A stretch of 64,000 bases of DNA from Virgisporangium aliadipatigenens (GTDB taxonomy: Bacteria; Actinomycetota; Actinomycetes; Mycobacteriales; Micromonosporaceae): assembly GCF_016863615.1 (NCBI RefSeq), contig NZ_BOPF01000010.1, positions 186,001 to 250,000 on the forward strand, read 5' to 3'. Below are positions 1-64,000 of the stretch, one piece after another. The position numbers and the translations under genes were made by a program. The notes beneath the pieces were generated by a model. That model made no database searches. It had not been told where the DNA came from and saw only the letters and a list, made by a program, of their open reading frames with translations. Every line of letters starts with the position of its first letter. Position 1 is the stretch's first letter.

Positions 1-2048
1 TCCCACCGCCGCCCCCCGGTCCGTCGGCTGGTGGGCCGGCCGGCTCCTTTCCGCCGCCGTCGGGCCCTCCTGCGGGCTCCTTCCCGCCCGCGGGTGGGGC
101 GCAGCAGGTGAGTGGGCCGCCCGGCTCCTTCCCGCCGGCCGGTGGGGCGCAGCCCACGAGCGGGCCGCCGACGAGTGGGCCGCCGGTGAGCGGTCCGCCT
201 GCCAGCGGTCCGCCCGCGACCGGGACGGCGCGGGTGTACGTGCCGCCGCCGCGTCCCGGTGAGTCGCCGTGGGCCGGTGCGCCGCCGGCCTCGGGCGGGT
301 CGGCGCCCGGCGGATATCCGGTCCCGGGCGAGGGGCCGTGGTCCGGGGCGCCCACATCCGGCGGGGCGGGGCCCACGTCGGGCGCGCCCACCTCGGGAAT
401 GCCCGCCTCCGGGCCGCCCTCCTCCGCGGCGCCCACGTCTGGAGCCGCGCCCACCTCCGGGGTGCCCGGGCAGGGAGGACGGCCCTATGGCTCGGCCTCA
501 GTGCCCCCGGCCTCGTCCGCGCAGGGTGGCTTCACGCTGCCGCAGCAGGGCGGTTATCCGCCGCCGCACGGCGGTTTCCCACCGGCCCAGGGCGGATCCG
601 GCTCGCAGGGCGGCTTCGCGCCGGGGCCGGGCGGATCCGAGTCGCAGGGCGGGTATCCGCCGCCGCAGGGTGGATCCGGCTCGCAGGGCGGATTCGGTGC
701 GCCGTCCCCGCAGGGCGGTCCGCCGCCCGGCCAGGGCGGGCCCGGGGCGCAGGGCGGCTTCCCTCCGGCCTCGCCGCAGGACGGCTCGCCCGCGCAGGGC
801 GGTTTCGCGCCCGGGTCGGGTGGCTCGTCGTCGGATCCACCGCGGCGCGGCGCGTTTCCGCTCTATCAGGGCTCGTTCCCGCCGGCGCCGCACGAGCCGG
901 ATCCCGCCTACCGGGGCGGCGTCCCCGGAGGGCCGGACCCGGCGCACCCGGGAGCCTTCCCGCCGCCGCAGGGCGCATACGCCCCCGCCCCGCCGCACGG
1001 CGATCCCGCACCGCCCGGCGGTTTCCCGCCGGGGCCGCCGCCCGCCGATCCGGCCGCACACGGGGGCTTCCGGCCCGCCGATCCCGCGCCGTTCGGCGGT
1101 TTCCCGGCGACCCCGCCCGTCGATCCGGCGCAGTACGCCGCCGTCCCGACCGCCGATCCCGGCCAGCGGGGCGGGTTCCCACCCGCCGGCGCGCCGCCGC
1201 ACGGCGGTTTCCCGCCGGCCGATCCCGGCCAGCACGGCTTCCCGCCGAATGATCCGGGGCAGCACGGTTTCGCGCCGGCCGACCCGGCTGCGCACGGCGG
1301 CTTCTCCTACGCGCCGCAGCAGGATCCGCAGGCGGATCCCGCGCAGCAGGGCTGGACGAGCTACCCGGCCGAGCCGGACCCCGGCGGCTGGCAGCCGCGC
1401 ATCGAGCCGACCGAGCCGGGTTCCCGCCGCACCCTGATCCTGGGGATCGTCGCCGGTGCGGTGGTCGTTCTGCTGCTGCTGAGTGTCGGGGGGTTCTTCC
1501 TGTTCGGCACCGGTGACGACCCGAAGGACCCGCCGAAGGGGCCGTCGACCGCGGCCGCCTCCCCGGCGCCGTCCGTGGGCACCTCGGCCGACCAGGCGAA
1601 GTTCCCGGCGGAGCTGCGGCCGTTTGCCGACTCGTGGCTGCCCCGCGTGCGCAACTGCACCCGGCATGACGACTCGGGCGGCCCGACGCTGGGCGACGGC
1701 GAGGTCGTGCGCATCTTCTGCCAGAGTTCCGCGATGGACGTGTACTTCGTGCAGTACGCCTCGGTCGAGGAACGCGACAAGGCCCGCGAGCGCCGCGTGC
1801 GTCAGGCGAGCGACAATGCGGCGCTGGTTCCCGGGCTGGAGGCGCCGTCCAAGAAGCGCACCTCGTCGGGCAACTCCGAGGGCGACTATCTGGAGTACGG
1901 GTTCAAGGTCGACGACGGGCGGGTCTTCGCCGGCCTCTGGTGGGACGACACCTCCAAGCCGGTCGCCGGCTTCGTGGTCGCCAACTGGAAGGACCAGGCC
2001 GGCGGCTCCTGGCAACCGGTGCGGGACCTCTGGAAGGAAAACAGCTAG
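1..2048 (+). CDS. Proline/glycine-rich single-pass membrane protein, 5' end outside window
   Basis: The reading frame is open from base 3 and reads as the same Pro/Gly/Ser repeats as the rest, so the GTG at 108 is probably internal and the gene starts before the window. Counting from 108, residues 1-435 are low-complexity repeats (SGPP, QGGFPP, DPAQHGGF units) with no fold. One membrane helix lies at about 440-467 (core VVVLLLLSVGGFFLFG), then about 180 residues that should be outside the cell, ending in a soluble domain with two cysteines (near RNCTRH and IFCQSS) that may pair. The topology resembles actinobacterial proteins with a disordered cytoplasmic tail and a small extracytoplasmic domain. 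Function unknown. Its TAG stop shares the palindrome CTAG with the stop of the convergent gene. Confidence 0.8.
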   Translation, partial: PPPPPGPSAGGPAGSFPPPSGPPAGSFPPAGGAQQVSGPPGSFPPAGGAQPTSGPPTSGPPVSGPPASGPPATGTARVYVPPPRPGESPWAGAPPASGGSAPGGYPVPGEGPWSGAPTSGGAGPTSGAPTSGMPASGPPSSAAPTSGAAPTSGVPGQGGRPYGSASVPPASSAQGGFTLPQQGGYPPPHGGFPPAQGGSGSQGGFAPGPGGSESQGGYPPPQGGSGSQGGFGAPSPQGGPPPGQGGPGAQGGFPPASPQDGSPAQGGFAPGSGGSSSDPPRRGAFPLYQGSFPPAPHEPDPAYRGGVPGGPDPAHPGAFPPPQGAYAPAPPHGDPAPPGGFPPGPPPADPAAHGGFRPADPAPFGGFPATPPVDPAQYAAVPTADPGQRGGFPPAGAPPHGGFPPADPGQHGFPPNDPGQHGFAPADPAAHGGFSYAPQQDPQADPAQQGWTSYPAEPDPGGWQPRIEPTEPGSRRTLILGIVAGAVVVLLLLSVGGFFLFGTGDDPKDPPKGPSTAAASPAPSVGTSADQAKFPAELRPFADSWLPRVRNCTRHDDSGGPTLGDGEVVRIFCQSSAMDVYFVQYASVEERDKARERRVRQASDNAALVPGLEAPSKKRTSSGNSEGDYLEYGFKVDDGRVFAGLWWDDTSKPVAGFVVANWKDQAGGSWQPVRDLWKENS

Positions 2049-2725
2049 CCGCTGACGATCTCGCGCATGCGGGCGATCTCGATGGACTGTTCGGCCACGA
2101 TCGAGGTGGCCAGCTCGTCGATCTGCTGGTTCTTGCCGACCTTCAGCACGTCCGTGGCCATCTTCAGGGCCCCCTCGTGATGCGCCGACATCATCGCCAC
2201 GAACCGCCTGTCGAACTCCGCCCCGGACAGGGCCGCCAGCGCCCTGATCGCCTCGGGCGTCTGCATGCCGGCCATCGTGGTGTGGTCGTGGCCGCCGCGC
2301 GGATCGTCCACGGGCAGCTTCCGGAACTCCAGCCAGCCCTTCATCAGCGTGATCTCGGGCAGCTGTGCGCCACGGATGCGTTCGGCCACGGCGAGGACCT
2401 GCGGGTTGCCGGCCCGGCCCTGGGCCAGGGTGGCCATCTGCACGGCCTGCCCGTGGTGAACGATCATCATCCGCACGAACGTCACGTCGAGCTGGTTGTA
2501 CACCGATCCGTCGGGCGCGGTGACGTCGTCGGAGTCCACGACGGCCCCTGACTCGCCGGGACGGCCGGGCAGCACGACAGGTATAGGGGATGTTGTAGGG
2601 CTCGCCGAGGGCCGCGCCGCGTCGTCGTCCGCTCCGCCGCCGTTTGCGATCAACAAGCCCGCGACCAGGGCCGATACGGCCACTGCGAGAGCGACGGGGA
2701 CTGCGCGCCGGGGGAGCTTGGGCAT
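2045..2725 (-). CDS. DUF305 family exported protein, putative metal (copper) binding
   Basis: A 226-residue protein with an N-terminal membrane anchor or signal at about 9-28 (VPVALAVAVSALVAGLLIA) and a linker rich in Ser, Pro and Thr. The rest is the DUF305 four-helix fold, with two copies of its signature: MMIVHHGQAVQMA (HH at 90-91) and MMSAHHEGALKMA (HH at 182-183). A His/Met-rich stretch (GGHDHTTMAGM) lies between them. In the family, paired His and Met residues bind copper in the periplasm or at the outer face of the membrane; that role here is by analogy. It is convergent with the proline-rich gene and divergent from the LVIVD gene, with about 130 bases of shared upstream region. Confidence 0.85.
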   Translation of the reverse strand: MPKLPRRAVPVALAVAVSALVAGLLIANGGGADDDAARPSASPTTSPIPVVLPGRPGESGAVVDSDDVTAPDGSVYNQLDVTFVRMMIVHHGQAVQMATLAQGRAGNPQVLAVAERIRGAQLPEITLMKGWLEFRKLPVDDPRGGHDHTTMAGMQTPEAIRALAALSGAEFDRRFVAMMSAHHEGALKMATDVLKVGKNQQIDELATSIVAEQSIEIARMREIVSG

Positions 2726-2859
2726 GGCTACACGGTAACGGCGTCATCGATATGGGCAATTGATGATGATCGGTTCCACAAAGTGATGCACGTCACATCG
2801 ACGGACGTGTGTACGGCGTAATGTCCACCCAACCCATCGATCCGCGTAAGGGGATGTAC

Positions 2860-4374
2860 ATGATCGCAGACACCCCACGAGGGCTGTGGCGACTCCGGGC
2901 GGGCGCACTGCTGGCGACGGCCGTCGTGCTCGGTACGGGCCTCGTGGCCACGCCCTCCCAGGCTAGTCCGTCCACTGTGGACTGTGCCGCGCTCGCCGCG
3001 GCCGGCGACAACTTCGCCGAACTCTGTCTCGACGGCACCGCCATGGACGACGCGGGCGCCACGCTGGCCCCCGACGAGATCTCCAGCAGCCCCAACATCC
3101 GCCAGGTCGCCAACATCCCCAAGCAGGGCACGTTCGACGCGCTGACGGCGCTCAACTCCGACATCGCGTTCCAGGACGGATACGCCTACGCCGGCAACTA
3201 CAACGGCTTCATGGTGTACGACGTCAGGAATCCGAAGCGGCCGAAGATCGTGACCCAGGTGCTGTGCCCCGGTTCGCAGAACGACATCACGGTCTACGGC
3301 AACCTGCTGTTCCTCTCCACGGACACCTCGCGCAACGACGACTCGTGCAACAGCACGACCCAGTCCGCGACGATCAAGGAGTCGTGGGAGGGCATCAAGA
3401 TCTTCGACATCAGCAACAAGTCGGCCCCGCGCTACATCAAGTCCGTCGAGACCAACTGCGGTTCGCACACGCACACGCTGGTGCCCAGCGCCGACCGGCG
3501 CACCGCCTACCTCTACGTCTCCTCGTACTCCCCGAACGCGACGTTCCCCGACTGCCAGCCGCCGCACGACCTGATCTCGATCGTCAAGGTCCCACTGCGC
3601 AACCCGACGTCGGCGGCGCTGATCGGCACGCCGAACCTGTTCCCGGACGGCGGATTCCCGGGCAGCCCCACCGGTTCGGCGACGACCGGCTGCCACGACA
3701 TCACCGCCTACCCGGCGAAGCGGATCGCGGCCGGCGCCTGCATGGGTGACGGCATCCTGATGGACATCGCCGACCCGGAGGCGCCCCGCGTGATCAGCCG
3801 CGTGCGGGACACGACCAACTTCGCGTTCTGGCACTCGGCGACGTTCAACCAGTCCGGTGACAAGGTCATCTTCACCGACGAACTCGGCGGCGGCGGCGCG
3901 CCCACCTGCAACCCGACCATCGGGCCGAACCGCGGTGCGGACGCCATCTACGACATCCACGGCCGCGGCGACAACCGCACGCTCGAGTTCAAGAGCTACT
4001 ACAAGATCCCGCGGACCAACGCCAACACCGAGAACTGCGTCGCCCACAACGGCTCGCTCGTCCCGGTCCTCGGCCGCGACATCATGGTGCAGGCCTGGTA
4101 CCAGGGCGGCATCTCGGTCTTCGACTTCACCGACTCGGCGCACCCGGTCGAGATCGGCTACTGGGAGCGCGGGCCGCTGTCCGACACCCAGGCGATCACC
4201 GGTGGCTCCTGGTCGGCGTACTGGTACAACGGATTCGTCTTCTCCAACGACATCCAGAAGGGCCTCGACGTGCTCGAGGTCAACGACTGGCGGGTGTGGA
4301 CGGCGAAGCTCAACCGCATCGGCACCCTCAACACCCAGTCCCAGCCGTGGTACTGGGGGCCTCCGGGCTTTTAG
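2860..4374 (+). CDS. Secreted LVIVD-repeat beta-propeller protein
   Basis: The ATG at 2860 is preferred over 2809, 2821 and 2854 because AAGGGG (2848-2853) sits six bases upstream and the product then begins directly with a signal peptide (RLRAGALLATAVVLGTGLVA, cleavage after SQA). The mature part, about 475 residues, carries repeats of the LVIVD type (GFMVYDVRNPKRPKIV, GIKIFDISNKSAPRYI, GISVFDFTDSAHPVEI) that form a propeller outside the cell. His-rich stretches such as CGSHTHTLV and HGRGDNRT could hold metal but no catalytic site is recognised. The gene is followed by a strong intrinsic terminator, so it is probably transcribed alone. Substrate or ligand unknown. Confidence 0.85.
   Translation: MIADTPRGLWRLRAGALLATAVVLGTGLVATPSQASPSTVDCAALAAAGDNFAELCLDGTAMDDAGATLAPDEISSSPNIRQVANIPKQGTFDALTALNSDIAFQDGYAYAGNYNGFMVYDVRNPKRPKIVTQVLCPGSQNDITVYGNLLFLSTDTSRNDDSCNSTTQSATIKESWEGIKIFDISNKSAPRYIKSVETNCGSHTHTLVPSADRRTAYLYVSSYSPNATFPDCQPPHDLISIVKVPLRNPTSAALIGTPNLFPDGGFPGSPTGSATTGCHDITAYPAKRIAAGACMGDGILMDIADPEAPRVISRVRDTTNFAFWHSATFNQSGDKVIFTDELGGGGAPTCNPTIGPNRGADAIYDIHGRGDNRTLEFKSYYKIPRTNANTENCVAHNGSLVPVLGRDIMVQAWYQGGISVFDFTDSAHPVEIGYWERGPLSDTQAITGGSWSAYWYNGFVFSNDIQKGLDVLEVNDWRVWTAKLNRIGTLNTQSQPWYWGPPGF
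2970..2982. repeat. GTCCACTGTGGAC palindrome, copy 1
   Basis: Exact 13-bp dyad inside the LVIVD-repeat gene, read as Ser-Thr-Val-Asp just after the signal peptide, with the rare codon ACT. Confidence 0.8.
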
Positions 4375-4390
4375 TTCTTGAAGAAATCGG

Positions 4391-4430
4391 AAGGGGCTCG
4401 GCCTTGGCGCCGGGCCTCTTTCTTTGTTTC
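4391..4430 (+). terminator. Intrinsic terminator after the LVIVD gene
   Basis: A 12-bp stem (4391-4402 AAGGGGCTCGGC with 4409-4420 GCCGGGCCTCTT, two G-U pairs) closes a six-base loop and is followed by TCTTTGTTTC. It begins 17 bases after the LVIVD stop codon and shows that the next gene does not start at 4378. Confidence 0.8.
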
Positions 4431-4502
4431 GCCGTCCGCAGCGTGCTCTTACGGGGTGGTGATCGCTTGCGCGGATGCGGGAGTCCTGGACGCCGATCTC
4501 TG

Positions 4503-4508
4503 TAGGGT
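4503..4508 (+). promoter_or_regulatory. -10 hexamer TAGGGT, leaderless start
   Basis: TAGGGT lies seven bases before the GTG at 4516, with no Shine-Dalgarno between. This spacing places transcription initiation at or next to the start codon. Confidence 0.55.
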
Positions 4509-4515
4509 GGCCTGC

Positions 4516-5919
4516 GTGGAGGAGACGTTTGATGTTGTGGTGATCGGGGCGGGGCCGGCCGGCGAGAACGTGGTCGACCGGGCCGTGCGCGGCGGGCTGT
4601 CGGCCGCGATCGTCGAGTCGGAGTTGGCCGGCGGGGAGTGTTCCTACTGGGCGTGCATCCCCAGCAAGGCGCTGCTGCGGCCGGTGGAGTTGCACGCCGC
4701 GGCCGAGCGGGTGCCGGGGCTGTCCGTGGGGCGGATCGACGCGGCGGCGGTGCTCGCCCGGCGCGACGAGGCCGTCAGCAACTACGACGACGGCGGGCAG
4801 GCCAAGTGGATCGCGTCGGTGCCGGCGACGCTGGTGCGCGGGAAGGCGCGGCTCGACGGGCCGAAGCGGGTGGCGGTCGGCGACCGGGTGCTCGTGGCGC
4901 GGCACGCCGTCGTTCTGGGCACCGGCACGGGTGCGCTGATCCCGGACGTGCCGGGGCTGGCCGAGGCGAAGCCGTGGACCAACCGGGAGGCGACCGGGGT
5001 CAAGAGCGTTCCGCGGCGGCTCGTGGTGCTGGGCGGCGGGGTCGTCGCCTGCGAGATGGGGCAGGCGCTGCACGCGCTCGGCGCCACGGAGACCACGCTG
5101 CTGGTGCGCGGCGGTTCGCTGCTGCCACGCAACGAGCCGTTCGCGGGGGAGGCTGTCGAGAAGGCGCTGCGCGAGTCGGGGATCGACGTGCGGCTGCGGG
5201 CCGACGTGACCCGCGTCGAGCGGCCGGTCGAGGGCGGGCCGGTGACGGTGCACCTCGGTGACGGCAGCACCGTCGAGGCCGACGAGATCCTCGTCGCGAC
5301 CGGGCGCACGCCGAACACCACCGGCATCGGGCTGCCGTCCGTGGGGCTGCCCGAGGGGAAGTACGTCGAGGTCGACGACTCGCTGCGGGCGAAGGACGTT
5401 CCCGAGGGATGGCTGTATGTCGTGGGGGACGCCAACGGGCGCAACCTGCTCACGCACATGGGGAAGTACCAGGCCCGGGTCTGTGGGGACGTGATCGTCG
5501 CGCGGGCGCGCGGCGACAAGGAGGACGACGGGCCGTGGTCGTCGCTGCGGGCCGGGGCCGACGGGCGCGGCGCGCCGCAGGTGGTCTTCACCGACCCGCA
5601 GGTGGCGGCCGCGGGGCTGACCGCGGCGCAGGCCCGCGAGCGCGGCCACACGATCCGCGTGGTCGAGTACGAGCTGCCCAGCGTCTCCGGCGCCTACCTG
5701 CGCGCCGACGGCCCGGGCAAGGCGTCCGCCGTGGTCGACGAGGACCGCCGGGTGCTGCTCGGGGTCACGTTCGTGGGGTCCGAGGTGGCCGAGCTGCTGC
5801 ACGCGGGCACGGTCGCGGTCACGGCAGAGGTTCCGCTGGAACGTCTTTGGCACGCGGTTCCGTCGTATCCGACGGTGTCGGAGGTGTGGCTGCGGCTGCT
5901 GGAGGCGTACGGGCTGTAA
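4516..5919 (+). CDS. FAD-dependent pyridine nucleotide-disulfide oxidoreductase
   Basis: A 467-residue class I flavoprotein disulfide reductase. It has an FAD-binding GAGPAG near residue 11, the redox pair in GGECSYWACIPSK (C42, C47), an NAD(P)-binding segment VVLGGGVVACEMG, the second FAD motif YVVGDANG, and the C-terminal His-Glu dyad (HAVPSYPTVSE). It should use NAD(P)H to reduce a disulfide or a quinone-like acceptor. No lipoyl-enzyme, mercury or mycothiol genes are nearby, so the substrate is open; dihydrolipoamide dehydrogenase, mycothione reductase and mercuric reductase-like enzymes are the relatives. The GTG at 4516 is chosen because it gives the normal family length and follows a promoter-like hexamer. 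The last 101 bases overlap the end of the convergent PAP2-GT87 gene. Confidence 0.88.
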   Translation: MEETFDVVVIGAGPAGENVVDRAVRGGLSAAIVESELAGGECSYWACIPSKALLRPVELHAAAERVPGLSVGRIDAAAVLARRDEAVSNYDDGGQAKWIASVPATLVRGKARLDGPKRVAVGDRVLVARHAVVLGTGTGALIPDVPGLAEAKPWTNREATGVKSVPRRLVVLGGGVVACEMGQALHALGATETTLLVRGGSLLPRNEPFAGEAVEKALRESGIDVRLRADVTRVERPVEGGPVTVHLGDGSTVEADEILVATGRTPNTTGIGLPSVGLPEGKYVEVDDSLRAKDVPEGWLYVVGDANGRNLLTHMGKYQARVCGDVIVARARGDKEDDGPWSSLRAGADGRGAPQVVFTDPQVAAAGLTAAQARERGHTIRVVEYELPSVSGAYLRADGPGKASAVVDEDRRVLLGVTFVGSEVAELLHAGTVAVTAEVPLERLWHAVPSYPTVSEVWLRLLEAYGL

Positions 5920-7660
5920 GCGCCGGCAGAAGGAGGATCGCCGCGACGGCCGTGAGGCCCTGGAGGTTCGTGAACAGGGGAAACTCCAGGGCCCGGCCGA
6001 TGAACGGGAAGCTGATCACCAGCACCAGGAACCACGCCGACACCAGCCACCAGCGCCCGGCCGCCGCGAGAGCGGCGATCGGCAGCGTCAGGAACACCAG
6101 GTGGTGCACCCAGGAGATCGGCGAGACGGCCACGGACAGGGCGGCGAGCACGCCGACGGCGGCGAGGCGGTTGCCGGCGCGTTCGCAGCGCCACGCCTGC
6201 CAGGTGGCGAGCGGCACGAGCGCCAGGGCGCAGGCGAGCCACGCGTACTCGGCGGGCCCGTCGGCCATCGCGCGCAGCAGCATGCCGCGCACGGACTGGT
6301 TGCCGGGGATGTCGTTGAGGCCGAAGCGGGTCGTGTCGCGCGAGGCGCGCAGGACGTAGTCGATCGAACTGGGCCACAGCAGCAGCAGGCCCACCAGCGT
6401 GGCGGCGCCGGCCCAGAGGATCGTTCCGCCGAGGCGGCGCCACTTGCCGGTGACCAGCAGCCACGGCAGGAACACCGCCGGCGTGAGCTTGATCGCGATG
6501 GCCAGCCCGAGCCCCAGGCCCGGCCGCAGCGGATGGTCCCCCGCGCGGCGGCGGCGCAGCAGGTCCAGCGCCACGAGCAGGACGAGGAAGAGCCCCACCT
6601 GCCCGAACCGCAGGTGGCTGCGCACCGGCGCGCTGACCAGGAGGGCGGCGACCGTGAGCGGGAGGCCGATGCGGTCGGCGACGGGCCGCAGCGCGTACGC
6701 CGCCACGCCGACCACCGCCGCCAGCGACGCCGCCGTCCACAGGAACTGCGCCAGCCCCAGCGGCATCCGCGACAGCGGCTCCATGATCAGGGCCGCGAAC
6801 GGCGGATACGTGAACGGCATCGAGAAGACCGTGCGGTAGGCGTACAGGTTCTCGCCGGCGCCGGCCGAACCGCCCGCGCCGTGGTAGACGAGCATGTCCT
6901 TGAGGCGTTCCGGGCCGGGCTGCGCGAAGATGCCGGCGAGCGGGACGACCGCGGCGGCGGCCGGAATGCTCCAGGCCCACGGCGACGTGCGCAGCCAGGT
7001 TCGCTCTCTCGTGTACGGGCCGGCGTGGCGGGTGACCCGTTCGAGGACGACGAGCACCGTCGCGAGCAGAACGGCCCCCACCAGCACCCCGGCGACCGCG
7101 TCGGAGAACCAGTGCACCCCCAGGTAGACACGCGTCGCCCCGACCAGCGCACCCGCCGCGACCGCGAACGGCCACAGCCACCGCGGCGCCGGCCCGCCCT
7201 CGGGACGCCGCAGCCGGCCGACCTGCCAGGCGACGAGCCCCCAGCCCAGCACGGCGGCGGCCGAGTGCCCGGACGAGAACGTCGTGCGCACCAGCCCGCC
7301 GGGCGCCGGCCGGTCCAGGGAGGCGAAGAGCACGATCTCGACGACCTGCCCGGCGGCGAGCCCCGCGACCGGCAGGAAGACCCGCGCGGTGCGCCGCGAA
7401 CGCAGGCCGAGCGCACACAGCACGAGCAGCACGGGGTAGAGCACCGGCCCGGCGCCGACCTGGGTCAACGCGGCCGCCACGCGGGGACCGGCACCGTCAC
7501 CGGCGGCGTCGACGAGATCGCGCACCGCCATGTCCATGTCCAGCGGGGCGCCGTTGCGTGCCGCGACCACACCGGCGAGAACGGCCGCCCAGCCGGCGCA
7601 GAGCGCCACGAGAGCACCCCGGCGGATACCGGGCGACAGCGTCGTCACGGGGCCGGCCAT
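5819..7660 (-). CDS. PAP2 phosphatase fused to GT87 glycosyltransferase, integral membrane
   Basis: A 613-residue polytopic membrane protein of two parts. Residues about 1-230 are a PAP2-type lipid phosphatase: DRP at 116-118, SSGHS at 129-133, and R177, H183 and D187 in the TRVYLGVHWFSD motif, all catalytic residues present. Residues about 255-570 are a GT87 (DUF2029) polyprenyl-phosphate-mannose-dependent mannosyltransferase, with the family's FTYPPFAAL after the first loop and about ten helices. The joined activities suggest sugar transfer from a polyprenyl-phosphate donor plus dephosphorylation of a lipid carrier at the outer membrane face; this coupling is inference. A Shine-Dalgarno (GGAGG) precedes the ATG. 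The 3' end runs 101 bases into the opposing reductase gene. The C-terminal tail is Pro/Ala/Thr-rich. Confidence 0.85.
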   Translation of the reverse strand: MAGPVTTLSPGIRRGALVALCAGWAAVLAGVVAARNGAPLDMDMAVRDLVDAAGDGAGPRVAAALTQVGAGPVLYPVLLVLCALGLRSRRTARVFLPVAGLAAGQVVEIVLFASLDRPAPGGLVRTTFSSGHSAAAVLGWGLVAWQVGRLRRPEGGPAPRWLWPFAVAAGALVGATRVYLGVHWFSDAVAGVLVGAVLLATVLVVLERVTRHAGPYTRERTWLRTSPWAWSIPAAAAVVPLAGIFAQPGPERLKDMLVYHGAGGSAGAGENLYAYRTVFSMPFTYPPFAALIMEPLSRMPLGLAQFLWTAASLAAVVGVAAYALRPVADRIGLPLTVAALLVSAPVRSHLRFGQVGLFLVLLVALDLLRRRRAGDHPLRPGLGLGLAIAIKLTPAVFLPWLLVTGKWRRLGGTILWAGAATLVGLLLLWPSSIDYVLRASRDTTRFGLNDIPGNQSVRGMLLRAMADGPAEYAWLACALALVPLATWQAWRCERAGNRLAAVGVLAALSVAVSPISWVHHLVFLTLPIAALAAAGRWWLVSAWFLVLVISFPFIGRALEFPLFTNLQGLTAVAAILLLPALTARTPPAAAATPPTPSDTTEPRAKDVPAEPLP

Positions 7661-7711
7661 GCGGGCACCTCCGGCGAAGATCGGTCCATTTCCGGCGGAT
7701 GCTAGCCGCCC

Positions 7712-7762
7712 CGCTCAAACGAACAGAAGCGCCGGTCGTCCCGACTGGGGACAGACCGGCGC
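7712..7762 (-). terminator. Intrinsic terminator after the repeat peptide gene
   Basis: Nine pairs (7729-7737 with 7754-7762) plus five more (7738-7742 with 7748-7752), one bulged base and a five-base loop. On the minus strand the stem is followed by a T-rich tail (TTCTGTTCGTTTG). It closes the small peptide gene and separates it from the PAP2-GT87 gene. Confidence 0.75.
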
Positions 7763-7780
7763 CTCGAAAAGTTCAGCGGC

Positions 7781-7912
7781 TCAGGTGACGCCCTTGCCCT
7801 GGGTTTCGCTGTCACCCGTGGACGTGACGCCCTTGCCATCAGTGGTGTTGTCGTCACCGGTGGACGTGACGCCCTTGCCGTCAGTGCCCTCACCGCCGGT
7901 CGGCTGGCTCAT
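7781..7912 (-). CDS. 43-residue tandem-repeat peptide
   Basis: The ATG at 7912 follows a strong Shine-Dalgarno (GGAGGGGGGAAC, then ATC and ATG on the minus strand). The product begins MSQPTGGEG, then has two full copies of DGKGVTSTGD and a third partial copy ending QGKGVT at the stop. It has no hydrophobic segment and is rich in Gly, Thr, Asp and Lys. A promoter-like TATGCT (7955-7960 on the other strand) lies upstream and an intrinsic terminator lies downstream, so it looks like a single-gene transcript. Short repeat peptides of this kind are annotated in actinomycetes under uninformative names. A RiPP precursor is possible, but no modification enzyme is adjacent. Function unknown. Confidence 0.7.
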   Translation of the reverse strand: MSQPTGGEGTDGKGVTSTGDDNTTDGKGVTSTGDSETQGKGVT

Positions 7913-8112
7913 GATGTTCCCCCCTCCATCCATCCGCGGTTTTGATTCCGCCGCAGCATACGACGGGCCGCGCGCAACGCTACGGCGTGCCGGGTGCGCT
8001 GTGACCGCACAGTCGGAGGTGCGACACCCGGGTACCGATAGCCACATGTCCTCTGCCCGATAGCTGATCGAGTGTTCCGGTTGAGGCCGGTGCTTGGGAT
8101 GATGTCCGCACG

Positions 8113-11100
8113 ATGATGGAGGAGCCGCTGCCGGGGTACGCCATCGACCGAGCCTGCCCGAAGTGCCGCGCCCCCGCTGATCCGAGCCACCGGTTCTGCG
8201 GCCGGTGCGGCACCGCGCTGCCCATCGTGTGCTCCGGCTGCTTCACGATGGTGGCGCCGGGCTCCGAGTTCTGCACGTACTGCGGCAACGCGTTGCAGAT
8301 CGACAGCCGCGGCACCCGGCCGGCGGTGCGCGAGGAGCGGCGCGTGGTGTCGGTGCTCTTCGTCGACCTGGCGGGGTTCACCAGCGTCGCCGAGCGGCTG
8401 GACCCGGAGGACCTGCGCCGGCTCCAGGTCTCCTACTTCGCCACGGCCAGTGCGGTGATCCGCCGGTTCCAGGGGATCGTCGAGAAGTACATCGGCGACG
8501 CGGTGATGGCGGTCTTCGGCGTTCCCGTGCAGACCGAGCTGGACGCACTGCGGGCCGTGACGGCCGGTCTGGAGCTGCAACGCGCGCTCGACGGGCGGCT
8601 CCTGGCCGGGCGCTACCGGATGCGCGCGAGCGTCGGCGTGGCGACCGGCGAGGCGCTGGTCGACCTGGCCGCGGCCCGGCACGGCGGCGAGGTGCTCGCC
8701 TCCGGCGACGTGGTCGCGACGGCCGCCCGCCTCCAGCAGAACGCCCCCAAGGGCAGCGTCCTCGTCGACATGCCGACCCGGCGGGCCACGATCGGTTCGA
8801 TCCGCTACGCCGAGCAGGCCGAGACGATCAGCCTGGCCGGCAAGTCCGCGCCGATGAACGTCTGGGTCGCCCGCGAGACCGCCCGGGTGCGCCTCGACGA
8901 GGACGTCGAGGACACGCCGCTGGTCGGCCGGGCGCACGAGCTGGACGTGCTCAACGCCGCCCTGGTGCACTGCGTGGCGAGCCGGCAGGCGCAGCTGGTC
9001 TCCCTGGTCGGGCCGCACGGGCTGGGCAAGAGCCGTCTGGTGCGGGAGCTGTGGCGGCGGATCGACGCCTCCGAGGAGATCTTCGTCCGGTGGCGGGTCG
9101 GCCGCTGCCTGCCCTACGGGGAGAGCGGCCCGTACGGCGCCCTAGCGGAGATCGTCAAGGCGCAGGCGAACGTCTACGAGACCGACGACGTGGCGACCGC
9201 GCGGGAGCAGCTGGCGGCCTCCCTGTCGGAGATACTGCCGGCGAGCGAGGTGGACCGGCTGACCCGCCTGCTCGGACCGCTCGCCGGGCTGCCCGGCCGG
9301 CCGGTGAGTCCCGGGGAGATCGACGCCGCGTGGCGGCAGATCCTGCTGGCGCTCGCCGCGCACATGCCGACCGTGCTGGTCGTCGAGGACCTGCACTTCG
9401 CCGACCCGGCGATGCCGCGCTTCCTGACCGACCTGGTGAAGGCGGCCAGCGACGTTCCGCTGTTCGTGCTGTGCACCTACCGGCCGGAGCTGCTGGAGGA
9501 CCAGCCCACCTGGGCGGCCGCGCTGCCGGGCAAGCTGACCATCTCGCTCGGCCCGTTGCGCGGCGCGCAGCAGCACGAGCTGATCCGCAACCTGCTGGTG
9601 CGCCACCGGCTGCCCGAGCGGCTCACCGAGCGCCTGGCCACCATCGTCTCCGGCAACCCGCTCTACGCGGTCGAGTACGTGCGGATGCTCGCCGAGCGGG
9701 CCGTCGACACCGAGCCCGAGCTGGGCATGGACATGGCGATCCCGGAGACGGTGCACGGCGTTCTGGCCAACCGTATCGACCTGCTCGACCCGGAGTCGCG
9801 CACCGTGCTGCACGCGGCGGCGGTGCTCGGCGACACGGTCTGGTCCGGCGCGGTGTGCGCGATGCTCGACGTCGAGGACGCCACGGTCGAGTCCAGCCTG
9901 CACGTGCTCCAGCGGCGCGGGATCCTCGAGGCCAACCAGGTGTCGCTGCTGGTCGGGACGACCGAGCTGACGTTCCGCAACCTGCTGATGCGCGATGTCG
10001 CCTACCGGCGGCTGCCGCGGGCCCAGCGCGCCTCGCTGCACCGGCGCGCGGCGGCCTACTTCTCGGACGCCTCGGTCGAGGGGCGGCACGATCTCGCCGC
10101 CGCGGTGGCGCACCACCGGGTGGCCGCGCTGGAACTGGCGACGAAGCTGGGCGAGGAGACGGCCGAGGACGCGCTCGGGGCGCGTCGGGCGTTGACGGCC
10201 GCGGGCGAGGCGGCGTTCGCGGTGTACGCCGTGGAGACCGCGCTCGGGCACATCGAGCAGGCGTTGAACCACTGGCCCGCCGGCGACGACATCGGGCAGC
10301 GGCGGGAGACGGAGCTGCTGCGGCTGCGGCTGTCGTTCCTGGCCGACGCGGACCGGTTCTACCGCGACGGCGGGCCGAAGGACATCGCCCGGCTGATCGA
10401 CGTGACGCGCGAGCTGGGGGACCGTTCCGGGGAGGCGCGGGCGGAGACGCTGCTGGGGCAGGCCGAGCTGATGCGCGCCGACCGGGACCGCGCCCGCTCG
10501 CACCTGGAGGCGGCCGTGGCCATCTTCGACGCGCTGCCCGACGACCCGGCGAAGGCGGAGGCGCTGGCCGAGCTGTCCCGGCTGCACCTGATGGAGTACG
10601 AGCACGCGCGGGCGCTGCCGGAGGCGCGCGCGGCCGGCGACCTCGCCGCGCGGCTGGGCCTGGCCGACCACGCGGCCAACGCGCTGGTGACGCAGGCAAT
10701 GGCGCGCTACGTCGGCGGCGACCGGGCCGGCGTAGACGACCTCGAACGCGCCGTGACACTCTGCCGCACCCGGCGCCTGCCCGCGCTGCGCCGCGCACTG
10801 GCCAACCTCGCCCTCGCCCTGCAGGAGGAGGGCGACCTGACCCGGGCCGCCGCGCTGGAGGCCGAGAGCACGGCCGCGCAGGGCGCCCAGGTGACGCTGG
10901 TGGTCAGCCACGACGAGGAGGCCGAGCTGGCCTGGTTCCGCGGCGACTGGGTGACCCTGATGCGCGCCGCCGACGACTATCTCGACGGCGACGGCGACGA
11001 GACCAAGGAGTGGGACCTCCAGCTGCGCGGCCGGCGGGCGTGCCTGCGGATCCTGCGCGGCGAGCCGACCCGGGGAGAGCTGACCCGCTGCCTGGAGACG

Positions 11101-11640
11101 GCGCGCCGCTCCGGGTTCAACCGGCTGACGTTCTGCGCGCTGTCGTACGGGGCGCTCGGGCACGCGCTGTACGGGGAGTTCGACCGGGCCGTGGAGCTGC
11201 TGGAGGAGACGGTGCGGCTGTGGCGTTCGGCGCCGACCGGGGTCACCCTCGAGTGGCTGTCGGCGCTGGGGCACGCGGGCGCGCTGACCGCGGAGGCGGT
11301 GCCCGAGGCGGCGGCGCTGGTCGGTGAGGTCATCGCGACGGCGCTCAACCGCAACCGCTGGGTCGAGGCGGCGGCGGCACTGGCCGACGGGGCGGCGGCG
11401 ACGGTGCGGGGCGAACGGGCCGCGGCCGCCGCGCACTACACGACCGCGATGGAGCGCTACGACGTGATCGGCGGGATCAGCGATGCGGTGCTCGCGGCGC
11501 TGTGGGCGGCCCGGGCGCGGCGGGCGCTCGGCGACAAGGCGGGCGCCGAGCCGCTCGAACGCCGCGTGCGCGCGTTCGCGGAGCGCAATCGTGTGCCCGG
11601 CCTCGCGGCCTTGCTCGCGTCACTACCCTCGACCGGGTGA
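8113..11640 (+). CDS. Zinc-ribbon, class III cyclase-like, AAA ATPase and TPR regulator
   Basis: A 1175-residue cytoplasmic protein. Residues 15-57 hold two zinc ribbons (Cys 15/18/29/32 and 40/43/54/57). Residues about 75-250 are a class III adenylate/guanylate cyclase domain with metal aspartates D85 (VLFVDLAGF) and D129 (KYIGDAVMAVFG), lysine K125 and arginine R206. The usual transition-state Asn in GDVVNTAARL is Ala (A202), so catalytic activity is doubtful. An ATPase follows with Walker A GPHGLGKSR (about 300-308) and Walker B-like VLVVEDLHFADP. The last 500 residues are TPR-like helices. No DNA-binding domain is visible. The family is a signalling ATPase of unknown trigger. The stop overlaps the GTG of the next gene (GTGA). 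Confidence 0.85.
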   Translation: MMEEPLPGYAIDRACPKCRAPADPSHRFCGRCGTALPIVCSGCFTMVAPGSEFCTYCGNALQIDSRGTRPAVREERRVVSVLFVDLAGFTSVAERLDPEDLRRLQVSYFATASAVIRRFQGIVEKYIGDAVMAVFGVPVQTELDALRAVTAGLELQRALDGRLLAGRYRMRASVGVATGEALVDLAAARHGGEVLASGDVVATAARLQQNAPKGSVLVDMPTRRATIGSIRYAEQAETISLAGKSAPMNVWVARETARVRLDEDVEDTPLVGRAHELDVLNAALVHCVASRQAQLVSLVGPHGLGKSRLVRELWRRIDASEEIFVRWRVGRCLPYGESGPYGALAEIVKAQANVYETDDVATAREQLAASLSEILPASEVDRLTRLLGPLAGLPGRPVSPGEIDAAWRQILLALAAHMPTVLVVEDLHFADPAMPRFLTDLVKAASDVPLFVLCTYRPELLEDQPTWAAALPGKLTISLGPLRGAQQHELIRNLLVRHRLPERLTERLATIVSGNPLYAVEYVRMLAERAVDTEPELGMDMAIPETVHGVLANRIDLLDPESRTVLHAAAVLGDTVWSGAVCAMLDVEDATVESSLHVLQRRGILEANQVSLLVGTTELTFRNLLMRDVAYRRLPRAQRASLHRRAAAYFSDASVEGRHDLAAAVAHHRVAALELATKLGEETAEDALGARRALTAAGEAAFAVYAVETALGHIEQALNHWPAGDDIGQRRETELLRLRLSFLADADRFYRDGGPKDIARLIDVTRELGDRSGEARAETLLGQAELMRADRDRARSHLEAAVAIFDALPDDPAKAEALAELSRLHLMEYEHARALPEARAAGDLAARLGLADHAANALVTQAMARYVGGDRAGVDDLERAVTLCRTRRLPALRRALANLALALQEEGDLTRAAALEAESTAAQGAQVTLVVSHDEEAELAWFRGDWVTLMRAADDYLDGDGDETKEWDLQLRGRRACLRILRGEPTRGELTRCLETARRSGFNRLTFCALSYGALGHALYGEFDRAVELLEETVRLWRSAPTGVTLEWLSALGHAGALTAEAVPEAAALVGEVIATALNRNRWVEAAAALADGAAATVRGERAAAAAHYTTAMERYDVIGGISDAVLAALWAARARRALGDKAGAEPLERRVRAFAERNRVPGLAALLASLPSTG
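11624..11629 (+). promoter_or_regulatory. -10 hexamer TACCCT, leaderless start inside the preceding gene
   Basis: TACCCT ends seven bases before the GTG at 11637, within the last codons of the cyclase-like gene, so the DUF4139 gene may have its own promoter besides read-through. Confidence 0.45.
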
Positions 11641-13265
11641 GCCTGCCGCCTGATCAAGACTTCACCGAGCCCGTCGACGCGCCGATCGTCGCCGTCACCG
11701 TGTATCCGCACCGCGCGCGGGTCACCCGGCGCGGGTCGGTGCGCCTGCCGGCCGGCCGGCACCGGGTGTTCGTGGAGCCGTTGCCGCCCAACCTGATCAG
11801 CGACTCGATCCGGGTCGGCGGCCAGGGCAACGCGGCCGTGCTGGGCGTCGACGTGGTGCGGCGCACCCGGCCGGTGAGCCCGGACCCGGGCGTGGCGCAG
11901 ATGCGGGAACGCCGCCGCGTGCTCGACGCCGAGCAGGCCGAACTGGCGGACCTCGACGCGGTGCACCTGCGGCACACGGAGTTCCTCACGTCGTTGGGGC
12001 AGCGGGCGAGTGCGAGCTACGCGCGGGCGCTGGCGATCGGTTCGGCCCACCCGGACGCGGTGGCGGCGTTCGCGGACAGCCTCACGAGCCAGTTGACCGA
12101 GGCGCACGCCCGGCGGCGGGACCTGGTGCAGCGGCGCGAGGAGGTCGGCCGCGAGATCGCCGCCCTGGAACGCCGGCTGACCGCCGCGGGCAACCGGCGG
12201 GAGCCGGACCGGACGGCCGCGGCCGTCGACGTGGAGGTCGGCGAGGGCGGCACCGACCTGCTCCTGGACCTGTCGTACATGGTCGACGGCGCCGGTTGGA
12301 CCTCCTCCTACGACGTGCGCGTCGACGGCGAGAAGCTCTCGCTCACCTGGTACGGGCAGGTCAGCCAGCGCAGCGGCGAGGACTGGCCGGAGTGCGAACT
12401 GGCGCTGTCGACGGCCCGGCCGGCGGAGACGGCCACGGTGCCGGAGCTGGACCCCTGGTACCTGAACCGGTACACGCCCCCGCCGCCGCCGCGTCCGATG
12501 ACCTACCCCGGCGCCGCCTACGGGCAGCCGGCGATGGCGGCACCCGGCGGCCCGCCGCCGATGCCGTCCGCCGCGCCGATGGCGAGTGCGGTGGAGGCCG
12601 CCCCGCCGCCGCCGGTCGTGCAGGCCACGGCGACGGTGAGCCAGGGCGTGACGGCGGCGACGTACCGGACCGCGCGGCCGGTGGCCGTTCCGTCGGACGG
12701 GCAGGAGCACCGGGCCACGGTGGCCGCGCTCGATCTGGCGGTGGTGCTGGACCACGTGACCGCGCCGGCCGTATCCACCGATGCGCACCTGCGCGCCACC
12801 GTCACGAACACCAGCGAGCACACCCTGTTGCCGGGCAAGGCGTCGGTCTTCACCGCCGGGGAGTTCGTCGGGACGACCGGGTTGCAGACGTGGGCGCCGG
12901 GCGAGGAGATCGAGCTGGCCCTCGGGGTCGACGACCGGGTGCGCGTCGAACGGGAACTGGTCAACCGCAAGGCTTCCAAGGCGACGCTCGGGGCGACCCG
13001 CCGCCAGGAGGTGGAGTACCGGATCCGGGTCACCAACCACACGCCGAGGCCCAGCCGGCTCACGATCCTCGATCAGCTGCCGGTCTCCCGGGACGAGAAC
13101 ATCGTCGTGCGGGAGCTGAAGGTCGTTCCGCCGCCGGCCGAGCGGACCGAGCTGGGCGTGCTGACGTGGCGGTTCACGCTGCCGCCGGGCCAGCCGGTCG
13201 AGATCTTCCTCGGCTTCCGGGTGGATGTATCCAAGGGTGTCGAACTGGTGGGCTGGAGGGAATAG
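11637..13265 (+). CDS. DUF4139 / MuiA-like protein
   Basis: A 542-residue protein whose N-terminus (IVAVTVYPHRARVTRRG) is the DUF4140 signature of mucoidy-inhibitor MuiA-like proteins. A helical coiled-coil segment (about 85-185) follows, and the C-terminal two thirds are the DUF4139 beta domain (SYMVDGAGWTSSYDVRVDG, then WYGQVSQRSGEDW). A Pro/Ala-rich insertion (about 280-330) breaks the DUF4139 domain. No signal peptide or membrane helix is seen. In enterobacteria MuiA was linked to suppression of mucoid phenotype; the biochemical role is unknown. The GTG at 11637 is used because it overlaps the previous stop as GTGA and starts just before conserved sequence. Confidence 0.82.
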   Translation: MSLPPDQDFTEPVDAPIVAVTVYPHRARVTRRGSVRLPAGRHRVFVEPLPPNLISDSIRVGGQGNAAVLGVDVVRRTRPVSPDPGVAQMRERRRVLDAEQAELADLDAVHLRHTEFLTSLGQRASASYARALAIGSAHPDAVAAFADSLTSQLTEAHARRRDLVQRREEVGREIAALERRLTAAGNRREPDRTAAAVDVEVGEGGTDLLLDLSYMVDGAGWTSSYDVRVDGEKLSLTWYGQVSQRSGEDWPECELALSTARPAETATVPELDPWYLNRYTPPPPPRPMTYPGAAYGQPAMAAPGGPPPMPSAAPMASAVEAAPPPPVVQATATVSQGVTAATYRTARPVAVPSDGQEHRATVAALDLAVVLDHVTAPAVSTDAHLRATVTNTSEHTLLPGKASVFTAGEFVGTTGLQTWAPGEEIELALGVDDRVRVERELVNRKASKATLGATRRQEVEYRIRVTNHTPRPSRLTILDQLPVSRDENIVVRELKVVPPPAERTELGVLTWRFTLPPGQPVEIFLGFRVDVSKGVELVGWRE

Positions 13266-13268
13266 CCT
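13263..13268 (+). promoter_or_regulatory. -10 hexamer TAGCCT, leaderless start
   Basis: TAGCCT overlaps the TAG stop of the DUF4139 gene and ends seven bases before the GTG at 13276. Confidence 0.45.
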
Positions 13269-13275
13269 TGGCGCT

Positions 13276-15333
13276 GTGCGCGTCAGGCGACTCTGCGGTG
13301 TGCTCCTCTGCGGGGCGCTGGTGCTGGCGGCGGCCGGCAGCCGGGGTCCGGGGCGGGTTGCCGTTCCGGAGGAGGGGCCGCCGGGCACCGTGACGGTGTA
13401 CGGGCGGGCCGGCGCGTTCGGTTCGCTCGGGACGACCGTCCCCAGTGGACAGACGGCGTCGACGCGTGCGGTCCCCGGATGGGGTTTTCCGCCGGGCGTC
13501 ATGGCCGGACGGGTGATCGGCGCGGGCGACGGGACCCTTGTCGTCGCCGGCGTCACGCAGTCCTGGGAGGGGCGTTCGAGGTCGGCGCAGACGGTGCTGA
13601 CGACGTTCGACCCGGTGGCGCGGCGGTCGACGACGGTGCGGGTGCCGACGACCACGGGTGAGACCTCCGTGCGGACTCCCGCCGGTGCGCTCGCCGGCGG
13701 TTCGGTGCGCGGGCTGGTGGCGTTGGGCGGGCCGGACGACGCGGTGGCGTTCACGGTGCGCCGGTCGGTCGCGGATCCGGGGCCCGCCGCGGAGCGCACC
13801 TGGCCGGTGCTCGGTGTGCTGACCCGCGATGGTCCACAGTGGACGGTTCGGCCGGAGAACGTGCGCAGTGCCGCCGGGATCGACGCGCTCGACCCGGGGA
13901 CGTGTGCCGACGGTTCGTGTGCGGCGTTCGGGGATCTGGCGGCGCTGCCGGCCTCCGGCCGGCTCGTGGCGGCCGTGGCGGACCCGCCGGGTCTGCGGGT
14001 GATGCGCGTCGAACGGCAGCCCGGGAGCGGTGATTACGTCGTGCGGATGGGCGCGCATTACCCGTTCCCCCGGATGGAAGGGCTGCGGGTGGCGCCGCGG
14101 GAGGTGCACGCGGACCCCACGGGGGTCGAAGGCGACGAACGGTTTGTCGTCGGCCTCGACGTGACGGCACCGGACGGCACCCCGCGGGCGCCTGTGCTGC
14201 AGGCCTTCACGCTGTCCGGCGAGGGGATCCGGCCGACGACGCCGCCGCTGATCCCGGGGACCCGCTCGGACAAGAAGGAACTGCCGTTCGTTGGCTACGG
14301 CGCGCTGCGCTACGACCGCGACGGCAACCTGTGGGCGGCCCGCCACAGCAACCTCAACGGCGGCAGCCTCGCGCTCTACTTTCCGGGCGGCAACCTCGCG
14401 GCGTGCCGGCCCGACGGGCGGCCGGCGGGCGACTACCGCACGCGGGGCGCCGACGGGGCGCAGACGTGGGGCGTCGCCTGCCGTCCGGACTTCGATCTGG
14501 TGCAGGCCAACCGATTGGTGGGCATGACGGGACTGATCCCCGACCCGGACACCGGAGTCATGGTGGCGCTCACGCTCACCGGCACGCTCATGTCGGTGCG
14601 GGTGAGCGGGCACGGGCCCGGGATGACGTTCCGGATGGGGACGCCGGTCGACCTCGGGCGCGTGCTGCTGCCGCAGCCGACGCCGCTGACCGGCGACAGC
14701 TGGCCGGGCGTGGTCGCCGCCGGGCACACCCTGTGGATCGCGGCGTACCAGGGCGACGGCTCGCGCGACGAGGTCACCGGCGACCAGTACCTGTACGCGG
14801 TGCGGCTGAGCGACCTGTTCGACCCGCCGCCGGTGCCGCTGTCCGGCCTGCCCGGCCAGGAGACCGTGGTGCAACTGGAACGGACCAGAACGGGAACCAC
14901 CCGGCTGCGCGCGGGCGTGGACGCCACCGTCGACGTCGACCCGGACGCCTACTTCGGGCATTGCGCGCCCTGGCCGGCGGAGACCGGATGCGGCTACGAC
15001 GGCGTTCCCGGCAACGATTTCATCCTCATCGACGACACTGGATTCGGTCATCAGGGCGGTCCGATCGAGATCCCGGTCCACGTGGCCGTCGCGGGGCGCT
15101 ACCGGGTGGTGTATCGCGTGTGGACGTTCGAGAACGTGCCGAACGCGGCCGTGCGGCTCGAGGTCGCCGGGTCGACGGTGGTGACACCGGTCAACACCAA
15201 CGGACTCTGGCGGATCGTGGCCGTGCCCGGGACCGTCGACCTGCCGGCCGGGCCGCAGGTGCTGCGGCTGAGCGCCCCGTCGCCCGCGCGCCGCGGCTGG
15301 GGGATGAGCTGGATCGGCTTCCAGCGCGCCTGA
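13276..15333 (+). CDS. Secreted protein of unknown function with C-terminal beta domain
   Basis: A 685-residue protein. The GTG at 13276 gives a basic start and signal peptide (VRVRRLCGVLLCGALVLAAA). The body has repeated beta-strand segments, including YDRDGNLWAARHSNLNGG, which resembles NHL/SMP-30-like propeller blades, and several cysteines likely to be paired. The last 130 residues (GRYRVVYRVWTFENVPNAAV onward) look like a jelly-roll carbohydrate-binding module of the CBM6/35 kind. These similarities are by eye and no catalytic motif is recognised. The gene sits 10 bases after the DUF4139 gene, so a shared transcript is likely even though a promoter-like hexamer precedes it. Confidence 0.7.
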   Translation: MRVRRLCGVLLCGALVLAAAGSRGPGRVAVPEEGPPGTVTVYGRAGAFGSLGTTVPSGQTASTRAVPGWGFPPGVMAGRVIGAGDGTLVVAGVTQSWEGRSRSAQTVLTTFDPVARRSTTVRVPTTTGETSVRTPAGALAGGSVRGLVALGGPDDAVAFTVRRSVADPGPAAERTWPVLGVLTRDGPQWTVRPENVRSAAGIDALDPGTCADGSCAAFGDLAALPASGRLVAAVADPPGLRVMRVERQPGSGDYVVRMGAHYPFPRMEGLRVAPREVHADPTGVEGDERFVVGLDVTAPDGTPRAPVLQAFTLSGEGIRPTTPPLIPGTRSDKKELPFVGYGALRYDRDGNLWAARHSNLNGGSLALYFPGGNLAACRPDGRPAGDYRTRGADGAQTWGVACRPDFDLVQANRLVGMTGLIPDPDTGVMVALTLTGTLMSVRVSGHGPGMTFRMGTPVDLGRVLLPQPTPLTGDSWPGVVAAGHTLWIAAYQGDGSRDEVTGDQYLYAVRLSDLFDPPPVPLSGLPGQETVVQLERTRTGTTRLRAGVDATVDVDPDAYFGHCAPWPAETGCGYDGVPGNDFILIDDTGFGHQGGPIEIPVHVAVAGRYRVVYRVWTFENVPNAAVRLEVAGSTVVTPVNTNGLWRIVAVPGTVDLPAGPQVLRLSAPSPARRGWGMSWIGFQRA
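13832..13844. repeat. GTCCACAGTGGAC palindrome, copy 2
   Basis: Exact dyad inside the secreted protein gene, but here read in a different frame from most copies, as Pro-Gln-Trp-Thr. Confidence 0.8.
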
Positions 15334-15448
15334 ACGTCAAGCTTCTGCAAAGCGCCGGGGTCCGCGACCGGCCCCCGCTCTTAACCTGACGCCGTGCCGG
15401 GGTTGGCGTGAGTGTAGGACCATCGACGCAGGACAACGAGGAGGACCG

Positions 15449-16117
15449 ATGCGGGTACTGCTCGTCGAGGACGACTTCCGGCTGGCGCGGGCCTTGGTGA
15501 CCGCGTTGCGCCACAAGGATTACGAGGTCGACCACGCGATGACCGGCGCCGCGGCGCTGGCCGCGCCGGTGGCCGACCTGGTGCTGCTGGACCTGGGGCT
15601 GCCGGACATGGACGGGTTCGAGCTGTGCCGCCGGCTGCGCGAGCGCAGCGACGCGGGCATCATCGTGCTGACCGCCCGCGCCGAGGAGCGGGACCGGGTG
15701 GCCGGGCTGCGCGGCGGGGCCGACGACTACGTCGTCAAGCCGTTCGGGTTTCCCGAGTTGCAGGCCCGGATCGAGGCCGTGCTGCGGCGGGCCCGGCCCC
15801 GCTCCGCCGGGGTGCATACCGTGGGGCCGCTGCGGGTCGACGTCGACAGTCACACGGCTTTCGTGGGAACGTCCGAAGTGGCGCTGACCAACATCGAGTT
15901 CCAGCTGTTGGCGATGCTCGCCGCGCAGCCGGGCAGGACGGTGAAGAGCGATCGGATGCTGGCCGAGGTGTGGCACACCACCTGGCCGCCCATGCGGCGC
16001 ACGTTGCAGGTTCACATGTCGACGCTGCGGGGGAAGCTGGGCGAGGCCGCGGCGATGATCCACACGGTGCGCCGGGTCGGCTACCGGCTGAGCGCGGCCG
16101 AGGAGGAGTCCGGCTGA
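15449..16117 (+). CDS. OmpR-family response regulator
   Basis: A 222-residue regulator. The receiver (1-118) has the acidic pair in VEDD, phospho-acceptor Asp in LVLLDLGLPD, Thr in IVLTAR and Lys in YVVKPF, all intact. The C-terminal winged helix (about 130-220) contains VALTNIEFQLLAML and ends with the typical VRRVGYRL. GAGGAGGA gives a strong Shine-Dalgarno before ATG. It overlaps the kinase gene (TGATG), which in turn overlaps a binding-protein gene, so the three are one operon and the regulator is most likely phosphorylated by that kinase. Confidence 0.93.
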   Translation: MRVLLVEDDFRLARALVTALRHKDYEVDHAMTGAAALAAPVADLVLLDLGLPDMDGFELCRRLRERSDAGIIVLTARAEERDRVAGLRGGADDYVVKPFGFPELQARIEAVLRRARPRSAGVHTVGPLRVDVDSHTAFVGTSEVALTNIEFQLLAMLAAQPGRTVKSDRMLAEVWHTTWPPMRRTLQVHMSTLRGKLGEAAAMIHTVRRVGYRLSAAEEESG

Positions 16118-17535
16118 TGCGCCGCCGGCTGCGCCTGATCTTCGTGAGCCTGCTGGCGCTGGTTCTGCTGGGACTGGATCTGCCGTTGGCGGCCGCGCTG
16201 ACCGGGCGTTCGGCGCGGGAGATGTTCATCGACCGGCTCAACGACACGGCCCGGTTCGCGGATCTGGCGGAGCAGTTCGTGCGCACCGGGCGGGATGTCG
16301 ACCTCGGTGCGCAGGTGCGGCAGTACGACGAGATGTTCGGGATCGCGGTGGTGATCGTGGACCGGACGGGCCGGCCGCTGCTCGCCTCCCGCGACGGGCT
16401 GGACCTGTCGGCCGGGCCGCTCGCGCAGCGGTTGGACCAGGCGCTCTCCGGCCGGCACGCCGCGCTGCAGGAGACGTTCTGGCCGTGGCGGGACGAGCCG
16501 CTGGTGGTAGCGTCGCCGATCGGGCCGGGCGGCGAGGTGCTCGGTGCCGTCCTGTCGGTGTCGCCGGTGTCGGCGCTGCGCGCCCTGGCGTGGCGCACGC
16601 TGCTGCTCATCACGGCGGTGAGCCTGCTGGTGCTGGCTGCCGGGGCGGCCGTCACCGGACCGCTGGCGCGCTGGATGACGCGGCCGGTGGAGACCCTGGG
16701 ACTGGCCGTCGAGGCGCTGTCGGAGGGGCGGTTCGACGATCGGGTGCCGGCCGACGCCGGGCCGCCGGAGCTGCGCACGCTCGCGACGGCGTTCAACCGG
16801 ATGGCCGACCGGATCGCGACCCTGGTCGAACGGCAGCGCAGCTTCGTGTCGTACGCGAGCCACCAGTTGCGCACGCCGCTGGCGACGATCTGGCTGTGCC
16901 TGGACAACCTGCGCCCCTCCGTCGGTCCGCAGGGGGCGGACGACCTCGACCTGCTGGCCGACGAGGTGACCCGGATGCGCGACATGTGCGACGCGCTGCT
17001 CTCCTACGCCCGGGCGGAGGTGACGGCCGCCGACGTGACCACGGTGGACGCCGGTGCCGTCGCCGACGAACGGGTGGGCGTCTGGCGCGCGATGGCCGAG
17101 CTGGCCGGGGTGGGGCTGCGCCGCGAGGGGGCCGCGAGCGTGCCGGTGCGGGTGGCCGCGCAGGTGCTGGACCAGGTGCTCGACGCCCTGCTGAGCAACG
17201 CCGTGAAGTACGCGGGTCGGGGCGCCGAGGTGGTGGTGTCGGTGGAGCCGGCGCGCGAGGGCCGGGTGGCGGTGCACGTCGTCGACGACGGGCCGGGGAT
17301 GCCGGCGGAGGATCTCGCGCGGGCGGCGCAGGCGTTCTGGCGCCGGCCGGATCACCAGAACCTCGACGGCTCCGGGCTCGGCGTCACCGTCGCCGACTCG
17401 CTCGTGACGGCCTCCGGCGGCCGGCTGGAACTGCTTCCCGCGCGGCCGCACGGGTTGCACGCGCGCATCGTGCTGCAGGCGGCCGGGCGGGACGGCGCCG
17501 TCGCGGCGGGCGCGTCCGGGACGGAACGGGCGTGA
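16117..17535 (+). CDS. Sensor histidine kinase, partner of the OmpR-type regulator
   Basis: A 472-residue membrane kinase. A helix at about 6-28 and another at about 160-182 enclose an extracytoplasmic sensor domain of about 130 residues. A HAMP linker (RWMTRPVETL, about 185-235) is followed by the phospho-acceptor box SYASHQLRTPL and a HATPase domain with N box (DALLSNAVKYA), G1 (DDGPGMP) and G2 (GSGLGVTVADS). The fold is that of TctE/BctE-type kinases, which work with tricarboxylate-binding proteins. Its start overlaps the regulator stop and its stop overlaps the TAXI-protein start, both as TGATG, implying equal and coupled translation. Confidence 0.92.
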   Translation: MRRRLRLIFVSLLALVLLGLDLPLAAALTGRSAREMFIDRLNDTARFADLAEQFVRTGRDVDLGAQVRQYDEMFGIAVVIVDRTGRPLLASRDGLDLSAGPLAQRLDQALSGRHAALQETFWPWRDEPLVVASPIGPGGEVLGAVLSVSPVSALRALAWRTLLLITAVSLLVLAAGAAVTGPLARWMTRPVETLGLAVEALSEGRFDDRVPADAGPPELRTLATAFNRMADRIATLVERQRSFVSYASHQLRTPLATIWLCLDNLRPSVGPQGADDLDLLADEVTRMRDMCDALLSYARAEVTAADVTTVDAGAVADERVGVWRAMAELAGVGLRREGAASVPVRVAAQVLDQVLDALLSNAVKYAGRGAEVVVSVEPAREGRVAVHVVDDGPGMPAEDLARAAQAFWRRPDHQNLDGSGLGVTVADSLVTASGGRLELLPARPHGLHARIVLQAAGRDGAVAAGASGTERA

Positions 17536-18488
17536 TGGACCGGCGGGGGTTCCTGCGCACGGCCGGCGCGCTCGCCGCCGCGCTGCCGGCCGCCGGCTGT
17601 GACGGCGCCGCCGCCCCGCCCCTGGAACGCCTGACGATCGCGGCCGGCGGCCCGGACGACGGCTTCCGTCCGATCGCCGAGGCGCTGGCCGCACACGCCC
17701 GGGACCGCTGGTCGATCGAGGCACGGGTGGTCGACGCGACCGGCCCCCGGGAGAGCCTCGAACTGGTGACGGGCGGCGGCGCGGCGGTGGCGTTCGCGCC
17801 GGCGGACCTGGTGGCGGTGGCCCGCGGCGGGGAGCCGCCGTTCCGCGGCGCGCTGCCGGTGTTGGCCCTGGCGAACCTCTACGAGGACGTGGTGCACGCG
17901 TTCACCCGGGTCGACGTGGGCGTGCGGGAGCTGCCGCGCTTCGCCGGGCGCAGGCTCGGTACGGGGTCCCCCGGGGCCGAACTCGTCACGACCCGCCTGC
18001 TGGCCGCGGGCAGGCTGACGATCAACGCGAACGTGCAGCCGATCCCGTTGCGCGTGGCGGACGCGGCCGAGGCGCTGGCGGCCGGGACGGTGGACGCGTT
18101 CGTGGTGAGCGGGGCTCCGCCGCTGGCGCCGATCCTGCGGGTGCGCGAGCGGGTGCGCCTGCGGCTGCTGCGGCTGACCGACGAGGTGGAGCAGCTGCGG
18201 GCGAGCTGGGGCGGCACGTACGCCGAACGTTCGATGCCGATGAGCGTGTACGACACCCCGGAGGGCGACGTGACCGTGGGCGTCGCCAACCTGCTGGTCG
18301 CCTCGGCCGAACTGCCCGACGCGGTGGCCCGCGCGCTGACCGGCCTGCTGTTCGACGCCCGCCCGGCACTGATCGCGGCGCTCCCGGCCGCCCGGCGGAT
18401 CGACCCGCGCACCGCGCTCGCCACCGGCCCGGTGCCGCTGCACCCGGGGGCGCGGCGGCACTACCGGGAGACGAAGCCGTTCGCGTAG
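17535..18488 (+). CDS. TAXI-family solute-binding lipoprotein, probable sensor partner
   Basis: A 317-residue extracytoplasmic binding protein. The N-terminus has a twin-arginine motif (MDRRGFLRTAGA) and a lipobox-like AAGC at about 20-23, suggesting Tat export and lipid anchoring. The body follows the TAXI pattern (ERLTIAAGG, GAAVAFAPADLVAVARGG, RRLGTGSPGAELVTTRLL). Such proteins normally feed TRAP carriers, but no DctQ/DctM-like membrane subunit lies in the window. Being locked in an operon with a sensor kinase and regulator, it more likely presents a small carboxylate ligand to the kinase. The last 28 bases overlap the convergent LysR gene. Confidence 0.87.
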   Translation: MDRRGFLRTAGALAAALPAAGCDGAAAPPLERLTIAAGGPDDGFRPIAEALAAHARDRWSIEARVVDATGPRESLELVTGGGAAVAFAPADLVAVARGGEPPFRGALPVLALANLYEDVVHAFTRVDVGVRELPRFAGRRLGTGSPGAELVTTRLLAAGRLTINANVQPIPLRVADAAEALAAGTVDAFVVSGAPPLAPILRVRERVRLRLLRLTDEVEQLRASWGGTYAERSMPMSVYDTPEGDVTVGVANLLVASAELPDAVARALTGLLFDARPALIAALPAARRIDPRTALATGPVPLHPGARRHYRETKPFA

Positions 18489-19321
18489 GCCGCCGCCTCG
18501 CAGGCCGCGCGCACAAAGCCCGCGAGCGCCCGCGAACGGCTGCCCTCCGGCCACGCCAGCAGCGTCACGACCGGCTCCGCGTCGCGCATCGGCACCGTGA
18601 CGAGGCCGGCCCGCAGGTCGTCGCGGCAGCTCTCGGGCAGCACGGCGACGGCCTCGCCGAGTGCGATCAGGTACATGAGCTGGCCGCCGTCGCGCACCGC
18701 GGGGCCGGGGCCGGAGTCCTTGTCGCCGGGCCAGCTCGGCAGCGGTTCGCCGGCCAGATCCGCCCAGGCGAGGCTCTCCCGCCCGGCGAGCCGGTGCCCG
18801 GCCGGCAGCACGGCCACCATCGGCTCGGTCTTGAGCTCCTCGTGGTCGAACCCGGAGAGGTCGTCGAAGGGCCGGTGCAGCAGCGCCACGTCGGCCCGCC
18901 CGTCGCGCAGGTGCGCGGCCACCTCGCCGATGCCGCAGACGGCCACCTCGACGGCGATCGCGTCTGGCTGCGCCCGGTAGGCGGCGAGGATGTCGGGCAG
19001 CATCCGGGAGTCGCCGCCGGGCTTGGTGGCGAGGACGAGCCGCGGGGCGCCCTGGCCGGCGCGCGTCGTGCGCCTGGTGGCCGCGTCGAGCGCGTCGAGG
19101 GCCCGGCGCCCCTCGCGCAGCAGGACGTCGCCGGCCGGGGTGAGGCTGACCCGGCGGCTGGTGCGCGCGAAGAGCGTGACGCGCAGGCGCCGTTCGAGCG
19201 CGCGGATGGCGCGGGACAGCGGCGGCTGGGCGATGCCGAGGCGCTCGGCGGCGCGGCCGAAGTGCAGTTCCTCCGCGACGGCGACGAAGTACTCCAGGTC
19301 CCGCCGGTCCAGCCCATCCAT
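18461..19321 (-). CDS. LysR-family transcriptional regulator
   Basis: A 286-residue regulator. The N-terminal winged helix (about 3-62) reads RDLEYFVAVAEELHFGRAAE, then the recognition helix QPPLSRAIRALERRL. The C-terminal effector domain (about 90-280) has the two-lobed type I binding-protein pattern with a co-inducer pocket (ELKTEPMVAVLPAGHRLAG). It is divergent from an SDR gene with only 69 bases between starts, the classic LysR/target layout, so it probably controls that gene and itself. The start at 19321 follows TACCGT at six bases without a Shine-Dalgarno, suggesting a leaderless message. Confidence 0.92.
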   Translation of the reverse strand: MDGLDRRDLEYFVAVAEELHFGRAAERLGIAQPPLSRAIRALERRLRVTLFARTSRRVSLTPAGDVLLREGRRALDALDAATRRTTRAGQGAPRLVLATKPGGDSRMLPDILAAYRAQPDAIAVEVAVCGIGEVAAHLRDGRADVALLHRPFDDLSGFDHEELKTEPMVAVLPAGHRLAGRESLAWADLAGEPLPSWPGDKDSGPGPAVRDGGQLMYLIALGEAVAVLPESCRDDLRAGLVTVPMRDAEPVVTLLAWPEGSRSRALAGFVRAACEAAAYANGFVSR

Positions 19322-19333
19322 ACCCTCACGGTA
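19321..19333. promoter_or_regulatory. Candidate LysR box overlapping the LysR -10 element
   Basis: TACC(CTCAC)GGTA is an inverted repeat fitting T-N11-A. It covers the minus-strand -10 (TACCGT, 19328-19333) and touches the LysR start codon, a position suited to autorepression. Confidence 0.4.
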
Positions 19334-19390
19334 TCGGTGCGGACCCGGTTCGTCATCGCCGCGTCGGGCCGGCGCGGGTTGGCTGGGCGC

Positions 19391-20122
19391 ATGGCAAACA
19401 CCACCATCGCCCTGGTCACCGGGGGAAACAAGGGCATCGGCTTCGAGACGGCGGCGCAGCTGGCCGCGACCGGGGCCACCGTGTTGCTCGGCGCGCGGGA
19501 CCGGGTCCGCCGCGAGGAGGCCGTCGCCGCGCTGCGGGCCACCGGTGCGGACGTGCATCCGGTCGAACTGGACGTGACGGACCCCGCGAGCGCCGTCGCG
19601 GCGGCCGCTCTCGTGGACGCCACCTACGGCCGGCTCGACGTGCTCGTCAACAACGCGGCGGTCAGCGGGGGCTGGATGCCGCTGACCGGTTCGGATCCGG
19701 CCGTGGTCCGCGCGGTGTTCGACACCAACGTCGTCGGCGTCATGAACGTCACCAACGCGTTCCTGCCGCTGCTGCGCAGGTCGGCCGCGCCGCGCGTGGT
19801 CAACGTCTCCAGCAGCGTCGGCTCGCTGCACGTCCAGCGGGACTTCCGGGGGCCGCTGGGGCAGCTGCCCGGCTCGGCGGCGTACGTGCCGTCGAAGGCC
19901 GCGCTGAACGCGTTGACCGTGCAGTACGCCAAGGAACTGCGCGGCACCGGCATCCTCGTGAACGCCGTCGACCCCGGCTACTGCGCCACGGATTTCAACA
20001 ACCACGCCGGCACCCGCCCGGCCGCCGCCGGCGCCGCGAACGTCGTGCGGCTGGCGACGGTCGGTAACGACGGCCCCACCGGCGGCTTCTACGCCGACGA
20101 CGGGGCCGTCGTGCCCTGGTGA
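19391..20122 (+). CDS. Short-chain dehydrogenase/reductase (carbonyl reductase-like)
   Basis: A 243-residue classical SDR. It has TGGNKGIG near residue 10 (cofactor glycine motif), NNAA in LDVLVNNAAVS, the catalytic Ser in VNVSSSVG and YVPSK (Tyr-Lys). A basic Arg after the second strand (GARDR) suggests NADPH. The C-terminal GPTGGFYADDGAVVPW is typical of carbonyl-reductase-like members acting on ketones or quinones. It is probably regulated by the divergent LysR protein. The truncated gene at the right edge of the window ends in a very similar tail. Confidence 0.9.
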   Translation: MANTTIALVTGGNKGIGFETAAQLAATGATVLLGARDRVRREEAVAALRATGADVHPVELDVTDPASAVAAAALVDATYGRLDVLVNNAAVSGGWMPLTGSDPAVVRAVFDTNVVGVMNVTNAFLPLLRRSAAPRVVNVSSSVGSLHVQRDFRGPLGQLPGSAAYVPSKAALNALTVQYAKELRGTGILVNAVDPGYCATDFNNHAGTRPAAAGAANVVRLATVGNDGPTGGFYADDGAVVPW

Positions 20123-20182
20123 CGTTCTACTGTGGACAATCCACCGATAGGGTCCTGGAAAGGGCGCCCGGCGCCTGGTGGT

Positions 20183-20188
20183 TACGCT
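20183..20188 (+). promoter_or_regulatory. -10 hexamer TACGCT, leaderless start
   Basis: TACGCT ends seven bases before the ATG at 20196; no Shine-Dalgarno lies between. Confidence 0.5.
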
Positions 20189-20195
20189 TCTGCGC

Positions 20196-21179
20196 ATGAG
20201 GAGCCCCACGCAGGTCCGGCTCACGCCGGGGCAGCTCGAGGCGTACGCGCGGCAGGCGTTCGGGGCGGACGCCGTGCTCGCCGACTGTGCCGAACTGGGC
20301 GGTGGCGGCTTCGCCGCGGTGTGGCGCCTGCGCCTCGCGGACGGACGCACCGGTGTGCTGAAGGTGGGGCCGCCGCCCGGCGTGCGCCTCCTGCGCTACG
20401 AACGGGACCTGATCGACGCCGAGGCCGGATATCTCCGACTCGTGCGTGAGCGGGCACAAGCCGTTCCCACGCCGGAGATCCTGTACCACGGCGGGAACTG
20501 GATGGTGACGACGCTCCTGCCCGGGACGGCGCTGCCGGACCTGCCCCCGGGGGCGGACGACGCGCCGGTGCGGCACGGACTGGGCGCGGCGGTCGCGCAC
20601 CTGCACCGGGTGACCGGGCCGCGCTTCGGCTACCCGGGGCTGCGGGTGCACCGCGGGGCCTGGCGGGCGGCGTTCACCGCGATGGTGGAGGACCTGCTCT
20701 CCGACGGCGACGACTGGGGCGTGCCGCTGCCCGTCTCGGCCCGGCGGGTGCGCGAGGCCGTCGCGCGCCACGCGTGGGCCCTCGACCGCGTCGAACGCCC
20801 CGCGCTGCTGCATTTCGACCTGTGGGACGGCAACGTCCTGGCCGTCACCGACGACGGCGGCGGCCTCGCGCTGGGCGGCCTCGTCGACGGCGAGCGCTAC
20901 CTCTTCGGCGACCCGCTCGTGGACTTCGTCTCCCCGGCGCTGCGGCGGCGGATCGAGGACGAGCCGGAGCACCCGTTCGTGCGCGGGTACGAGTCCGTGG
21001 CCGGGCCGGTGCGCTTCGACAACGCGGCCCGCCGTCGTCTCGCTCTGTATCGGCTCCATCTCTATCTGCTGATGCTGGTGGAGATGCCGAGCCGGGCGAT
21101 GGTCGGGCCGTCCTCGGTCGAGCGGCGGGAACGGTTGGGTCAGCTGTTCACCGAAGAGATGGACGTGCTCGGCGGGTGA
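20196..21179 (+). CDS. Aminoglycoside phosphotransferase-fold kinase
   Basis: A 327-residue protein with the APH/choline-kinase fold. Visible parts are the nucleotide-binding strand with Lys in TGVLKVGPP, the catalytic loop LHFDLWDGNVL (HxDxxxxN, Asp as base) and a metal-binding Asp in GLVDGERYLFGDP in place of DFG/DxD. It should transfer phosphate from ATP to a small hydroxyl compound. The substrate cannot be told from sequence; antibiotic resistance, sugar and homoserine-type kinases share this fold. ATG 20196 is used rather than 20178 because a -10 hexamer lies at the leaderless distance. A terminator-like hairpin follows the stop. Confidence 0.85.
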   Translation: MRSPTQVRLTPGQLEAYARQAFGADAVLADCAELGGGGFAAVWRLRLADGRTGVLKVGPPPGVRLLRYERDLIDAEAGYLRLVRERAQAVPTPEILYHGGNWMVTTLLPGTALPDLPPGADDAPVRHGLGAAVAHLHRVTGPRFGYPGLRVHRGAWRAAFTAMVEDLLSDGDDWGVPLPVSARRVREAVARHAWALDRVERPALLHFDLWDGNVLAVTDDGGGLALGGLVDGERYLFGDPLVDFVSPALRRRIEDEPEHPFVRGYESVAGPVRFDNAARRRLALYRLHLYLLMLVEMPSRAMVGPSSVERRERLGQLFTEEMDVLGG

Positions 21180-21186
21180 ATACACC

Positions 21187-21203
21187 CTCCCACATAGTGG
21201 GAG
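21187..21203. terminator. Perfect short hairpin after the phosphotransferase gene
   Basis: CTCCCAC and GTGGGAG form seven pairs around a three-base loop, starting seven bases after the stop. No T-run follows, so termination strength is uncertain. Confidence 0.45.
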
Positions 21204-21243
21204 TCACTCGGGCGGGCGGGTGCGCCGCAGGGCTCTGACCGGG

Positions 21244-21249
21244 TATTTT
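21244..21249 (+). promoter_or_regulatory. -10 hexamer TATTTT, leaderless start
   Basis: TATTTT within GGGTATTTTGTC lies seven bases before the GTG at 21257. The octamer GGGTATTTT recurs before the regulator gene at 27319. Confidence 0.5.
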
Positions 21250-21256
21250 GTCATCC

Positions 21257-21583
21257 GTGACCGTCGATTCGCGTACCCGCCGTGTGCGGTGGTGCGCGCG
21301 CCGTGGTCGCCGGTGGGCCTCCGTGTTCGCGGCGCTGACGTTCGCGCTGAGCGGTGGGTACCTCCAGGCACCGGCCGTGGTCACGACGCCACCGCCCGCG
21401 TCCGCGGTCGTGGCGCAGGCGGACGCCCCGGTCGCCGCCGCGGAGACGGTCGCCCCCTCGCCCGCCGAGGAGCCCGCGCGACCCGTGGTGGTCGCCGTGG
21501 CGGCTCCACTGTGGACCGACGCCGTTGTCCCCGCCGGGGTCACCCCGGTCGCTGTCGGGTCGCGGGCTCCACCCGCCGTCTGA
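21257..21583 (+). CDS. Small Ala/Pro/Val-rich exported protein
   Basis: A 108-residue protein starting at GTG 21257 (a TTG at 21248 is the alternative). A basic N-terminus (RTRRVRWCARRGRRW) precedes a hydrophobic segment (ASVFAALTFALSGGYLQA) acting as signal or anchor. The remaining 60 residues are low-complexity Ala, Val and Pro. No family is recognised. The GC pattern and upstream promoter element support it as a gene, but the weak composition leaves doubt. It lies 111 bases before the membrane coiled-coil protein gene and may be co-transcribed. Confidence 0.5.
   Translation: MTVDSRTRRVRWCARRGRRWASVFAALTFALSGGYLQAPAVVTTPPPASAVVAQADAPVAAAETVAPSPAEEPARPVVVAVAAPLWTDAVVPAGVTPVAVGSRAPPAV
21504..21516. 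repeat. Palindrome copy 3, CTCCACTGTGGAC (one mismatch)
   Basis: Differs from the consensus only in the first base. Inside the small exported protein gene, read as Pro-Leu-Trp-Thr. Confidence 0.7.
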
Positions 21584-21694
21584 CCTCCACGTGTTTCGCG
21601 GTACCCGGCTTCTGGGAACGGGTGTCGCCGTAGTTCCCGTGCTCCCCGCCGGTCCCACTCTCCCCGTGTTTCCCCACGAGCAGGAAGCCTCACC

Positions 21695-22450
21695 ATGTCC
21701 GACGTCTTCTCGCCGGCCGCCGACACGTTCGCGTCCGGTATGCCCACCGCCCTGTCCATCTGGTTCCTGCTGACCGCCGCGGTCGCCGCCCCGTTCGCGT
21801 TGCTGGCCATGCTCTTCGGCTTCCTCGACTGGCGCCGCTCGCGCAAGGCCCGCGCCGCGCGGGCCGCCCTTGGCAAGCCGTCGTTCGGGAAGCGGGCCGC
21901 GGAGTCGCGCCGCTACGCCGACGAGATCGGGGCCGCCGCCGAGCGCGCCACCGAGATGGCCGAACGCCGTCGCGACCAGTGGCTCGCCGCGCACATCGCC
22001 ACCGAGGCCGCCTGGAAGGCCTACGACACCGCCGATGCCGAATGGCGCCGGCTGGACAAGGCCGCCGCCTACCCGACCCCGGAGGCCACCCCCCGAACGC
22101 CCGAAGAACTGCACAAGGCCGCGCAGGAGGCGTTCCGGCGCGGGCAGATCGACTCCGACCAGCTGCTCGACATCCTGTTCCACCGCAACGGATTCGACCC
22201 GGAGCGGCACCCGTTCGAGCTGGACGCACTGCTGCGGCGGGCCGCGCGGGACCGGCTGCTGCGCTCCTACCGCGCCGCGTCGGCCGCCGAACGCGAGGCG
22301 TGGCGGCAGGCCGAGACCGCCTCCGCCGCCCGCAAGAGCCTCCAGGAAGAAGCCCGGCTCGCGCGCGGGCGCGCCGTTCTCGCCACCCGCCAGCCGGTCG
22401 TCGCGACGGCCGCACGGCGCACCAGCAGCAACGAACTCGTTTACGGTTAG
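21695..22450 (+). CDS. Membrane-anchored helical protein, unknown function
   Basis: A 251-residue protein with one membrane helix at about 19-45 (ALSIWFLLTAAVAAPFALLA) followed by a basic stretch (DWRRSRKARAAR) that should stay in the cytoplasm. The rest is strongly helical and rich in Ala, Arg and Glu, with heptad-like segments (ERATEMAERRRDQW and EREAWRQAETASAARKSLQE) that suggest a coiled coil. No catalytic motif or named family is recognised. It ends five bases before the LLM oxidoreductase gene. Confidence 0.72.
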   Translation: MSDVFSPAADTFASGMPTALSIWFLLTAAVAAPFALLAMLFGFLDWRRSRKARAARAALGKPSFGKRAAESRRYADEIGAAAERATEMAERRRDQWLAAHIATEAAWKAYDTADAEWRRLDKAAAYPTPEATPRTPEELHKAAQEAFRRGQIDSDQLLDILFHRNGFDPERHPFELDALLRRAARDRLLRSYRAASAAEREAWRQAETASAARKSLQEEARLARGRAVLATRQPVVATAARRTSSNELVYG

Positions 22451-22455
22451 GAGTC

Positions 22456-23352
22456 ATGGACGTCGGATTCGGACTGCCGGTATCGGGCGCGTGGGCGCAG
22501 CCGGAGATCGTCGCGCGGGTCGCCCGGCGCGCCGAGGAGCTGGGCTACCGTTCACTGTGGACGTTCCAGCGGGTGCTCGTGGGCGTCGACCAGCAGCTCG
22601 ATCCCGTCTATCGCAGCGTGCTGGACCCCTTGGTGACGCTGGCCTTCGCGGCGGCGCACACGTCCCGGATCCGGCTCGGCGTGGCGGTGCTCAACGTGCC
22701 GTTCGTGTCGCCGGCGATCGTGGCCAAGCAGGCGTCCACAGTGGACAGACTGAGCGGCGGGCGCCTCGACCTCGGGCTCGGTGCCGGCTGGTCGGAGGTG
22801 GAGTTCGCGGCCACCGGCTCGGACGGGGCCCGGCGCGGCAAGCGGGTCGAGGAGTTCGTCCAGGTGCTGCGCACCCTGTGGGGCGACGAGGTCAGCTCGC
22901 ACGCCGGGGAGTTCTACACCGTGCCGCCGAGCCGGATGGCGCCGAAGCCGGTCACCCGGCCGGGGCCGCCGATCCTGCTCGGGGGCACGGTGCCGGCCGC
23001 GTTGAAGCGGGCGGGGCGGATCGCCGACGGCTGGGTCAGCAGCAGCCGGGCCGACCTGTCCGAGATCGCCGACAGCGTCGACCTGGTGCGCCAGGGGGCC
23101 GCCGAGGCCGGCAAGGACCCGGCGGGCGTGCGCGTCGTGGTGCGCGGCGTGCTGCGCACCGACCCGGGCGTGCGACTGCTGCACGGCGAGCCGGACAAGG
23201 TGCGCGGCGACCTCGACGCGCTGGCGGTGCAGGGGGTCACCGAGGTCTTCCTGGACCTCAACTGGGATCCGCTGATCGGCTCGCCGGACGTGTCGCCCGA
23301 GGCGGCGACGGAGCGCGCGTCGGCGCTGCTCGAGGCGTACGCGCCGGCGTGA
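22456..23352 (+). CDS. LLM-class F420-dependent oxidoreductase
   Basis: A 298-residue luciferase-like TIM-barrel enzyme. Family signs are the N-terminal GFGLPVSGAWAQPE, the SLWTFQR region, RIRLGVAVLNVPFVSPAIVA, the cofactor loop LSGGRLDLGLGAGWSEVEF, and PGPPILLGG further on. Coenzyme F420 is expected in an actinomycete, though FMN use is not excluded; the substrate is unknown. GGAG two bases before the ATG at 22456 supports the start. Two copies of the 13-bp palindrome (one with a mismatch) lie within 200 bases in this gene. Its TGA overlaps a GTG opening the phyH-like fragment. Confidence 0.9.
   Translation: MDVGFGLPVSGAWAQPEIVARVARRAEELGYRSLWTFQRVLVGVDQQLDPVYRSVLDPLVTLAFAAAHTSRIRLGVAVLNVPFVSPAIVAKQASTVDRLSGGRLDLGLGAGWSEVEFAATGSDGARRGKRVEEFVQVLRTLWGDEVSSHAGEFYTVPPSRMAPKPVTRPGPPILLGGTVPAALKRAGRIADGWVSSSRADLSEIADSVDLVRQGAAEAGKDPAGVRVVVRGVLRTDPGVRLLHGEPDKVRGDLDALAVQGVTEVFLDLNWDPLIGSPDVSPEAATERASALLEAYAPA
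22550..22562. repeat. Palindrome copy 4, GTTCACTGTGGAC (one mismatch)
   Basis: Differs from consensus at the third base. In the LLM gene, read as Ser-Leu-Trp-Thr. Confidence 0.6.
22734..22746. repeat. GTCCACAGTGGAC palindrome, copy 5
   Basis: Exact dyad in the LLM gene, read as Ser-Thr-Val-Asp with the rare codon ACA. Confidence 0.8.
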
Positions 23353-23564
23353 ACGCCCAGGGTTTCGTGATCCTTCCGGGCCTGCTGGCGGCCGAGGAGT
23401 TGTCCGCCGCGCGGGAGCATGCGGCGACTAGCGGGCGTCGCGCCGGCGAGTCCACATCTGGGGTTCGTGGCCGGACGGGACCCCGAGACCTGGTTGTCCG
23501 CATCGCGGGACGGGTGATCTGCGCCACGGCGCCCGGGCGGGTGACGGCTGCCGCTCGCTCATGA
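23349..23564 (+). pseudogene. Frameshifted N-terminal fragment of a PhyH-like dioxygenase
   Basis: From GTG 23349 the frame reads VNAQGFVILPGLLAAEELSA, which looks like the start of phytanoyl-CoA dioxygenase-type proteins, and ends at 23564 after 71 residues. From about 23418 another frame reads more like protein (MRRLAGVAPASPHLGFVAGR followed by DPETWLSASRDG) and stops at 23517. A shift between the two frames plus loss of the catalytic HxD region would explain this. Alternatively it is a short unrelated ORF. It overlaps the LLM stop as GTGA, so it may once have been part of that operon. Confidence 0.4.
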
Positions 23565-23587
23565 ACGTCCGGTACCCTCGGAGGTCA

Positions 23588-23675
23588 GGTCGAGAGGCGC
23601 TGCAACGGGCCTAGGGTCCGCCACGCTCGACCACGAGCAGTACCGAGCAAGGGCGCCTCCGAGATGCTTCGGAGG
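23588..23675 (+). ncRNA. Predicted S-adenosylhomocysteine (SAH) riboswitch before metH
   Basis: P1 is GGTCGAG (23588-23594) with CTCGACC (23626-23632), seven perfect pairs. P2 is CGGGCC (23606-23611) with GGTCCG (23615-23620). The junction carries AGGCGCTGCAACG, close to the conserved SAH-riboswitch core. AGGCGC (23595-23600) can form the pseudoknot with GCGCCT (23653-23658). CCTCCGA (23656-23662) can instead pair with TCGGAGG (23669-23675), hiding the GGAGG ribosome site of metH. The two pairings share 23656-23658 and exclude each other, so SAH binding should free the ribosome site and turn translation on. The match is by eye, without a covariance model. Confidence 0.75.
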
Positions 23676-23683
23676 TATCGCTG

Positions 23684-27295
<3,612 letters not shown>

Positions 27296-27306
27296 GAGAA
27301 TCCGGG

Positions 27307-27312
27307 TATTTT
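27307..27312 (+). promoter_or_regulatory. -10 hexamer TATTTT, leaderless start
   Basis: TATTTT lies six bases before the GTG at 27319, 12 bases after the metH stop. Confidence 0.5.
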
Positions 27313-27318
27313 CGTCGC

Positions 27319-29532
27319 GTGGGTACCTTCGCCGATCTGTTGCGCCGTCGGCGGAGGCTTGCCCGCTTGACCCAGGAGCAGCTCGCCGACCGTAGCGGGG
27401 TCAGCAGCCGCACCATCGGTGACCTGGAGGGCGGGCGGGTCAACCGGCCGCACCGCTCCACGGTGGCGCTGCTGGCGGACGCGCTCGGCCTGGCCGGTGC
27501 GGATCGGGCCGCGTTCGAACGCTCCGCGCACGACGCCGCCTGGGCCGACGAGGCGCAGCATCCGGTACCTCGCGCGTTGCCCCGGGCGCCGGCCCCGTTC
27601 GTGGGGCGCGACGACGAGGTCGACGCCCTGGACGCGGCGCACGAACGGGCCGCCGGCGCGCCGGTGGTGATCGCCGGGATGGCCGGCATCGGCAAGTCGG
27701 CGCTGGCCGTGCACTGGGCGCACCGCATCGCCGCGAAGTACCCGGACGGCCAGCTCTTCGTGGACCTGCGCGGCTACGACCCGAATCGGGCGCCGCTCAC
27801 CCCGCAGGAGGCCGTCGGCCAGCTGCTGACCCAGCTCGAGGGGCCGGACTCGACGCTCCCGTCGGGCTTCGACGAACAGGTGGCGCGCTACCGCAGCCGG
27901 CTCGCCGGGACCCGCACGCTCGTGCTGCTCGACAACGCCGCCTCCTCGGACCAGGTCCGGCCGCTGCTGCCGGGCAACGACGCCTGCGCGGTGGTGGTGA
28001 CCGGTCGGGTGCGGCTGGACGGGCTGGTGGCGCTCGACGGGGCCCGGACGGTGTCGTTGCGCCCGCTCACGCACACGGCGTCCGTGGCGCTGATCCGGGC
28101 GGTCGCCGGGACGGCCGACGACGAGGACGTGGACCAGCTGGCCTCGCTCTGCGGCTACCTGCCGCTGGCGCTGCGGGTCGCCGCGGCCCGCCTCGCGGCC
28201 GATCACGAACCGGCGGCGGCGCTGGTCTCCGGCGACCTGGGCGCGCTGGCCGTCGAGGACGACAACGTCGGCGCGGTCTTCGACACGACGTACCGGGCGC
28301 TGTCGCCGGAACTGCGGCACACGCTCGCCCTGCTCGGCCTGCCGCCGGGGGACTCGCTGTCGCTGGAGGCGATCGCGGCGCTGGTCGGGACCGATCACGC
28401 GACCGCCCGGGAACGGGTGCTGGCGCTGTGCGACTCGTACCTGCTGGGCGAGGCGCGGCCGGGCCGGTACGGGATGCACGACCTCGTGGTGCTGTACGCG
28501 CGGCGGCTGGCCGGTGGCCTCCCCGAGCCGGAACGCCGTGCCGCGCTGCGCCGCCTGCTGGACTTCTACGTCACCACGGCCCTCGCCGCCGACACCCGGT
28601 TGCGGGTGCGGCCGCGGCCGTTCGAGTTCGAGCCGGCGGCCACGTCGCTGCCGCCCGTGCTGCCGGACCGGGCCTCCGCGATGGCGTGGTTCGCCGACGA
28701 GTACCCGACGATCGTGGCGCTGCTGCACCACGCGCGCACCGACGGCGGGGGTGCCGGCGGCTGGGGCGCGGGTGCGTGGCGCCTCACCTACGCCATGAAC
28801 CCGTTCGTCGACCGCCGGTTCCTCTTCGCGGAGTGGATCCCGCTGCTGGAGGAGGCGGTGCGCGCCGTCGCCGCCGAGGAGCAGCCGCCGCTGGTCCGCT
28901 GCGCGATGCTGAACCTGCTGGGCATCGCGCACGGGCAGCTGGGCCGGCACGAGGAGGCGCTGCCCCGGTTCGAGGAGTCGCTGCGGCTGTGCGACCCGGA
29001 CAACCTGCCGCGGCGGGCGGCGTACCTGACGAACATCGGCACCACGCACAGCGCCATCGGCGACCACGACCGCGCGATCCAGGCGCACCGGGCCGCCCTG
29101 CTGCTCCGCCAGCAGGTGAAGGATCCGCGCGGCGAGGCGTACAGCCTGCTCGGGATGGCGGAGTCGTACCGCCGGGCGGGGCTGTACGCGGACGCGTTCC
29201 GCACGGTGGACCTGGCGATGGAGTCGAGCGAGCAGCGCGGCGACCGGGAGACGCAGTCGCTGGTGTGGCGCTGCCGGGCGGAGACGGCGGAGGCGGCCGG
29301 GGACCCGGAGGCGGCGCGGATCAGCTACGAACGCTGGCTGGCCACCGCCGAGGCGCTGGCCGACCGGTCGGACATCGCGCTGGCGCACCACGGGCTGGGC
29401 CGGATGTCGGCCGCCACGGATCCCGCCCGGGCCCGCGTGCACCTGCGGTACGCGCACCGGATCCTGACCGAGATCGGGCATCCACTGGCGGACGAGGTGG
29501 CCGCGACGCTGCGGGGTGTGGTGACGCGCTGA
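27319..29532 (+). CDS. HTH, NB-ARC ATPase and TPR transcriptional regulator
   Basis: A 737-residue AfsR-like regulator without the SARP domain. Residues about 3-60 are an XRE-type helix-turn-helix (LTQEQLADRSGVSSRTIGDL). The NB-ARC ATPase (about 95-370) has Walker A GMAGIGKSAL and Walker B TLVLLDNAAS, and GYLPLALRVAA matches the GLPLAL motif of STAND ATPases. TPR helices fill about 520-720 (AYLTNIGTTHSAIGDHDRAI and similar). Such proteins are thought to be ATP-switched activators of nearby or secondary-metabolite genes; the trigger is unknown. GTG 27319 is chosen for the promoter spacing and because HTH sequence begins at once. Confidence 0.9.
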   Translation: MGTFADLLRRRRRLARLTQEQLADRSGVSSRTIGDLEGGRVNRPHRSTVALLADALGLAGADRAAFERSAHDAAWADEAQHPVPRALPRAPAPFVGRDDEVDALDAAHERAAGAPVVIAGMAGIGKSALAVHWAHRIAAKYPDGQLFVDLRGYDPNRAPLTPQEAVGQLLTQLEGPDSTLPSGFDEQVARYRSRLAGTRTLVLLDNAASSDQVRPLLPGNDACAVVVTGRVRLDGLVALDGARTVSLRPLTHTASVALIRAVAGTADDEDVDQLASLCGYLPLALRVAAARLAADHEPAAALVSGDLGALAVEDDNVGAVFDTTYRALSPELRHTLALLGLPPGDSLSLEAIAALVGTDHATARERVLALCDSYLLGEARPGRYGMHDLVVLYARRLAGGLPEPERRAALRRLLDFYVTTALAADTRLRVRPRPFEFEPAATSLPPVLPDRASAMAWFADEYPTIVALLHHARTDGGGAGGWGAGAWRLTYAMNPFVDRRFLFAEWIPLLEEAVRAVAAEEQPPLVRCAMLNLLGIAHGQLGRHEEALPRFEESLRLCDPDNLPRRAAYLTNIGTTHSAIGDHDRAIQAHRAALLLRQQVKDPRGEAYSLLGMAESYRRAGLYADAFRTVDLAMESSEQRGDRETQSLVWRCRAETAEAAGDPEAARISYERWLATAEALADRSDIALAHHGLGRMSAATDPARARVHLRYAHRILTEIGHPLADEVAATLRGVVTR

Positions 29533-29620
29533 TCGGCGGGATCGGCTCAGGCGAGCTGGTTCATGTCCATCAGCTCACCAGCGGCCGGTCGCGCGGACCA
29601 GGAGAGATCACCGGAAGAAA

Positions 29621-31213
29621 CTAGTGCCGGCGCCAGCCCTCCCGCCACAGGTCGGCGACCGGCGGATAGGTGAGCGTGTGCAGCCAGCGCGCCTTGGCCC
29701 CGCGGCGCACGGCGAGCAGCCCGGTGACGGTCCAGACCAGCCCGACCGCGACCGCCGTCCAACTCACCCACCGCGCGGCCGCGGGCGTCACGATCACGAC
29801 GATCAGCACGGTGAACGCCATGAGCACCAGCCCCAGGCACGCCCGCCCCGTCTGCCGCCACCGGCACGGCAGGCAGCGCGGCACCGAGACGGTGGCGACG
29901 TCGGCCCCGCGGGCGAGGCTCACCGGGTGGTCGTGCCGCGGGCTGCGGCGCACCCGCTGGCAGTAGTGGCAGCCGTCCCAGTCGACGGCGAACGCGAGCA
30001 GGTTGCGGGCGGCGCGGTCGGTGGAGGCGTCCCGGCGCGGTCCGGGCACGGGTGGCGCCGGCGGGGGCGGCGTCGCGCGCTGCGGCTCACCCGTGCGGGC
30101 GGCCCGGGTGCGCCGGCGCGACTCCATCACCTGGCGCTGGGCGGCCATCCGCAGGGCCTCGGCCCGCCGTGCGGCGGCCTCGCGGGCGGCGCGGGCGCGG
30201 CGTTCCTCGGCGGCCTCGTGCGCGGCCCGGGCGCTGCGCGCCTCCGACTCCTCGCGCAGCTTGCGCCGGCGGTACGCCTCGACGGCCTCGCGTACGCGCA
30301 GTTCCTGCTCGGCGGCGCGGAGCTGGCGCTGCACGGCGTCGACGCCGGCGGCCGTGCGGGCCAGCGGGGCGGCGAGCGCGAGCAGGTCCCGTGCGCTCGC
30401 CCAGGCACCGGAGGAGGAATGCCGGGCGGCGGCGCGCAGGAACAGTTCGACCGGATCGTCCTGGGTGGGGTCCAGGAGCTGGAGGGTCGTCAGGGGGATG
30501 ACCGCGGCGCGCAGGGCGGCCTCGGCCTCGGCCGGTGTCCCGTCGTCGACGGCCTCCCGGGCGGCCGCGACGCGGGCGCGCAGCGGCGCGGCGGCGATCC
30601 GCGCGGCCCGCTCGGCGACCCCCTCCGGCAGCCCCGCCTCGAACGGCAGCCGCCAGTGCCGCAGCGCCGGCTCGACCGGACCGCCGGCGGCGAGCGCGTC
30701 GACCGCGAGCCGGGCGTTGACCAGCGCCAGCGCGAGCGGCAGGATCCGGCGGACGCGCCGCAGCTGCGGCGTCCACGCCGCGTCGGTCTCGCGCAGCGCG
30801 AGCCAGTGCCGGTAGGCGTCCGGCCAGAGGTCGTCCGGGAAGAAGTCCCCGGCGCTGTGCTCCAGGGCCGTGCTGTGGCAGAGGACCGCGAGGTTGTGCC
30901 GGGCGACCGGGTCGGTCCCGGCGGCCGCCTCCCAGCGGGCGCGGGTGCCGGCGATGTCCCCGGCGGCCAGCGCGTCCAGGGCCGGATCCGCCCGGTACCA
31001 GAAGAACCCGTCCAGGAGCCGCGCGAGGGGCTCCTCGAGCCGGTCGGCGGCGGGGTCGCCCGCGAGCCGTTGTCGTACCAGTGCCGTGGGAACACCGACC
31101 GGCAGCCCCGCCGTCCGGAAGGGGTTGCGCCGGTAGAGCTCCGGGGAGCAGGCCTCGCGGAGAAGGCCGGCCGGCGCCATTTGCGTACACGCTCGGTTAC
31201 CGCCCGCTTCCAT
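29621..31213 (-). CDS. Membrane protein with helical domain and two Cys pairs, unknown function
   Basis: A 530-residue protein of no family I recognise. Residues 1-300 are helical with TPR-like spacing (LYRRNPFRTAGLPVGVPTAL near the start). Residues about 320-400 are a charged Arg/Ala/Glu coiled coil, followed by a Pro-rich linker. Then a CHYC pair and, about 30 residues later, a CLPC pair could form a zinc ribbon next to the membrane, and two helices (LGLVLMAFTVLIVVIVTPAA and WTAVAVGLVWTVTGLLAV) end the protein. ATG 31213 is seven bases after TAGACT on the minus strand, so a leaderless start is likely; ATG 31180 is an alternative. The App1-type gene lies divergently upstream. Confidence 0.7.
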   Translation of the reverse strand: MEAGGNRACTQMAPAGLLREACSPELYRRNPFRTAGLPVGVPTALVRQRLAGDPAADRLEEPLARLLDGFFWYRADPALDALAAGDIAGTRARWEAAAGTDPVARHNLAVLCHSTALEHSAGDFFPDDLWPDAYRHWLALRETDAAWTPQLRRVRRILPLALALVNARLAVDALAAGGPVEPALRHWRLPFEAGLPEGVAERAARIAAAPLRARVAAAREAVDDGTPAEAEAALRAAVIPLTTLQLLDPTQDDPVELFLRAAARHSSSGAWASARDLLALAAPLARTAAGVDAVQRQLRAAEQELRVREAVEAYRRRKLREESEARSARAAHEAAEERRARAAREAAARRAEALRMAAQRQVMESRRRTRAARTGEPQRATPPPPAPPVPGPRRDASTDRAARNLLAFAVDWDGCHYCQRVRRSPRHDHPVSLARGADVATVSVPRCLPCRWRQTGRACLGLVLMAFTVLIVVIVTPAAARWVSWTAVAVGLVWTVTGLLAVRRGAKARWLHTLTYPPVADLWREGWRRH

Positions 31214-31220
31214 ACGCGAA

Positions 31221-31226
31221 AGTCTA
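31221..31226 (-). promoter_or_regulatory. -10 hexamer TAGACT, leaderless start
   Basis: Read on the minus strand, TAGACT lies seven bases before the ATG at 31213. Confidence 0.5.
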
Positions 31227-31327
31227 TGTTCTTCTCGGCGAACGGGGGAGTCCATGCGCGCGCAGGAGTGCGCGAGCGGCCGTCGTGTTGCCCTGCCAGG
31301 TGGGGCCGGGTATGGCACCGTGGCATC

Positions 31328-32383
31328 GTGGCGCAGACACCCGTGGGCCCCATGAGGCCCGAGACGTTGCACCGCGCGGCACGGCTGGAGGACGCCGTGC
31401 ACCAGGTCATGGAGCGGCGCCTGCGACAACGCGGCTGGCGGGTCATGATCGTCCCGTACACCGGCTACGGGGGCCCCGGCTGGGCGCGGGTCCTGGCGCG
31501 GGTCGTCCTGGTCCGGGTCGAACGCCGCCAACGCCACCGCGCCGTGAAGGTGCGCGGCTGGCGCAGTTTCATGACGCTGCCGGTGAAGGACACCCCGGTG
31601 GTCATCGACGTCGGCGGCACCAGCCACGAGGCGATCACCGACCGGGAGGGGTTCGTCGACTGCCGGGTCGAGGGCGACCTGTCGCCGGGCTGGTGCACGG
31701 TCGGCATCCGCACCGACCACGCGCAGCCGGTCGAGGCGCCGATCCGGGTGGTCGACCCGTCGGTGCGCTTCGGACTGATCTCCGACATCGACGACACGGT
31801 CATGGTGACCGCGCTGCCGCGCCCGCTGCTCGCCGCGTGGAACACGTTCGTGCTGGACGAGCATGCCCGCATGGCGGTGCCCGGCATGGCCGTTCTCTAC
31901 GAACGCCTCACCAACGCCTACACCGGCGCGCCGGTCTTCTACCTCTCCACCGGCGCGTGGAACGTGGCGCCGACGCTGACCCGTTTTCTCGGCCGCCACC
32001 TGTATCCGGCGGGGCCGCTGCTGCTGACCGCGTGGGGGCCGAAGTCGGACCGCTGGTTCCGCAGCGGGCGAGCGCACAAGCGGGCCACGCTGGCGCGGCT
32101 GGCGCGGGAGTTCCCGGAGGTCAAGTGGCTGCTGGTCGGCGACGACGGGCAGCACGACGAGGAGATCTACGCGGAGTTCGCGGCCGACCATCCGGACAAC
32201 GTGGCGGCGGTGGCGATCCGGCGGCTGTCGCCGACCCAGTCGGTGCTGGCCGGTGGGTTGCCGGCCCCGGTCGTCGAGGGCCAGGAGTCCGGCCCGGCCG
32301 GCCTGCGCTGGATGTACGCCCCCGACGGCGCGGGCCTCTGGCGCCAGCTGCGCGAGAGCGGCCTCTCCCACCCGAAGGGCTGA
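31328..32383 (+). CDS. App1-family (DUF2183) phosphatidate phosphatase-like protein
   Basis: A 351-residue protein of the HAD-like App1 family. The catalytic DxDxT is in LISDIDDTVMVT (about residue 152). Family elements follow: VFYLSTGAWNVAPTL, GPKSDRWFRSGRAHKRATLA and the acidic motif LLVGDDGQHDEEIYAEFA. Yeast App1 is a magnesium-dependent phosphatidate phosphatase; bacterial members are poorly studied and may act on other phosphoesters. The first 100 residues are a beta domain also typical of bacterial members. GTG 31328 is in frame; ATG 31352 (MRPETLHR) is the alternative. No signal peptide is seen. Confidence 0.85.
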   Translation: MAQTPVGPMRPETLHRAARLEDAVHQVMERRLRQRGWRVMIVPYTGYGGPGWARVLARVVLVRVERRQRHRAVKVRGWRSFMTLPVKDTPVVIDVGGTSHEAITDREGFVDCRVEGDLSPGWCTVGIRTDHAQPVEAPIRVVDPSVRFGLISDIDDTVMVTALPRPLLAAWNTFVLDEHARMAVPGMAVLYERLTNAYTGAPVFYLSTGAWNVAPTLTRFLGRHLYPAGPLLLTAWGPKSDRWFRSGRAHKRATLARLAREFPEVKWLLVGDDGQHDEEIYAEFAADHPDNVAAVAIRRLSPTQSVLAGGLPAPVVEGQESGPAGLRWMYAPDGAGLWRQLRESGLSHPKG

Positions 32384-32455
32384 AGGACGCTCCGCTGCCG
32401 GATTCGCGTTCAGCCGCCCAGCTCACCGCCCACCCGACCGCCATGGCGCCGCACG

Positions 32456-32562
32456 GGTGTGAGCTCACGGCGGTCGCGCTCACACGGGTGTGAGTTGAGT
32501 GCGGACGTGTGTGAGCTCAGGGAGATCAAATCGCTAGTTGACCTCCGTACGCTCACACACGT
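32456..32562. repeat. Cluster of GTGTGAG / CTCACAC repeats in a gene-poor spacer
   Basis: Between 32384 and 32706 I see no convincing gene. Within it are GTGAGCTCAC (32459-32468, perfect palindrome), CTCACAC-GG-GTGTGAG (32479-32494, perfect inverted repeat), TGAGCTCA again (32512-32519) in GTGTGTGAGCTCAG, and GCTCACACACGTG (from 32551). From about 32590 the spacer becomes AT-richer up to the LuxR-type gene and probably holds its promoter. The repeats could be a multi-site operator. Confidence 0.6.
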
Positions 32563-32706
32563 GCGGTCGCGCGGGCGGTGGACGGGCGAAATGAAGGTCT
32601 TGATCTGGCTTTTGAATCCTCGAAACGCAGTGCTTCAAAACAAATTGGTGACTAAACGAAGATCCGGGCGGTCACAAAACCCGATCGACGGGTGACACTG
32701 TTACCC

Positions 32707-33408
32707 ATGATCCGCACTCTCGTGGTCGACGATCAGAGTCTGGTCCGGGCGGGGGTGCGCGTCGTGCTGGAGAGCGCGCCCGACATCGAGGTCGTCGGTG
32801 AGGCAGTGGACGGCTTCGACGCGGTGCGCGCGGTCGAACGGCTGCGGCCGCACGTGGTCGTCTCCGACGCGCGGATGCCGCGGGTCGACGGGATCGAGGC
32901 CACCCGGCGGATCGTGGCCGGCTCGCCCGGCACGCAGGTGCTGATCCTCACCCGGCGGGACGACGAGGAGACCATCTACGCCGCGCTGGCCGCCGGTGCA
33001 ATCGGCTTTCTCGTGCGGGACGGCGATCCGCGGGTGATCGCCGACGCGGTCCGGCGGGCCGCCCGGGGCGAACCGGTGCTCGGCGGGCCGGTGCTGGCGC
33101 GGGTGGTGCAGCGGGCGCGGCGGGCCTTCGAGGCGGAACGCACGGGCAACCGCCCGGGGCCGGAACCGGCCGGGCTGACGCCCCGCGAACGGGACGTGCT
33201 GGCGCTCGTCGGCGCCGGCCTGTCCAACCAGGAGATCGCCGCGCGGCTGCACCTCGGGGTGACGACGGTCAAGACGCACATCGTGGCGCTGCTCGACAAG
33301 TTGGGCGTGCGCAATCGGGTGCAGGCGGGCATATACGCGCACCGGCTCGGGCTGGTGGACGACGCGTTCCACCCCGTGCCGCCGATCTCGACCGGCCCGA
33401 CCCGGTGA
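32707..33408 (+). CDS. NarL/LuxR-family response regulator, no kinase nearby
   Basis: A 233-residue regulator. The receiver (1-120) has VDD, phospho-Asp in VVSDARMPRVDG and Thr in LILTRRD, but the conserved Lys of the K-D motif is Arg (GFLVRDGDP), which may alter phosphorylation response. The C-terminal LuxR helix-turn-helix (about 155-215) reads LTPRERDVLALVGAGLSNQE, then TTVKTHI. ATG 32707 starts directly with the first beta strand; no strong ribosome site precedes it. There is no adjacent histidine kinase. The GGDEF-EAL gene follows in the same direction after 100 bases. Confidence 0.9.
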   Translation: MIRTLVVDDQSLVRAGVRVVLESAPDIEVVGEAVDGFDAVRAVERLRPHVVVSDARMPRVDGIEATRRIVAGSPGTQVLILTRRDDEETIYAALAAGAIGFLVRDGDPRVIADAVRRAARGEPVLGGPVLARVVQRARRAFEAERTGNRPGPEPAGLTPRERDVLALVGAGLSNQEIAARLHLGVTTVKTHIVALLDKLGVRNRVQAGIYAHRLGLVDDAFHPVPPISTGPTR

Positions 33409-33508
33409 ATTAGCGTCGTTCGGCTGATCGATAACCACCTCCTTGGCCATAAGGTGAGCCGGGGCCGAATTGGGGTCCGCACTGTCTTGCCGGGGCTAAT
33501 GCGGATAG

Positions 33509-35821
33509 GTGGGCGGTTTGTCGGGTTGTGTGGTCGTAGCAACTGACACCGCCCTGCGGCGCGGGTGGCCCTGGTTGCTCTACCTCTGCGGCGGACTGGC
33601 CGCCACCGGGCTGTACGCGGCCGGGATAGCGCCGCAGGCGGCGTTCGCGGTGGTGGGCGTGGGCAGCGTGGTGACCTGGTTCCTGGCGCCGTGGCTGCAC
33701 CGCACGCAGCTGCGCCGGCCGTGGCGGCTGCTCACCCTCGCCGGCGTGTTCTTCCTCCTCGGCGTGCTGATCCGGCCGGTCGTCGCGGGCGCGCACGGCT
33801 ACCTGGTGCTGCTGTCGGACGTGTTCACGCTGCCGGGCTACCTGCTGGCGATCGCAGGCCTCGCGCACTTCCTCGCGGCGCGCCGGGGCACCGAACGCCA
33901 CACCGTCATCGACGGCCTCATCGTGTTCACCGGTGCGGCGGTCGCCTCCGTGGTGGTGTTCGCGTTGCCGGCCGCGTCGATCCCCGGGCGCCCGGTGGCC
34001 GTGTCCGTGGTGGCCGGCGTCTATCCGGTGCTCGACGCCGTGCTGGTGCTGATCGTCGCCAACCTCGCGTTCACGACGGCGGTGCGCCAGCCGAGCTTCA
34101 TCCTCATCCTGCTGATGATGGTGTGGATGTTCGTCGGCGACGTGTCGTACGCGATCATCGGGATCTCCGGCGAACTGTACGCGTCGCCGTGGCTGGACCT
34201 GCCGTTCCTGCTGGCGTTCACGCTCGGCGGGGCGGCCGGGCTGCACCCGTCGGCGCGGCACCTCGACCGGCCGACGCCGCTGGCCGTGCAGGAGTGGTCG
34301 GTGCCGCGGCTGCTGCTGATCCTGCCGGCGCTGGCGTGCCCGTTCGTGCTGACGATCGCGGTGCAGGACAAGGGCTCGACCGAACGGTGGGTGCTCGGCG
34401 CCGGCGGCGCGCTGATGGTGGCGCTGCTGCTCATGCGTTCGCTGTCGGCGGTGCAGAACTACGCCGCCGTGCAGCACCGCCTGGTCGAGATGGCCACCCA
34501 CGACCCGCTCACCGGGCTGCCCAACCGGCGCATGGTGCGCACCGTCGTCGACGACCTGCTCGCCCGTCCCCGCCCGGACGGCGCCCCGGTGTGGCTGTTC
34601 TACCTGGATCTCGACGGCTTCAAGGTGGTGAACGACTCCTGGGGTCACCCGGCCGGCGACCAGCTCATCAAGGACGTGGCGCGCCGCCTGCGGCAGGCCC
34701 TGCCGGAGCCGGCCACGGTGGCCCGGGTCGGCGGGGACGAGTTCGTGGTGATCCGCTGCTGCACCGAGACCGAGGCGTTGGCGCAGGCCCAGCAGATCCT
34801 GGACTGCGTCGACAAACCGTTGCTGGTCAACGGCGCCGAGGTCGTGCTCACCGCGTCGGTCGGCATGGCCTGCACGGGCGAGGACGCGCACGAGGACTCG
34901 ACCGAGGCGCTGATGCGCGACGCCGACACGGCCATGTACCGCACCAAGTCGGAGGGGCGCGGCAGCTTCACGGTCTTCGACGCGTCGATGCGCATGGCCG
35001 TGCGCGAACGCCTCGACATCGAGGTCGCCCTGCGCAGCGCCGTGGCGCAGGACCAGCTGGTGCTGGAGTACCAGCCGATCGTGCGCCTGGCGACGGGTGC
35101 GCCCTCGGGCGCGGAGGCGCTGGTGCGCTGGCGGCATCCGACGCGGGGCGTGCTGGGGCCGACGACGTTCATCCCGATCGCGGAGGGGTCCAACCTCATC
35201 TCGGCCATCGGGACCTGGGTGCTGCTGCGCTCGATCGAGCAGCTGGCGCAGTGGCGCCGCGCGGGTGTGGTGGACGACGACTTCTGGCTGTCGATCAACG
35301 TGTCGCCGCGCCAACTGACCGACCGCGGCCTCGCCGGGGTGCTGCGCGCCGAGCTCGAACGCTGGGACGTGCCGGCGGCGTGCGTCGTTCTGGAGATCAC
35401 GGAATCGGTGATGGTCGACGGCGGCGACGTGACCGAACACGTGATGGAGGATCTGCGCGCGCTCGGGGTGCGGATCGCGGTGGACGACTTCGGCACCGGC
35501 TTCTCGGCGCTGGGCTACCTGCGGCGGCACCCGGTGACCGGGGTGAAGATCGACCGGTCGTTCGTGGCGGGGCTGGGCGCCAACACCGAGGACGAGGAGA
35601 TCGTGCGGGCGGTGGTGGCGATGAGTTCGGCGCTGGGGTTGACCGTCGTGGCCGAGGGGGTGGAGACGGTCGACCAGCGGTCGGTGCTGGACGCGCTCGG
35701 GGTGACGCTGGCGCAGGGCTGGCTCTGGGGACGCGCCACGGACCCCGCTGCTTTCGCGGCGGGCTGGGCCGTCCCGACTCAGGCCGCCGCTTCGGGGAGC
35801 TCGTCCTCGGGGAACTCGTAG
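33509..35821 (+). CDS. Membrane cyclic-di-GMP synthase/phosphodiesterase (GGDEF-EAL)
   Basis: A 770-residue protein. Eight to ten membrane helices (about 20-315) form an N-terminal sensor. The GGDEF domain (about 325-490) keeps VGGDEF at about 407 and DLDGFKVVND, so diguanylate cyclase activity is plausible; the RxxD inhibitory site is absent (VARVGGDEF). The EAL domain (about 505-755) keeps AEALVRWRHP, NVSPRQL, EITES, VDDFGTGFSALGYL, KIDRSFV and AEGVET, so phosphodiesterase activity is also plausible. It should adjust c-di-GMP at the membrane. GTG 33509 is the longest sensible start. The last 43 bases overlap the convergent GNAT-like gene. Confidence 0.93.
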   Translation: MGGLSGCVVVATDTALRRGWPWLLYLCGGLAATGLYAAGIAPQAAFAVVGVGSVVTWFLAPWLHRTQLRRPWRLLTLAGVFFLLGVLIRPVVAGAHGYLVLLSDVFTLPGYLLAIAGLAHFLAARRGTERHTVIDGLIVFTGAAVASVVVFALPAASIPGRPVAVSVVAGVYPVLDAVLVLIVANLAFTTAVRQPSFILILLMMVWMFVGDVSYAIIGISGELYASPWLDLPFLLAFTLGGAAGLHPSARHLDRPTPLAVQEWSVPRLLLILPALACPFVLTIAVQDKGSTERWVLGAGGALMVALLLMRSLSAVQNYAAVQHRLVEMATHDPLTGLPNRRMVRTVVDDLLARPRPDGAPVWLFYLDLDGFKVVNDSWGHPAGDQLIKDVARRLRQALPEPATVARVGGDEFVVIRCCTETEALAQAQQILDCVDKPLLVNGAEVVLTASVGMACTGEDAHEDSTEALMRDADTAMYRTKSEGRGSFTVFDASMRMAVRERLDIEVALRSAVAQDQLVLEYQPIVRLATGAPSGAEALVRWRHPTRGVLGPTTFIPIAEGSNLISAIGTWVLLRSIEQLAQWRRAGVVDDDFWLSINVSPRQLTDRGLAGVLRAELERWDVPAACVVLEITESVMVDGGDVTEHVMEDLRALGVRIAVDDFGTGFSALGYLRRHPVTGVKIDRSFVAGLGANTEDEEIVRAVVAMSSALGLTVVAEGVETVDQRSVLDALGVTLAQGWLWGRATDPAAFAAGWAVPTQAAASGSSSSGNS

Positions 35822-36336
35822 AGCCAGTACGACTGCTCGTCCATCCGGTGGCCGCGCAGGGGTGCGGGGAGCCGCCGCACGATGAGGCCGACGACGTCGG
35901 CGATCCGGTTGACCTCGGTGCGGTGCCGGCAGAAGTCCATGGCGACGACGGCCCGTTCGCGGTGCGCCACCTCGTACATGGCGGTGATCATCCGCCGGAA
36001 CGCCCCCTCGCTTCCCGCCGCGACGGCCACGAATCCGATGTAGCGGACGCGCTTCTCGGCGAAGTGCACCGGCCACCGGCGGGCGAAGTACAGCGGCGAG
36101 ATCAGCGGAACGGCGTCCAGGTCGTTGGTGAACGTCGCGAGCCCGCGCACGCCCTCGCCGTCGATCGCCAGATACTTGTCGACCCGGGTGTCGGCCATGA
36201 CGGCGTCGAACTCCGCGCGGTACATCAGGTGCCGCTGCACCGCCTGCCACTGGAGTTCCTCGAAGGCCTCCGTGTAGAGCTTCCACGCCCCTTCGAGGAG
36301 GGTTGCCGGGACGGCCCCGGCGACGTCGATCCGCAT
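35779..36336 (-). CDS. GNAT-like acyltransferase-fold protein
   Basis: A 185-residue soluble protein. ATG 36336 gives MRIDVAGAVPATLLEGAWKL and follows a G-rich ribosome site (GGGGGGCGC). The alternation of helices and strands (VDKYLAIDGEGVRGLATFTN, then RVRYIGFVAVAAGSEGAFRR, then AVVAMDFC) resembles acyl-CoA or acyl-ACP N-acyltransferases of the GNAT superfamily, including autoinducer-synthase-like members, but no firm acetyl-CoA loop is seen. Substrate unknown. It is divergent from the ureide operon and convergent with the GGDEF-EAL gene. Confidence 0.6.
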   Translation of the reverse strand: MRIDVAGAVPATLLEGAWKLYTEAFEELQWQAVQRHLMYRAEFDAVMADTRVDKYLAIDGEGVRGLATFTNDLDAVPLISPLYFARRWPVHFAEKRVRYIGFVAVAAGSEGAFRRMITAMYEVAHRERAVVAMDFCRHRTEVNRIADVVGLIVRRLPAPLRGHRMDEQSYWLYEFPEDELPEAAA

Positions 36337-36452
36337 GCGCCCCCCGACCCATCTACTCGGATCAATTCTCGAAGAGTAACCCGGCCGACCCCGACTCTGC
36401 GTAGTGAAAGTAGCCACTTCGCGTGAAGATCCCCGGTTGCCGGTTCGGCGCC

Positions 36453-36458
36453 TAAGCT
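36453..36458 (+). promoter_or_regulatory. -10 hexamer TAAGCT before the ureide operon
   Basis: TAAGCT lies six bases before the ATG at 36465, so the operon message is probably leaderless. Confidence 0.55.
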
Positions 36459-36464
36459 GAACGG

Positions 36465-37640
36465 ATGGACGCGGGACGGTTGCCCGAAAGCCTGCTGGCC
36501 AGGCTCGATGCCCACCTCGCGGCCACCGACGCAGACCTCGCCGCGCGATATCCCGGCCCGGTGCGCGGCCGCCTGCCGATCCACACCGTCTACGTCCCGG
36601 CCGACCGCGTGAAGCCCGGGCTCGTCGAGGAGTTCGGGCAGGCCGCGCTGACGGCCCTCGGCCGTTTCCCGCCGCTGCCGTTCGAGGAGTCGCTGCGCGC
36701 GCGGGTCGTCGACAAGCTTCAGCGGGAACCGGTGGAGGATCTGCGGGTCGACTTCGAGGACGGGTACGGGATCCGGCCCGACGACGAGGAGGACGCCGCG
36801 GTGGCCGTGTGCGTGGCCGGGCTGCGGACCGGGCCGCTGCCGCCCTTCGTGGGCCTGCGGTGCAAGAGCCTGGAGGCGCGGACCCGGGCCCGGGCCGTGC
36901 GGACCCTGGATCTCTTTCTGGGGGAACTCGGTCCGCTCCCCGCGGGCTTCGTCATCACACTGCCGAAGGTCAGCGCCGTCGCACAGGTGGAGGCGATGGT
37001 GCAGGTGTGCGCCGCCCTGGAAACGGCGCACGGGCTGGCGCCGGGCGCGCTCCGGTTCGAGATCCAGATCGAGACGGCCCCGGCGATCCTCGACGCGGGC
37101 GGCACCGCGACGGTGGCCCGCATGCTGCACGCCGCCGCGGGGCGCTGCGCCGGCCTGCACTACGGCACCTACGACTACAGCGCGGCGCTGGGCATCGCAC
37201 CGGCGCACCAGTCGATGGAACATCCCGCCGCCGACCACGCGAAGGCCGTGCTGCAGGTGGCGGCCGCCGGCACCGGTGTGCCCGTGGCGGACGGCTCGAC
37301 GAACATCGTCCCCGACGGCGAGCCCACCGCCGTGCAGGCCGCCTGGGCGCTGCACCTGCGGCTGGTGCGCCGTTCCCTGGAACGCGGGTTCTACCAGGGC
37401 TGGGACCTGCATCCCGCGCAGCTGCCCACGCGGTACGCGGCGACCTACGCGTTCTTCCGCGACGGGCTGCCGGCCGCCTGCCGCCGCCTGTCCGACTATC
37501 TCGAACGCAGGGTCGGTGGCGTGCTGGACGAGCCGGCCACCGCGCGGGCGATGGCGGGATTCCTGCTGCGCGCGCTCGACTGCGGAGCCGTGGACGTTTC
37601 CGAGATCCCGTTCGAGCGCGCGGTTCTGGAGGACCTGTGA
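36465..37640 (+). CDS. CitE/HpcH-like aldolase/lyase of the ureide operon
   Basis: A 391-residue TIM-barrel protein of the CitE/HpcH-like group (DUF6986). Metal and substrate residues are visible in [27 protein letters not shown] and [15 protein letters not shown], and there is a late [10 protein letters not shown]. Homologues act on acyl-CoA thioesters with glyoxylate or on related C-C bonds. It is the first gene of an operon with allantoinase and allantoicase, whose end product is ureidoglycolate, then glyoxylate. It may therefore cleave ureidoglycolate or condense glyoxylate with acetyl-CoA to malate; both are inference. The stop overlaps the next GTG (GTGA). Confidence 0.8.
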
Positions 37641-38929
37641 TTGTTCGATCCCGGCAGGTGATGCTGCCTTCCGGCCCGCAGCCCGCCGCCGTACGGGTGC
37701 ACGACGGCGTGATCGCCGCGGTGCTGGCCTACGACGCACCGTCCACAGTGGACGTCGATCTCGGCGACGTGGCGCTGCTGCCCGGCCTCGTCGACACCCA
37801 TGTGCACGTCAACGAGCCCGGGCGCACCGAGTGGGAGGGCTTCGCCACGGCGACCCGCGCGGCGGCCGCCGGCGGCGTCACCACGATCGTCGACATGCCG
37901 CTGAACTCCCTGCCGCCCACCACCTCCGTCGCCGCCCTGCAGGAGAAGAAGGCCGCCGCCACCGGCCAGTGCCACGTCGACGTGGGCTTCTGGGGCGGCG
38001 CCGTCCCGGGCAACGCCCCCGATCTGGTGCCGCTGCACGAGGCGGGCGTCTTCGGGTTCAAGAGCTTCCTCATCGACTCCGGCGTGCCGGAGTTCCCGCC
38101 GCTGGACCCGGCCGGGCTGCGCGCCGCGATGTCCACTGTGGACGCCCTGTTCATCGTGCACGCCGAGGACCCTTCGGCGGTCAGCGATCCCGGTCCGACC
38201 CGGCGGTTCGCGGACTTCGAGGCGTCGCGCCCGGGTGCGGGGGAGGCGCGCGCCGTCGCGGCCGTCATCGACGCCGCCCGGGCCACCGGCGCGCGGGCGC
38301 ACATCCTGCACCTGTCGGCCGCCGCCGCGCTGCCGCTGATCGCCGCCGCCCGCGCCGACGGCGTGCGGATCACGGCGGAGACCTGCCCGCACTACCTGAC
38401 GCTCAGCGCCGACGAGGTGCCCGACGGCGCCACGGAGTTCAAGTGCTGCCCGCCGATCCGCGACGACGCCAACCGGGACGCGCTCTGGGCCGGCCTCGCC
38501 GACGGCACCGTCCACTGTGTCGTGTCGGACCACTCGCCGTGCACGCCGGACCTGAAACGGCCGGAGACCGGCGACTTCGGCGCCGCGTGGGGCGGCATCG
38601 CGAGTGTCCAATTAGGACTGCCGGTGATGTGGAGCGAGGCGCGGCGGCGCGGGTTCGGGCTCGACGACGTGGTGCGCTGGATGGCCGCGCACCCCGCCGC
38701 GCTGGCCGGGCTGCGGGGCAAGGGGCGCATCGAGGTCGGCGCCGACGCGGACCTGACGGCGTTCGCGCCCGACGAGGAGTTCCTGGTCGAACCGGCCGCG
38801 CTGCACCACCGCCACCCGGTCACCCCGTACGCCGGCAAGCGCCTGCACGGCGTCGTGCGCCACGTGTGGCTGCGCGGCGTTCCCGTGGACGGCACGACTC
38901 CGAGGGGAAGGTTCCTGACCCATGAGTGA
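37637..38929 (+). CDS. allB: Allantoinase
   Basis: A 430-residue cyclic amidohydrolase that opens the hydantoin ring of allantoin to give allantoate. The binuclear metal site is complete: HVH in [12 protein letters not shown], the Lys to be carboxylated in GFKSFLID (about 142), His in IVHAED and HILHLS, and Asp in VSDHSPC. The start [20 protein letters not shown] and the C-terminal [12 protein letters not shown] favour allantoinase over dihydropyrimidinase, as does the allantoicase gene directly after. GTG 37637 overlaps the previous stop. Two exact palindrome copies lie in this gene. Confidence 0.93.
37741..37753. repeat. GTCCACAGTGGAC palindrome, copy 6
   Basis: Exact dyad in allB, read as Ser-Thr-Val-Asp in a variable surface region of the enzyme. 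Confidence 0.8.
38130..38142. repeat. GTCCACTGTGGAC palindrome, copy 7
   Basis: Second exact dyad in allB, 389 bases after copy 6, read as Ser-Thr-Val-Asp with ACT. Confidence 0.8.
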
Positions 38930-40004
38930 CCTGGAGACGTTCCCGGATCTGGCCTCCCGCGCGCTGGGCGGCGGGGTGATCCACGCCAACGACGAGTTCT
39001 TCGCCGCCGCGGACCACCTCGTACTGGCCGAACCGCCGGGGTTCACGCGGGCCACGTTCGGGCCCAAGGGGCAGGTGTACGACGGCTGGGAGACCCGCCG
39101 CCGGCGCACTCCCGGGCACGACCACGCGATCGTGCGGCTCGGCGCGCCGGGCGTCGTGCGGGGCGTCGTCGTGGACACCGCGCACTTCACCGGCAACTAC
39201 CCGACGGAGGCCTCGGTGGAGGCCTGCGGCGCCGAGGGCCACCCCGCCCCCGACGAACTGGACGGGTGGGAGACGCTGGTGCCACGTTCGCCGCTGGCGG
39301 GGGACAGCCGCAACGTGTTCCCGGTCGACAGCGGCCGCCGGTACACGCACGTGCGCCTGAGCATCTACCCGGACGGCGGGGTGGCGCGGCTGCGCGTGCA
39401 CGGGGAACCCGTCGCCGACCCGAGGCACATTCCCGACCGCTTCCTGGACCTCGCGGCGCTCGAGCACGGCGGGCGCATCGTCGGGTGCAGCGACATGTTC
39501 TACGGCTCGCCCGCCAACCTCCTGCTGCCCGGTCAGGCCCGGGTGATGGGCGAGGGCTGGGAGACCAGACGCCGCCGCGACGACGGGAACGACTGGGTCG
39601 AGGTGCGCCTCGCCGCCCCCGGCCGGATCCACCTGGCCGAACTGGACGCCACGCACTTCAAGGGCAACGCACCCGGTTGGGCCTCGCTGACGGCGGTGGA
39701 CGCGGCCGGCGAACGCCTCGAACTGCTGCCCCGCACCCGCCTCCAACCCGACACCCGGCACCGCTTCCCCCTGACACCCGACCGCGACGCCGTGAACGTC
39801 CGACTCGACGCGTACCCGGACGGCGGCCTGGCCCGGCTGCGCCTGTGGGGCAGGCTCACGCCGGAGGCGTTCGCCGCGCTGGCGCTGCGCTGGTTCGAGG
39901 CGCTGCCGGAGGCGCACGCGGCGGCCCTCCTCCCCGGCGTCGAACGCCCGCTGGCGGACCCGGCGGCGCTGGCCCCGCTCGTCCCGGCGCTCAGGCTCGG
40001 GTGA
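38922..40004 (+). CDS. alc: Allantoicase
   Basis: A 360-residue enzyme that splits allantoate into ureidoglycolate and urea. The protein is two repeats of the allantoicase beta domain, each with the signature GWETRRRR (about 55 and 210) and a following [10 protein letters not shown] or [10 protein letters not shown]. The start [20 protein letters not shown] is typical of the family. The first eight bases overlap the end of allB, so translation is coupled. With the CitE-like protein and allantoinase this forms a purine-ureide catabolic operon; ureases or uricase are not in the window. Confidence 0.95.
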
Positions 40005-40058
40005 GGCGCGGCCGCCGGCGGTAGGCGTCGCGGCGTGGCCGACGACCCGCGCGCACCG

Positions 40059-41279
40059 TCACCGCTGGCCCGTCGTGGCGGTGGCGATGCTGGCGGCGCG
40101 GTCGAGCACCAGGTCGCGGGCGCCGGTGAGACCGACGGCGAGCGCGCCGCGCAGCACCGCGTCGGCACCGAGCGCGGAGACCTCGATCCGGGGCGGGTCG
40201 AGGGCGACCAGGCTGGTGAGCCGATCCCGGACGGGTCCGGTGAGCAGGTCTCCGCCCTGGGTGCCGATGCCGCCCCCGAGCACGACCAGTTCGGGATCGA
40301 GGATGGCCGTGACGGCGGCCAGGGCGTGTGCGACGTGGTCGGCCTCGTGGAGCACCGCCCGCGTGGCGGTGGGGTCGCCGGCGCGCGCGGCCTCGAACAC
40401 GTCCTTGGCACTGGCCGCGTCGGCCATCCCGAGGCGGCGGGCGAGGGAGACGACGCCGTCGGCGGACGCCACCGATTCGAACATGCCGCGCTTGCGCGAT
40501 GCCGGTTCGTCCTGCAGCGGGTCGCCCTCCGCGACGGGTAGGTAGCCGACCTCGCCGGCCGCGCCGCGGAACCCGCGGTACAGCTTGCCGTCGATCATGA
40601 TGCCCATGCCGGTTCCGGTGCCGATCGACACGTAGACGAAGTGGTCGATGCCGGCGCCGAGCCCGTACGCGCTCTCACCGACGGCGGCGAGGTCGACGTC
40701 GTTCTCCACCACGAACGGCGCGCCGGCCACCTCCGCGAGGCGCTCGACCGAGCCGGGGCGGTCCCAGCCGGGGAGGTTGGGCGCCGAGCGGAGCGCCCCG
40801 GTCTGCGCGTCGTGCACGCCCGGCGTGCCGAACACGGTGAGCGTGATGTCGGACCGGGCGATGCCCACCTCGGCCGTCAGTTCGTCGGCGAGGCGGGTGA
40901 GCTGGGTGACCAGGGTCGACGCGCGGGAACCACGCGACGGCCGGTCCTTACGGGCGACGATGGTGCCGAGCAGGTCAGCGACGGCGACCCGCACGTATCC
41001 GCGGCCGACGTCGACGCCGAGCACCCAGCCGGCCTCCGGCCGGACCTCGTACAGCAGGGCGGAGCGTCCGGCCGCCCCGGAGCGCTGGCCCACCTGGCGC
41101 AGCAGGCCGGCCCGTTCGAGGTGGGTGAGCGCCATCGCCACCGTCGGCTTGGACAGGCCGGTCGTCTGCGCCAGCTCGGGCCGCGACGCCTTACCGAGGC
41201 GGAACACCTCGGCGAAGACGGCGCGCGAGTTCATCACGCGCAACACGCTGGTCGTACTGGCGGCCCCGGTGATCTGCAC
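40059..41279 (-). CDS. ROK-family transcriptional repressor of the sugar operon
   Basis: A 406-residue regulator. GTG 41279 is taken as the start; a longer TTG start at 41342 would run through the operator region. Residues about 15-75 hold the winged helix (SRPELAQTTGLSKPTVAMAL). The ROK sugar-kinase fold follows with VLGVDVGRGY, a phosphate-binding SIGTGTGMGIMIDG and IDPEL near the end. The zinc-binding Cys cluster usual in ROK proteins is absent. It is divergent from the ABC transporter operon and most likely represses it until the sugar binds, as XylR does. Confidence 0.9.
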   Translation of the reverse strand: MQITGAASTTSVLRVMNSRAVFAEVFRLGKASRPELAQTTGLSKPTVAMALTHLERAGLLRQVGQRSGAAGRSALLYEVRPEAGWVLGVDVGRGYVRVAVADLLGTIVARKDRPSRGSRASTLVTQLTRLADELTAEVGIARSDITLTVFGTPGVHDAQTGALRSAPNLPGWDRPGSVERLAEVAGAPFVVENDVDLAAVGESAYGLGAGIDHFVYVSIGTGTGMGIMIDGKLYRGFRGAAGEVGYLPVAEGDPLQDEPASRKRGMFESVASADGVVSLARRLGMADAASAKDVFEAARAGDPTATRAVLHEADHVAHALAAVTAILDPELVVLGGGIGTQGGDLLTGPVRDRLTSLVALDPPRIEVSALGADAVLRGALAVGLTGARDLVLDRAASIATATTGQR

Positions 41280-41300
41280 CGGCCCAGCGTGCCACAGCCT

Positions 41301-41332
41301 TTCGAAAAGGTCTCTTATCAAATTCGTAAAGG
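41301..41332. promoter_or_regulatory. Candidate ROK operator: direct repeats 22 bp apart
   Basis: TTCGAAAAGG (41301-41310) and TTCGTAAAGG (41323-41332) are separated by AT-rich TCTCTTATCAAA. Start-to-start spacing of 22 bp is two helical turns, so both sites face the same side of the DNA between the divergent starts. Confidence 0.5.
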
Positions 41333-41397
41333 ACCTAGCCAAATCGCGCCGCGTGACCCACGATGCTCAGCACCACCGAGGTTCAGGAGGCAACCTC

Positions 41398-42474
41398 ATG
41401 AGAACCAGCTGGCTCGCCGTCGCTCTGGTAGCGGCAACCCTGATCAGCGGCTGTGGCAACGGTTCGGCCACCGGCAACTCCGGCGACAAGGACGCCCCGA
41501 CCATCGCCCTGTTCCTCCCCGAGTCCAAGACGACCCGTTACGAAGCGTTCGACCGGCCGCTGTTCGAGGCCAAGGTCAAGGCGCTGTGCGCCGACTGCAA
41601 ACTGCTGTACTCCAATGCCGACCAGGACGCGGCCAAGCAGCAACAGCAGGTCGAGGCCGCCCTGACCCAGGGTGCCGACGTGCTCGTGCTCGACGCGGTC
41701 GACGCCAGCGCGGTCGCCTCGCTCGTGAACCAGGCCAAGCAGAAGAAGGTTCCGGTGATCGCCTATGACCGGCTGATCTCGGCGATCTCCTACGAGTACT
41801 ACGTGTCGTTCAACAACGTGCGGGTCGGCGAGATGCAGGGCCAGGCGCTGCTCGACGCCATGACCAGGGCCGGAACGGTCGACAAGGGCAAGATCGTCAT
41901 GATCAACGGCGCGCCGACCGATCCCAGTTCGGCCGACTACAAGAACGGCGCGCACAAGGTGCTCGACGGGAAGGTCCAGATCGGCCGGGAGTTCGACACC
42001 CCGGACTGGAGCCCGGACAAGGCCCAGCAGGAGATGGAGCAGGCCATCACCGCCCTGGGGCGCGACAACATCGTCGGCGTCCTGTCGGCCAACGACGGCA
42101 TGGCCGGCGGCGCGATCGCGGCGATGAAGCGGGCCGGCTTCCCCACCATGCCACCGATCACCGGCCAGGACGCCGAACTCGCCGCCGTGCAGCGGATCCT
42201 GACCGGCGAGCAGTACATGACCATCTACCTCGACATCCGCGCCGAGGCGGAGAAGGCGGCGGAGCTGGCCGTCGCGTTGGGCCGGGGGCAGAAGCCCGCG
42301 GCGCCGACGACGGTCGACAACGGCACCAAGGCCATCCCGTCGTTCCTCCTCGACCCGATCGCGGTCACCGCCGACCGGGTCAAGGACACGATCGTCAAGG
42401 ACGGCTTCTACAAGGCGTCCGAGATCTGCACCGGCGCCGTCGCGGCGGCGTGCGCCAAGGCGGGCATCCAGTAG
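41398..42474 (+). CDS. Sugar ABC transporter binding lipoprotein (xylose/ribose type)
   Basis: A 358-residue periplasmic-binding-type lipoprotein. AGGAGG precedes ATG 41398. The signal ends in the lipobox LISGCGN, anchoring the protein outside the membrane. The body is the type I sugar-binding fold, closest in pattern to XylF (IALFLPESKTTRYEAFDRPL, VLVLDAVDASAVASLV, VPVIAYDRLI, GVLSANDGMAGGAIAAMKRA, PPITGQDAELAAVQRIL). D-xylose is the best guess. It heads a four-gene operon in which every junction is a stop/start overlap. Confidence 0.9.
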   Translation: MRTSWLAVALVAATLISGCGNGSATGNSGDKDAPTIALFLPESKTTRYEAFDRPLFEAKVKALCADCKLLYSNADQDAAKQQQQVEAALTQGADVLVLDAVDASAVASLVNQAKQKKVPVIAYDRLISAISYEYYVSFNNVRVGEMQGQALLDAMTRAGTVDKGKIVMINGAPTDPSSADYKNGAHKVLDGKVQIGREFDTPDWSPDKAQQEMEQAITALGRDNIVGVLSANDGMAGGAIAAMKRAGFPTMPPITGQDAELAAVQRILTGEQYMTIYLDIRAEAEKAAELAVALGRGQKPAAPTTVDNGTKAIPSFLLDPIAVTADRVKDTIVKDGFYKASEICTGAVAAACAKAGIQ

Positions 42475-43196
42475 TGCTCTCGGCGATCGGTGTCTCCAAG
42501 CGCTACAACGCGGTCCAGGCTCTCGACGGGGTGAGCCTGGACCTGCGCGCCGGCGAGGTCGTCGCGCTGGTCGGCGACAACGGCGCGGGCAAGTCCACGC
42601 TGGTCAAGGTCATCTCCGGCGTCGTCACCCCGGACGAGGGCCGGATCGAACAGGACGGGCACCCGGTGCGCGTCAACGATCCGCTGGACGCCCAGCGGAT
42701 CGGGGTGTCCACCGTTCACCAGGACCTGGCGCTGTGCGAGAACCTCGACGTCATCGCCAACCTGTTCCTGGGCGCCGAGCGGCACCGGTGGTCGGTGCTG
42801 CGGCACATCCGGATGGAACGCACCGCCCGCGACCTGCTGTCCTCATTGGACGTACGGATCCGGGACATCGGTGTGCCGGTCGCCATGCTGTCGGGCGGGC
42901 AGCGGCAGTCGGTCGCGATCGCGCGGGCCCTGATCGGGGAGCCGCGGGTGGTCATCCTGGACGAGCCCACGGCCGCCCTCGGCGTCGAACAGACCGCGCA
43001 GGTGCTCGCGCTGATCCGGCGGCTGCGCGAGCGCGGACTCGCGGTGCTGCTCATCTCGCACAACCTCGCCGACGTCCGGGCGGTCAGCGACCGGATCGTC
43101 GTGCTGCGGCTCGGCCGCAACGCCGGCGAGTTCCCGACCGAAGGCACCGCGCCGGAAGCCGTCGTCGCCGCCATCACCGGGGGTGGATCGCTGTGA
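42474..43196 (+). CDS. Sugar ABC transporter ATP-binding protein, single domain
   Basis: A 240-residue ATPase with Walker A GDNGAGKST, signature MLSGGQRQSVAIARAL, Walker B VVILDEPTAAL and the switch His in LLISHNLADV. Ribose/xylose-type ATPases are often about 500 residues with two tandem domains; here only one exists, so two copies must assemble with the permease. The start GTG overlaps the binding-protein stop (TAGTG) and the stop overlaps the permease GTG. Confidence 0.93.
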   Translation: MLSAIGVSKRYNAVQALDGVSLDLRAGEVVALVGDNGAGKSTLVKVISGVVTPDEGRIEQDGHPVRVNDPLDAQRIGVSTVHQDLALCENLDVIANLFLGAERHRWSVLRHIRMERTARDLLSSLDVRIRDIGVPVAMLSGGQRQSVAIARALIGEPRVVILDEPTAALGVEQTAQVLALIRRLRERGLAVLLISHNLADVRAVSDRIVVLRLGRNAGEFPTEGTAPEAVVAAITGGGSL

Positions 43197-44329
43197 ACCT
43201 GCGCGACAGGGATCTCGGATCGTGGCCCGTGGTCGGCGGGCTGGCCGCGATCGCGGTCGTCTTCGGCGTCCTCAACGAACACTTCCTCTCGGCCGAGAAC
43301 CTCACCAACCTGGCGCTGCAGATGGCCGCGACGGGCACCATCTCCCTCGGTCTCGTCCTGGTGATCCTGCTGGGGGAGATCGACCTGTCCGCCGGTTCGG
43401 TCAGCGGGCTGTGCGCGGTGGTGATGACCATCCTGTACGTGCGCCACGGGTGGAACCCGGCCGCGGCCGTCGCCGTCGCCCTCGCCGTGGCGGCACTCAT
43501 CGGCGCGCTGCACGGCTTCATGTTTACCCGGTTGGGGATCCCGTCGTTCGTGGTGACGCTCGCCGGCCTCATCGGCTGGCAGGGACTCATGCTCTACCTT
43601 CTCGGCCGGGGCGGAACGATCAACCTGCCGTTCGACGGGGCGGTGGCGAAGCTGAGCGACACCTGGCTGCCGCCGTGGGCGGGGTTTCTCCTCGCCGCGC
43701 TGATCGTCGGGATCCGGACCGGCAGCGTCCTGAACGGGCGCCGGATGCGGCGTGCCGCCGGGCTGCCGGTGCCGTCCGGGCGATGGTCGGCGCTGCGGCT
43801 GGTCGGCCTCGCGGTCGCGCTGGCCGCCGTGGCCGCCGTTCTCTCGGCCGACCGGGGCGTGCCGTTGCTGCTGCTCATCTTCGCCGCGCTCGTGGTGGCC
43901 GCCGACCTCGTGCTGCGGCACACCACCTTCGGGCGGCACGTGTTCGCGGTCGGCGGCAACGCGGAGGCTGCCCGGCGGGCCGGCATCCACGTGACCCGGA
44001 TCCGGATCCTCGCCTTCGTCGGCGGCTCGGTACTGGCGGCCTTCGGCGGGATCCTCGCCGCCGGCCGGCTGGCCGCGGTCAACCAGAGTTCCGGCAGCAG
44101 CGACACGCTGCTGATGGCGATCGCCGCCGCGGTCATCGGCGGCGTCTCCCTGTTCGGCGGCCGGGGACGGGCGTACGCCGCGCTCCTGGGCATCCTCGTC
44201 ATCCAGTCCATCACCAACGGCATGCTGCTGCTCAACGTGGACTCGTCGGTGCGTTACATGGTGACCGCCGCGGTGCTCGCGGTCGCCGTCGCCATCGACT
44301 CGCTCGCCAGGCGTGGCCAGAAACGGTGA
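43193..44329 (+). CDS. Sugar ABC transporter permease
   Basis: A 378-residue integral membrane protein of the carbohydrate-uptake type 2 family. About ten helices are seen, with the hallmark VILLGEIDLSAGSVSGLCAV and, later, VFAVGGNAEAARRAGI containing the coupling segment for the ATPase. A cytoplasmic insertion (about 160-200, RTGSVLNGRRMRRAAGL) matches XylH-like permeases, which supports xylose. GTG 43193 and the stop at 44329 both overlap neighbours as GTGA. Confidence 0.92.
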   Translation: MNLRDRDLGSWPVVGGLAAIAVVFGVLNEHFLSAENLTNLALQMAATGTISLGLVLVILLGEIDLSAGSVSGLCAVVMTILYVRHGWNPAAAVAVALAVAALIGALHGFMFTRLGIPSFVVTLAGLIGWQGLMLYLLGRGGTINLPFDGAVAKLSDTWLPPWAGFLLAALIVGIRTGSVLNGRRMRRAAGLPVPSGRWSALRLVGLAVALAAVAAVLSADRGVPLLLLIFAALVVAADLVLRHTTFGRHVFAVGGNAEAARRAGIHVTRIRILAFVGGSVLAAFGGILAAGRLAAVNQSSGSSDTLLMAIAAAVIGGVSLFGGRGRAYAALLGILVIQSITNGMLLLNVDSSVRYMVTAAVLAVAVAIDSLARRGQKR

Positions 44330-45225
44330 CGGTTCTCGGTATCGACTTCGGTGGCACCAAGGTGGCGCTCGCCACCGCGCCCGCCACCGAATCCTCCACA
44401 GTGGACGGTGGGTCCGCGCTGCGCGACACCGTGCGCCTGCCGACCCTTGCCGCGGCCGGTGCCGCACAGCTGGTCGAGCGGGCGCTCGCCGCGGCCAGGA
44501 CCCTGACCGGCCGGCCGACCGCCGTCGGCGTGTCGACGTTCGGCGTCGTGTCGCAGGGCCGGATCCGGTTGGCGCCGAACGTGCCCGGATGGGACGGTCT
44601 GGAACTGCCGCGGCTGTTGCGCGAGGAGTTCGGGCAGGCGCCAGTCGTGGTCCACAACGACGTCAACGCCGCCGCGACCGCCGAACTGCGCTGGGGCGCA
44701 CTGCGCGGCGTGGACCTGGGCGTCTACCTGAACCTGGGCACCGGCATCGGCGGCGCGCTGATCGTGGGCGGGCGGGTGCTGACCGGGGCGCACGGTGCCG
44801 CCGGCGAGATCGGCTACCTGCTCGGCCCGGATCCGACCCGGTGCTTCGCGACCGGGCACGCGCCGCTGGAGGAGCTGGCGTCGGGAGGCGCGCTCACCGC
44901 CCGGAGCGCACGCCTGTTGCGGCGTGACGTCACCGCGTCCCAGCTGTTCGACCTCGCCGACGACCCGGACATCGCCGCCCTGCTGGACCCCGCCGTCGAC
45001 GCGCTCGCGGCGGCCGTGGCCAACCTGTGCATCGCCGTCGACCCGCAGCGCGTGGTCATCGGCGGCGGCATGATGGCGGCGGCGCGGCACCTCCTGCCCC
45101 GGATCGCGGCGCTGGCCGCACGCGCCGTCCCGTTCCCACCGGAGATCCGGGCCGCCCGGTTCGTCCACGACGCGCCGCTGCGGGGCGCGCTGGCGCTCGC
45201 CCTGGACGCGGCCGTCACGGGCTGA
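44326..45225 (+). CDS. ROK-family sugar kinase
   Basis: A 299-residue kinase with phosphate loop GIDFGGTKVALA at the start, the catalytic Asp in VVHNDVNAAATAE and the adenosine motif LNLGTGIGGALIVGG. Residues after HGAAGEIGYLL lack the zinc-binding CxCGxxGCxE found in most ROK glucokinases (a single Cys remains in PTRCFATGHAPLEELASGG), so it may be a different hexose or N-acetylhexosamine kinase. It closes the transporter operon, so it probably phosphorylates the imported sugar. The final 11 bases overlap the DUF4259 gene. Confidence 0.9.
   Translation: MTVLGIDFGGTKVALATAPATESSTVDGGSALRDTVRLPTLAAAGAAQLVERALAAARTLTGRPTAVGVSTFGVVSQGRIRLAPNVPGWDGLELPRLLREEFGQAPVVVHNDVNAAATAELRWGALRGVDLGVYLNLGTGIGGALIVGGRVLTGAHGAAGEIGYLLGPDPTRCFATGHAPLEELASGGALTARSARLLRRDVTASQLFDLADDPDIAALLDPAVDALAAAVANLCIAVDPQRVVIGGGMMAAARHLLPRIAALAARAVPFPPEIRAARFVHDAPLRGALALALDAAVTG
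44394..44406. repeat. Palindrome copy 8, CTCCACAGTGGAC (one mismatch)
   Basis: Only the first base differs. In the ROK kinase gene, read as Ser-Thr-Val-Asp in an exposed loop. Confidence 0.7.
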
Positions 45226-45619
45226 GGGTGGCGCGGAGTTCGTCGAGGGTGGCGGCCGCGTCGTCGAACGAGTCGGCCTCCTCCCACAGTTCGCGCCACT
45301 CGGAGTCCTCGGCCTCCACGCGGTCGAGTGCCCGCAGCGCGAGGCTCACCAGGGTCGGGTCGGTGGGCGGCAGGTCGGTGGCCGGGACGGCTCCGGTGGG
45401 GTCGTCGAGCGCGGTGCCGGCGTGTGCCGCCGCCACCACGGCGGCCGCCGCGACCGCGGCCTGGGCGACGTCGCGGTCCACGTAGTCCTCCTCGTCGGCC
45501 GCCTCCGCAAGCGTCTCCCGCACGAGTGCGCCGCGGTCGGCCGCGGCGGTGTGCCGCAACTGCGCCAGGAAGTCTCCCGCGCCGTCGTTCTCGAAGACCC
45601 CGATGCCCCAAGCGCCCAT
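45215..45619 (-). CDS. DUF4259 family protein
   Basis: A 134-residue protein. ATG 45619 yields MGAWGIGVFENDGAGDFLAQ, the family signature. The remainder is Ala/Asp/Glu-rich helices with no catalytic residues evident. DUF4259 proteins are small soluble proteins of unknown role, sometimes near toxin/immunity genes in other bacteria. Here it is convergent with the ROK kinase and 49 bases upstream, on the same strand, of nothing but the NicO gene's end, so it appears to be a lone gene. Confidence 0.82.
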   Translation of the reverse strand: MGAWGIGVFENDGAGDFLAQLRHTAAADRGALVRETLAEAADEEDYVDRDVAQAAVAAAAVVAAAHAGTALDDPTGAVPATDLPPTDPTLVSLALRALDRVEAEDSEWRELWEEADSFDDAAATLDELRATLSP

Positions 45620-45667
45620 GTCGGCAGTGTCCACCATGGGCGCCCGTAAATGGGGGACACCCCTTGC

Positions 45668-47188
45668 CTACAGGAGGGTCGCCGCCGCGCGGCCCAGTAC
45701 CCCGAGGCCCACCAGCAGGATGAGCGAACCGGTGGCCGCCGGCGCCGCCGACGACAGTTTCGCCCAGGCGGTCCGGAGGCGGCCGGCGACCGGGCCGAGG
45801 CGGGCGCGGCGCGCCTCCCAGCGGCGTTGCAGGCCGACGAGCAGGAGGCCGGCGCCGGTGAGCGTGGCCGCCATGCCGAGGCCGTAGGAGATCACCAGCA
45901 GCACCCCGAACCAGGTGCGGCCCAGGCCGATCGCCGCCAGCAGGATGATCAGGGCGGACGGGCTGGGGACCAGGCCGCCCGCGATGCCGATGCCGGCGAT
46001 GCTCCACCGACCCGGGCCGTGCGAGTGCGAATGCCCGCCGTGCGAGTGCGAGTGGGTGTGTTCGCCGTGCGAGTGGGCGTGATCATGTCCGTGCGCATGG
46101 TGATCATCGTGGTGGTGATGACCGTGGCCGTGGCCGAGCGAGCGGCCGCGGGCCAGGCCCCACAGCATGCCGGCGCCGACCACCAGGATCAGCGCGCCGC
46201 TGGCCACGCCGAGCCAGCCGAGCACCACCTGGCCCGCCAGGCCCACCACCGTCGTCAGCAGCAGGCCGACCACCAGGACGCCACCGGTGTGCGTGGCCGT
46301 CACCACCGCGCCGACCGCCACCGCGTCGCGCGGGCGGCCCTGCTTGCCGGCCAGGTACGCGGCCATCACCGTCTTGCCGTGCCCCGGCAGCACCGCGTGC
46401 GCGGCGCCCAGCACCAACGCCAGCAGCACGGCGAGCAGGCCGATCGGCACCGTGCGGTCCGGGCCCGAGAGCAGGTCGCGCAGCTTCGCGTCGGCGGCCG
46501 CCACCAGCCCGGCGCCCGGGTACGACGAACGTTCGGGCAGCGGTGCGGCGACCGTCGCTGCCCCGCCGTCGCCGGGTTCGGTGCGCAGCGTGGCCGTGCG
46601 CACGTCCGGCGGGTTCGTGATCAGTTCGGCGGGGTAGTCGCGGAGGTCGCCGGCGCGGCTGACCGTCGGCAACGGCGAGTCGAGCAGCCGCACGCCGGTG
46701 CCCGTGGCGGTCAGTTCCCGCCAGCCGATGCGGTCGGCCAGGTAGTTGTTGGCCACCGTGACCGTCGCGGGGGAGTCCAGCCGGGCCGCTGCCGCAAGCG
46801 CGCACTCAGTGCGACTCGTGGGCAGTGCGGCCGTTCCCTCGGAATAGGAGAAGGACGCGGACGTGACCGTGAGGGACAGGCGGCTCCCGTCGACCGCGAC
46901 CTCGAAGCGGCTCGCCAGAGCCGAGCAGGTCGCCGCCGCGAACGCCGCGCGTTCGGCGTCGTCGGCGACCCCGTCCCCGGAGGTGTCCACAGTGGACTTC
47001 TCCTGAACGGTCGGGATCTCGGCGCTGTCGACCACCGCGCGCACCCGCACCGCGTCCGGCGTCAGCGACAGGGCGGCGAGCTGGTTCACGGAGAAGTTGC
47101 CGAGCGGGTGGGCCGACGCGGGCGCGGCGGGGAAGGCGAGCGCGAGGCCGGCGCCGGCCAGCGCGGCGGCGATCACGAGTCGACGCAT
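45668..47188 (-). CDS. NicO/RcnA-type nickel-cobalt exporter with exported N-domain and His-rich loop
   Basis: A 506-residue protein. A signal peptide (LVIAAALAGAGLALAF, then PASA) leads an extracytoplasmic domain (about 30-255; HPLGNFSVNQL is typical of this group). The NicO permease follows with LGAAHAVLPGHGKTVMAAYLAGKQ, where the His and Asp-like residues handle metal, and about six helices. Between two helices is a stretch of about 45 residues where roughly every second residue is His, a metal-buffering loop. GLVPSPSALIILLAAIGLGR is the second family motif. Export of nickel or cobalt is likely. A Shine-Dalgarno (AAGGA) precedes ATG 47188. Confidence 0.9.
   Translation of the reverse strand: MRRLVIAAALAGAGLALAFPAAPASAHPLGNFSVNQLAALSLTPDAVRVRAVVDSAEIPTVQEKSTVDTSGDGVADDAERAAFAAATCSALASRFEVAVDGSRLSLTVTSASFSYSEGTAALPTSRTECALAAAARLDSPATVTVANNYLADRIGWRELTATGTGVRLLDSPLPTVSRAGDLRDYPAELITNPPDVRTATLRTEPGDGGAATVAAPLPERSSYPGAGLVAAADAKLRDLLSGPDRTVPIGLLAVLLALVLGAAHAVLPGHGKTVMAAYLAGKQGRPRDAVAVGAVVTATHTGGVLVVGLLLTTVVGLAGQVVLGWLGVASGALILVVGAGMLWGLARGRSLGHGHGHHHHDDHHAHGHDHAHSHGEHTHSHSHGGHSHSHGPGRWSIAGIGIAGGLVPSPSALIILLAAIGLGRTWFGVLLVISYGLGMAATLTGAGLLLVGLQRRWEARRARLGPVAGRLRTAWAKLSSAAPAATGSLILLVGLGVLGRAAATLL
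46985..46997. repeat. GTCCACAGTGGAC palindrome, copy 9
   Basis: Exact dyad in the NicO gene, which is on the minus strand, and again read as Ser-Thr-Val-Asp. Confidence 0.8.
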
Positions 47189-47209
47189 GGGACGTCCTTC
47201 ACGAAGAAG

Positions 47210-47237
47210 CGGGGTGGGGCGCGGACGCCCCACCCCG
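47210..47237 (-). terminator. Hairpin between DUF4331 and NicO genes
   Basis: Twelve perfect pairs (CGGGGTGGGGCG with CGCCCCACCCCG) around a CGGA loop, then TTCTTCG on the minus strand. It sits inside the 55-base gap, so it should limit read-through from DUF4331 into NicO. Confidence 0.65.
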
Positions 47238-47243
47238 AGCGGG

Positions 47244-48902
47244 CTAGATACTGATCGACTCGTCGGCGCGATGCGCGCTGCCGGCCATGCGCACGCCGCG
47301 GCGGCGCCACCAGAACCAGAAGCCGAGCGACGCGAGGATCGCCATGACGCCGATCCCACCGACGACCACCGCACCGGTGGAGGTCATGGCGCTGGAGTTG
47401 GCACTCGCCGGCGTCGTCGACGGGTTGGGCGTGGGAGCGCCGTTGCCGCCCCCGCCGCCGCCGTTGTTCGCCGCCGCTCCGCCGGCCGTGCCGCCGCCCT
47501 TGTTGACCGCGCCGACGTTCGGCAGGGCCACGTAGGGGAACTTGCCGTCGAAGCCGTTGTCGTTGGCGTCCACCTTGTCACCGGCGGCCAGCGCGTCCAC
47601 GAGCTTGCCCGCCTGGGCCGCACCGGCGACCGCCTGCAGCGAGATGTCCACGACGTCGTCGGTGAGCCGGCGGCCGTTCGGGAAGCCCTGCAGATCCTGG
47701 GCGAGCACCCCGAGCCGGTTGGGCTGGGCCGCCACGGGCACCCCGAGGTTCAGCCGCAGCTGCTCCGACGGGACGAACCGCTGTGCGTTGACGTCCATGT
47801 TGTTCAGCTGCGAGTTGAGATCCGCCTGGATCGGGCCCTGCGCCTTGGTGGTGATGCCGGTCAGGTAGATCTCCACCAGGTCGTTGCGGGGTGTGGCCGG
47901 CGCCGGGATGTTGTAGATCGCCTGGAGCAGCTGGGGCAGTTCGGGCTCGGTGACCCGCTTGACCAGCTCGGGGATCTTCGCGTCGCCGTCCGGCGCGGTC
48001 GCGTTGAACGCGTCCTTCAGGTTCGCCGGCACCACGACCTCGTTGACCAGCGGGTTGCCCAGGCGGGACACCTGCACCCGGTCGCCCGTCACCGGCGTCT
48101 CCTTGCCGGTGACGCGCACCTTCGCGCGTTCCGTGGTCGTCCACACGCCGATGACCGGGTTGCGCTTGGCGTTGCCCTTCAACGCCACGTCGGAGAACGG
48201 CACCTGCAGCGCGATCGTGTTGACGTTGTACCCGGCGAGGGTGTCCTGACCGGTCTCGCTCAGGTCGCCGCCGTAGAGCAGGTCGAAGACGCGCAGGTCC
48301 AGGAAGAACGGGTCGTCGGCCTGGCCGGCGAAGACGTTCCAGCCGCCGGGCAGCTGCTTGTTGGCCTGGTTGCGCAGGGTCCCGTAGTCCGGCATCGACT
48401 TGGCGCCGACCCGCGACGGGGCGACCGGGGCGTCGGCGATGCGCGTCTTGAACGGCTCGCCGTTGAACGACGACTCCAGCGTGTAGGTCTGGCGGAACAG
48501 CAGGTTCTCGTCGTCGAGCGACGTCACCGGGCCGTTGTTGTACAGGAACGTGTTCCCGCCGCGCTTGTCGATGTTCTTGAACGTCCAGCGGAAGACGGCG
48601 TTCGGCTTGGCATCGCCGTCACTGTCGACGTTGATGTTGTACACGGCGTCCGTGGCGAACGGGAAGAAGTTCGGCCCGCCGTTGGGCTCGGAGAACGGCG
48701 CCCAGTTCGCGATGAACGTGACGTAGTCCGGCCGTTCCGGGCTGACGAACGCGTACAGGTCGGTGTTGTCGGCGGCGGGGTCGGCCGCGATCAGCGGCGC
48801 CTCCCGGTGGCTCGAAGCGACGGAAAGGCCCGGACCCAGTGCGGCGGTCACGGCGATTCCCGCGGCTGCGACAGCGGCTGCCAACCGCGTCTTGTTCCTC
48901 AT
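47244..48902 (-). CDS. DUF4331 family exported, membrane-anchored protein
   Basis: A 552-residue protein with a signal peptide (about 1-30, ending SVASSHREAPLI, where SSHREAPL is the family hallmark). The DUF4331 beta-rich body (about 30-440) includes DNTDLYAFVSPERPDYVTFI. A Gly/Asn/Pro/Ser-rich linker (about 470-505) leads to one C-terminal helix (VVVGGIGVMAILASLGFWFW) and a basic RRRG tail, a sortase-like layout without an LPxTG motif. Function of DUF4331 is unknown. It is upstream of and close to the NicO exporter, which hints at a shared metal or stress role. GGGAGGGAAG is the ribosome site. Confidence 0.9.
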   Translation of the reverse strand: MRNKTRLAAAVAAAGIAVTAALGPGLSVASSHREAPLIAADPAADNTDLYAFVSPERPDYVTFIANWAPFSEPNGGPNFFPFATDAVYNINVDSDGDAKPNAVFRWTFKNIDKRGGNTFLYNNGPVTSLDDENLLFRQTYTLESSFNGEPFKTRIADAPVAPSRVGAKSMPDYGTLRNQANKQLPGGWNVFAGQADDPFFLDLRVFDLLYGGDLSETGQDTLAGYNVNTIALQVPFSDVALKGNAKRNPVIGVWTTTERAKVRVTGKETPVTGDRVQVSRLGNPLVNEVVVPANLKDAFNATAPDGDAKIPELVKRVTEPELPQLLQAIYNIPAPATPRNDLVEIYLTGITTKAQGPIQADLNSQLNNMDVNAQRFVPSEQLRLNLGVPVAAQPNRLGVLAQDLQGFPNGRRLTDDVVDISLQAVAGAAQAGKLVDALAAGDKVDANDNGFDGKFPYVALPNVGAVNKGGGTAGGAAANNGGGGGGNGAPTPNPSTTPASANSSAMTSTGAVVVGGIGVMAILASLGFWFWWRRRGVRMAGSAHRADESISI

Positions 48903-49118
48903 GAACTTCCCTCCCGAAGTCCACGCGATCCGCGCTTTGCGGCCGCACTCACCATTCGGAGGAGCGGCCCCGGATGACGGGCCTGTGTTGGATCGGTCTC
49001 ATCGACCCATCCGGACCCGGGCCTGCGTCGAATCACCGGTTTCGGGGTGTACCGCCGTGCCGGTCCCCGACCTGGGCGTTACGCTGCGGTGGTTGCCGAG
49101 ACGGATGCGAGGTAACCG

Positions 49119-52100
49119 GTGCACAGCCCCGTCGAGGCGTTCCCGGGCGACGGCGAGATGGCCGCGCGGATGCGGGCGTTCGACTGGCCGGCTTCGCCGC
49201 TGGGCGCACCGGACACCTGGGACCCGGGGCTGCGAAGCGCCGTGGAGATCTGCCTGACCTCCCGGTTCCCGATGATCGTCTGGTGGGGCCCGGAGCTGCG
49301 CTTCTTCTACAACGACGCCTACCGGTCGCTGCTGGGGAGCAAGCACCCCGCGCTCGGCAAGCCCGGCAGCGAGGTGTGGGGAGAGATCTGGCACATCATC
49401 GGGCCGATGCTCGAAGGCGTGCTGGAGACGGGCGAGGCCACCTGGTCCGACGACATGCTCCTGCCGATTGCCCGCCACGGGTACCGGGAGGAGACCTACT
49501 GGACCTACTCCTACAGCCCGCTGCGCGCCGGCGACCGGATCGGCGGGGTCTTCACCGCGGTCACCGAGACCACGCAGCGCGTCGTCGGCGAACGCCGCCT
49601 CGCCGCACTGCGCGACCTCGGCGCGCAGGTCGGCGCCGCCTCGTCCATCGCGGAGGCCTGCGACCTGGCCGTGGCCGCCATCGCCCGGGCGGCTGCCGAC
49701 GTCGCCGGCGCGGTGGTGTACCTCCGCGGCGAACACGTCTTTCCCGCGGCGTCGACGGCGGGCATGGGCGGGCAGCCGACCGGCATCGCCGGCTGGCCGG
49801 TGGAGGCGGTGTTGCGCACCGGCGAGCCGCTGGTGCTCGGCGACCTGCCGGAGCGGTTCGGAGGGCCGCTGCCCGGCGGCACCTGGGAACGGCCGCCGAC
49901 CGAGGCGATGGTGCTGCCGCTGCGCGGCGAGACCGGCGCGGCCCCGCTCGGGGCGATCGTGCTCGCCGCCAGCTCCGGGCGGGCGCTGGACCAGCCCTAC
50001 CGCACCTTCCTCGCGCTGGTCGCCGACCAGGTCGCGGCCGCGCTCAACGCCGCCGCCGCGTACGAGTCGCAGGCCCGCCGGGTCACCGAGCTGGCGGAGC
50101 TGGACCGGGCGAAGACGGCGTTCTTCTCCAACATCAGTCACGAGTTCCGCACCCCGCTGACGCTCATCATGGGGCCGCTGGAGGAGGTGCGCGCGGCGCT
50201 GCCGCCCGCGACCGACGACGCCCTTCGCGAGTCGCTGGACGCCATGCACCGCAACGGTTTGCGCCTCGGGAAGCTGGTCAACACGCTGCTCGACTTCTCC
50301 CGGCTGCAGGCCGGCCGGATCGAGGCCGACTACGAGCCGGTCGACCTCGGCGCGGTGACGGCCGACCTGGCGAGCGTGTTCCGTTCGGCGGTCGAGTCGG
50401 CGGGTCTGACGTTCACGGTCGACTGCGCGGCGCTGTCCCGGCCGGTGCACGTCGACCGGGAGATGTGGGAGAAGGTGGTGCTCAACCTGCTGAGCAACGC
50501 CCTCAAGTTCACCTTCGACGGGGGCATCACCGTCGCCGTGGCGGAGCAGGACGACCGCGCCGTCGTGCGGGTCACCGACACCGGCACCGGCATCCCCGCC
50601 GACGAGGTGCCGCGCCTGTTCGAACGCTTCCACCGGGTGCAGGGGACGCGGTCGCGTTCGTACGAGGGCAGCGGCATCGGGCTCGCTCTGGTGCAGGAAC
50701 TCGTCGCACTGCACGGCGGCACCGTCGAGGTGGACAGCCGGGTCGACGTCGGGACGACGTTCACGGTGCGGCTGCCGTTCGGGGCGGGTCACCTGCCCGA
50801 GGAGAAGACCCGCCGCGCGCGGCCGGAGGCGCCGCCGCCGGTGCAGGGCGTGCGGGCGGAGAGCGCGCTGCCGTACATCACCGAGTGGCAGCCGCCCGAG
50901 GCGAACCCGCCGCAGGTGGCCGGCCACGCGCGCGTGCTCGTCGCCGACGACAACGCCGACATGCGGGACTATCTGCAACGGCTGCTCAGCCCGCACTACA
51001 ACGTGCTCCTGGCCGGCGACGGGAAGGCCGCCCTCGACCTGGCCCGCACCGCGACGCCCGACCTGATCGTCAGCGACGTCATGATGCCGTTGCTGGACGG
51101 GCTGGCCCTGGTGGCCGAGCTGCGGGCCGACCCGCGCACCGCCCGGGTGCCGGTGGTGCTGCTGTCCGCCCGCGCCCGTGCCGAGGACTCCGGCGAAGGG
51201 CTCGCGGCCGGCGCGGACGACTACCTGGTGAAGCCGTTCTCGGCGCGGGACCTGCTGGACCGGGTGCGCGCCAACCTGATGCTGGCCCGGCTGCGCAACC
51301 ATCACGCCGACTGGCGGGACGCGCTGGTCAACTCGTTGCAGGACGCGTTCTTCGTGCTCGACACCGACGGCACCCTGGTGGAGGCGAACGACGCGTTCGG
51401 ACGGATGCTCGGCTACCCGGTCGACGGCGCGCCGTATCCTATGCCGCACCCCTGGTGGCCGGAGCCGGACTCCGAGGACCGGCCGGACGTCGACGACGCG
51501 GTGCGGCACGTCATGACCGAGTCGCGCGGGCGCATCCCGGTGCCGTTGCGGCACGCCGACGGCCGCCGCGTCTGGGTCGACGTCACGAGCACCTGGGTCT
51601 TCGACCCCGACCGCCAGCAGCGGGTCATGGTGGGCACTCTCCGGGACATCACGGGGGAACGCCTCGCCGGCGAGCGCGAGGCCGCACTGGCCCGGCTGAC
51701 GGCCAAGCTCTCCGAGGCGGACACCGTCGCCGACGTCGTGGCCGGCGGCCTGGTCGAACTGCGCGCCGCCTGGCGGGCCCGCCGTGCCGTGGCCGCCACC
51801 TGGCACGGCAACGACGAGCCCACGGTCGTCGGCACCGCACCGCGCACCACGTGGGACGGGCTCGACCAGGCCTCCCGCGGGGTGCTCGCCGGCCTGCGGC
51901 TCGGCCGTTCGCTGCAGGTGGTGACGCCCGAACCGACCGCCGCCGGAGCCGGCATCGGGATCAGCCTGGAGTACGCCGACGGCCGGGTCGCGTTCTGGCT
52001 GGAGTGCGCGCCGGAACGCACGTTCGGCGCCGAGGACCGTGCGCTGCTGGCGCTGCTCGGCGGCTACCTGGGACAGGCGATCAACCGGGCGCACCGCGCC

Positions 52101-53201
52101 GACCAGCAGCGCGCCGTGGCGTTGACCCTGCAACGGTCCTTCCTCGGCCCGACCGACCTGCCGGACGGCTTCGCCGTGCGCTACGAACCGGCGGTGCGCC
52201 CGCTCGAGGTCGGCGGCGACTGGTACGACGTCGTGGCACTGCCGGACGGCCGGATCGCGCTGGTGGTCGGCGACTGCGTGGGCTCCGGGCTGCCGGCCGC
52301 CACGGCCATGGGTCAGCTGCGCAGCGCCTGCCGTGCGCTGCTGCTGCAGTCGGCGGGTCCCGCGCAGACGCTCACCGCGCTGGACCGGTTCGCGGCGCTG
52401 GTGCCTGACGCGTTCTGTTCGACCCTCCTCTGTGGAGTGTTGGACCCGCGCGACGGCACCCTGCGCTACAGCAGCGCCGGCCATCCGCCGGGCATCGTGG
52501 TGCACCAGGACGGCACCGCGGCGCCGATGGACGGGGCGCGTTCGGTGCCGCTGGCGGCCGCGCCCGGGATCGAACGCCCCGAGGCGACCGTCACGCTCAC
52601 GCCGGGCGCACTGCTGCTGCTGTACACCGACGGGCTGGCCGAACGCCGCGGCGAGGCGATGTCGCAGGGGATCGCGGCGGTCAGCGCGGCGCTGGTCGGG
52701 CACCGGCTCGCCCCGATCGACCCGCTCGTCGACGCCATCATGGAGGAGTTCCGTCCGGCGCAGGGCTATTTCGACGACGTGGCCGTGCTCGCCTACCGGC
52801 GGCTGGGCCAGGACGCGACGCGGCTGGCGCACTCGTTCGGGAGTACGCCGGCGGAGCTGGCCCCGGTGCGGCAGGCGCTGCGGTCCTGGACCGAACGCCT
52901 CGGTCTCGGCCGGCAGGTCTCGTCCAACCTGCTCATCGCCGTCGGGGAGGCGTGCGCCAACGCCATCGAGCACGCGCACCGGTTCGACGCCCGGCGTTCG
53001 CTGTTGAGCGGCTGGTGCGACGGCGACGACGTGCACGTGGTGATCACCGACAGCGGGCGGTGGCGGCCGTCCGGCAGCAACCCCGATCCCGACCGGGGAC
53101 ACGGCCTGCGGCTGATCCGTGGGCTGGTGCCCGGTTCGACGATCGACAGCACGCAGGCGGGGACGACGGTGCGGTTGCGGGTGCGGATCGACGATGACTG
53201 A
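49119..53201 (+). CDS. Hybrid PAS-GAF-histidine kinase-receiver-PAS-PP2C-anti-sigma kinase
   Basis: A 1360-residue cytoplasmic signalling protein. In order: PAS (about 15-155), GAF (about 165-320), HisKA with phospho-His in NISHEFRTPLTLIMG (about 341), HATPase (about 440-555; VRVTDTGTGIPADEV and GSGIGLALVQELV), receiver (about 605-720) with phospho-Asp in LIVSDVMMPLLDG (about 653) and Lys in YLVKPF, a second PAS (about 735-850), SpoIIE-type PP2C phosphatase (about 1010-1225) with metal Asp in GGDWYDVVAL, VVGDCVGSGLPAAT and DDVAVLAYR, and a C-terminal RsbW-like ATPase (about 1235-1355; LLIAVGEACANAIEHAH). One chain thus holds both two-component and partner-switching modules. GTG 49119 follows GAGG. 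It overlaps the STAS gene by eight bases. Confidence 0.93.
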   Translation: MHSPVEAFPGDGEMAARMRAFDWPASPLGAPDTWDPGLRSAVEICLTSRFPMIVWWGPELRFFYNDAYRSLLGSKHPALGKPGSEVWGEIWHIIGPMLEGVLETGEATWSDDMLLPIARHGYREETYWTYSYSPLRAGDRIGGVFTAVTETTQRVVGERRLAALRDLGAQVGAASSIAEACDLAVAAIARAAADVAGAVVYLRGEHVFPAASTAGMGGQPTGIAGWPVEAVLRTGEPLVLGDLPERFGGPLPGGTWERPPTEAMVLPLRGETGAAPLGAIVLAASSGRALDQPYRTFLALVADQVAAALNAAAAYESQARRVTELAELDRAKTAFFSNISHEFRTPLTLIMGPLEEVRAALPPATDDALRESLDAMHRNGLRLGKLVNTLLDFSRLQAGRIEADYEPVDLGAVTADLASVFRSAVESAGLTFTVDCAALSRPVHVDREMWEKVVLNLLSNALKFTFDGGITVAVAEQDDRAVVRVTDTGTGIPADEVPRLFERFHRVQGTRSRSYEGSGIGLALVQELVALHGGTVEVDSRVDVGTTFTVRLPFGAGHLPEEKTRRARPEAPPPVQGVRAESALPYITEWQPPEANPPQVAGHARVLVADDNADMRDYLQRLLSPHYNVLLAGDGKAALDLARTATPDLIVSDVMMPLLDGLALVAELRADPRTARVPVVLLSARARAEDSGEGLAAGADDYLVKPFSARDLLDRVRANLMLARLRNHHADWRDALVNSLQDAFFVLDTDGTLVEANDAFGRMLGYPVDGAPYPMPHPWWPEPDSEDRPDVDDAVRHVMTESRGRIPVPLRHADGRRVWVDVTSTWVFDPDRQQRVMVGTLRDITGERLAGEREAALARLTAKLSEADTVADVVAGGLVELRAAWRARRAVAATWHGNDEPTVVGTAPRTTWDGLDQASRGVLAGLRLGRSLQVVTPEPTAAGAGIGISLEYADGRVAFWLECAPERTFGAEDRALLALLGGYLGQAINRAHRADQQRAVALTLQRSFLGPTDLPDGFAVRYEPAVRPLEVGGDWYDVVALPDGRIALVVGDCVGSGLPAATAMGQLRSACRALLLQSAGPAQTLTALDRFAALVPDAFCSTLLCGVLDPRDGTLRYSSAGHPPGIVVHQDGTAAPMDGARSVPLAAAPGIERPEATVTLTPGALLLLYTDGLAERRGEAMSQGIAAVSAALVGHRLAPIDPLVDAIMEEFRPAQGYFDDVAVLAYRRLGQDATRLAHSFGSTPAELAPVRQALRSWTERLGLGRQVSSNLLIAVGEACANAIEHAHRFDARRSLLSGWCDGDDVHVVITDSGRWRPSGSNPDPDRGHGLRLIRGLVPGSTIDSTQAGTTVRLRVRIDDD

Positions 53202-53493
53202 CGGTACGAAGCTGCGCATCCGGCCGCTGCCGGACGGGCGGCCGGGGATCGCCGTGGCGGGCGAGATCGACATGACCAACGCCGAGGATCTCCGCGCGGC
53301 GCTGGTCACCGCGGCACAGGGCGACAGCGTGGTCGTCGACCTGACCGCGGTGACCTATCTCGGCAGCGCCGGCCTTTCCGTGTTGTTCGCCTTCGTGTCG
53401 ACCGTCCGCGCGGAGCTGCTCGTCAACGAACTGCTCGCCCCGACGGTGTCGATCGCCGGTCTGGACCGGGTGGCCCGCATCGCTACGGTGTGA
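53194..53493 (+). CDS. STAS-domain anti-sigma factor antagonist
   Basis: A 99-residue STAS protein (RsbV/SpoIIAA type). Core sequence is [20 protein letters not shown] and the phosphorylation loop [14 protein letters not shown], in which the Ser is kept but the usual preceding Asp is Gly. It should be phosphorylated by an RsbW-type kinase and dephosphorylated by a PP2C phosphatase, both found in the preceding gene that it overlaps. No sigma factor gene is in the window, so the final target is unknown. The end overlaps the convergent dehydrogenase gene by 11 bases. Confidence 0.92.
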
Positions 53494-54655
53494 GCACGAC
53501 CTTCGTGCACTCGTCCTGCTTGTTCAGGAACGTCTCGAACGCCTTCGGCGCGTCCTTGAGCCGCAGCCGGTGGCTGATGACGAAGCTCGGGTCGATCTCC
53601 CGCTTGCGGATGCGTTCCAGCAGCGGCTTCGTGTAGCGCTGCACGTGGCACTGTCCACTTCGGATGGTCAGGCCGCGGTTCACCACCGTTCCCATGGGGA
53701 ACTTGTCGATCCAGCCGCCGTACACGCCGATGACGGAGACAATGCCGCCGTTGCGGACGTTCATGATCGCCTGTCGGAGCGCGTGCGCCCGGTCGGTCTC
53801 CAGCTTGCCGGCCTGCTTCGCCTTGTCGTACGCGTCGATGGCCGGCGACGAGTGGTGCGCCTCCATGCCGACCGCGTCGATGACGGCGTCCGGGCCGCGG
53901 CCGGCGGTCATCTCGCGCAGCGCCTCGCCGACGTCGTGCCGCGAGTAGTCGATGGTCTCCGCGCCGGCCTTCTCCCGCGCCATGCGCAGCCGGTACGGGA
54001 ACCGGTCGATCGCGATCACCTTCGACGCCCCGAGCAGGTACGCGCTCGCGATGGCGAACTGCCCCACCGGCCCCGCGCCCCACACGGCCACGATCTGGCC
54101 CGGCTTGATGTCGCACATCTCCGCGCCCATGAACCCGGTGGGGAAGATGTCGGACAGGAAGAGCACCTGCTCGTCGGTCAGGTCGTCCTCGATCTTCACC
54201 GGTCCGACGTCCGCGAACGGCACCCGCGCGTACTCGGCCTGTCCACCGGGGTAGCCGCCGAGCATGTGCGAGTAGCCGAACAGGCCGGCCGGCGAGTAGC
54301 CCATGAGCTTCTCGGCCATGCCCGCGTTCGGGTTGGAGTTCTCGCAGAGCGAGTACTGCTCCCGTTCGCATGCGTCACAGGCGCCGCACGAGATCGGGAA
54401 CGGCACCACGACCCGGTCGCCGACGCGCAGGTTGCCCACGCCCTTGCCGACCTCGACGACCTCGCCCATGAACTCGTGGCCGATGATGTCGCCCTTGCGC
54501 AGGGTCGGGATGTAGCCGTTGTACAGGTGCAAGTCGGAGCCGCAGATCGCGGTAGAGGTGATCTTGATGATGGCGTCGCGGGAGTTGAGGATCCGCGGGT
54601 CCGGGACCTCGGCGACCTTCACCTTCTGCTTGCCCATCCACTGGTTGGCCTTCAT
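53483..54655 (-). CDS. Zinc-dependent alcohol dehydrogenase, formaldehyde-dehydrogenase-like
   Basis: A 390-residue MDR enzyme. The catalytic zinc site is in [13 protein letters not shown] and [12 protein letters not shown], and the structural zinc site in [17 protein letters not shown] has four Cys. The cofactor strand reads [16 protein letters not shown] with Asp in AIDRFPYRL, so NAD is likely. The whole is close to glutathione-independent formaldehyde dehydrogenase-like proteins common in actinomycetes. It is downstream of and overlaps the SRPBCC gene by four bases (ATGA), so the two are one operon. Confidence 0.92.
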
Positions 54656-55269
54656 CGGGCACCTACCTCCACCGGCTGCGCGGGCCTCTGGGCGAACTGG
54701 CGGAACGCGCGGGTCCCCTCCGGGCTGCCCTCCGAGCGCACCACCTCGCCGGTCTCCAGCACCTGCTTGAACCGGCGCAGGTCGTCGCGCACCTGCTGGT
54801 CGGGGCTCTCGCCGAAGAGTTTGGCCACGAGCGCGGCGGCCTTCCCGCCCGGCAGGTCGTAGCGCAGTTCCACCCGGACCTCGGTGCCGCGTCCGCCGGG
54901 CGCCGGCGCGAACCGGACGGTGCCGTCGTTGGGCACGTCGCCTCCCTCGACGGAACGCCATGCGATGAGCTCGTCCGGCCGGTCGTCCACGATCCGGGCG
55001 TCCCATTCGACGGCCCGTCCGGCGGGTGCCTTCGCGACCCAGTGGGACGTGCGATCACCCGTGGTGCGCACGGACTCCAGATGGTTCATGAAGAGCGGGA
55101 GCAGTTCGAGATCGCGCCAGAACGAGTACACCTGCCCGACGGGCTTGTTGACGGTGATGGCGGCGCGGACGTGCAGCGGCGCGCGTCGCGCGGCTCGCCG
55201 ACGCACCGCCCACACGGTGGTCGCGACTCCGGCGGCGGCGCCTGCGCTGATGGTGACGGCTCGGTTCAT
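54652..55269 (-). CDS. SRPBCC (polyketide cyclase-like) membrane-anchored protein
   Basis: A 205-residue protein with an N-terminal helix (about 5-25) and basic stretch, then a START/SRPBCC fold (about 33-180): [20 protein letters not shown], then [20 protein letters not shown] and [18 protein letters not shown]. The fold makes a hydrophobic cavity for lipids or aromatic ligands; no specific ligand can be named. Members with this layout often sit beside the dehydrogenase found here, which is translationally coupled. A ribosome site (GGCGGAG) precedes ATG 55269. Confidence 0.88.
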
Positions 55270-55308
55270 GACGCTCCGCCTACCCCCGTTTGCGGGGTGT
55301 ACGCGCGG

Positions 55309-56994
55309 TCAGTAGGTGCGGATCTCCACCTGCCGGAACGCCACCGCGTACGGCGCCTCGCCCCCGGGCTGCATGGCGATCCCCAGCGTCACCGTCTCGC
55401 CCGGCCTCGGCGTGCTCGCGTCCGGCAGCCGGAACTTCCCCTGCGACCGGTTGTCGCGACGCAGTTCGACGTCGGAGCCGGTGAGCCGGAAGCCGATACG
55501 CGTGGGCACACCGCGCTCCACCGCCTCGGCGAGGTTGGTGGAGCCGACCACCGTGGGTGCGACGTCGGGGCGGTGCAGGTGGACCTGGGCCGTCCCCTCG
55601 CACACCCGGTACTCGTAACCGGAGTCCTCGCGGGCGAGGAACCAGATCGCGGCGCACGAACCGGCCCGCAGCAGCACGATGTCGACCTCGACGGACTGGT
55701 CGCCGGTGATCCGGTCGGCCGGCCCGGGGCAGCGCAGCGCCCCCTCGACCTCCTGCTGCACGTACAACACGCCCTTGGTGAACGAGCAGCTACCGCCGTC
55801 GGCCGCGCCCGGCGACCACCGCCCGGGTGCGGTGAGCGGGTCGGAGATCGTGACCGGCCGACGCGCCGGCGCGGCGGGTGCCCCGGAACCGGCGCCGTTT
55901 CCGGGCTGCCGCACGGACTGCGCGGTCGTGGTGGGACCCGTGCCGGCGTCGGCCGCCGGGGGCCGGTCGGTGAGCACCAGGGCGACGGCCGTCGCGACGG
56001 CGGCGGCGGCGAGTGCGCCGGTGACGGCGAGGCCGCGCTTCGCCCAGTTCCGGCGGGGGGCCGGGGTCGTCCAGGCGGCCGGGGCCGGCCGTGCTGCCGC
56101 GGGCACCCGTGCGGATCCGGTCGACTGCGTCACGGGCGGCACGTACCCACCGCTGGAACCGGAGCTGAGCAGCAGGTCCAGCAGCTCCCGGGCGGTGGGG
56201 CGGTTGCGCGGGTCCTTGTCGAGGCACACCTGCACCAGCTCGCGCAGCGGCGGCGCGAGGTCGTAGAGGCGCGGCGGCTCCGAGATGATCTGGAACGCGG
56301 TGGCGGTCGTGGAGTCCGCCCCGTAGGGCGGCTGACCCGTTCCCGCGAACGTCACGACGCCGGCCCACGAGAAGATGTCCGACGCGGGACCGGCCGGCAC
56401 GCCCGCGGCGCTCTGGATCCGCTCGGGAGCGGTGTAGGAGACCGTGCCGAGGATCAGGTCGGTGCGGGTCAGCCCGTCGGAGGCGTCGAGCGCCTGCGCG
56501 ATGCCGAAGTCGATCACCTTGGGGCTGCCCGGGGCGAGCAGCACGTTCGCCGGTTTCAGGTCGCGGTGCACGACGCCCGCGCCGTGGATCGCGGACAGCG
56601 CGGAGGCCACCCCGATCGCGAGGCCGTGCAGGTTGCCGTGGCGCAGCGGGCCGCGCCGTTCGACCTCCGCCTCCAGGCTGGGCGCGTCGACGTACTCGAC
56701 GACGAGGTACGGCCGCTCGTGGTCCGGGTCGGCGTCGAGCACCGCCGCCGTGCAGAACGGCGGCACCTGCCGCACCCGGCGCACCTCGGCCCGGAACCGC
56801 GCCCGGAAGACCTCGTCGGCGGCGAGGTGCGGTCGGATCACCTTCACGGCGACCGGCTGCTCGTTGCGGTCGAGGCCCAGGTACACGGTGCCCATCCCGC
56901 CGGAACCGAGCCGCCCCACCAGCCGGTAACGGCCGATCGACCGTGGGTCATCGTGACGCAGCGCCTCCACGCGCCCGTCCGATCCCCTGGTCAT
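55309..56994 (-). CDS. Receptor-type Ser/Thr protein kinase
   Basis: A 561-residue PknB-like kinase. Residues about 22-285 are the catalytic domain: glycine loop GSGGMG (30-35), Lys 51, HRDLKPAN (143-150), DFG (162-164) and TAPERIQ, all intact. A Pro/Ala linker leads to a membrane helix at about 330-352 (VTGALAAAAVATAVALVLT). The extracellular part (about 395-561) is a beta sandwich with cysteines (SCSFTKG and ALRCPG) resembling laminin-G or DUF1080-like domains, probably the ligand sensor. No PASTA repeats are present. It is divergent from the amidohydrolase-like lipoprotein gene. Confidence 0.93.
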   Translation of the reverse strand: MTRGSDGRVEALRHDDPRSIGRYRLVGRLGSGGMGTVYLGLDRNEQPVAVKVIRPHLAADEVFRARFRAEVRRVRQVPPFCTAAVLDADPDHERPYLVVEYVDAPSLEAEVERRGPLRHGNLHGLAIGVASALSAIHGAGVVHRDLKPANVLLAPGSPKVIDFGIAQALDASDGLTRTDLILGTVSYTAPERIQSAAGVPAGPASDIFSWAGVVTFAGTGQPPYGADSTTATAFQIISEPPRLYDLAPPLRELVQVCLDKDPRNRPTARELLDLLLSSGSSGGYVPPVTQSTGSARVPAAARPAPAAWTTPAPRRNWAKRGLAVTGALAAAAVATAVALVLTDRPPAADAGTGPTTTAQSVRQPGNGAGSGAPAAPARRPVTISDPLTAPGRWSPGAADGGSCSFTKGVLYVQQEVEGALRCPGPADRITGDQSVEVDIVLLRAGSCAAIWFLAREDSGYEYRVCEGTAQVHLHRPDVAPTVVGSTNLAEAVERGVPTRIGFRLTGSDVELRRDNRSQGKFRLPDASTPRPGETVTLGIAMQPGGEAPYAVAFRQVEIRTY

Positions 56995-57182
56995 GCCGAC
57001 CTCACGGCCGCCAAGCTACCCCACCTTCGGGGACGACGGCACGCCCCGAAAGGCACGTCTCACCTGCACCTTAGACTCAGTTTCCGGGAGAGCGCGATCT
57101 TCGCGACGATTCGCCCGGGAAGGCCCGCGGAACCCCGGCGCCGGGGCGTGCGTACCCACCGTTGTCGATCGGAGGCAACGGA

Positions 57183-57188
57183 TAGGGT
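57183..57188 (+). promoter_or_regulatory. -10 hexamer TAGGGT, leaderless start
   Basis: TAGGGT lies seven bases before GTG 57196, in a 201-base spacer shared with the kinase gene. Confidence 0.55.
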
Positions 57189-57195
57189 GGGTCGG

Positions 57196-58107
57196 GTGAA
57201 AGCCGCCTGTACCGGTGTTTTCCGGTCGGTTTCCGCGATGGTCGGCGTGCTGCTGCTGGTGCTCACCGCGTGCGGCGCCTCGGGTGTGGCACGCTCCCTC
57301 CCGGTGAACGACGACGACCCGGCGAGCGTGATCGCACACGCCGTCGCGAGCCTCGACAAGTTCGGCCCGTACCGCGACCCGTCGACGGCCGAGGCCGAAC
57401 AGGGCCGCGCCGTCGCGCGTCTGATCCTCGACGCGCCCGCCGACACGGCCGGCCTGGACAGGGCCTTCGGCGGCCTCGGCTACACCCCGAAGCACGGCAC
57501 CGACCCCGCCACCGGGCGGCCCTACGCCATGTACACGATGCCCACCGACGCCGAACCGGCCTGGGGCACCGTGCTCATCGACCGCACGAGGCCGGTGCGC
57601 GCGGTCGTCGAGGTGCCGCACCCGGCCGCCGACCTGCACACCGAGGTCATCGGAACGGCGCTGCACCGCCTCCTGCCGGGCTCCGTGCTGCTGGTCGCCG
57701 GCGCCCACCGGGACGCGGCCGGCGGCAAGGGCGACGTGGCGCACAACGACCGGTCGATGTTCCACATCCTGGCCACGGAGTTCGCCGGGCGCGGCATCCC
57801 GCAGATCCAGCTGCACGGCTTCGCCGACCGCAACCTGCCCGAGCGCGAAGCGGTCGTCTCCACGGGCAGCGGCCCGACGAGCGCGCTCGCCGAGGGCGTC
57901 GCCGCCGCGTTCGGCCGGGCCGGGTTCAACACCTGCCGGGCCTGGGCCGAACCGTGCGGCCGGCTCGAGGGCACCCGCAACGAGCAGGGGATCGCGGCGG
58001 CCGCGGCCGGGGCGGCGTTCCTCCACGTCGAACTGGGCTACGCGGTGCGCAGCAACCCCTCCCGCCGCGACCTGGTCGCAAAAGCCGTCGTCGATGCCCT
58101 CGGCTAA
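57196..58107 (+). CDS. Amidohydrolase-like lipoprotein, possible poly-gamma-glutamate hydrolase
   Basis: A 303-residue lipoprotein with signal VSAMVGVLLLVLTACGAS (lipobox LTAC). The mature part has a pattern of metal-binding residues: EVPHPAADLHTEVIG, LLVAGAHRDAA, DVAHNDRSMFHIL, IQLHGF and a late LHVELGYAVR. The layout resembles zinc amidohydrolases of the N-formylglutamate deformylase and poly-gamma-glutamate hydrolase group. The pgsB/pgsC genes 2 kb away make action on a gamma-glutamyl polymer plausible, but this is inference from context. The TAA stop is 10 bases before the next start. Confidence 0.65.
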   Translation: MKAACTGVFRSVSAMVGVLLLVLTACGASGVARSLPVNDDDPASVIAHAVASLDKFGPYRDPSTAEAEQGRAVARLILDAPADTAGLDRAFGGLGYTPKHGTDPATGRPYAMYTMPTDAEPAWGTVLIDRTRPVRAVVEVPHPAADLHTEVIGTALHRLLPGSVLLVAGAHRDAAGGKGDVAHNDRSMFHILATEFAGRGIPQIQLHGFADRNLPEREAVVSTGSGPTSALAEGVAAAFGRAGFNTCRAWAEPCGRLEGTRNEQGIAAAAAGAAFLHVELGYAVRSNPSRRDLVAKAVVDALG

Positions 58108-58110
58108 CCT
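58105..58110 (+). promoter_or_regulatory. -10 hexamer TAACCT, leaderless start
   Basis: TAACCT contains the stop of the lipoprotein gene and lies seven bases before GTG 58118. Confidence 0.4.
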
Positions 58111-58123
58111 GTCCACTGTGGAC
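58111..58123. repeat. GTCCACTGTGGAC palindrome, copy 10, over a start codon
   Basis: Exact dyad. Its GTG is the likely start codon of the small gene at 58118; this is the only copy at a gene start. Confidence 0.8.
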
Positions 58124-58447
58124 ATCGACCTCGACGCGCGCGCCGGTGACGTCCTCACCGCCGACATCGTGGCCACGAAGGCGCAGCAGCGCTGGGCCGT
58201 CGTGCGGCTCTTCGCTTCGAGCCTGATCTGCGCCCTGCTGGACATGGGCGGCTCCCGGCCGCAGCCGGTCATCCAGGCGGCCAACCTGATCGTCACCCGC
58301 CTGGACACCGGCGAAGAGGTGTGGCGCACCCCCGCGCACATCGCCGACCTCGAGCTGAAGACCCACGTGCAGCGCCAGCTCGACGAGCTGACCGTCGCCG
58401 AGTTCTACGACGCGTGGGGCATCATCGACCCGGAAGCCGCCGCCTAG
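58118..58447 (+). CDS. Small conserved-looking protein, unknown function
   Basis: A 109-residue protein starting at GTG 58118, or at ATG 58094 with eight more residues. It is soluble, with alternating strands and helices (VLTADIVATKAQQRWAVVRL, NLIVTRLDTGEEVWRT, LTVAEFYDAWGI). No family is recognised. A -10 hexamer stands at leaderless distance and the start codon is inside a copy of the 13-bp palindrome. It follows the lipoprotein gene by 10 bases and its last four bases overlap the stop of the convergent NlpC/P60 gene. Confidence 0.65.
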   Translation: MDIDLDARAGDVLTADIVATKAQQRWAVVRLFASSLICALLDMGGSRPQPVIQAANLIVTRLDTGEEVWRTPAHIADLELKTHVQRQLDELTVAEFYDAWGIIDPEAAA

Positions 58448-59481
58448 ACGCGTCTCGCCGTGCGCCAGCGGATGGCCCAGTAGCCGGTGCCGTCCAGGAT
58501 GGACTCCCCGGCCAGGTCGCCCATGGTGGGGCCGTTCGCCTGGCTGCGGCTGGAGATGAAGCGGTGGTGGCCCCGGTCGTCCACGCCGAGATACATGCCC
58601 GAGTGCTCGATGTTCGCCCCCTGCACCGGTCCCGCGTTGAAGAAGAGCATGTCCCCGGGCATCAGCCGGTCCATGTCGGTGGCGCGCTTGCCGGTGTTCT
58701 GCATCAGCTGCACACCCGGCCCCACCCCGGCGATCGCGAACGCCTGACGCGGCAGGCCCGGCCCGCCGGCGTTGGTGCCACGCACCGGGTAGCCCATCCG
58801 GTACCCGTAGACCATGCGCAGGAAGCCCGAGCAGTCGAGGCTGCGGAAATGCGTCTGCGACGGCTGTTCCTGCTTGTCGGAGAAGTTCCACCCGACGCCG
58901 AGGTAGTCGTAGAAGTCGGAGTTCTCGGCGCGGCCGTCGGGGTCGATGTCCGACAGGGGGCCGAACTCGGCGTCGCCGCCGATCTGCTGCCCCTGGGCGT
59001 TCTTCTTCGCGGGAGCCCCGTCGATGTACTCCATCGCGATGCCGATCGCGTCCGGGCTCTTGTCCGCCAACGCCTTCGGGAACCAGTCGGTGAACCACTG
59101 CTCCTTCTCCGCACCGGCCTTCCACTCCTGCGGGGCGAGGCGCACGTAGATGTCGTTCGTCAGCTTGGCCTTGGTGAAGCGCGGCTCGGCGAAGGTCCGC
59201 TGGGCGCCGGTGAGGTGCACGGTGCGCGCGCCGTCGGTCATGACGGCGATGCGGGTGCCGTCCGCGCGGACGGCCTCGGTGCGGTCGGGTCCGGAGGCCC
59301 GGCGGTAGGTGAGGCCCGACGGGTCGGCCGACACCGGTGCGTCGCCCGCCGGGGCATCGGGACCGGCGCCGACGGCGGCGGGCGGCTGCGCGTCGGAACG
59401 CGTCATCGTGAACGCGACGGCACCACCGGCGACCAGGGTCAGGACGGCGGCGGCCATGAGCAGGGGAGAACGGTCATTCAT
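58444..59481 (-). CDS. NlpC/P60-family exported hydrolase of the pgs operon
   Basis: A 345-residue protein with an N-terminal signal anchor (LLMAAAVLTLVAGGAVAF). The C-terminal domain is NlpC/P60-like: catalytic Cys in LDCSGFLRMVYGYRMGYP (about 217) and His in NIEHSGMYLG (about 293), with a further polar residue in HHRFISSRSQ. Such enzymes cut gamma-D-glutamyl bonds in peptidoglycan or other gamma-glutamyl polymers, so it could trim or release the polymer made by PgsBC. It starts four bases after pgsC (TGATCACATG), as the last gene of that operon. Confidence 0.85.
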   Translation of the reverse strand: MNDRSPLLMAAAVLTLVAGGAVAFTMTRSDAQPPAAVGAGPDAPAGDAPVSADPSGLTYRRASGPDRTEAVRADGTRIAVMTDGARTVHLTGAQRTFAEPRFTKAKLTNDIYVRLAPQEWKAGAEKEQWFTDWFPKALADKSPDAIGIAMEYIDGAPAKKNAQGQQIGGDAEFGPLSDIDPDGRAENSDFYDYLGVGWNFSDKQEQPSQTHFRSLDCSGFLRMVYGYRMGYPVRGTNAGGPGLPRQAFAIAGVGPGVQLMQNTGKRATDMDRLMPGDMLFFNAGPVQGANIEHSGMYLGVDDRGHHRFISSRSQANGPTMGDLAGESILDGTGYWAIRWRTARRV

Positions 59482-59485
59482 GTGA

Positions 59486-59977
59486 TCACGTCGCAGGAAC
59501 TAGGCCGGCCACGACTCCGCTGAACGCGACCCCGAAGGTCACCGCGGTCACCATCACCGTGGCCAGGATGGTCGCCTTCGGCGGCTGCCGCACGAGCTGG
59601 TACGCGATCAGCCCCGGGGCGACAAAGCCCAGGGTCTGGTGCGCGAACAGCAGCGGCAGGTCCCGCTGGACGGCGATGAACAGAGTGAGCTGAAGGAACA
59701 CGCTCAGCAGCACGACCGCGGCGAAGAGCCGCTTGCCGTACAGGATGACGAACTTCTGCATCAGTTCGGTGAGCAGATACGTCACCACAGTCATGATCAC
59801 GATGATCGCGGCCTGCAACGGGTCCTCGATCAACGCGAGTGCGATCCACCCCGGCGTGATCATCCCGCCGGGCGACAGGTTGGTCGTCAGGTAGCACATG
59901 AGGGCGAAGACCAGCCCGATGCCCAGGCACGCCGTGGCGAGCTGGGCGCTGAGTTCACCCCCGAAGCTGAGGCTCAC
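59486..59977 (-). CDS. pgsC: PgsC/CapC-like poly-gamma-glutamate synthesis membrane protein
   Basis: A 163-residue integral membrane protein with about five helices. It matches PgsC in the segment LSPGGMITPGWIALALIEDP, followed by VVTYLLTELMQKFVILYGKR and LLSVFLQL, and in size (about 150 in Bacillus). PgsC forms the membrane synthase with PgsB. GTG 59977 is used since family sequence begins there; the 23-base overlap with pgsB is compatible with coupled translation. The symbol is given on similarity; a gamma-linked polymer other than poly-glutamate is possible. Confidence 0.82.
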   Translation of the reverse strand: MSLSFGGELSAQLATACLGIGLVFALMCYLTTNLSPGGMITPGWIALALIEDPLQAAIIVIMTVVTYLLTELMQKFVILYGKRLFAAVVLLSVFLQLTLFIAVQRDLPLLFAHQTLGFVAPGLIAYQLVRQPPKATILATVMVTAVTFGVAFSGVVAGLVPAT

Positions 59978-61175
59978 GGCGCCCGCTCCTCTCTTCCTGG
60001 TCCCAACCGGGGCACTCGTCGAGCTGGTGGATGAGGATCTCGCCCTGGCCGTGGATGTTGCCGACGGCGACGATCGACGAGTCGGCATCGGTCGCCGAGA
60101 CCACCCCGTCGAGGAGCTGTTCGGGAGGCAGCTTGCCGCCGAGGTCGGTCACCCGGTCCTGCAGCCCGGCCGGGATCGTGGCGCGGGCGCTGCGCGTGGG
60201 CTCGCCGATCAGGACGATGTTCTCCGGATCGATGTCCTTGCACAGCGCTCCCATCTGCCCGTTGCGCTCCACGCGGTCCGGGCGGCAGTTGATCAGAACG
60301 GTGAGCGGCCGGCCGATCAGCCCCTGCTTCTCCAGCTGGCGGATGTTCATCAGGGTGGACTCGGGGTCGTTGGCGGCGAAGACGTTGGCGAAGCGGATCT
60401 TCTTGCCGCGGTGCACCTTCCGGCTCACCGACAGCACGCCCGGGTCCGGGGGAGCGGCCCACATCCCGGCCAGCGCGTACCTGCGGCCGACGCCGAGCTG
60501 TTCGGCGACCGCGAGGGCGATGGCGACGTTCTCCTTGAACGTGATCCAGCCGAACCCCGCCATCTCCCGGTCGCTGACGGTCTCCGGGTCGACGGCGATC
60601 AGCCGGCAGTCGCGCCGCCGCGCCTCCTCCTCCAGGATGTGCAGCCGCTCCTTCTCGGCCGTGATGCACACGCCCCCGATCGGCATCGAACGGCACAGCG
60701 ACCGCGCCACGTCGTCGAGCGTGGGACCCATCTCGGCGAGGTGGTCCTCGCGCACGTTGCACAGCACGCCGATGGTGGAACGGATCAGCTTCACCTGGTT
60801 GATCTCCTGCAGCGCCGGCATGACGGCCATGCACTCGATCACCATCGCGTCCGGCCGGTACACCGAGGCCCGGCGCACGATGCCGATCTGCTCGACGACG
60901 TTCGCGATGCCGAACTTGCGGTGCACCGGCTCCTCGCTCCCGTCCGGGAAGACGAACCGGGCGGCCGTCCCGGTGGTCTTCGCCACGACCGAGAGCCCGC
61001 CGCCGCGCAGCGCGCCCGCACACAGCCGGGTGATGGAACTCTTGCCGCGGATGCCGTTCACCAGCACGCGATGCGGGATGGTGTCGAGGTTGCGGTCGTG
61101 GTTGCGCTGCTCGATCACCCCGGCGACGAGCAGGCCGAGGCAGCTGAGCGTGAAGACCGTGTAGAGATAGAGCAC
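59955..61175 (-). CDS. pgsB: PgsB/CapB-like poly-gamma-glutamate synthase, ATP-dependent ligase
   Basis: A 406-residue ligase of the Mur-ligase-like family, close to PgsB length (about 390-400). An N-terminal membrane helix (LYLYTVFTLSCLGLLVAGVI) is followed by HRVLVNGIRGKSSITRLCAG (ATP-binding GxxGKSS), VVAKTTGTAARFVFPDGSEE, MVIECMAVMPALQEI, LCNVREDHLAEMG and a late VLINCRPDRVERNGQM. These are hallmark PgsB segments. The enzyme adds glutamate through gamma-carboxyl activation with ATP. Its GTG overlaps the stop of the HAMP protein (TAGTG). PgsA/CapA, normally needed for export, is not in the window. Confidence 0.9.
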   Translation of the reverse strand: MLYLYTVFTLSCLGLLVAGVIEQRNHDRNLDTIPHRVLVNGIRGKSSITRLCAGALRGGGLSVVAKTTGTAARFVFPDGSEEPVHRKFGIANVVEQIGIVRRASVYRPDAMVIECMAVMPALQEINQVKLIRSTIGVLCNVREDHLAEMGPTLDDVARSLCRSMPIGGVCITAEKERLHILEEEARRRDCRLIAVDPETVSDREMAGFGWITFKENVAIALAVAEQLGVGRRYALAGMWAAPPDPGVLSVSRKVHRGKKIRFANVFAANDPESTLMNIRQLEKQGLIGRPLTVLINCRPDRVERNGQMGALCKDIDPENIVLIGEPTRSARATIPAGLQDRVTDLGGKLPPEQLLDGVVSATDADSSIVAVGNIHGQGEILIHQLDECPGWDQEERSGRREPQLRG

Positions 61176-63388
61176 TACACCCGCACCTCGTCGTCCTTGC
61201 GCTGCACCAGATCCAGCGACAGCACCGTCGTGTAGTTGTGTTCCGAGCCGCGCAGCCGCACCGCACCGCCGAAGCGGGCCGTGCCGGTGTGCCGCACCTG
61301 CCGGCAGATCTCCAGGCACATGGCGAGCGCGCCGATGTCGTCGTGGCGCTGCGGCGGCACGGGCGCGTCGAGCGAGCCCGCCGAGATCTGGTCCGCCACG
61401 GCCGCCAGCTGCTTGAGCGGCCGCACGAAGATGAGGAACTGCCACGCGAACGTCAGCAGCACCACGCCGGCCGCGGCGCCGCCCACGAGCAGGGTCCAGC
61501 GGCGCACCAGCACCTCGGGCAGGTGCAGCACGGCGACGTCGCGTTCGACCACGACGACCCAGTCCAGCGCGGCGGCCGAGGGCGGGTCCTGCACCTTGGA
61601 TGCGGCGATCAGGGCCGGCTCGCCGGCGCCGGTCCGGGTGCGCCCGAGCGTGCCGCCGGGCCGGACCGCGGTGGCCACCTCGCGCGCCAGGTCCCCCTCG
61701 AGCCGCTGGTACGCCCGGAAACCCTCGGAGTCGAGGATCACCCGCGAGTCCCGGTCGACCACGCGGGCCCGCCCGTCGACCGTGCGCACGATCGCGAGCA
61801 GGTTGTCGACGTCGAACTCCCCGACGACCGCGTACCCCTTGTCGAGCGCGCGGTGCGCGTAGAGCAGCGGCAGCCGGCGCAGCCCGGGGTCGAGGTCGAC
61901 GCCGTTGCGGGCCGGAACGGGCGCCTGCGCGCGCAGCGGTTCACGGCCGGCGGCCCGCACCGTGCGGCCGGCCCCGTCGACGATGTACAGGTTGCGCAGC
62001 CGGTGCTCCTGCTCGAGCCCCTGCTTCAGGGCCGCCTCCGCCGCGTCGGCATCGGCCGCCGGGTCGCCGACCGGCACGCTCAGCACGGTGCGCAGGCCGT
62101 TCTCGACGGCGTTGCCGAGGGCCGCGGTGGCGTTCTCCGCGCGGCTCTCCTCGTCGATGCCGAGCTGTGCCGGCACCGGCGGCAGCGGCGTCGACATGAC
62201 GAACCCGACCGCCGCCATCGGCCACAGCAGCCCGAACGCGGCGGCGAGCCCGAGCCCCTGCAACACGCTCGGCAGGAACCGCCGCCGCGGCAGTTCCGAA
62301 CCGGAGACGACCGCCAGCGCGCTCGCCACCCGGTACGGCTCGGCGACGTGCACGGGCCGGCGGGCCTGCGACGGCATCCCGCACGCGTCGCGCTTGGCCT
62401 GGTGCAACGCGATGCGCAGCGGCTGCACGAGCGACACGCCCATGAGCCACACGCACAGCGCCGCGATCGCCAGGAGGCTGCCGCCGAGCAGCAGGCCCAC
62501 GCCGACCGACGGCCCGGGCACGACCGGCGCGATCAGCAGCGACGCGACGCGCACGCCGGTGTCGCCGACCGGCGCGACGGACAGCACGAGGCGCTGGTCG
62601 GTCCAGCCCTTGACGGCCACGCTGCGCACGGTCGGGCGGGTCGCGGCCGTCGTGTCGCCGAAGACCAGCCGCAGCTGACTCCGGTCGACGGCGCTGACCC
62701 CCTGGACCAGCGACGTCGTGCCGCCCGGAGTGATCATGAAGACGCCGGCCTTCGCGGCCGGGTTGAGGCGCTGGTTGCGCAGCAGCAACGGCTGCATCGC
62801 CAGCACGCTGCGCTTGTCGTCCAGGCGGGTGTGGTGGATCAGCGCCGGCCCGTCGCCCGTGGTCACCGCGGTGGTGCCGCCGAGCGGGACGCCGTTTCGC
62901 AGCAGCTCGAACGGGAGCGCGACGCCGGTGGCCGCGATCTGCTTGCGATCGGCGGTGGTGATCAGCGCGGCACCGCTCCAGATGGTGCGGTCGCCGACCA
63001 CGGCGGCGAGCAGCTGGGCGTCGGCGGGCGGCTTGGCGCGCAGCCCGGCGACGGTGCGGTCGAGGTCCTCGACGGCGCGGCCGGTGCTGCCGTTGAGCGA
63101 CCGGCTCATCTTCGTCGTCAGGTCGAGCTGCGACTCCTGGACGGCCTGCGGCACGTCGATCTTGTCATGGAACGCGAACCCGGCCACCGTCACGATCGCC
63201 ACGAGCGTCATCGCCCACAGGTAGACCAGCGACGGCGCACCCGCCCCGGCCGGGAACCCGGCGGAGGGCAGCTGCTGCTCCAGTGCCCTTTTCCGCCACG
63301 CCAGCAACTGATGGGGCGGTCCACCGGAGGGAGGTTCACCGAAGTCCCGGCGGGCGCGCGGCCGGCCGGATGTCCGGGTTTCCACCAT
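61175..63388 (-). CDS. Double-sensor HAMP membrane protein, first gene of the pgs operon
   Basis: A 737-residue protein with four membrane helices (about 53-72, 295-320, 376-397 and 631-655). Two extracytoplasmic domains lie between them (about 73-294 and 398-630); the second resembles a Cache-type sensor (RLRNLYIVDGAGRTVRAAGR, then ARVVDRDSRVILDSEG). A clear HAMP domain (about 655-700; VRPLKQLAAVADQISAGSLD) follows the last helix and a HAMP-like stretch follows helix two. No kinase, cyclase or methyl-accepting domain is present; the C-terminus is about 35 residues of unknown type. Translation is coupled to pgsB, so it may regulate or scaffold polymer export. ATG 63388 is the start; upstream is shared with the FKBP gene. 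Confidence 0.85.
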   Translation of the reverse strand: MVETRTSGRPRARRDFGEPPSGGPPHQLLAWRKRALEQQLPSAGFPAGAGAPSLVYLWAMTLVAIVTVAGFAFHDKIDVPQAVQESQLDLTTKMSRSLNGSTGRAVEDLDRTVAGLRAKPPADAQLLAAVVGDRTIWSGAALITTADRKQIAATGVALPFELLRNGVPLGGTTAVTTGDGPALIHHTRLDDKRSVLAMQPLLLRNQRLNPAAKAGVFMITPGGTTSLVQGVSAVDRSQLRLVFGDTTAATRPTVRSVAVKGWTDQRLVLSVAPVGDTGVRVASLLIAPVVPGPSVGVGLLLGGSLLAIAALCVWLMGVSLVQPLRIALHQAKRDACGMPSQARRPVHVAEPYRVASALAVVSGSELPRRRFLPSVLQGLGLAAAFGLLWPMAAVGFVMSTPLPPVPAQLGIDEESRAENATAALGNAVENGLRTVLSVPVGDPAADADAAEAALKQGLEQEHRLRNLYIVDGAGRTVRAAGREPLRAQAPVPARNGVDLDPGLRRLPLLYAHRALDKGYAVVGEFDVDNLLAIVRTVDGRARVVDRDSRVILDSEGFRAYQRLEGDLAREVATAVRPGGTLGRTRTGAGEPALIAASKVQDPPSAAALDWVVVVERDVAVLHLPEVLVRRWTLLVGGAAAGVVLLTFAWQFLIFVRPLKQLAAVADQISAGSLDAPVPPQRHDDIGALAMCLEICRQVRHTGTARFGGAVRLRGSEHNYTTVLSLDLVQRKDDEVRV

Positions 63389-63530
63389 GTGCGGCGGCCT
63401 CCTCCTAGCGCGGTTGGCGGCGGTCTCCCGTGTAAGTACGGATCGCGACCCGATCGGGGTCCCGGAAGCGGCATCCCGTCGCATAGGCGAGGATGGGGTC
63501 CGTAAAGATCCGTTCGCGGAAGGAATCCAC

Positions 63531-63899
63531 ATGAGCAAGCCCGAGGTCGAGCCGTACATCGGCGACCCGCCCGCCGACCTGGTGATCGAGGACATCAAGG
63601 TCGGTGACGGCGAGGAGGCGCGTGCCGGCCAGACGGCCACGGTGCACTACGTGGGCGTCGCGCACTCCACCGGCGAGGAGTTCGACGCCTCGTACAACCG
63701 CGGGGCGCCGTTCCAGTTCCAGCTCGGTGCCGGGCGCGTCATCGCCGGCTGGGACCAGGGCGTCGTCGGCATGAAGATCGGTGGCCGCCGCAAGCTCGTC
63801 ATCCCGCCGCACCTGGGCTACGGCGCGCGCGGTGCCGGTGGCGCGATCAAGCCCAACGAGACGCTGATCTTCGTGGTGGACCTGATCGGCCTGCCGTAG
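63531..63899 (+). CDS. FKBP-type peptidyl-prolyl cis-trans isomerase
   Basis: A 122-residue single-domain FKBP. ATG 63531 follows a weak ribosome site (GGAAGGAA). The fold motifs are intact: TVHYVGVAHSTGEEFDASYN, then FQFQLGAGRVIAGWDQGVVG, GGRRKLVIPPHLGYGARG and the closing ETLIFVVDLIGL. Drug- and proline-binding aromatic residues (Tyr, Phe, Trp, Tyr) are present, so activity is expected. No signal peptide, so cytoplasmic. A stable hairpin lies downstream. Confidence 0.95.
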   Translation: MSKPEVEPYIGDPPADLVIEDIKVGDGEEARAGQTATVHYVGVAHSTGEEFDASYNRGAPFQFQLGAGRVIAGWDQGVVGMKIGGRRKLVIPPHLGYGARGAGGAIKPNETLIFVVDLIGLP

Positions 63900-63907
63900 T
63901 CGTGCGT

Positions 63908-63946
63908 GAGGCGGTCGGCGCGGGGAGGTCCGCCGCCGACCGCCTC
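63908..63946. terminator. Long hairpin between the convergent FKBP and SDR genes
   Basis: GAGGCGGTCGGCG (63908-63920) and CGCCGACCGCCTC (63934-63946) form 13 perfect pairs with a 13-base loop. Its place between two converging stop codons suits a bidirectional terminator, though no T-run follows. Confidence 0.65.
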
Positions 63947-63952
63947 GTTCGT

Positions 63953-64000
63953 TCACCAGGGCAGCACGCCCTCGTCGTTGAAGAACGCGCCGGTCGGGCC
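63953..64000 (-). CDS. C-terminal end of a second SDR enzyme, cut by the window edge
   Basis: Only the last 15 codons and the stop are inside the window. They read GPTGAFFNDEGVLPW, matching the tail GPTGGFYADDGAVVPW of the SDR at 19391-20122. A carbonyl-reductase-like short-chain dehydrogenase is therefore likely. Nothing more can be said. Confidence 0.65.
   Translation of the reverse strand, partial: GPTGAFFNDEGVLPW

Follow-up and report, generated by a model that had tools for sequence, protein, structure and literature searches.

A poly-gamma-glutamate-type operon of Virgisporangium aliadipatigenens that opens with a tandem Cache-HAMP receptor gene conserved beside pgsB

Organization of the locus and sampling of related loci

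Why does an operon of the poly-gamma-glutamate (gamma-PGA) type open with the gene of a receptor and contain no gene for CapA (PgsA), and what might such a receptor do there? The locus is part of the window, i.e., the whole stretch of 64,000 nucleotides of V. aliadipatigenens DNA analyzed here, in which four minus-strand genes span positions 58444 to 63388. The first gene of the operon (61175..63388, 737 aa) encodes a HAMP protein, referred to as the Cache-HAMP receptor, and is followed by the genes of PgsB/CapB, the Mur-ligase-like gamma-PGA synthase ATPase (59955..61175, 406 aa), of the membrane subunit PgsC/CapC (59486..59977, 163 aa) and of an NlpC/P60 peptidase-like protein (58444..59481, 345 aa). 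The stop codon TAG of the receptor gene overlaps with the GTG start codon of pgsB in a shared TAGTG, the start of pgsC overlaps with the end of pgsB and the NlpC/P60 gene begins 4 bases past the pgsC stop, which bears out the coupling of the four genes in the original prediction. A fifth gene on the plus strand (57196..58107, 303 aa), convergent to the operon, encodes a predicted lipoprotein with a hydrolase fold.

Related loci were compared in a near set (the 80 nearest PgsB loci, the best 80 of 250 relatives), a family draw (32 PgsB loci, 9 in common with the near set and 23 outside it) and a class draw of 148 genomes, 5 with and 143 without PgsB, which contains 6 PgsB loci, one of them (L117) also in the near set. 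Two alignments were built from diverse members with clean gene calls, one of the receptor (48 sequences, the window protein plus 47 from the 80 near homologues) and one of the hydrolase-fold protein (39 sequences, the window protein plus 38 from the 60 near loci having the gene).

The synthase genes

PgsB scores 374 bits against the TIGR04012 equivalog cut-off of 222.7, and its hallmark motifs are kept as originally claimed: each position of the blocks GIRGKSS, which we take to be the ATP-binding loop, ECMAV, NVREDHL and ANDPEST is conserved in at least 97% of 60 rows, the window included. PgsC passes PF14102 (125.6 bits versus a gathering cut-off of 27, E 1.8e-36) and misses the TIGR04011 equivalog cut-off with 81.1 versus 96.45 bits. 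With PgsB and PgsC adjacent, the locus has the core of a gamma-PGA synthase operon, and the surface polymer is probably made of glutamate; by analogy with B. subtilis PgsBC acting without PgsA, it may be L-rich. The score of PgsC below its equivalog cut-off would also fit an alternative in which the product is not gamma-polyglutamate but some other amino-acid polymer with gamma or omega linkage, and in which the hydrolase-fold protein resembles N-formylglutamate amidohydrolase and has a different function, but the PgsB equivalog score speaks against such a polymer, and we regard this combination as quite improbable.

Architecture of the receptor

The first gene had been described as encoding a protein with two sensor domains and a HAMP domain, an architecture that holds with the qualification that two HAMP segments are present rather than one. 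A transmembrane helix (TM, residues ~54-72), a Cache domain, a second TM (~295-313) and a HAMP-like segment are followed by a TM (~379-397), a dCache domain, a TM (~637-655), a HAMP domain (654-689) and a disordered tail. Both halves are homologous (hhalign E 4e-25 across 318 columns), and judged by its sequence the receptor arose by tandem duplication of a TM-Cache-TM-HAMP module, which accounts for the two HAMP segments. The dCache fold is seen in the predicted model (pLDDT 89.0, structural matches at Z ~16) and, together with HAMP, assigns the protein to the dCache-HAMP receptors; by sequence, dCache_1 stays far below its cut-off in the window protein (11.1 versus 45 bits).

A Pfam scan of the 48 aligned proteins detected HAMP in all 48, dCache_1 in 14, Collagen in 1 and no further family. 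In agreement with the claimed lack of an output domain, Pfam found none among these proteins, and in the window protein only HAMP exceeds its cut-off. The tail behind the second HAMP is variable across homologues and contains no obvious docking motif. The TM-dCache-TM-HAMP architecture and the fold are shared with dCache chemoreceptors and histidine kinases (PctA/B/C, McpB and others), but unlike these the window receptor carries two modules per chain and no output domain detectable by Pfam.

Pairing of the receptor gene with pgsB

A HAMP homologue is located directly before pgsB in all 80 near loci (best 80 of 250 relatives), a profile count that, like the other profile counts in this set, is partly circular, since the near set itself served to build the profiles; a single-sequence tblastn search finds it in 78 of them, and the gap to pgsB is at most 11 bases in 67. 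The family draw shows the same arrangement in 25 of its 32 loci (16 among the 23 outside the near set) and the class draw in 5 of its 6. Members of the HAMP family (E up to 1e-20) were detected in 4 of the 148 class-draw genomes, and the 5 copies found are all located beside pgsB; these whole-genome profile searches scored the best candidates per genome (e.g., 7), so that distant copies can escape, and Fisher values from this draw overstate independence because 3 of the 4 non-window PgsB genomes belong to one genus. The gene pairing is conserved well beyond this genome. The original prediction had named as damaging a capA gene elsewhere combined with a sensor gene not conserved beside pgsB, a situation that does not apply here since the sensor gene is conserved.

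PgsB loci without the HAMP gene also occur (7 of 32 in the family draw, plus L118 and L136), so PgsBC can exist without the receptor. In the PgsB tree, one group unites 112 rows that carry HAMP with a single row lacking it (L163), at a node support of 0.133, so that we do not claim a single origin.

HAMP domains normally relay signals to an output domain. Together with the variable C-terminal tail and the PgsB loci without HAMP, this would be in line with a receptor that serves a separate signalling chain, with a histidine kinase or another partner acting in trans, and merely shares the operon transcript. However, a partner in trans should leave some receptor copies elsewhere, and all 5 copies found in the 148 genomes adjoin pgsB. 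Furthermore, other neighbour genes recur in at most 21 of the 80 near loci (best 80 of 250 relatives), and those inspected look metabolic as judged by reading. We therefore consider a separate chain unlikely; the gene pairing does not by itself prove a contact between receptor and PgsBC.

Absence of CapA

No CapA is encoded at the window locus, and the two PF09587 proteins of the window genome are distant and both located away from it. The best match to operon-type CapA in this genome reaches 56.5 bits (57.7 with a second profile), whereas the 13 CapA genes adjoining HAMP in the family draw score 481-596 bits. Thus, there is no close homologue and the predicted lack of PgsA/CapA in the operon is corroborated. 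It had been suggested that the sensor may either gate synthesis or replace PgsA. A receptor that replaces PgsA/CapA as export or stabilising partner of PgsBC would be compatible with this absence, with the capA-less loci elsewhere (52 of the 80 near loci, best 80 of 250 relatives, and 12 of the 25 HAMP-bearing family-draw loci), with the HAMP-bearing genomes that have no CapA of at least 300 bits among those searched (the window genome, G294, G300, G252 and G256) and with the presence of CapA in 5 of 7 HAMP-less family-draw loci. But CapA adjoins HAMP, preceding it, in 28 of the 80 near loci (best 80 of 250 relatives; weak minus-strand matches of up to 57 bits at L049 and L078 were excluded), and both are neighbours in 13 of the 32 family-draw loci, with no significant association between their presence (Fisher p 0.43). 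In addition, the 14 rows closest to the window PgsB in the tree, which represent nine distinct loci because the draws overlap with the near set, all contain CapA, HAMP, PgsB, PgsC, P60 and the hydrolase-fold gene.

Since all nine nearest loci hold both genes, the window lineage has probably lost capA beside a HAMP gene that was already there. The predicted fold of the HAMP protein is a sensor fold, and a replacement of PgsA is not needed, as PgsBC is described to make polymer without PgsA in B. subtilis (PMC6029982) and CapA is presented as an accessory part that is optional for polymer production (PMC6029982; PMC5542703). Given how many loci, all nine nearest ones included, have CapA next to HAMP, we dropped the receptor as a stand-in for PgsA as the leading reading and rate it as highly improbable, whereas the conserved and dedicated pairing with pgsB fits a gating receptor.

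A supply of CapA in trans was also considered. Among 19 genomes of the capA-less near loci, 17 hold a CapA of more than 345 bits elsewhere. Nevertheless, this idea is weak because 23 of the 143 PgsB-less genomes also carry CapA of at least 300 bits and the profiles used revealed no further operon gene at four of six inspected elsewhere-sites (L134, L135, L137 and L139); of the other two sites, L136 belongs to an additional PgsB-PgsC-P60-CapA cluster and L138 to an additional complete operon, and the window genome has no such gene.

Two candidate hydrolases

The NlpC/P60 protein has a hydrophobic N-terminus and exceeds the PF00877 cut-off (30.3 versus 23 bits, E 4.5e-7). We read Cys217 and His293 of the window protein as candidate catalytic pair, with the cysteine present in 55 of 60 rows (serine in 5) and the histidine in all 60. 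Homology and operon position fit the suggested role as a possible polymer cutter. In B. subtilis, pgdS is located near the pgs operon. Its product PgdS serves that system as a polymer hydrolase of the C40 (NlpC/P60) type (PMC6506827).

The lipoprotein encoded at 57196..58107 has no Pfam or NCBIfam match. Within the class draw of 148 genomes, its family is confined to the five genomes with PgsB and occurs in each of them; the gene is missing from 20 of the 80 near loci (best 80 of 250 relatives) and from 16 of the 32 family-draw loci. The predicted model matches PghP (3a9l, Z 14.4, rmsd 3.2, 170 aligned; Foldseek TM-score 0.58 by target length), 21dc (Z 14.1) and PghL/YndL (5onj, Z 13.5), and equally well N-formylglutamate-amidohydrolase-type structures (2q7s, Z 13.7, and its relative 2odf, Z 14.5). 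None of the 39 aligned members matches PF05908, the family of PghP and PghL, at E up to 10, the hhalign comparison with PF05908 proteins is not significant (E 0.0098, probability 4), and a PDB sequence search with the family profile gave only presumed chance matches (best E 0.26). Across the 39 members 7 Pfam families are matched, and that of N-formylglutamate amidohydrolase is likewise absent from them.

The catalytic residues of PghP are given as His, Glu, His, His and Glu (PMC6506827), and the candidate residues H142, E150 (36 of 39), H183, H207 and E279 of the window protein follow in the same order along the sequence. The middle spacings are alike (33 versus 33 and 25 versus 24, PghP versus window), whereas the outer ones differ (5 versus 8 for the first and 62 versus 72 for the last); D146 (39 of 39) and H171 (36 of 39) are rival candidates. 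The matches to 2odf and 2q7s and the missing sequence-level link to PF05908 would agree with an amidohydrolase-like enzyme of other function, but the restriction of the family to PgsB genomes in the class draw and the order of the candidate residues speak against it. In contrast to PghP (of phage phiNIT1) and PghL/YndL, the putative hydrolase is a chromosomal predicted lipoprotein beside the synthase, and it differs from N-formylglutamate amidohydrolase in having no Pfam match and in its genomic link to pgsB.

A receptor-gated synthase as working model

We propose that the locus is an actinomycete poly-gamma-glutamate-type operon with a built-in receptor that gates PgsBC and with two surface hydrolases that trim the polymer, a model whose chances we see as about even. 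PgsB, as ATP-dependent ligase, and the membrane subunit PgsC would synthesise the gamma-linked glutamate polymer and pass it out. As no output domain is recognised, the receptor would most likely be a regulatory subunit: binding of a small molecule outside would change the HAMP helices inside, which would contact PgsB or PgsC and thereby raise or lower polymerisation. Outside, the polymer would be trimmed or released by the NlpC/P60 protein and the PghP-fold lipoprotein, and CapA would be an accessory part that is gone in this lineage. More tentatively, and with doubt outweighing confidence, the full set of assumptions is that the Cache-HAMP protein is a subunit of PgsBC switched allosterically by its ligand without phosphorylation or second messenger, that the tandem halves let a single chain form the paired HAMP bundle which other receptors build from two chains, and that the lipoprotein founds a new family of gamma-PGA hydrolases.

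PgsB and PgsC are adjacent as in B. subtilis pgsBCAE with pgdS and in Bacillus capBCAE, but unlike these systems the window has a duplicated Cache-HAMP receptor in first position, no CapA and a further gene whose product has a predicted hydrolase fold and no Pfam match. Regulation in B. subtilis is described to act on transcription via DegSU and ComPA (PMC5751247), and among the literature matches listed no title or abstract opening describes a pgsB operon that includes a HAMP or Cache receptor. If the model is correct, the synthase of a surface polymer would be under the control of a receptor inside its own complex, a short path from an outside signal to the polymer, and HAMP domains would be shown to act on an enzyme not fused to them. 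For a set of actinomycetes, including Streptomyces, a gamma-PGA coat would be predicted whose on/off input can be tested. The lipoprotein family would add a new candidate group of gamma-PGA hydrolases, possibly useful for cutting such polymers; its gene is conserved in related loci and had been left out of the original prediction, which ended one gene early.

Organization and conservation of the operon

The four genes that had been predicted to form a coupled minus-strand unit run tightly coupled from position 63388 down to 58444 of the window, and no CapA is encoded in the window, which bears out the original prediction that PgsA/CapA is missing from the operon. The first gene (61175-63388) encodes a 737-residue membrane protein with a duplicated Cache-HAMP architecture, hereafter the receptor, and its TAG stop overlaps the GTG start of pgsB. 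The window PgsB scores above the curated equivalog cut-off (374 vs 222.7 bits); PgsC passes the Pfam PF14102 cut-off and stays below the stricter TIGR04011 cut-off (81.1 vs 96.45 bits), and the fourth gene encodes an NlpC/P60 protein. Divergent from the receptor gene lies a small putative FKBP-type peptidyl-prolyl isomerase-like gene (63531-63899, plus strand), on the side where many relatives carry capA.

Searching named genomes with the window PgsB yielded 250 relatives, and the best 80 of these 250 loci, all from actinomycetes, were analyzed as the near set. A receptor homologue is located immediately before pgsB in 80 of 80 loci, in 67 of them with a gap of at most 11 bases. Single-sequence tblastn detects it in 78, and at the two missed loci (L066 and L070) a 771-residue gene at the same place matches the family profile with more than 830 bits. 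PgsC is present in 80/80 and P60 in 79/80 near loci (exception L054).

Among 250 genomes of the window's family, PgsB exceeded the cut-off in 29, at 33 places. Excluding the window's own place leaves 32 loci, of which 9 are shared with the near set, all with the receptor gene. The latter was found at 25 of the 32 loci, 13 with CapA upstream and 12 without; the remaining seven comprise five PgsB-PgsC-P60-CapA, one PgsB-PgsC-P60 and one PgsB-PgsC alone. In the same family, a second cluster type ends with CapA (PgsB-PgsC-P60-CapA) and lacks a receptor gene; it was seen at L141, L154, L155, L171, L172 and L136. At L146, L147, L156, L165 and L168 the match to the receptor family is broken in two, a pattern that a divergent linker between the two modules, a split gene or a frameshift would produce.

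In 246 genomes of the class, PgsB was above the cut-off in 6, at 7 places; leaving aside the window's own locus, six remain, and five of these carry the receptor gene. A class draw of 148 genomes (five PgsB-positive), apparently a part of the 246, was searched with the receptor family and with the family of a fifth gene at the locus, here called the hydrolase-fold family. The receptor family (E up to 1e-20) occurs in 4 of the 148 genomes in five copies, every copy beside pgsB, and the hydrolase-fold family is confined to exactly the five PgsB genomes. Without the window's genome the Fisher values are 7.7e-6 and 5.4e-8, respectively; these overstate independence, as a single genus accounts for three of the four PgsB genomes besides the window's. 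Because only the top candidates of each genome are scored, distant copies may have escaped this search.

Receptor architecture and proposed mechanism

The predicted structure of the receptor (pLDDT 89.0, pTM 0.80, 48 sequences) suggests the order transmembrane helix, extracellular Cache domain, transmembrane helix and HAMP-like segment, followed by a repeat of the whole set. Profile comparisons align the two halves over 318 columns (E-value 4e-25) and match their HAMP segments with 4.8e-14; therefore, the receptor is a tandem duplication. Structural matches of the model (Z about 16) point mostly to amino-acid chemoreceptors and histidine-kinase sensors; the assignment is clearer for the second sensor, since several aligned ranges cover both halves. 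Pfam scans of 48 receptor proteins detected HAMP in every one, a Collagen repeat in a single protein, dCache_1 in 14 and no output domain in any, in agreement with the predicted sensor without output domain. After the second HAMP comes a disordered, variable tail.

From the gene content, conservation and architecture of the operon we favor a receptor-gated synthase. A ligand would bind the receptor outside, the HAMP helices inside would contact PgsB/PgsC directly and gate the synthase, and two putative surface hydrolases would trim the polymer, presumably of the gamma-PGA type. The existence of PgsB loci without HAMP suggests that the receptor is dispensable for synthesis as such, and therefore a regulatory role fits better than a structural one. 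PgsBC, P60 and dCache-HAMP are each of an already known kind. Among the matches listed, open-literature titles and abstract openings mention neither a constant association of PgsBC with a duplicated receptor that lacks an output domain nor the hydrolase-fold family.

CapA and the hydrolase-fold family

CapA is found in operon position at 28 of the 80 near loci. The 14 tree rows closest to the window PgsB represent nine distinct loci, and because all of these carry CapA, its loss looks recent in the window's lineage. The window's genome encodes just two remote proteins of the CapA-like family PF09587 (best 56.5 bits against the operon-type CapA), and four other receptor-bearing genomes (G294, G300, G252, G256) are also devoid of any CapA of at least 300 bits. 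In contrast to the receptor and hydrolase-fold families, operon-type CapA (at least 300 bits) also occurs in 23 of 143 PgsB-less genomes. In B. subtilis, PgsBC without PgsA is reported to produce an L-rich polymer (D/L 5/95 vs 75/25; PMC6029982), and CapA is regarded as accessory in PMC5542703. CapA and the hydrolase-fold gene co-occur: at the 25 receptor-bearing family loci the latter is present in 13/13 with CapA vs 3/12 without (p 1.1e-4).

In the window, the hydrolase-fold gene (57196-58107, plus strand) is convergent with the P60 gene and encodes 303 residues with a predicted lipobox-like start; sequence searches of Pfam, NCBIfam and PDB gave no match. Homologues, either downstream or upstream and divergent, accompany 60 of the 80 near loci, and 16 of the 32 family loci have the gene. 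It is adjoined by a Ser/Thr protein kinase-like gene (55309-56994, minus strand), as judged from sequence. The protein model (pLDDT 91.6) matches the phage gamma-PGA hydrolase PghP (3a9l, Z 14.4), the PM1 hydrolase (21dc, Z 14.1) and PghL (5onj, Z 13.5), and also 2odf (Z 14.5) and the N-formylglutamate amidohydrolase 2q7s (Z 13.7). PghP requires His40, Glu45, His78, His103 and Glu165 (PMC6506827). The family has His142, Glu150 (36/39), His183, His207 and Glu279 in that order, which, judged from order and spacing, may be equivalent to the PghP residues, with Asp146 and His171 as rival candidates.

In a HAMP-less PgsB cluster (L118:3418-9844, genome G069), a 307-aa protein that matches no Pfam family is encoded upstream, PgsC is of double length with two CapC stretches in 338 aa, and a 771-aa CapA-like protein is also present; the cluster's distant hydrolase-fold member keeps His142, His183, His207 and Glu279 and has Asp for Glu150. 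The window's genome contains one PF05908 gamma-PGA hydrolase (G000:C2:615806-616354, L120; 141.5 bits), far from the operon. In P60, the expected catalytic Cys is Ser in 5 of 60 rows (L050, L066, L070, L072, L080), and these loci have neither CapA nor the hydrolase-fold gene; the L066 genome also carries a complete second operon (L138). Finally, L062:11221-12237 and similar Streptomyces loci share one gene family, present in 16 of the 80 near loci and after the P60 gene in 15, a member of which is weakly like beta-propeller lectins (18.7 bits vs a cut-off of 200).
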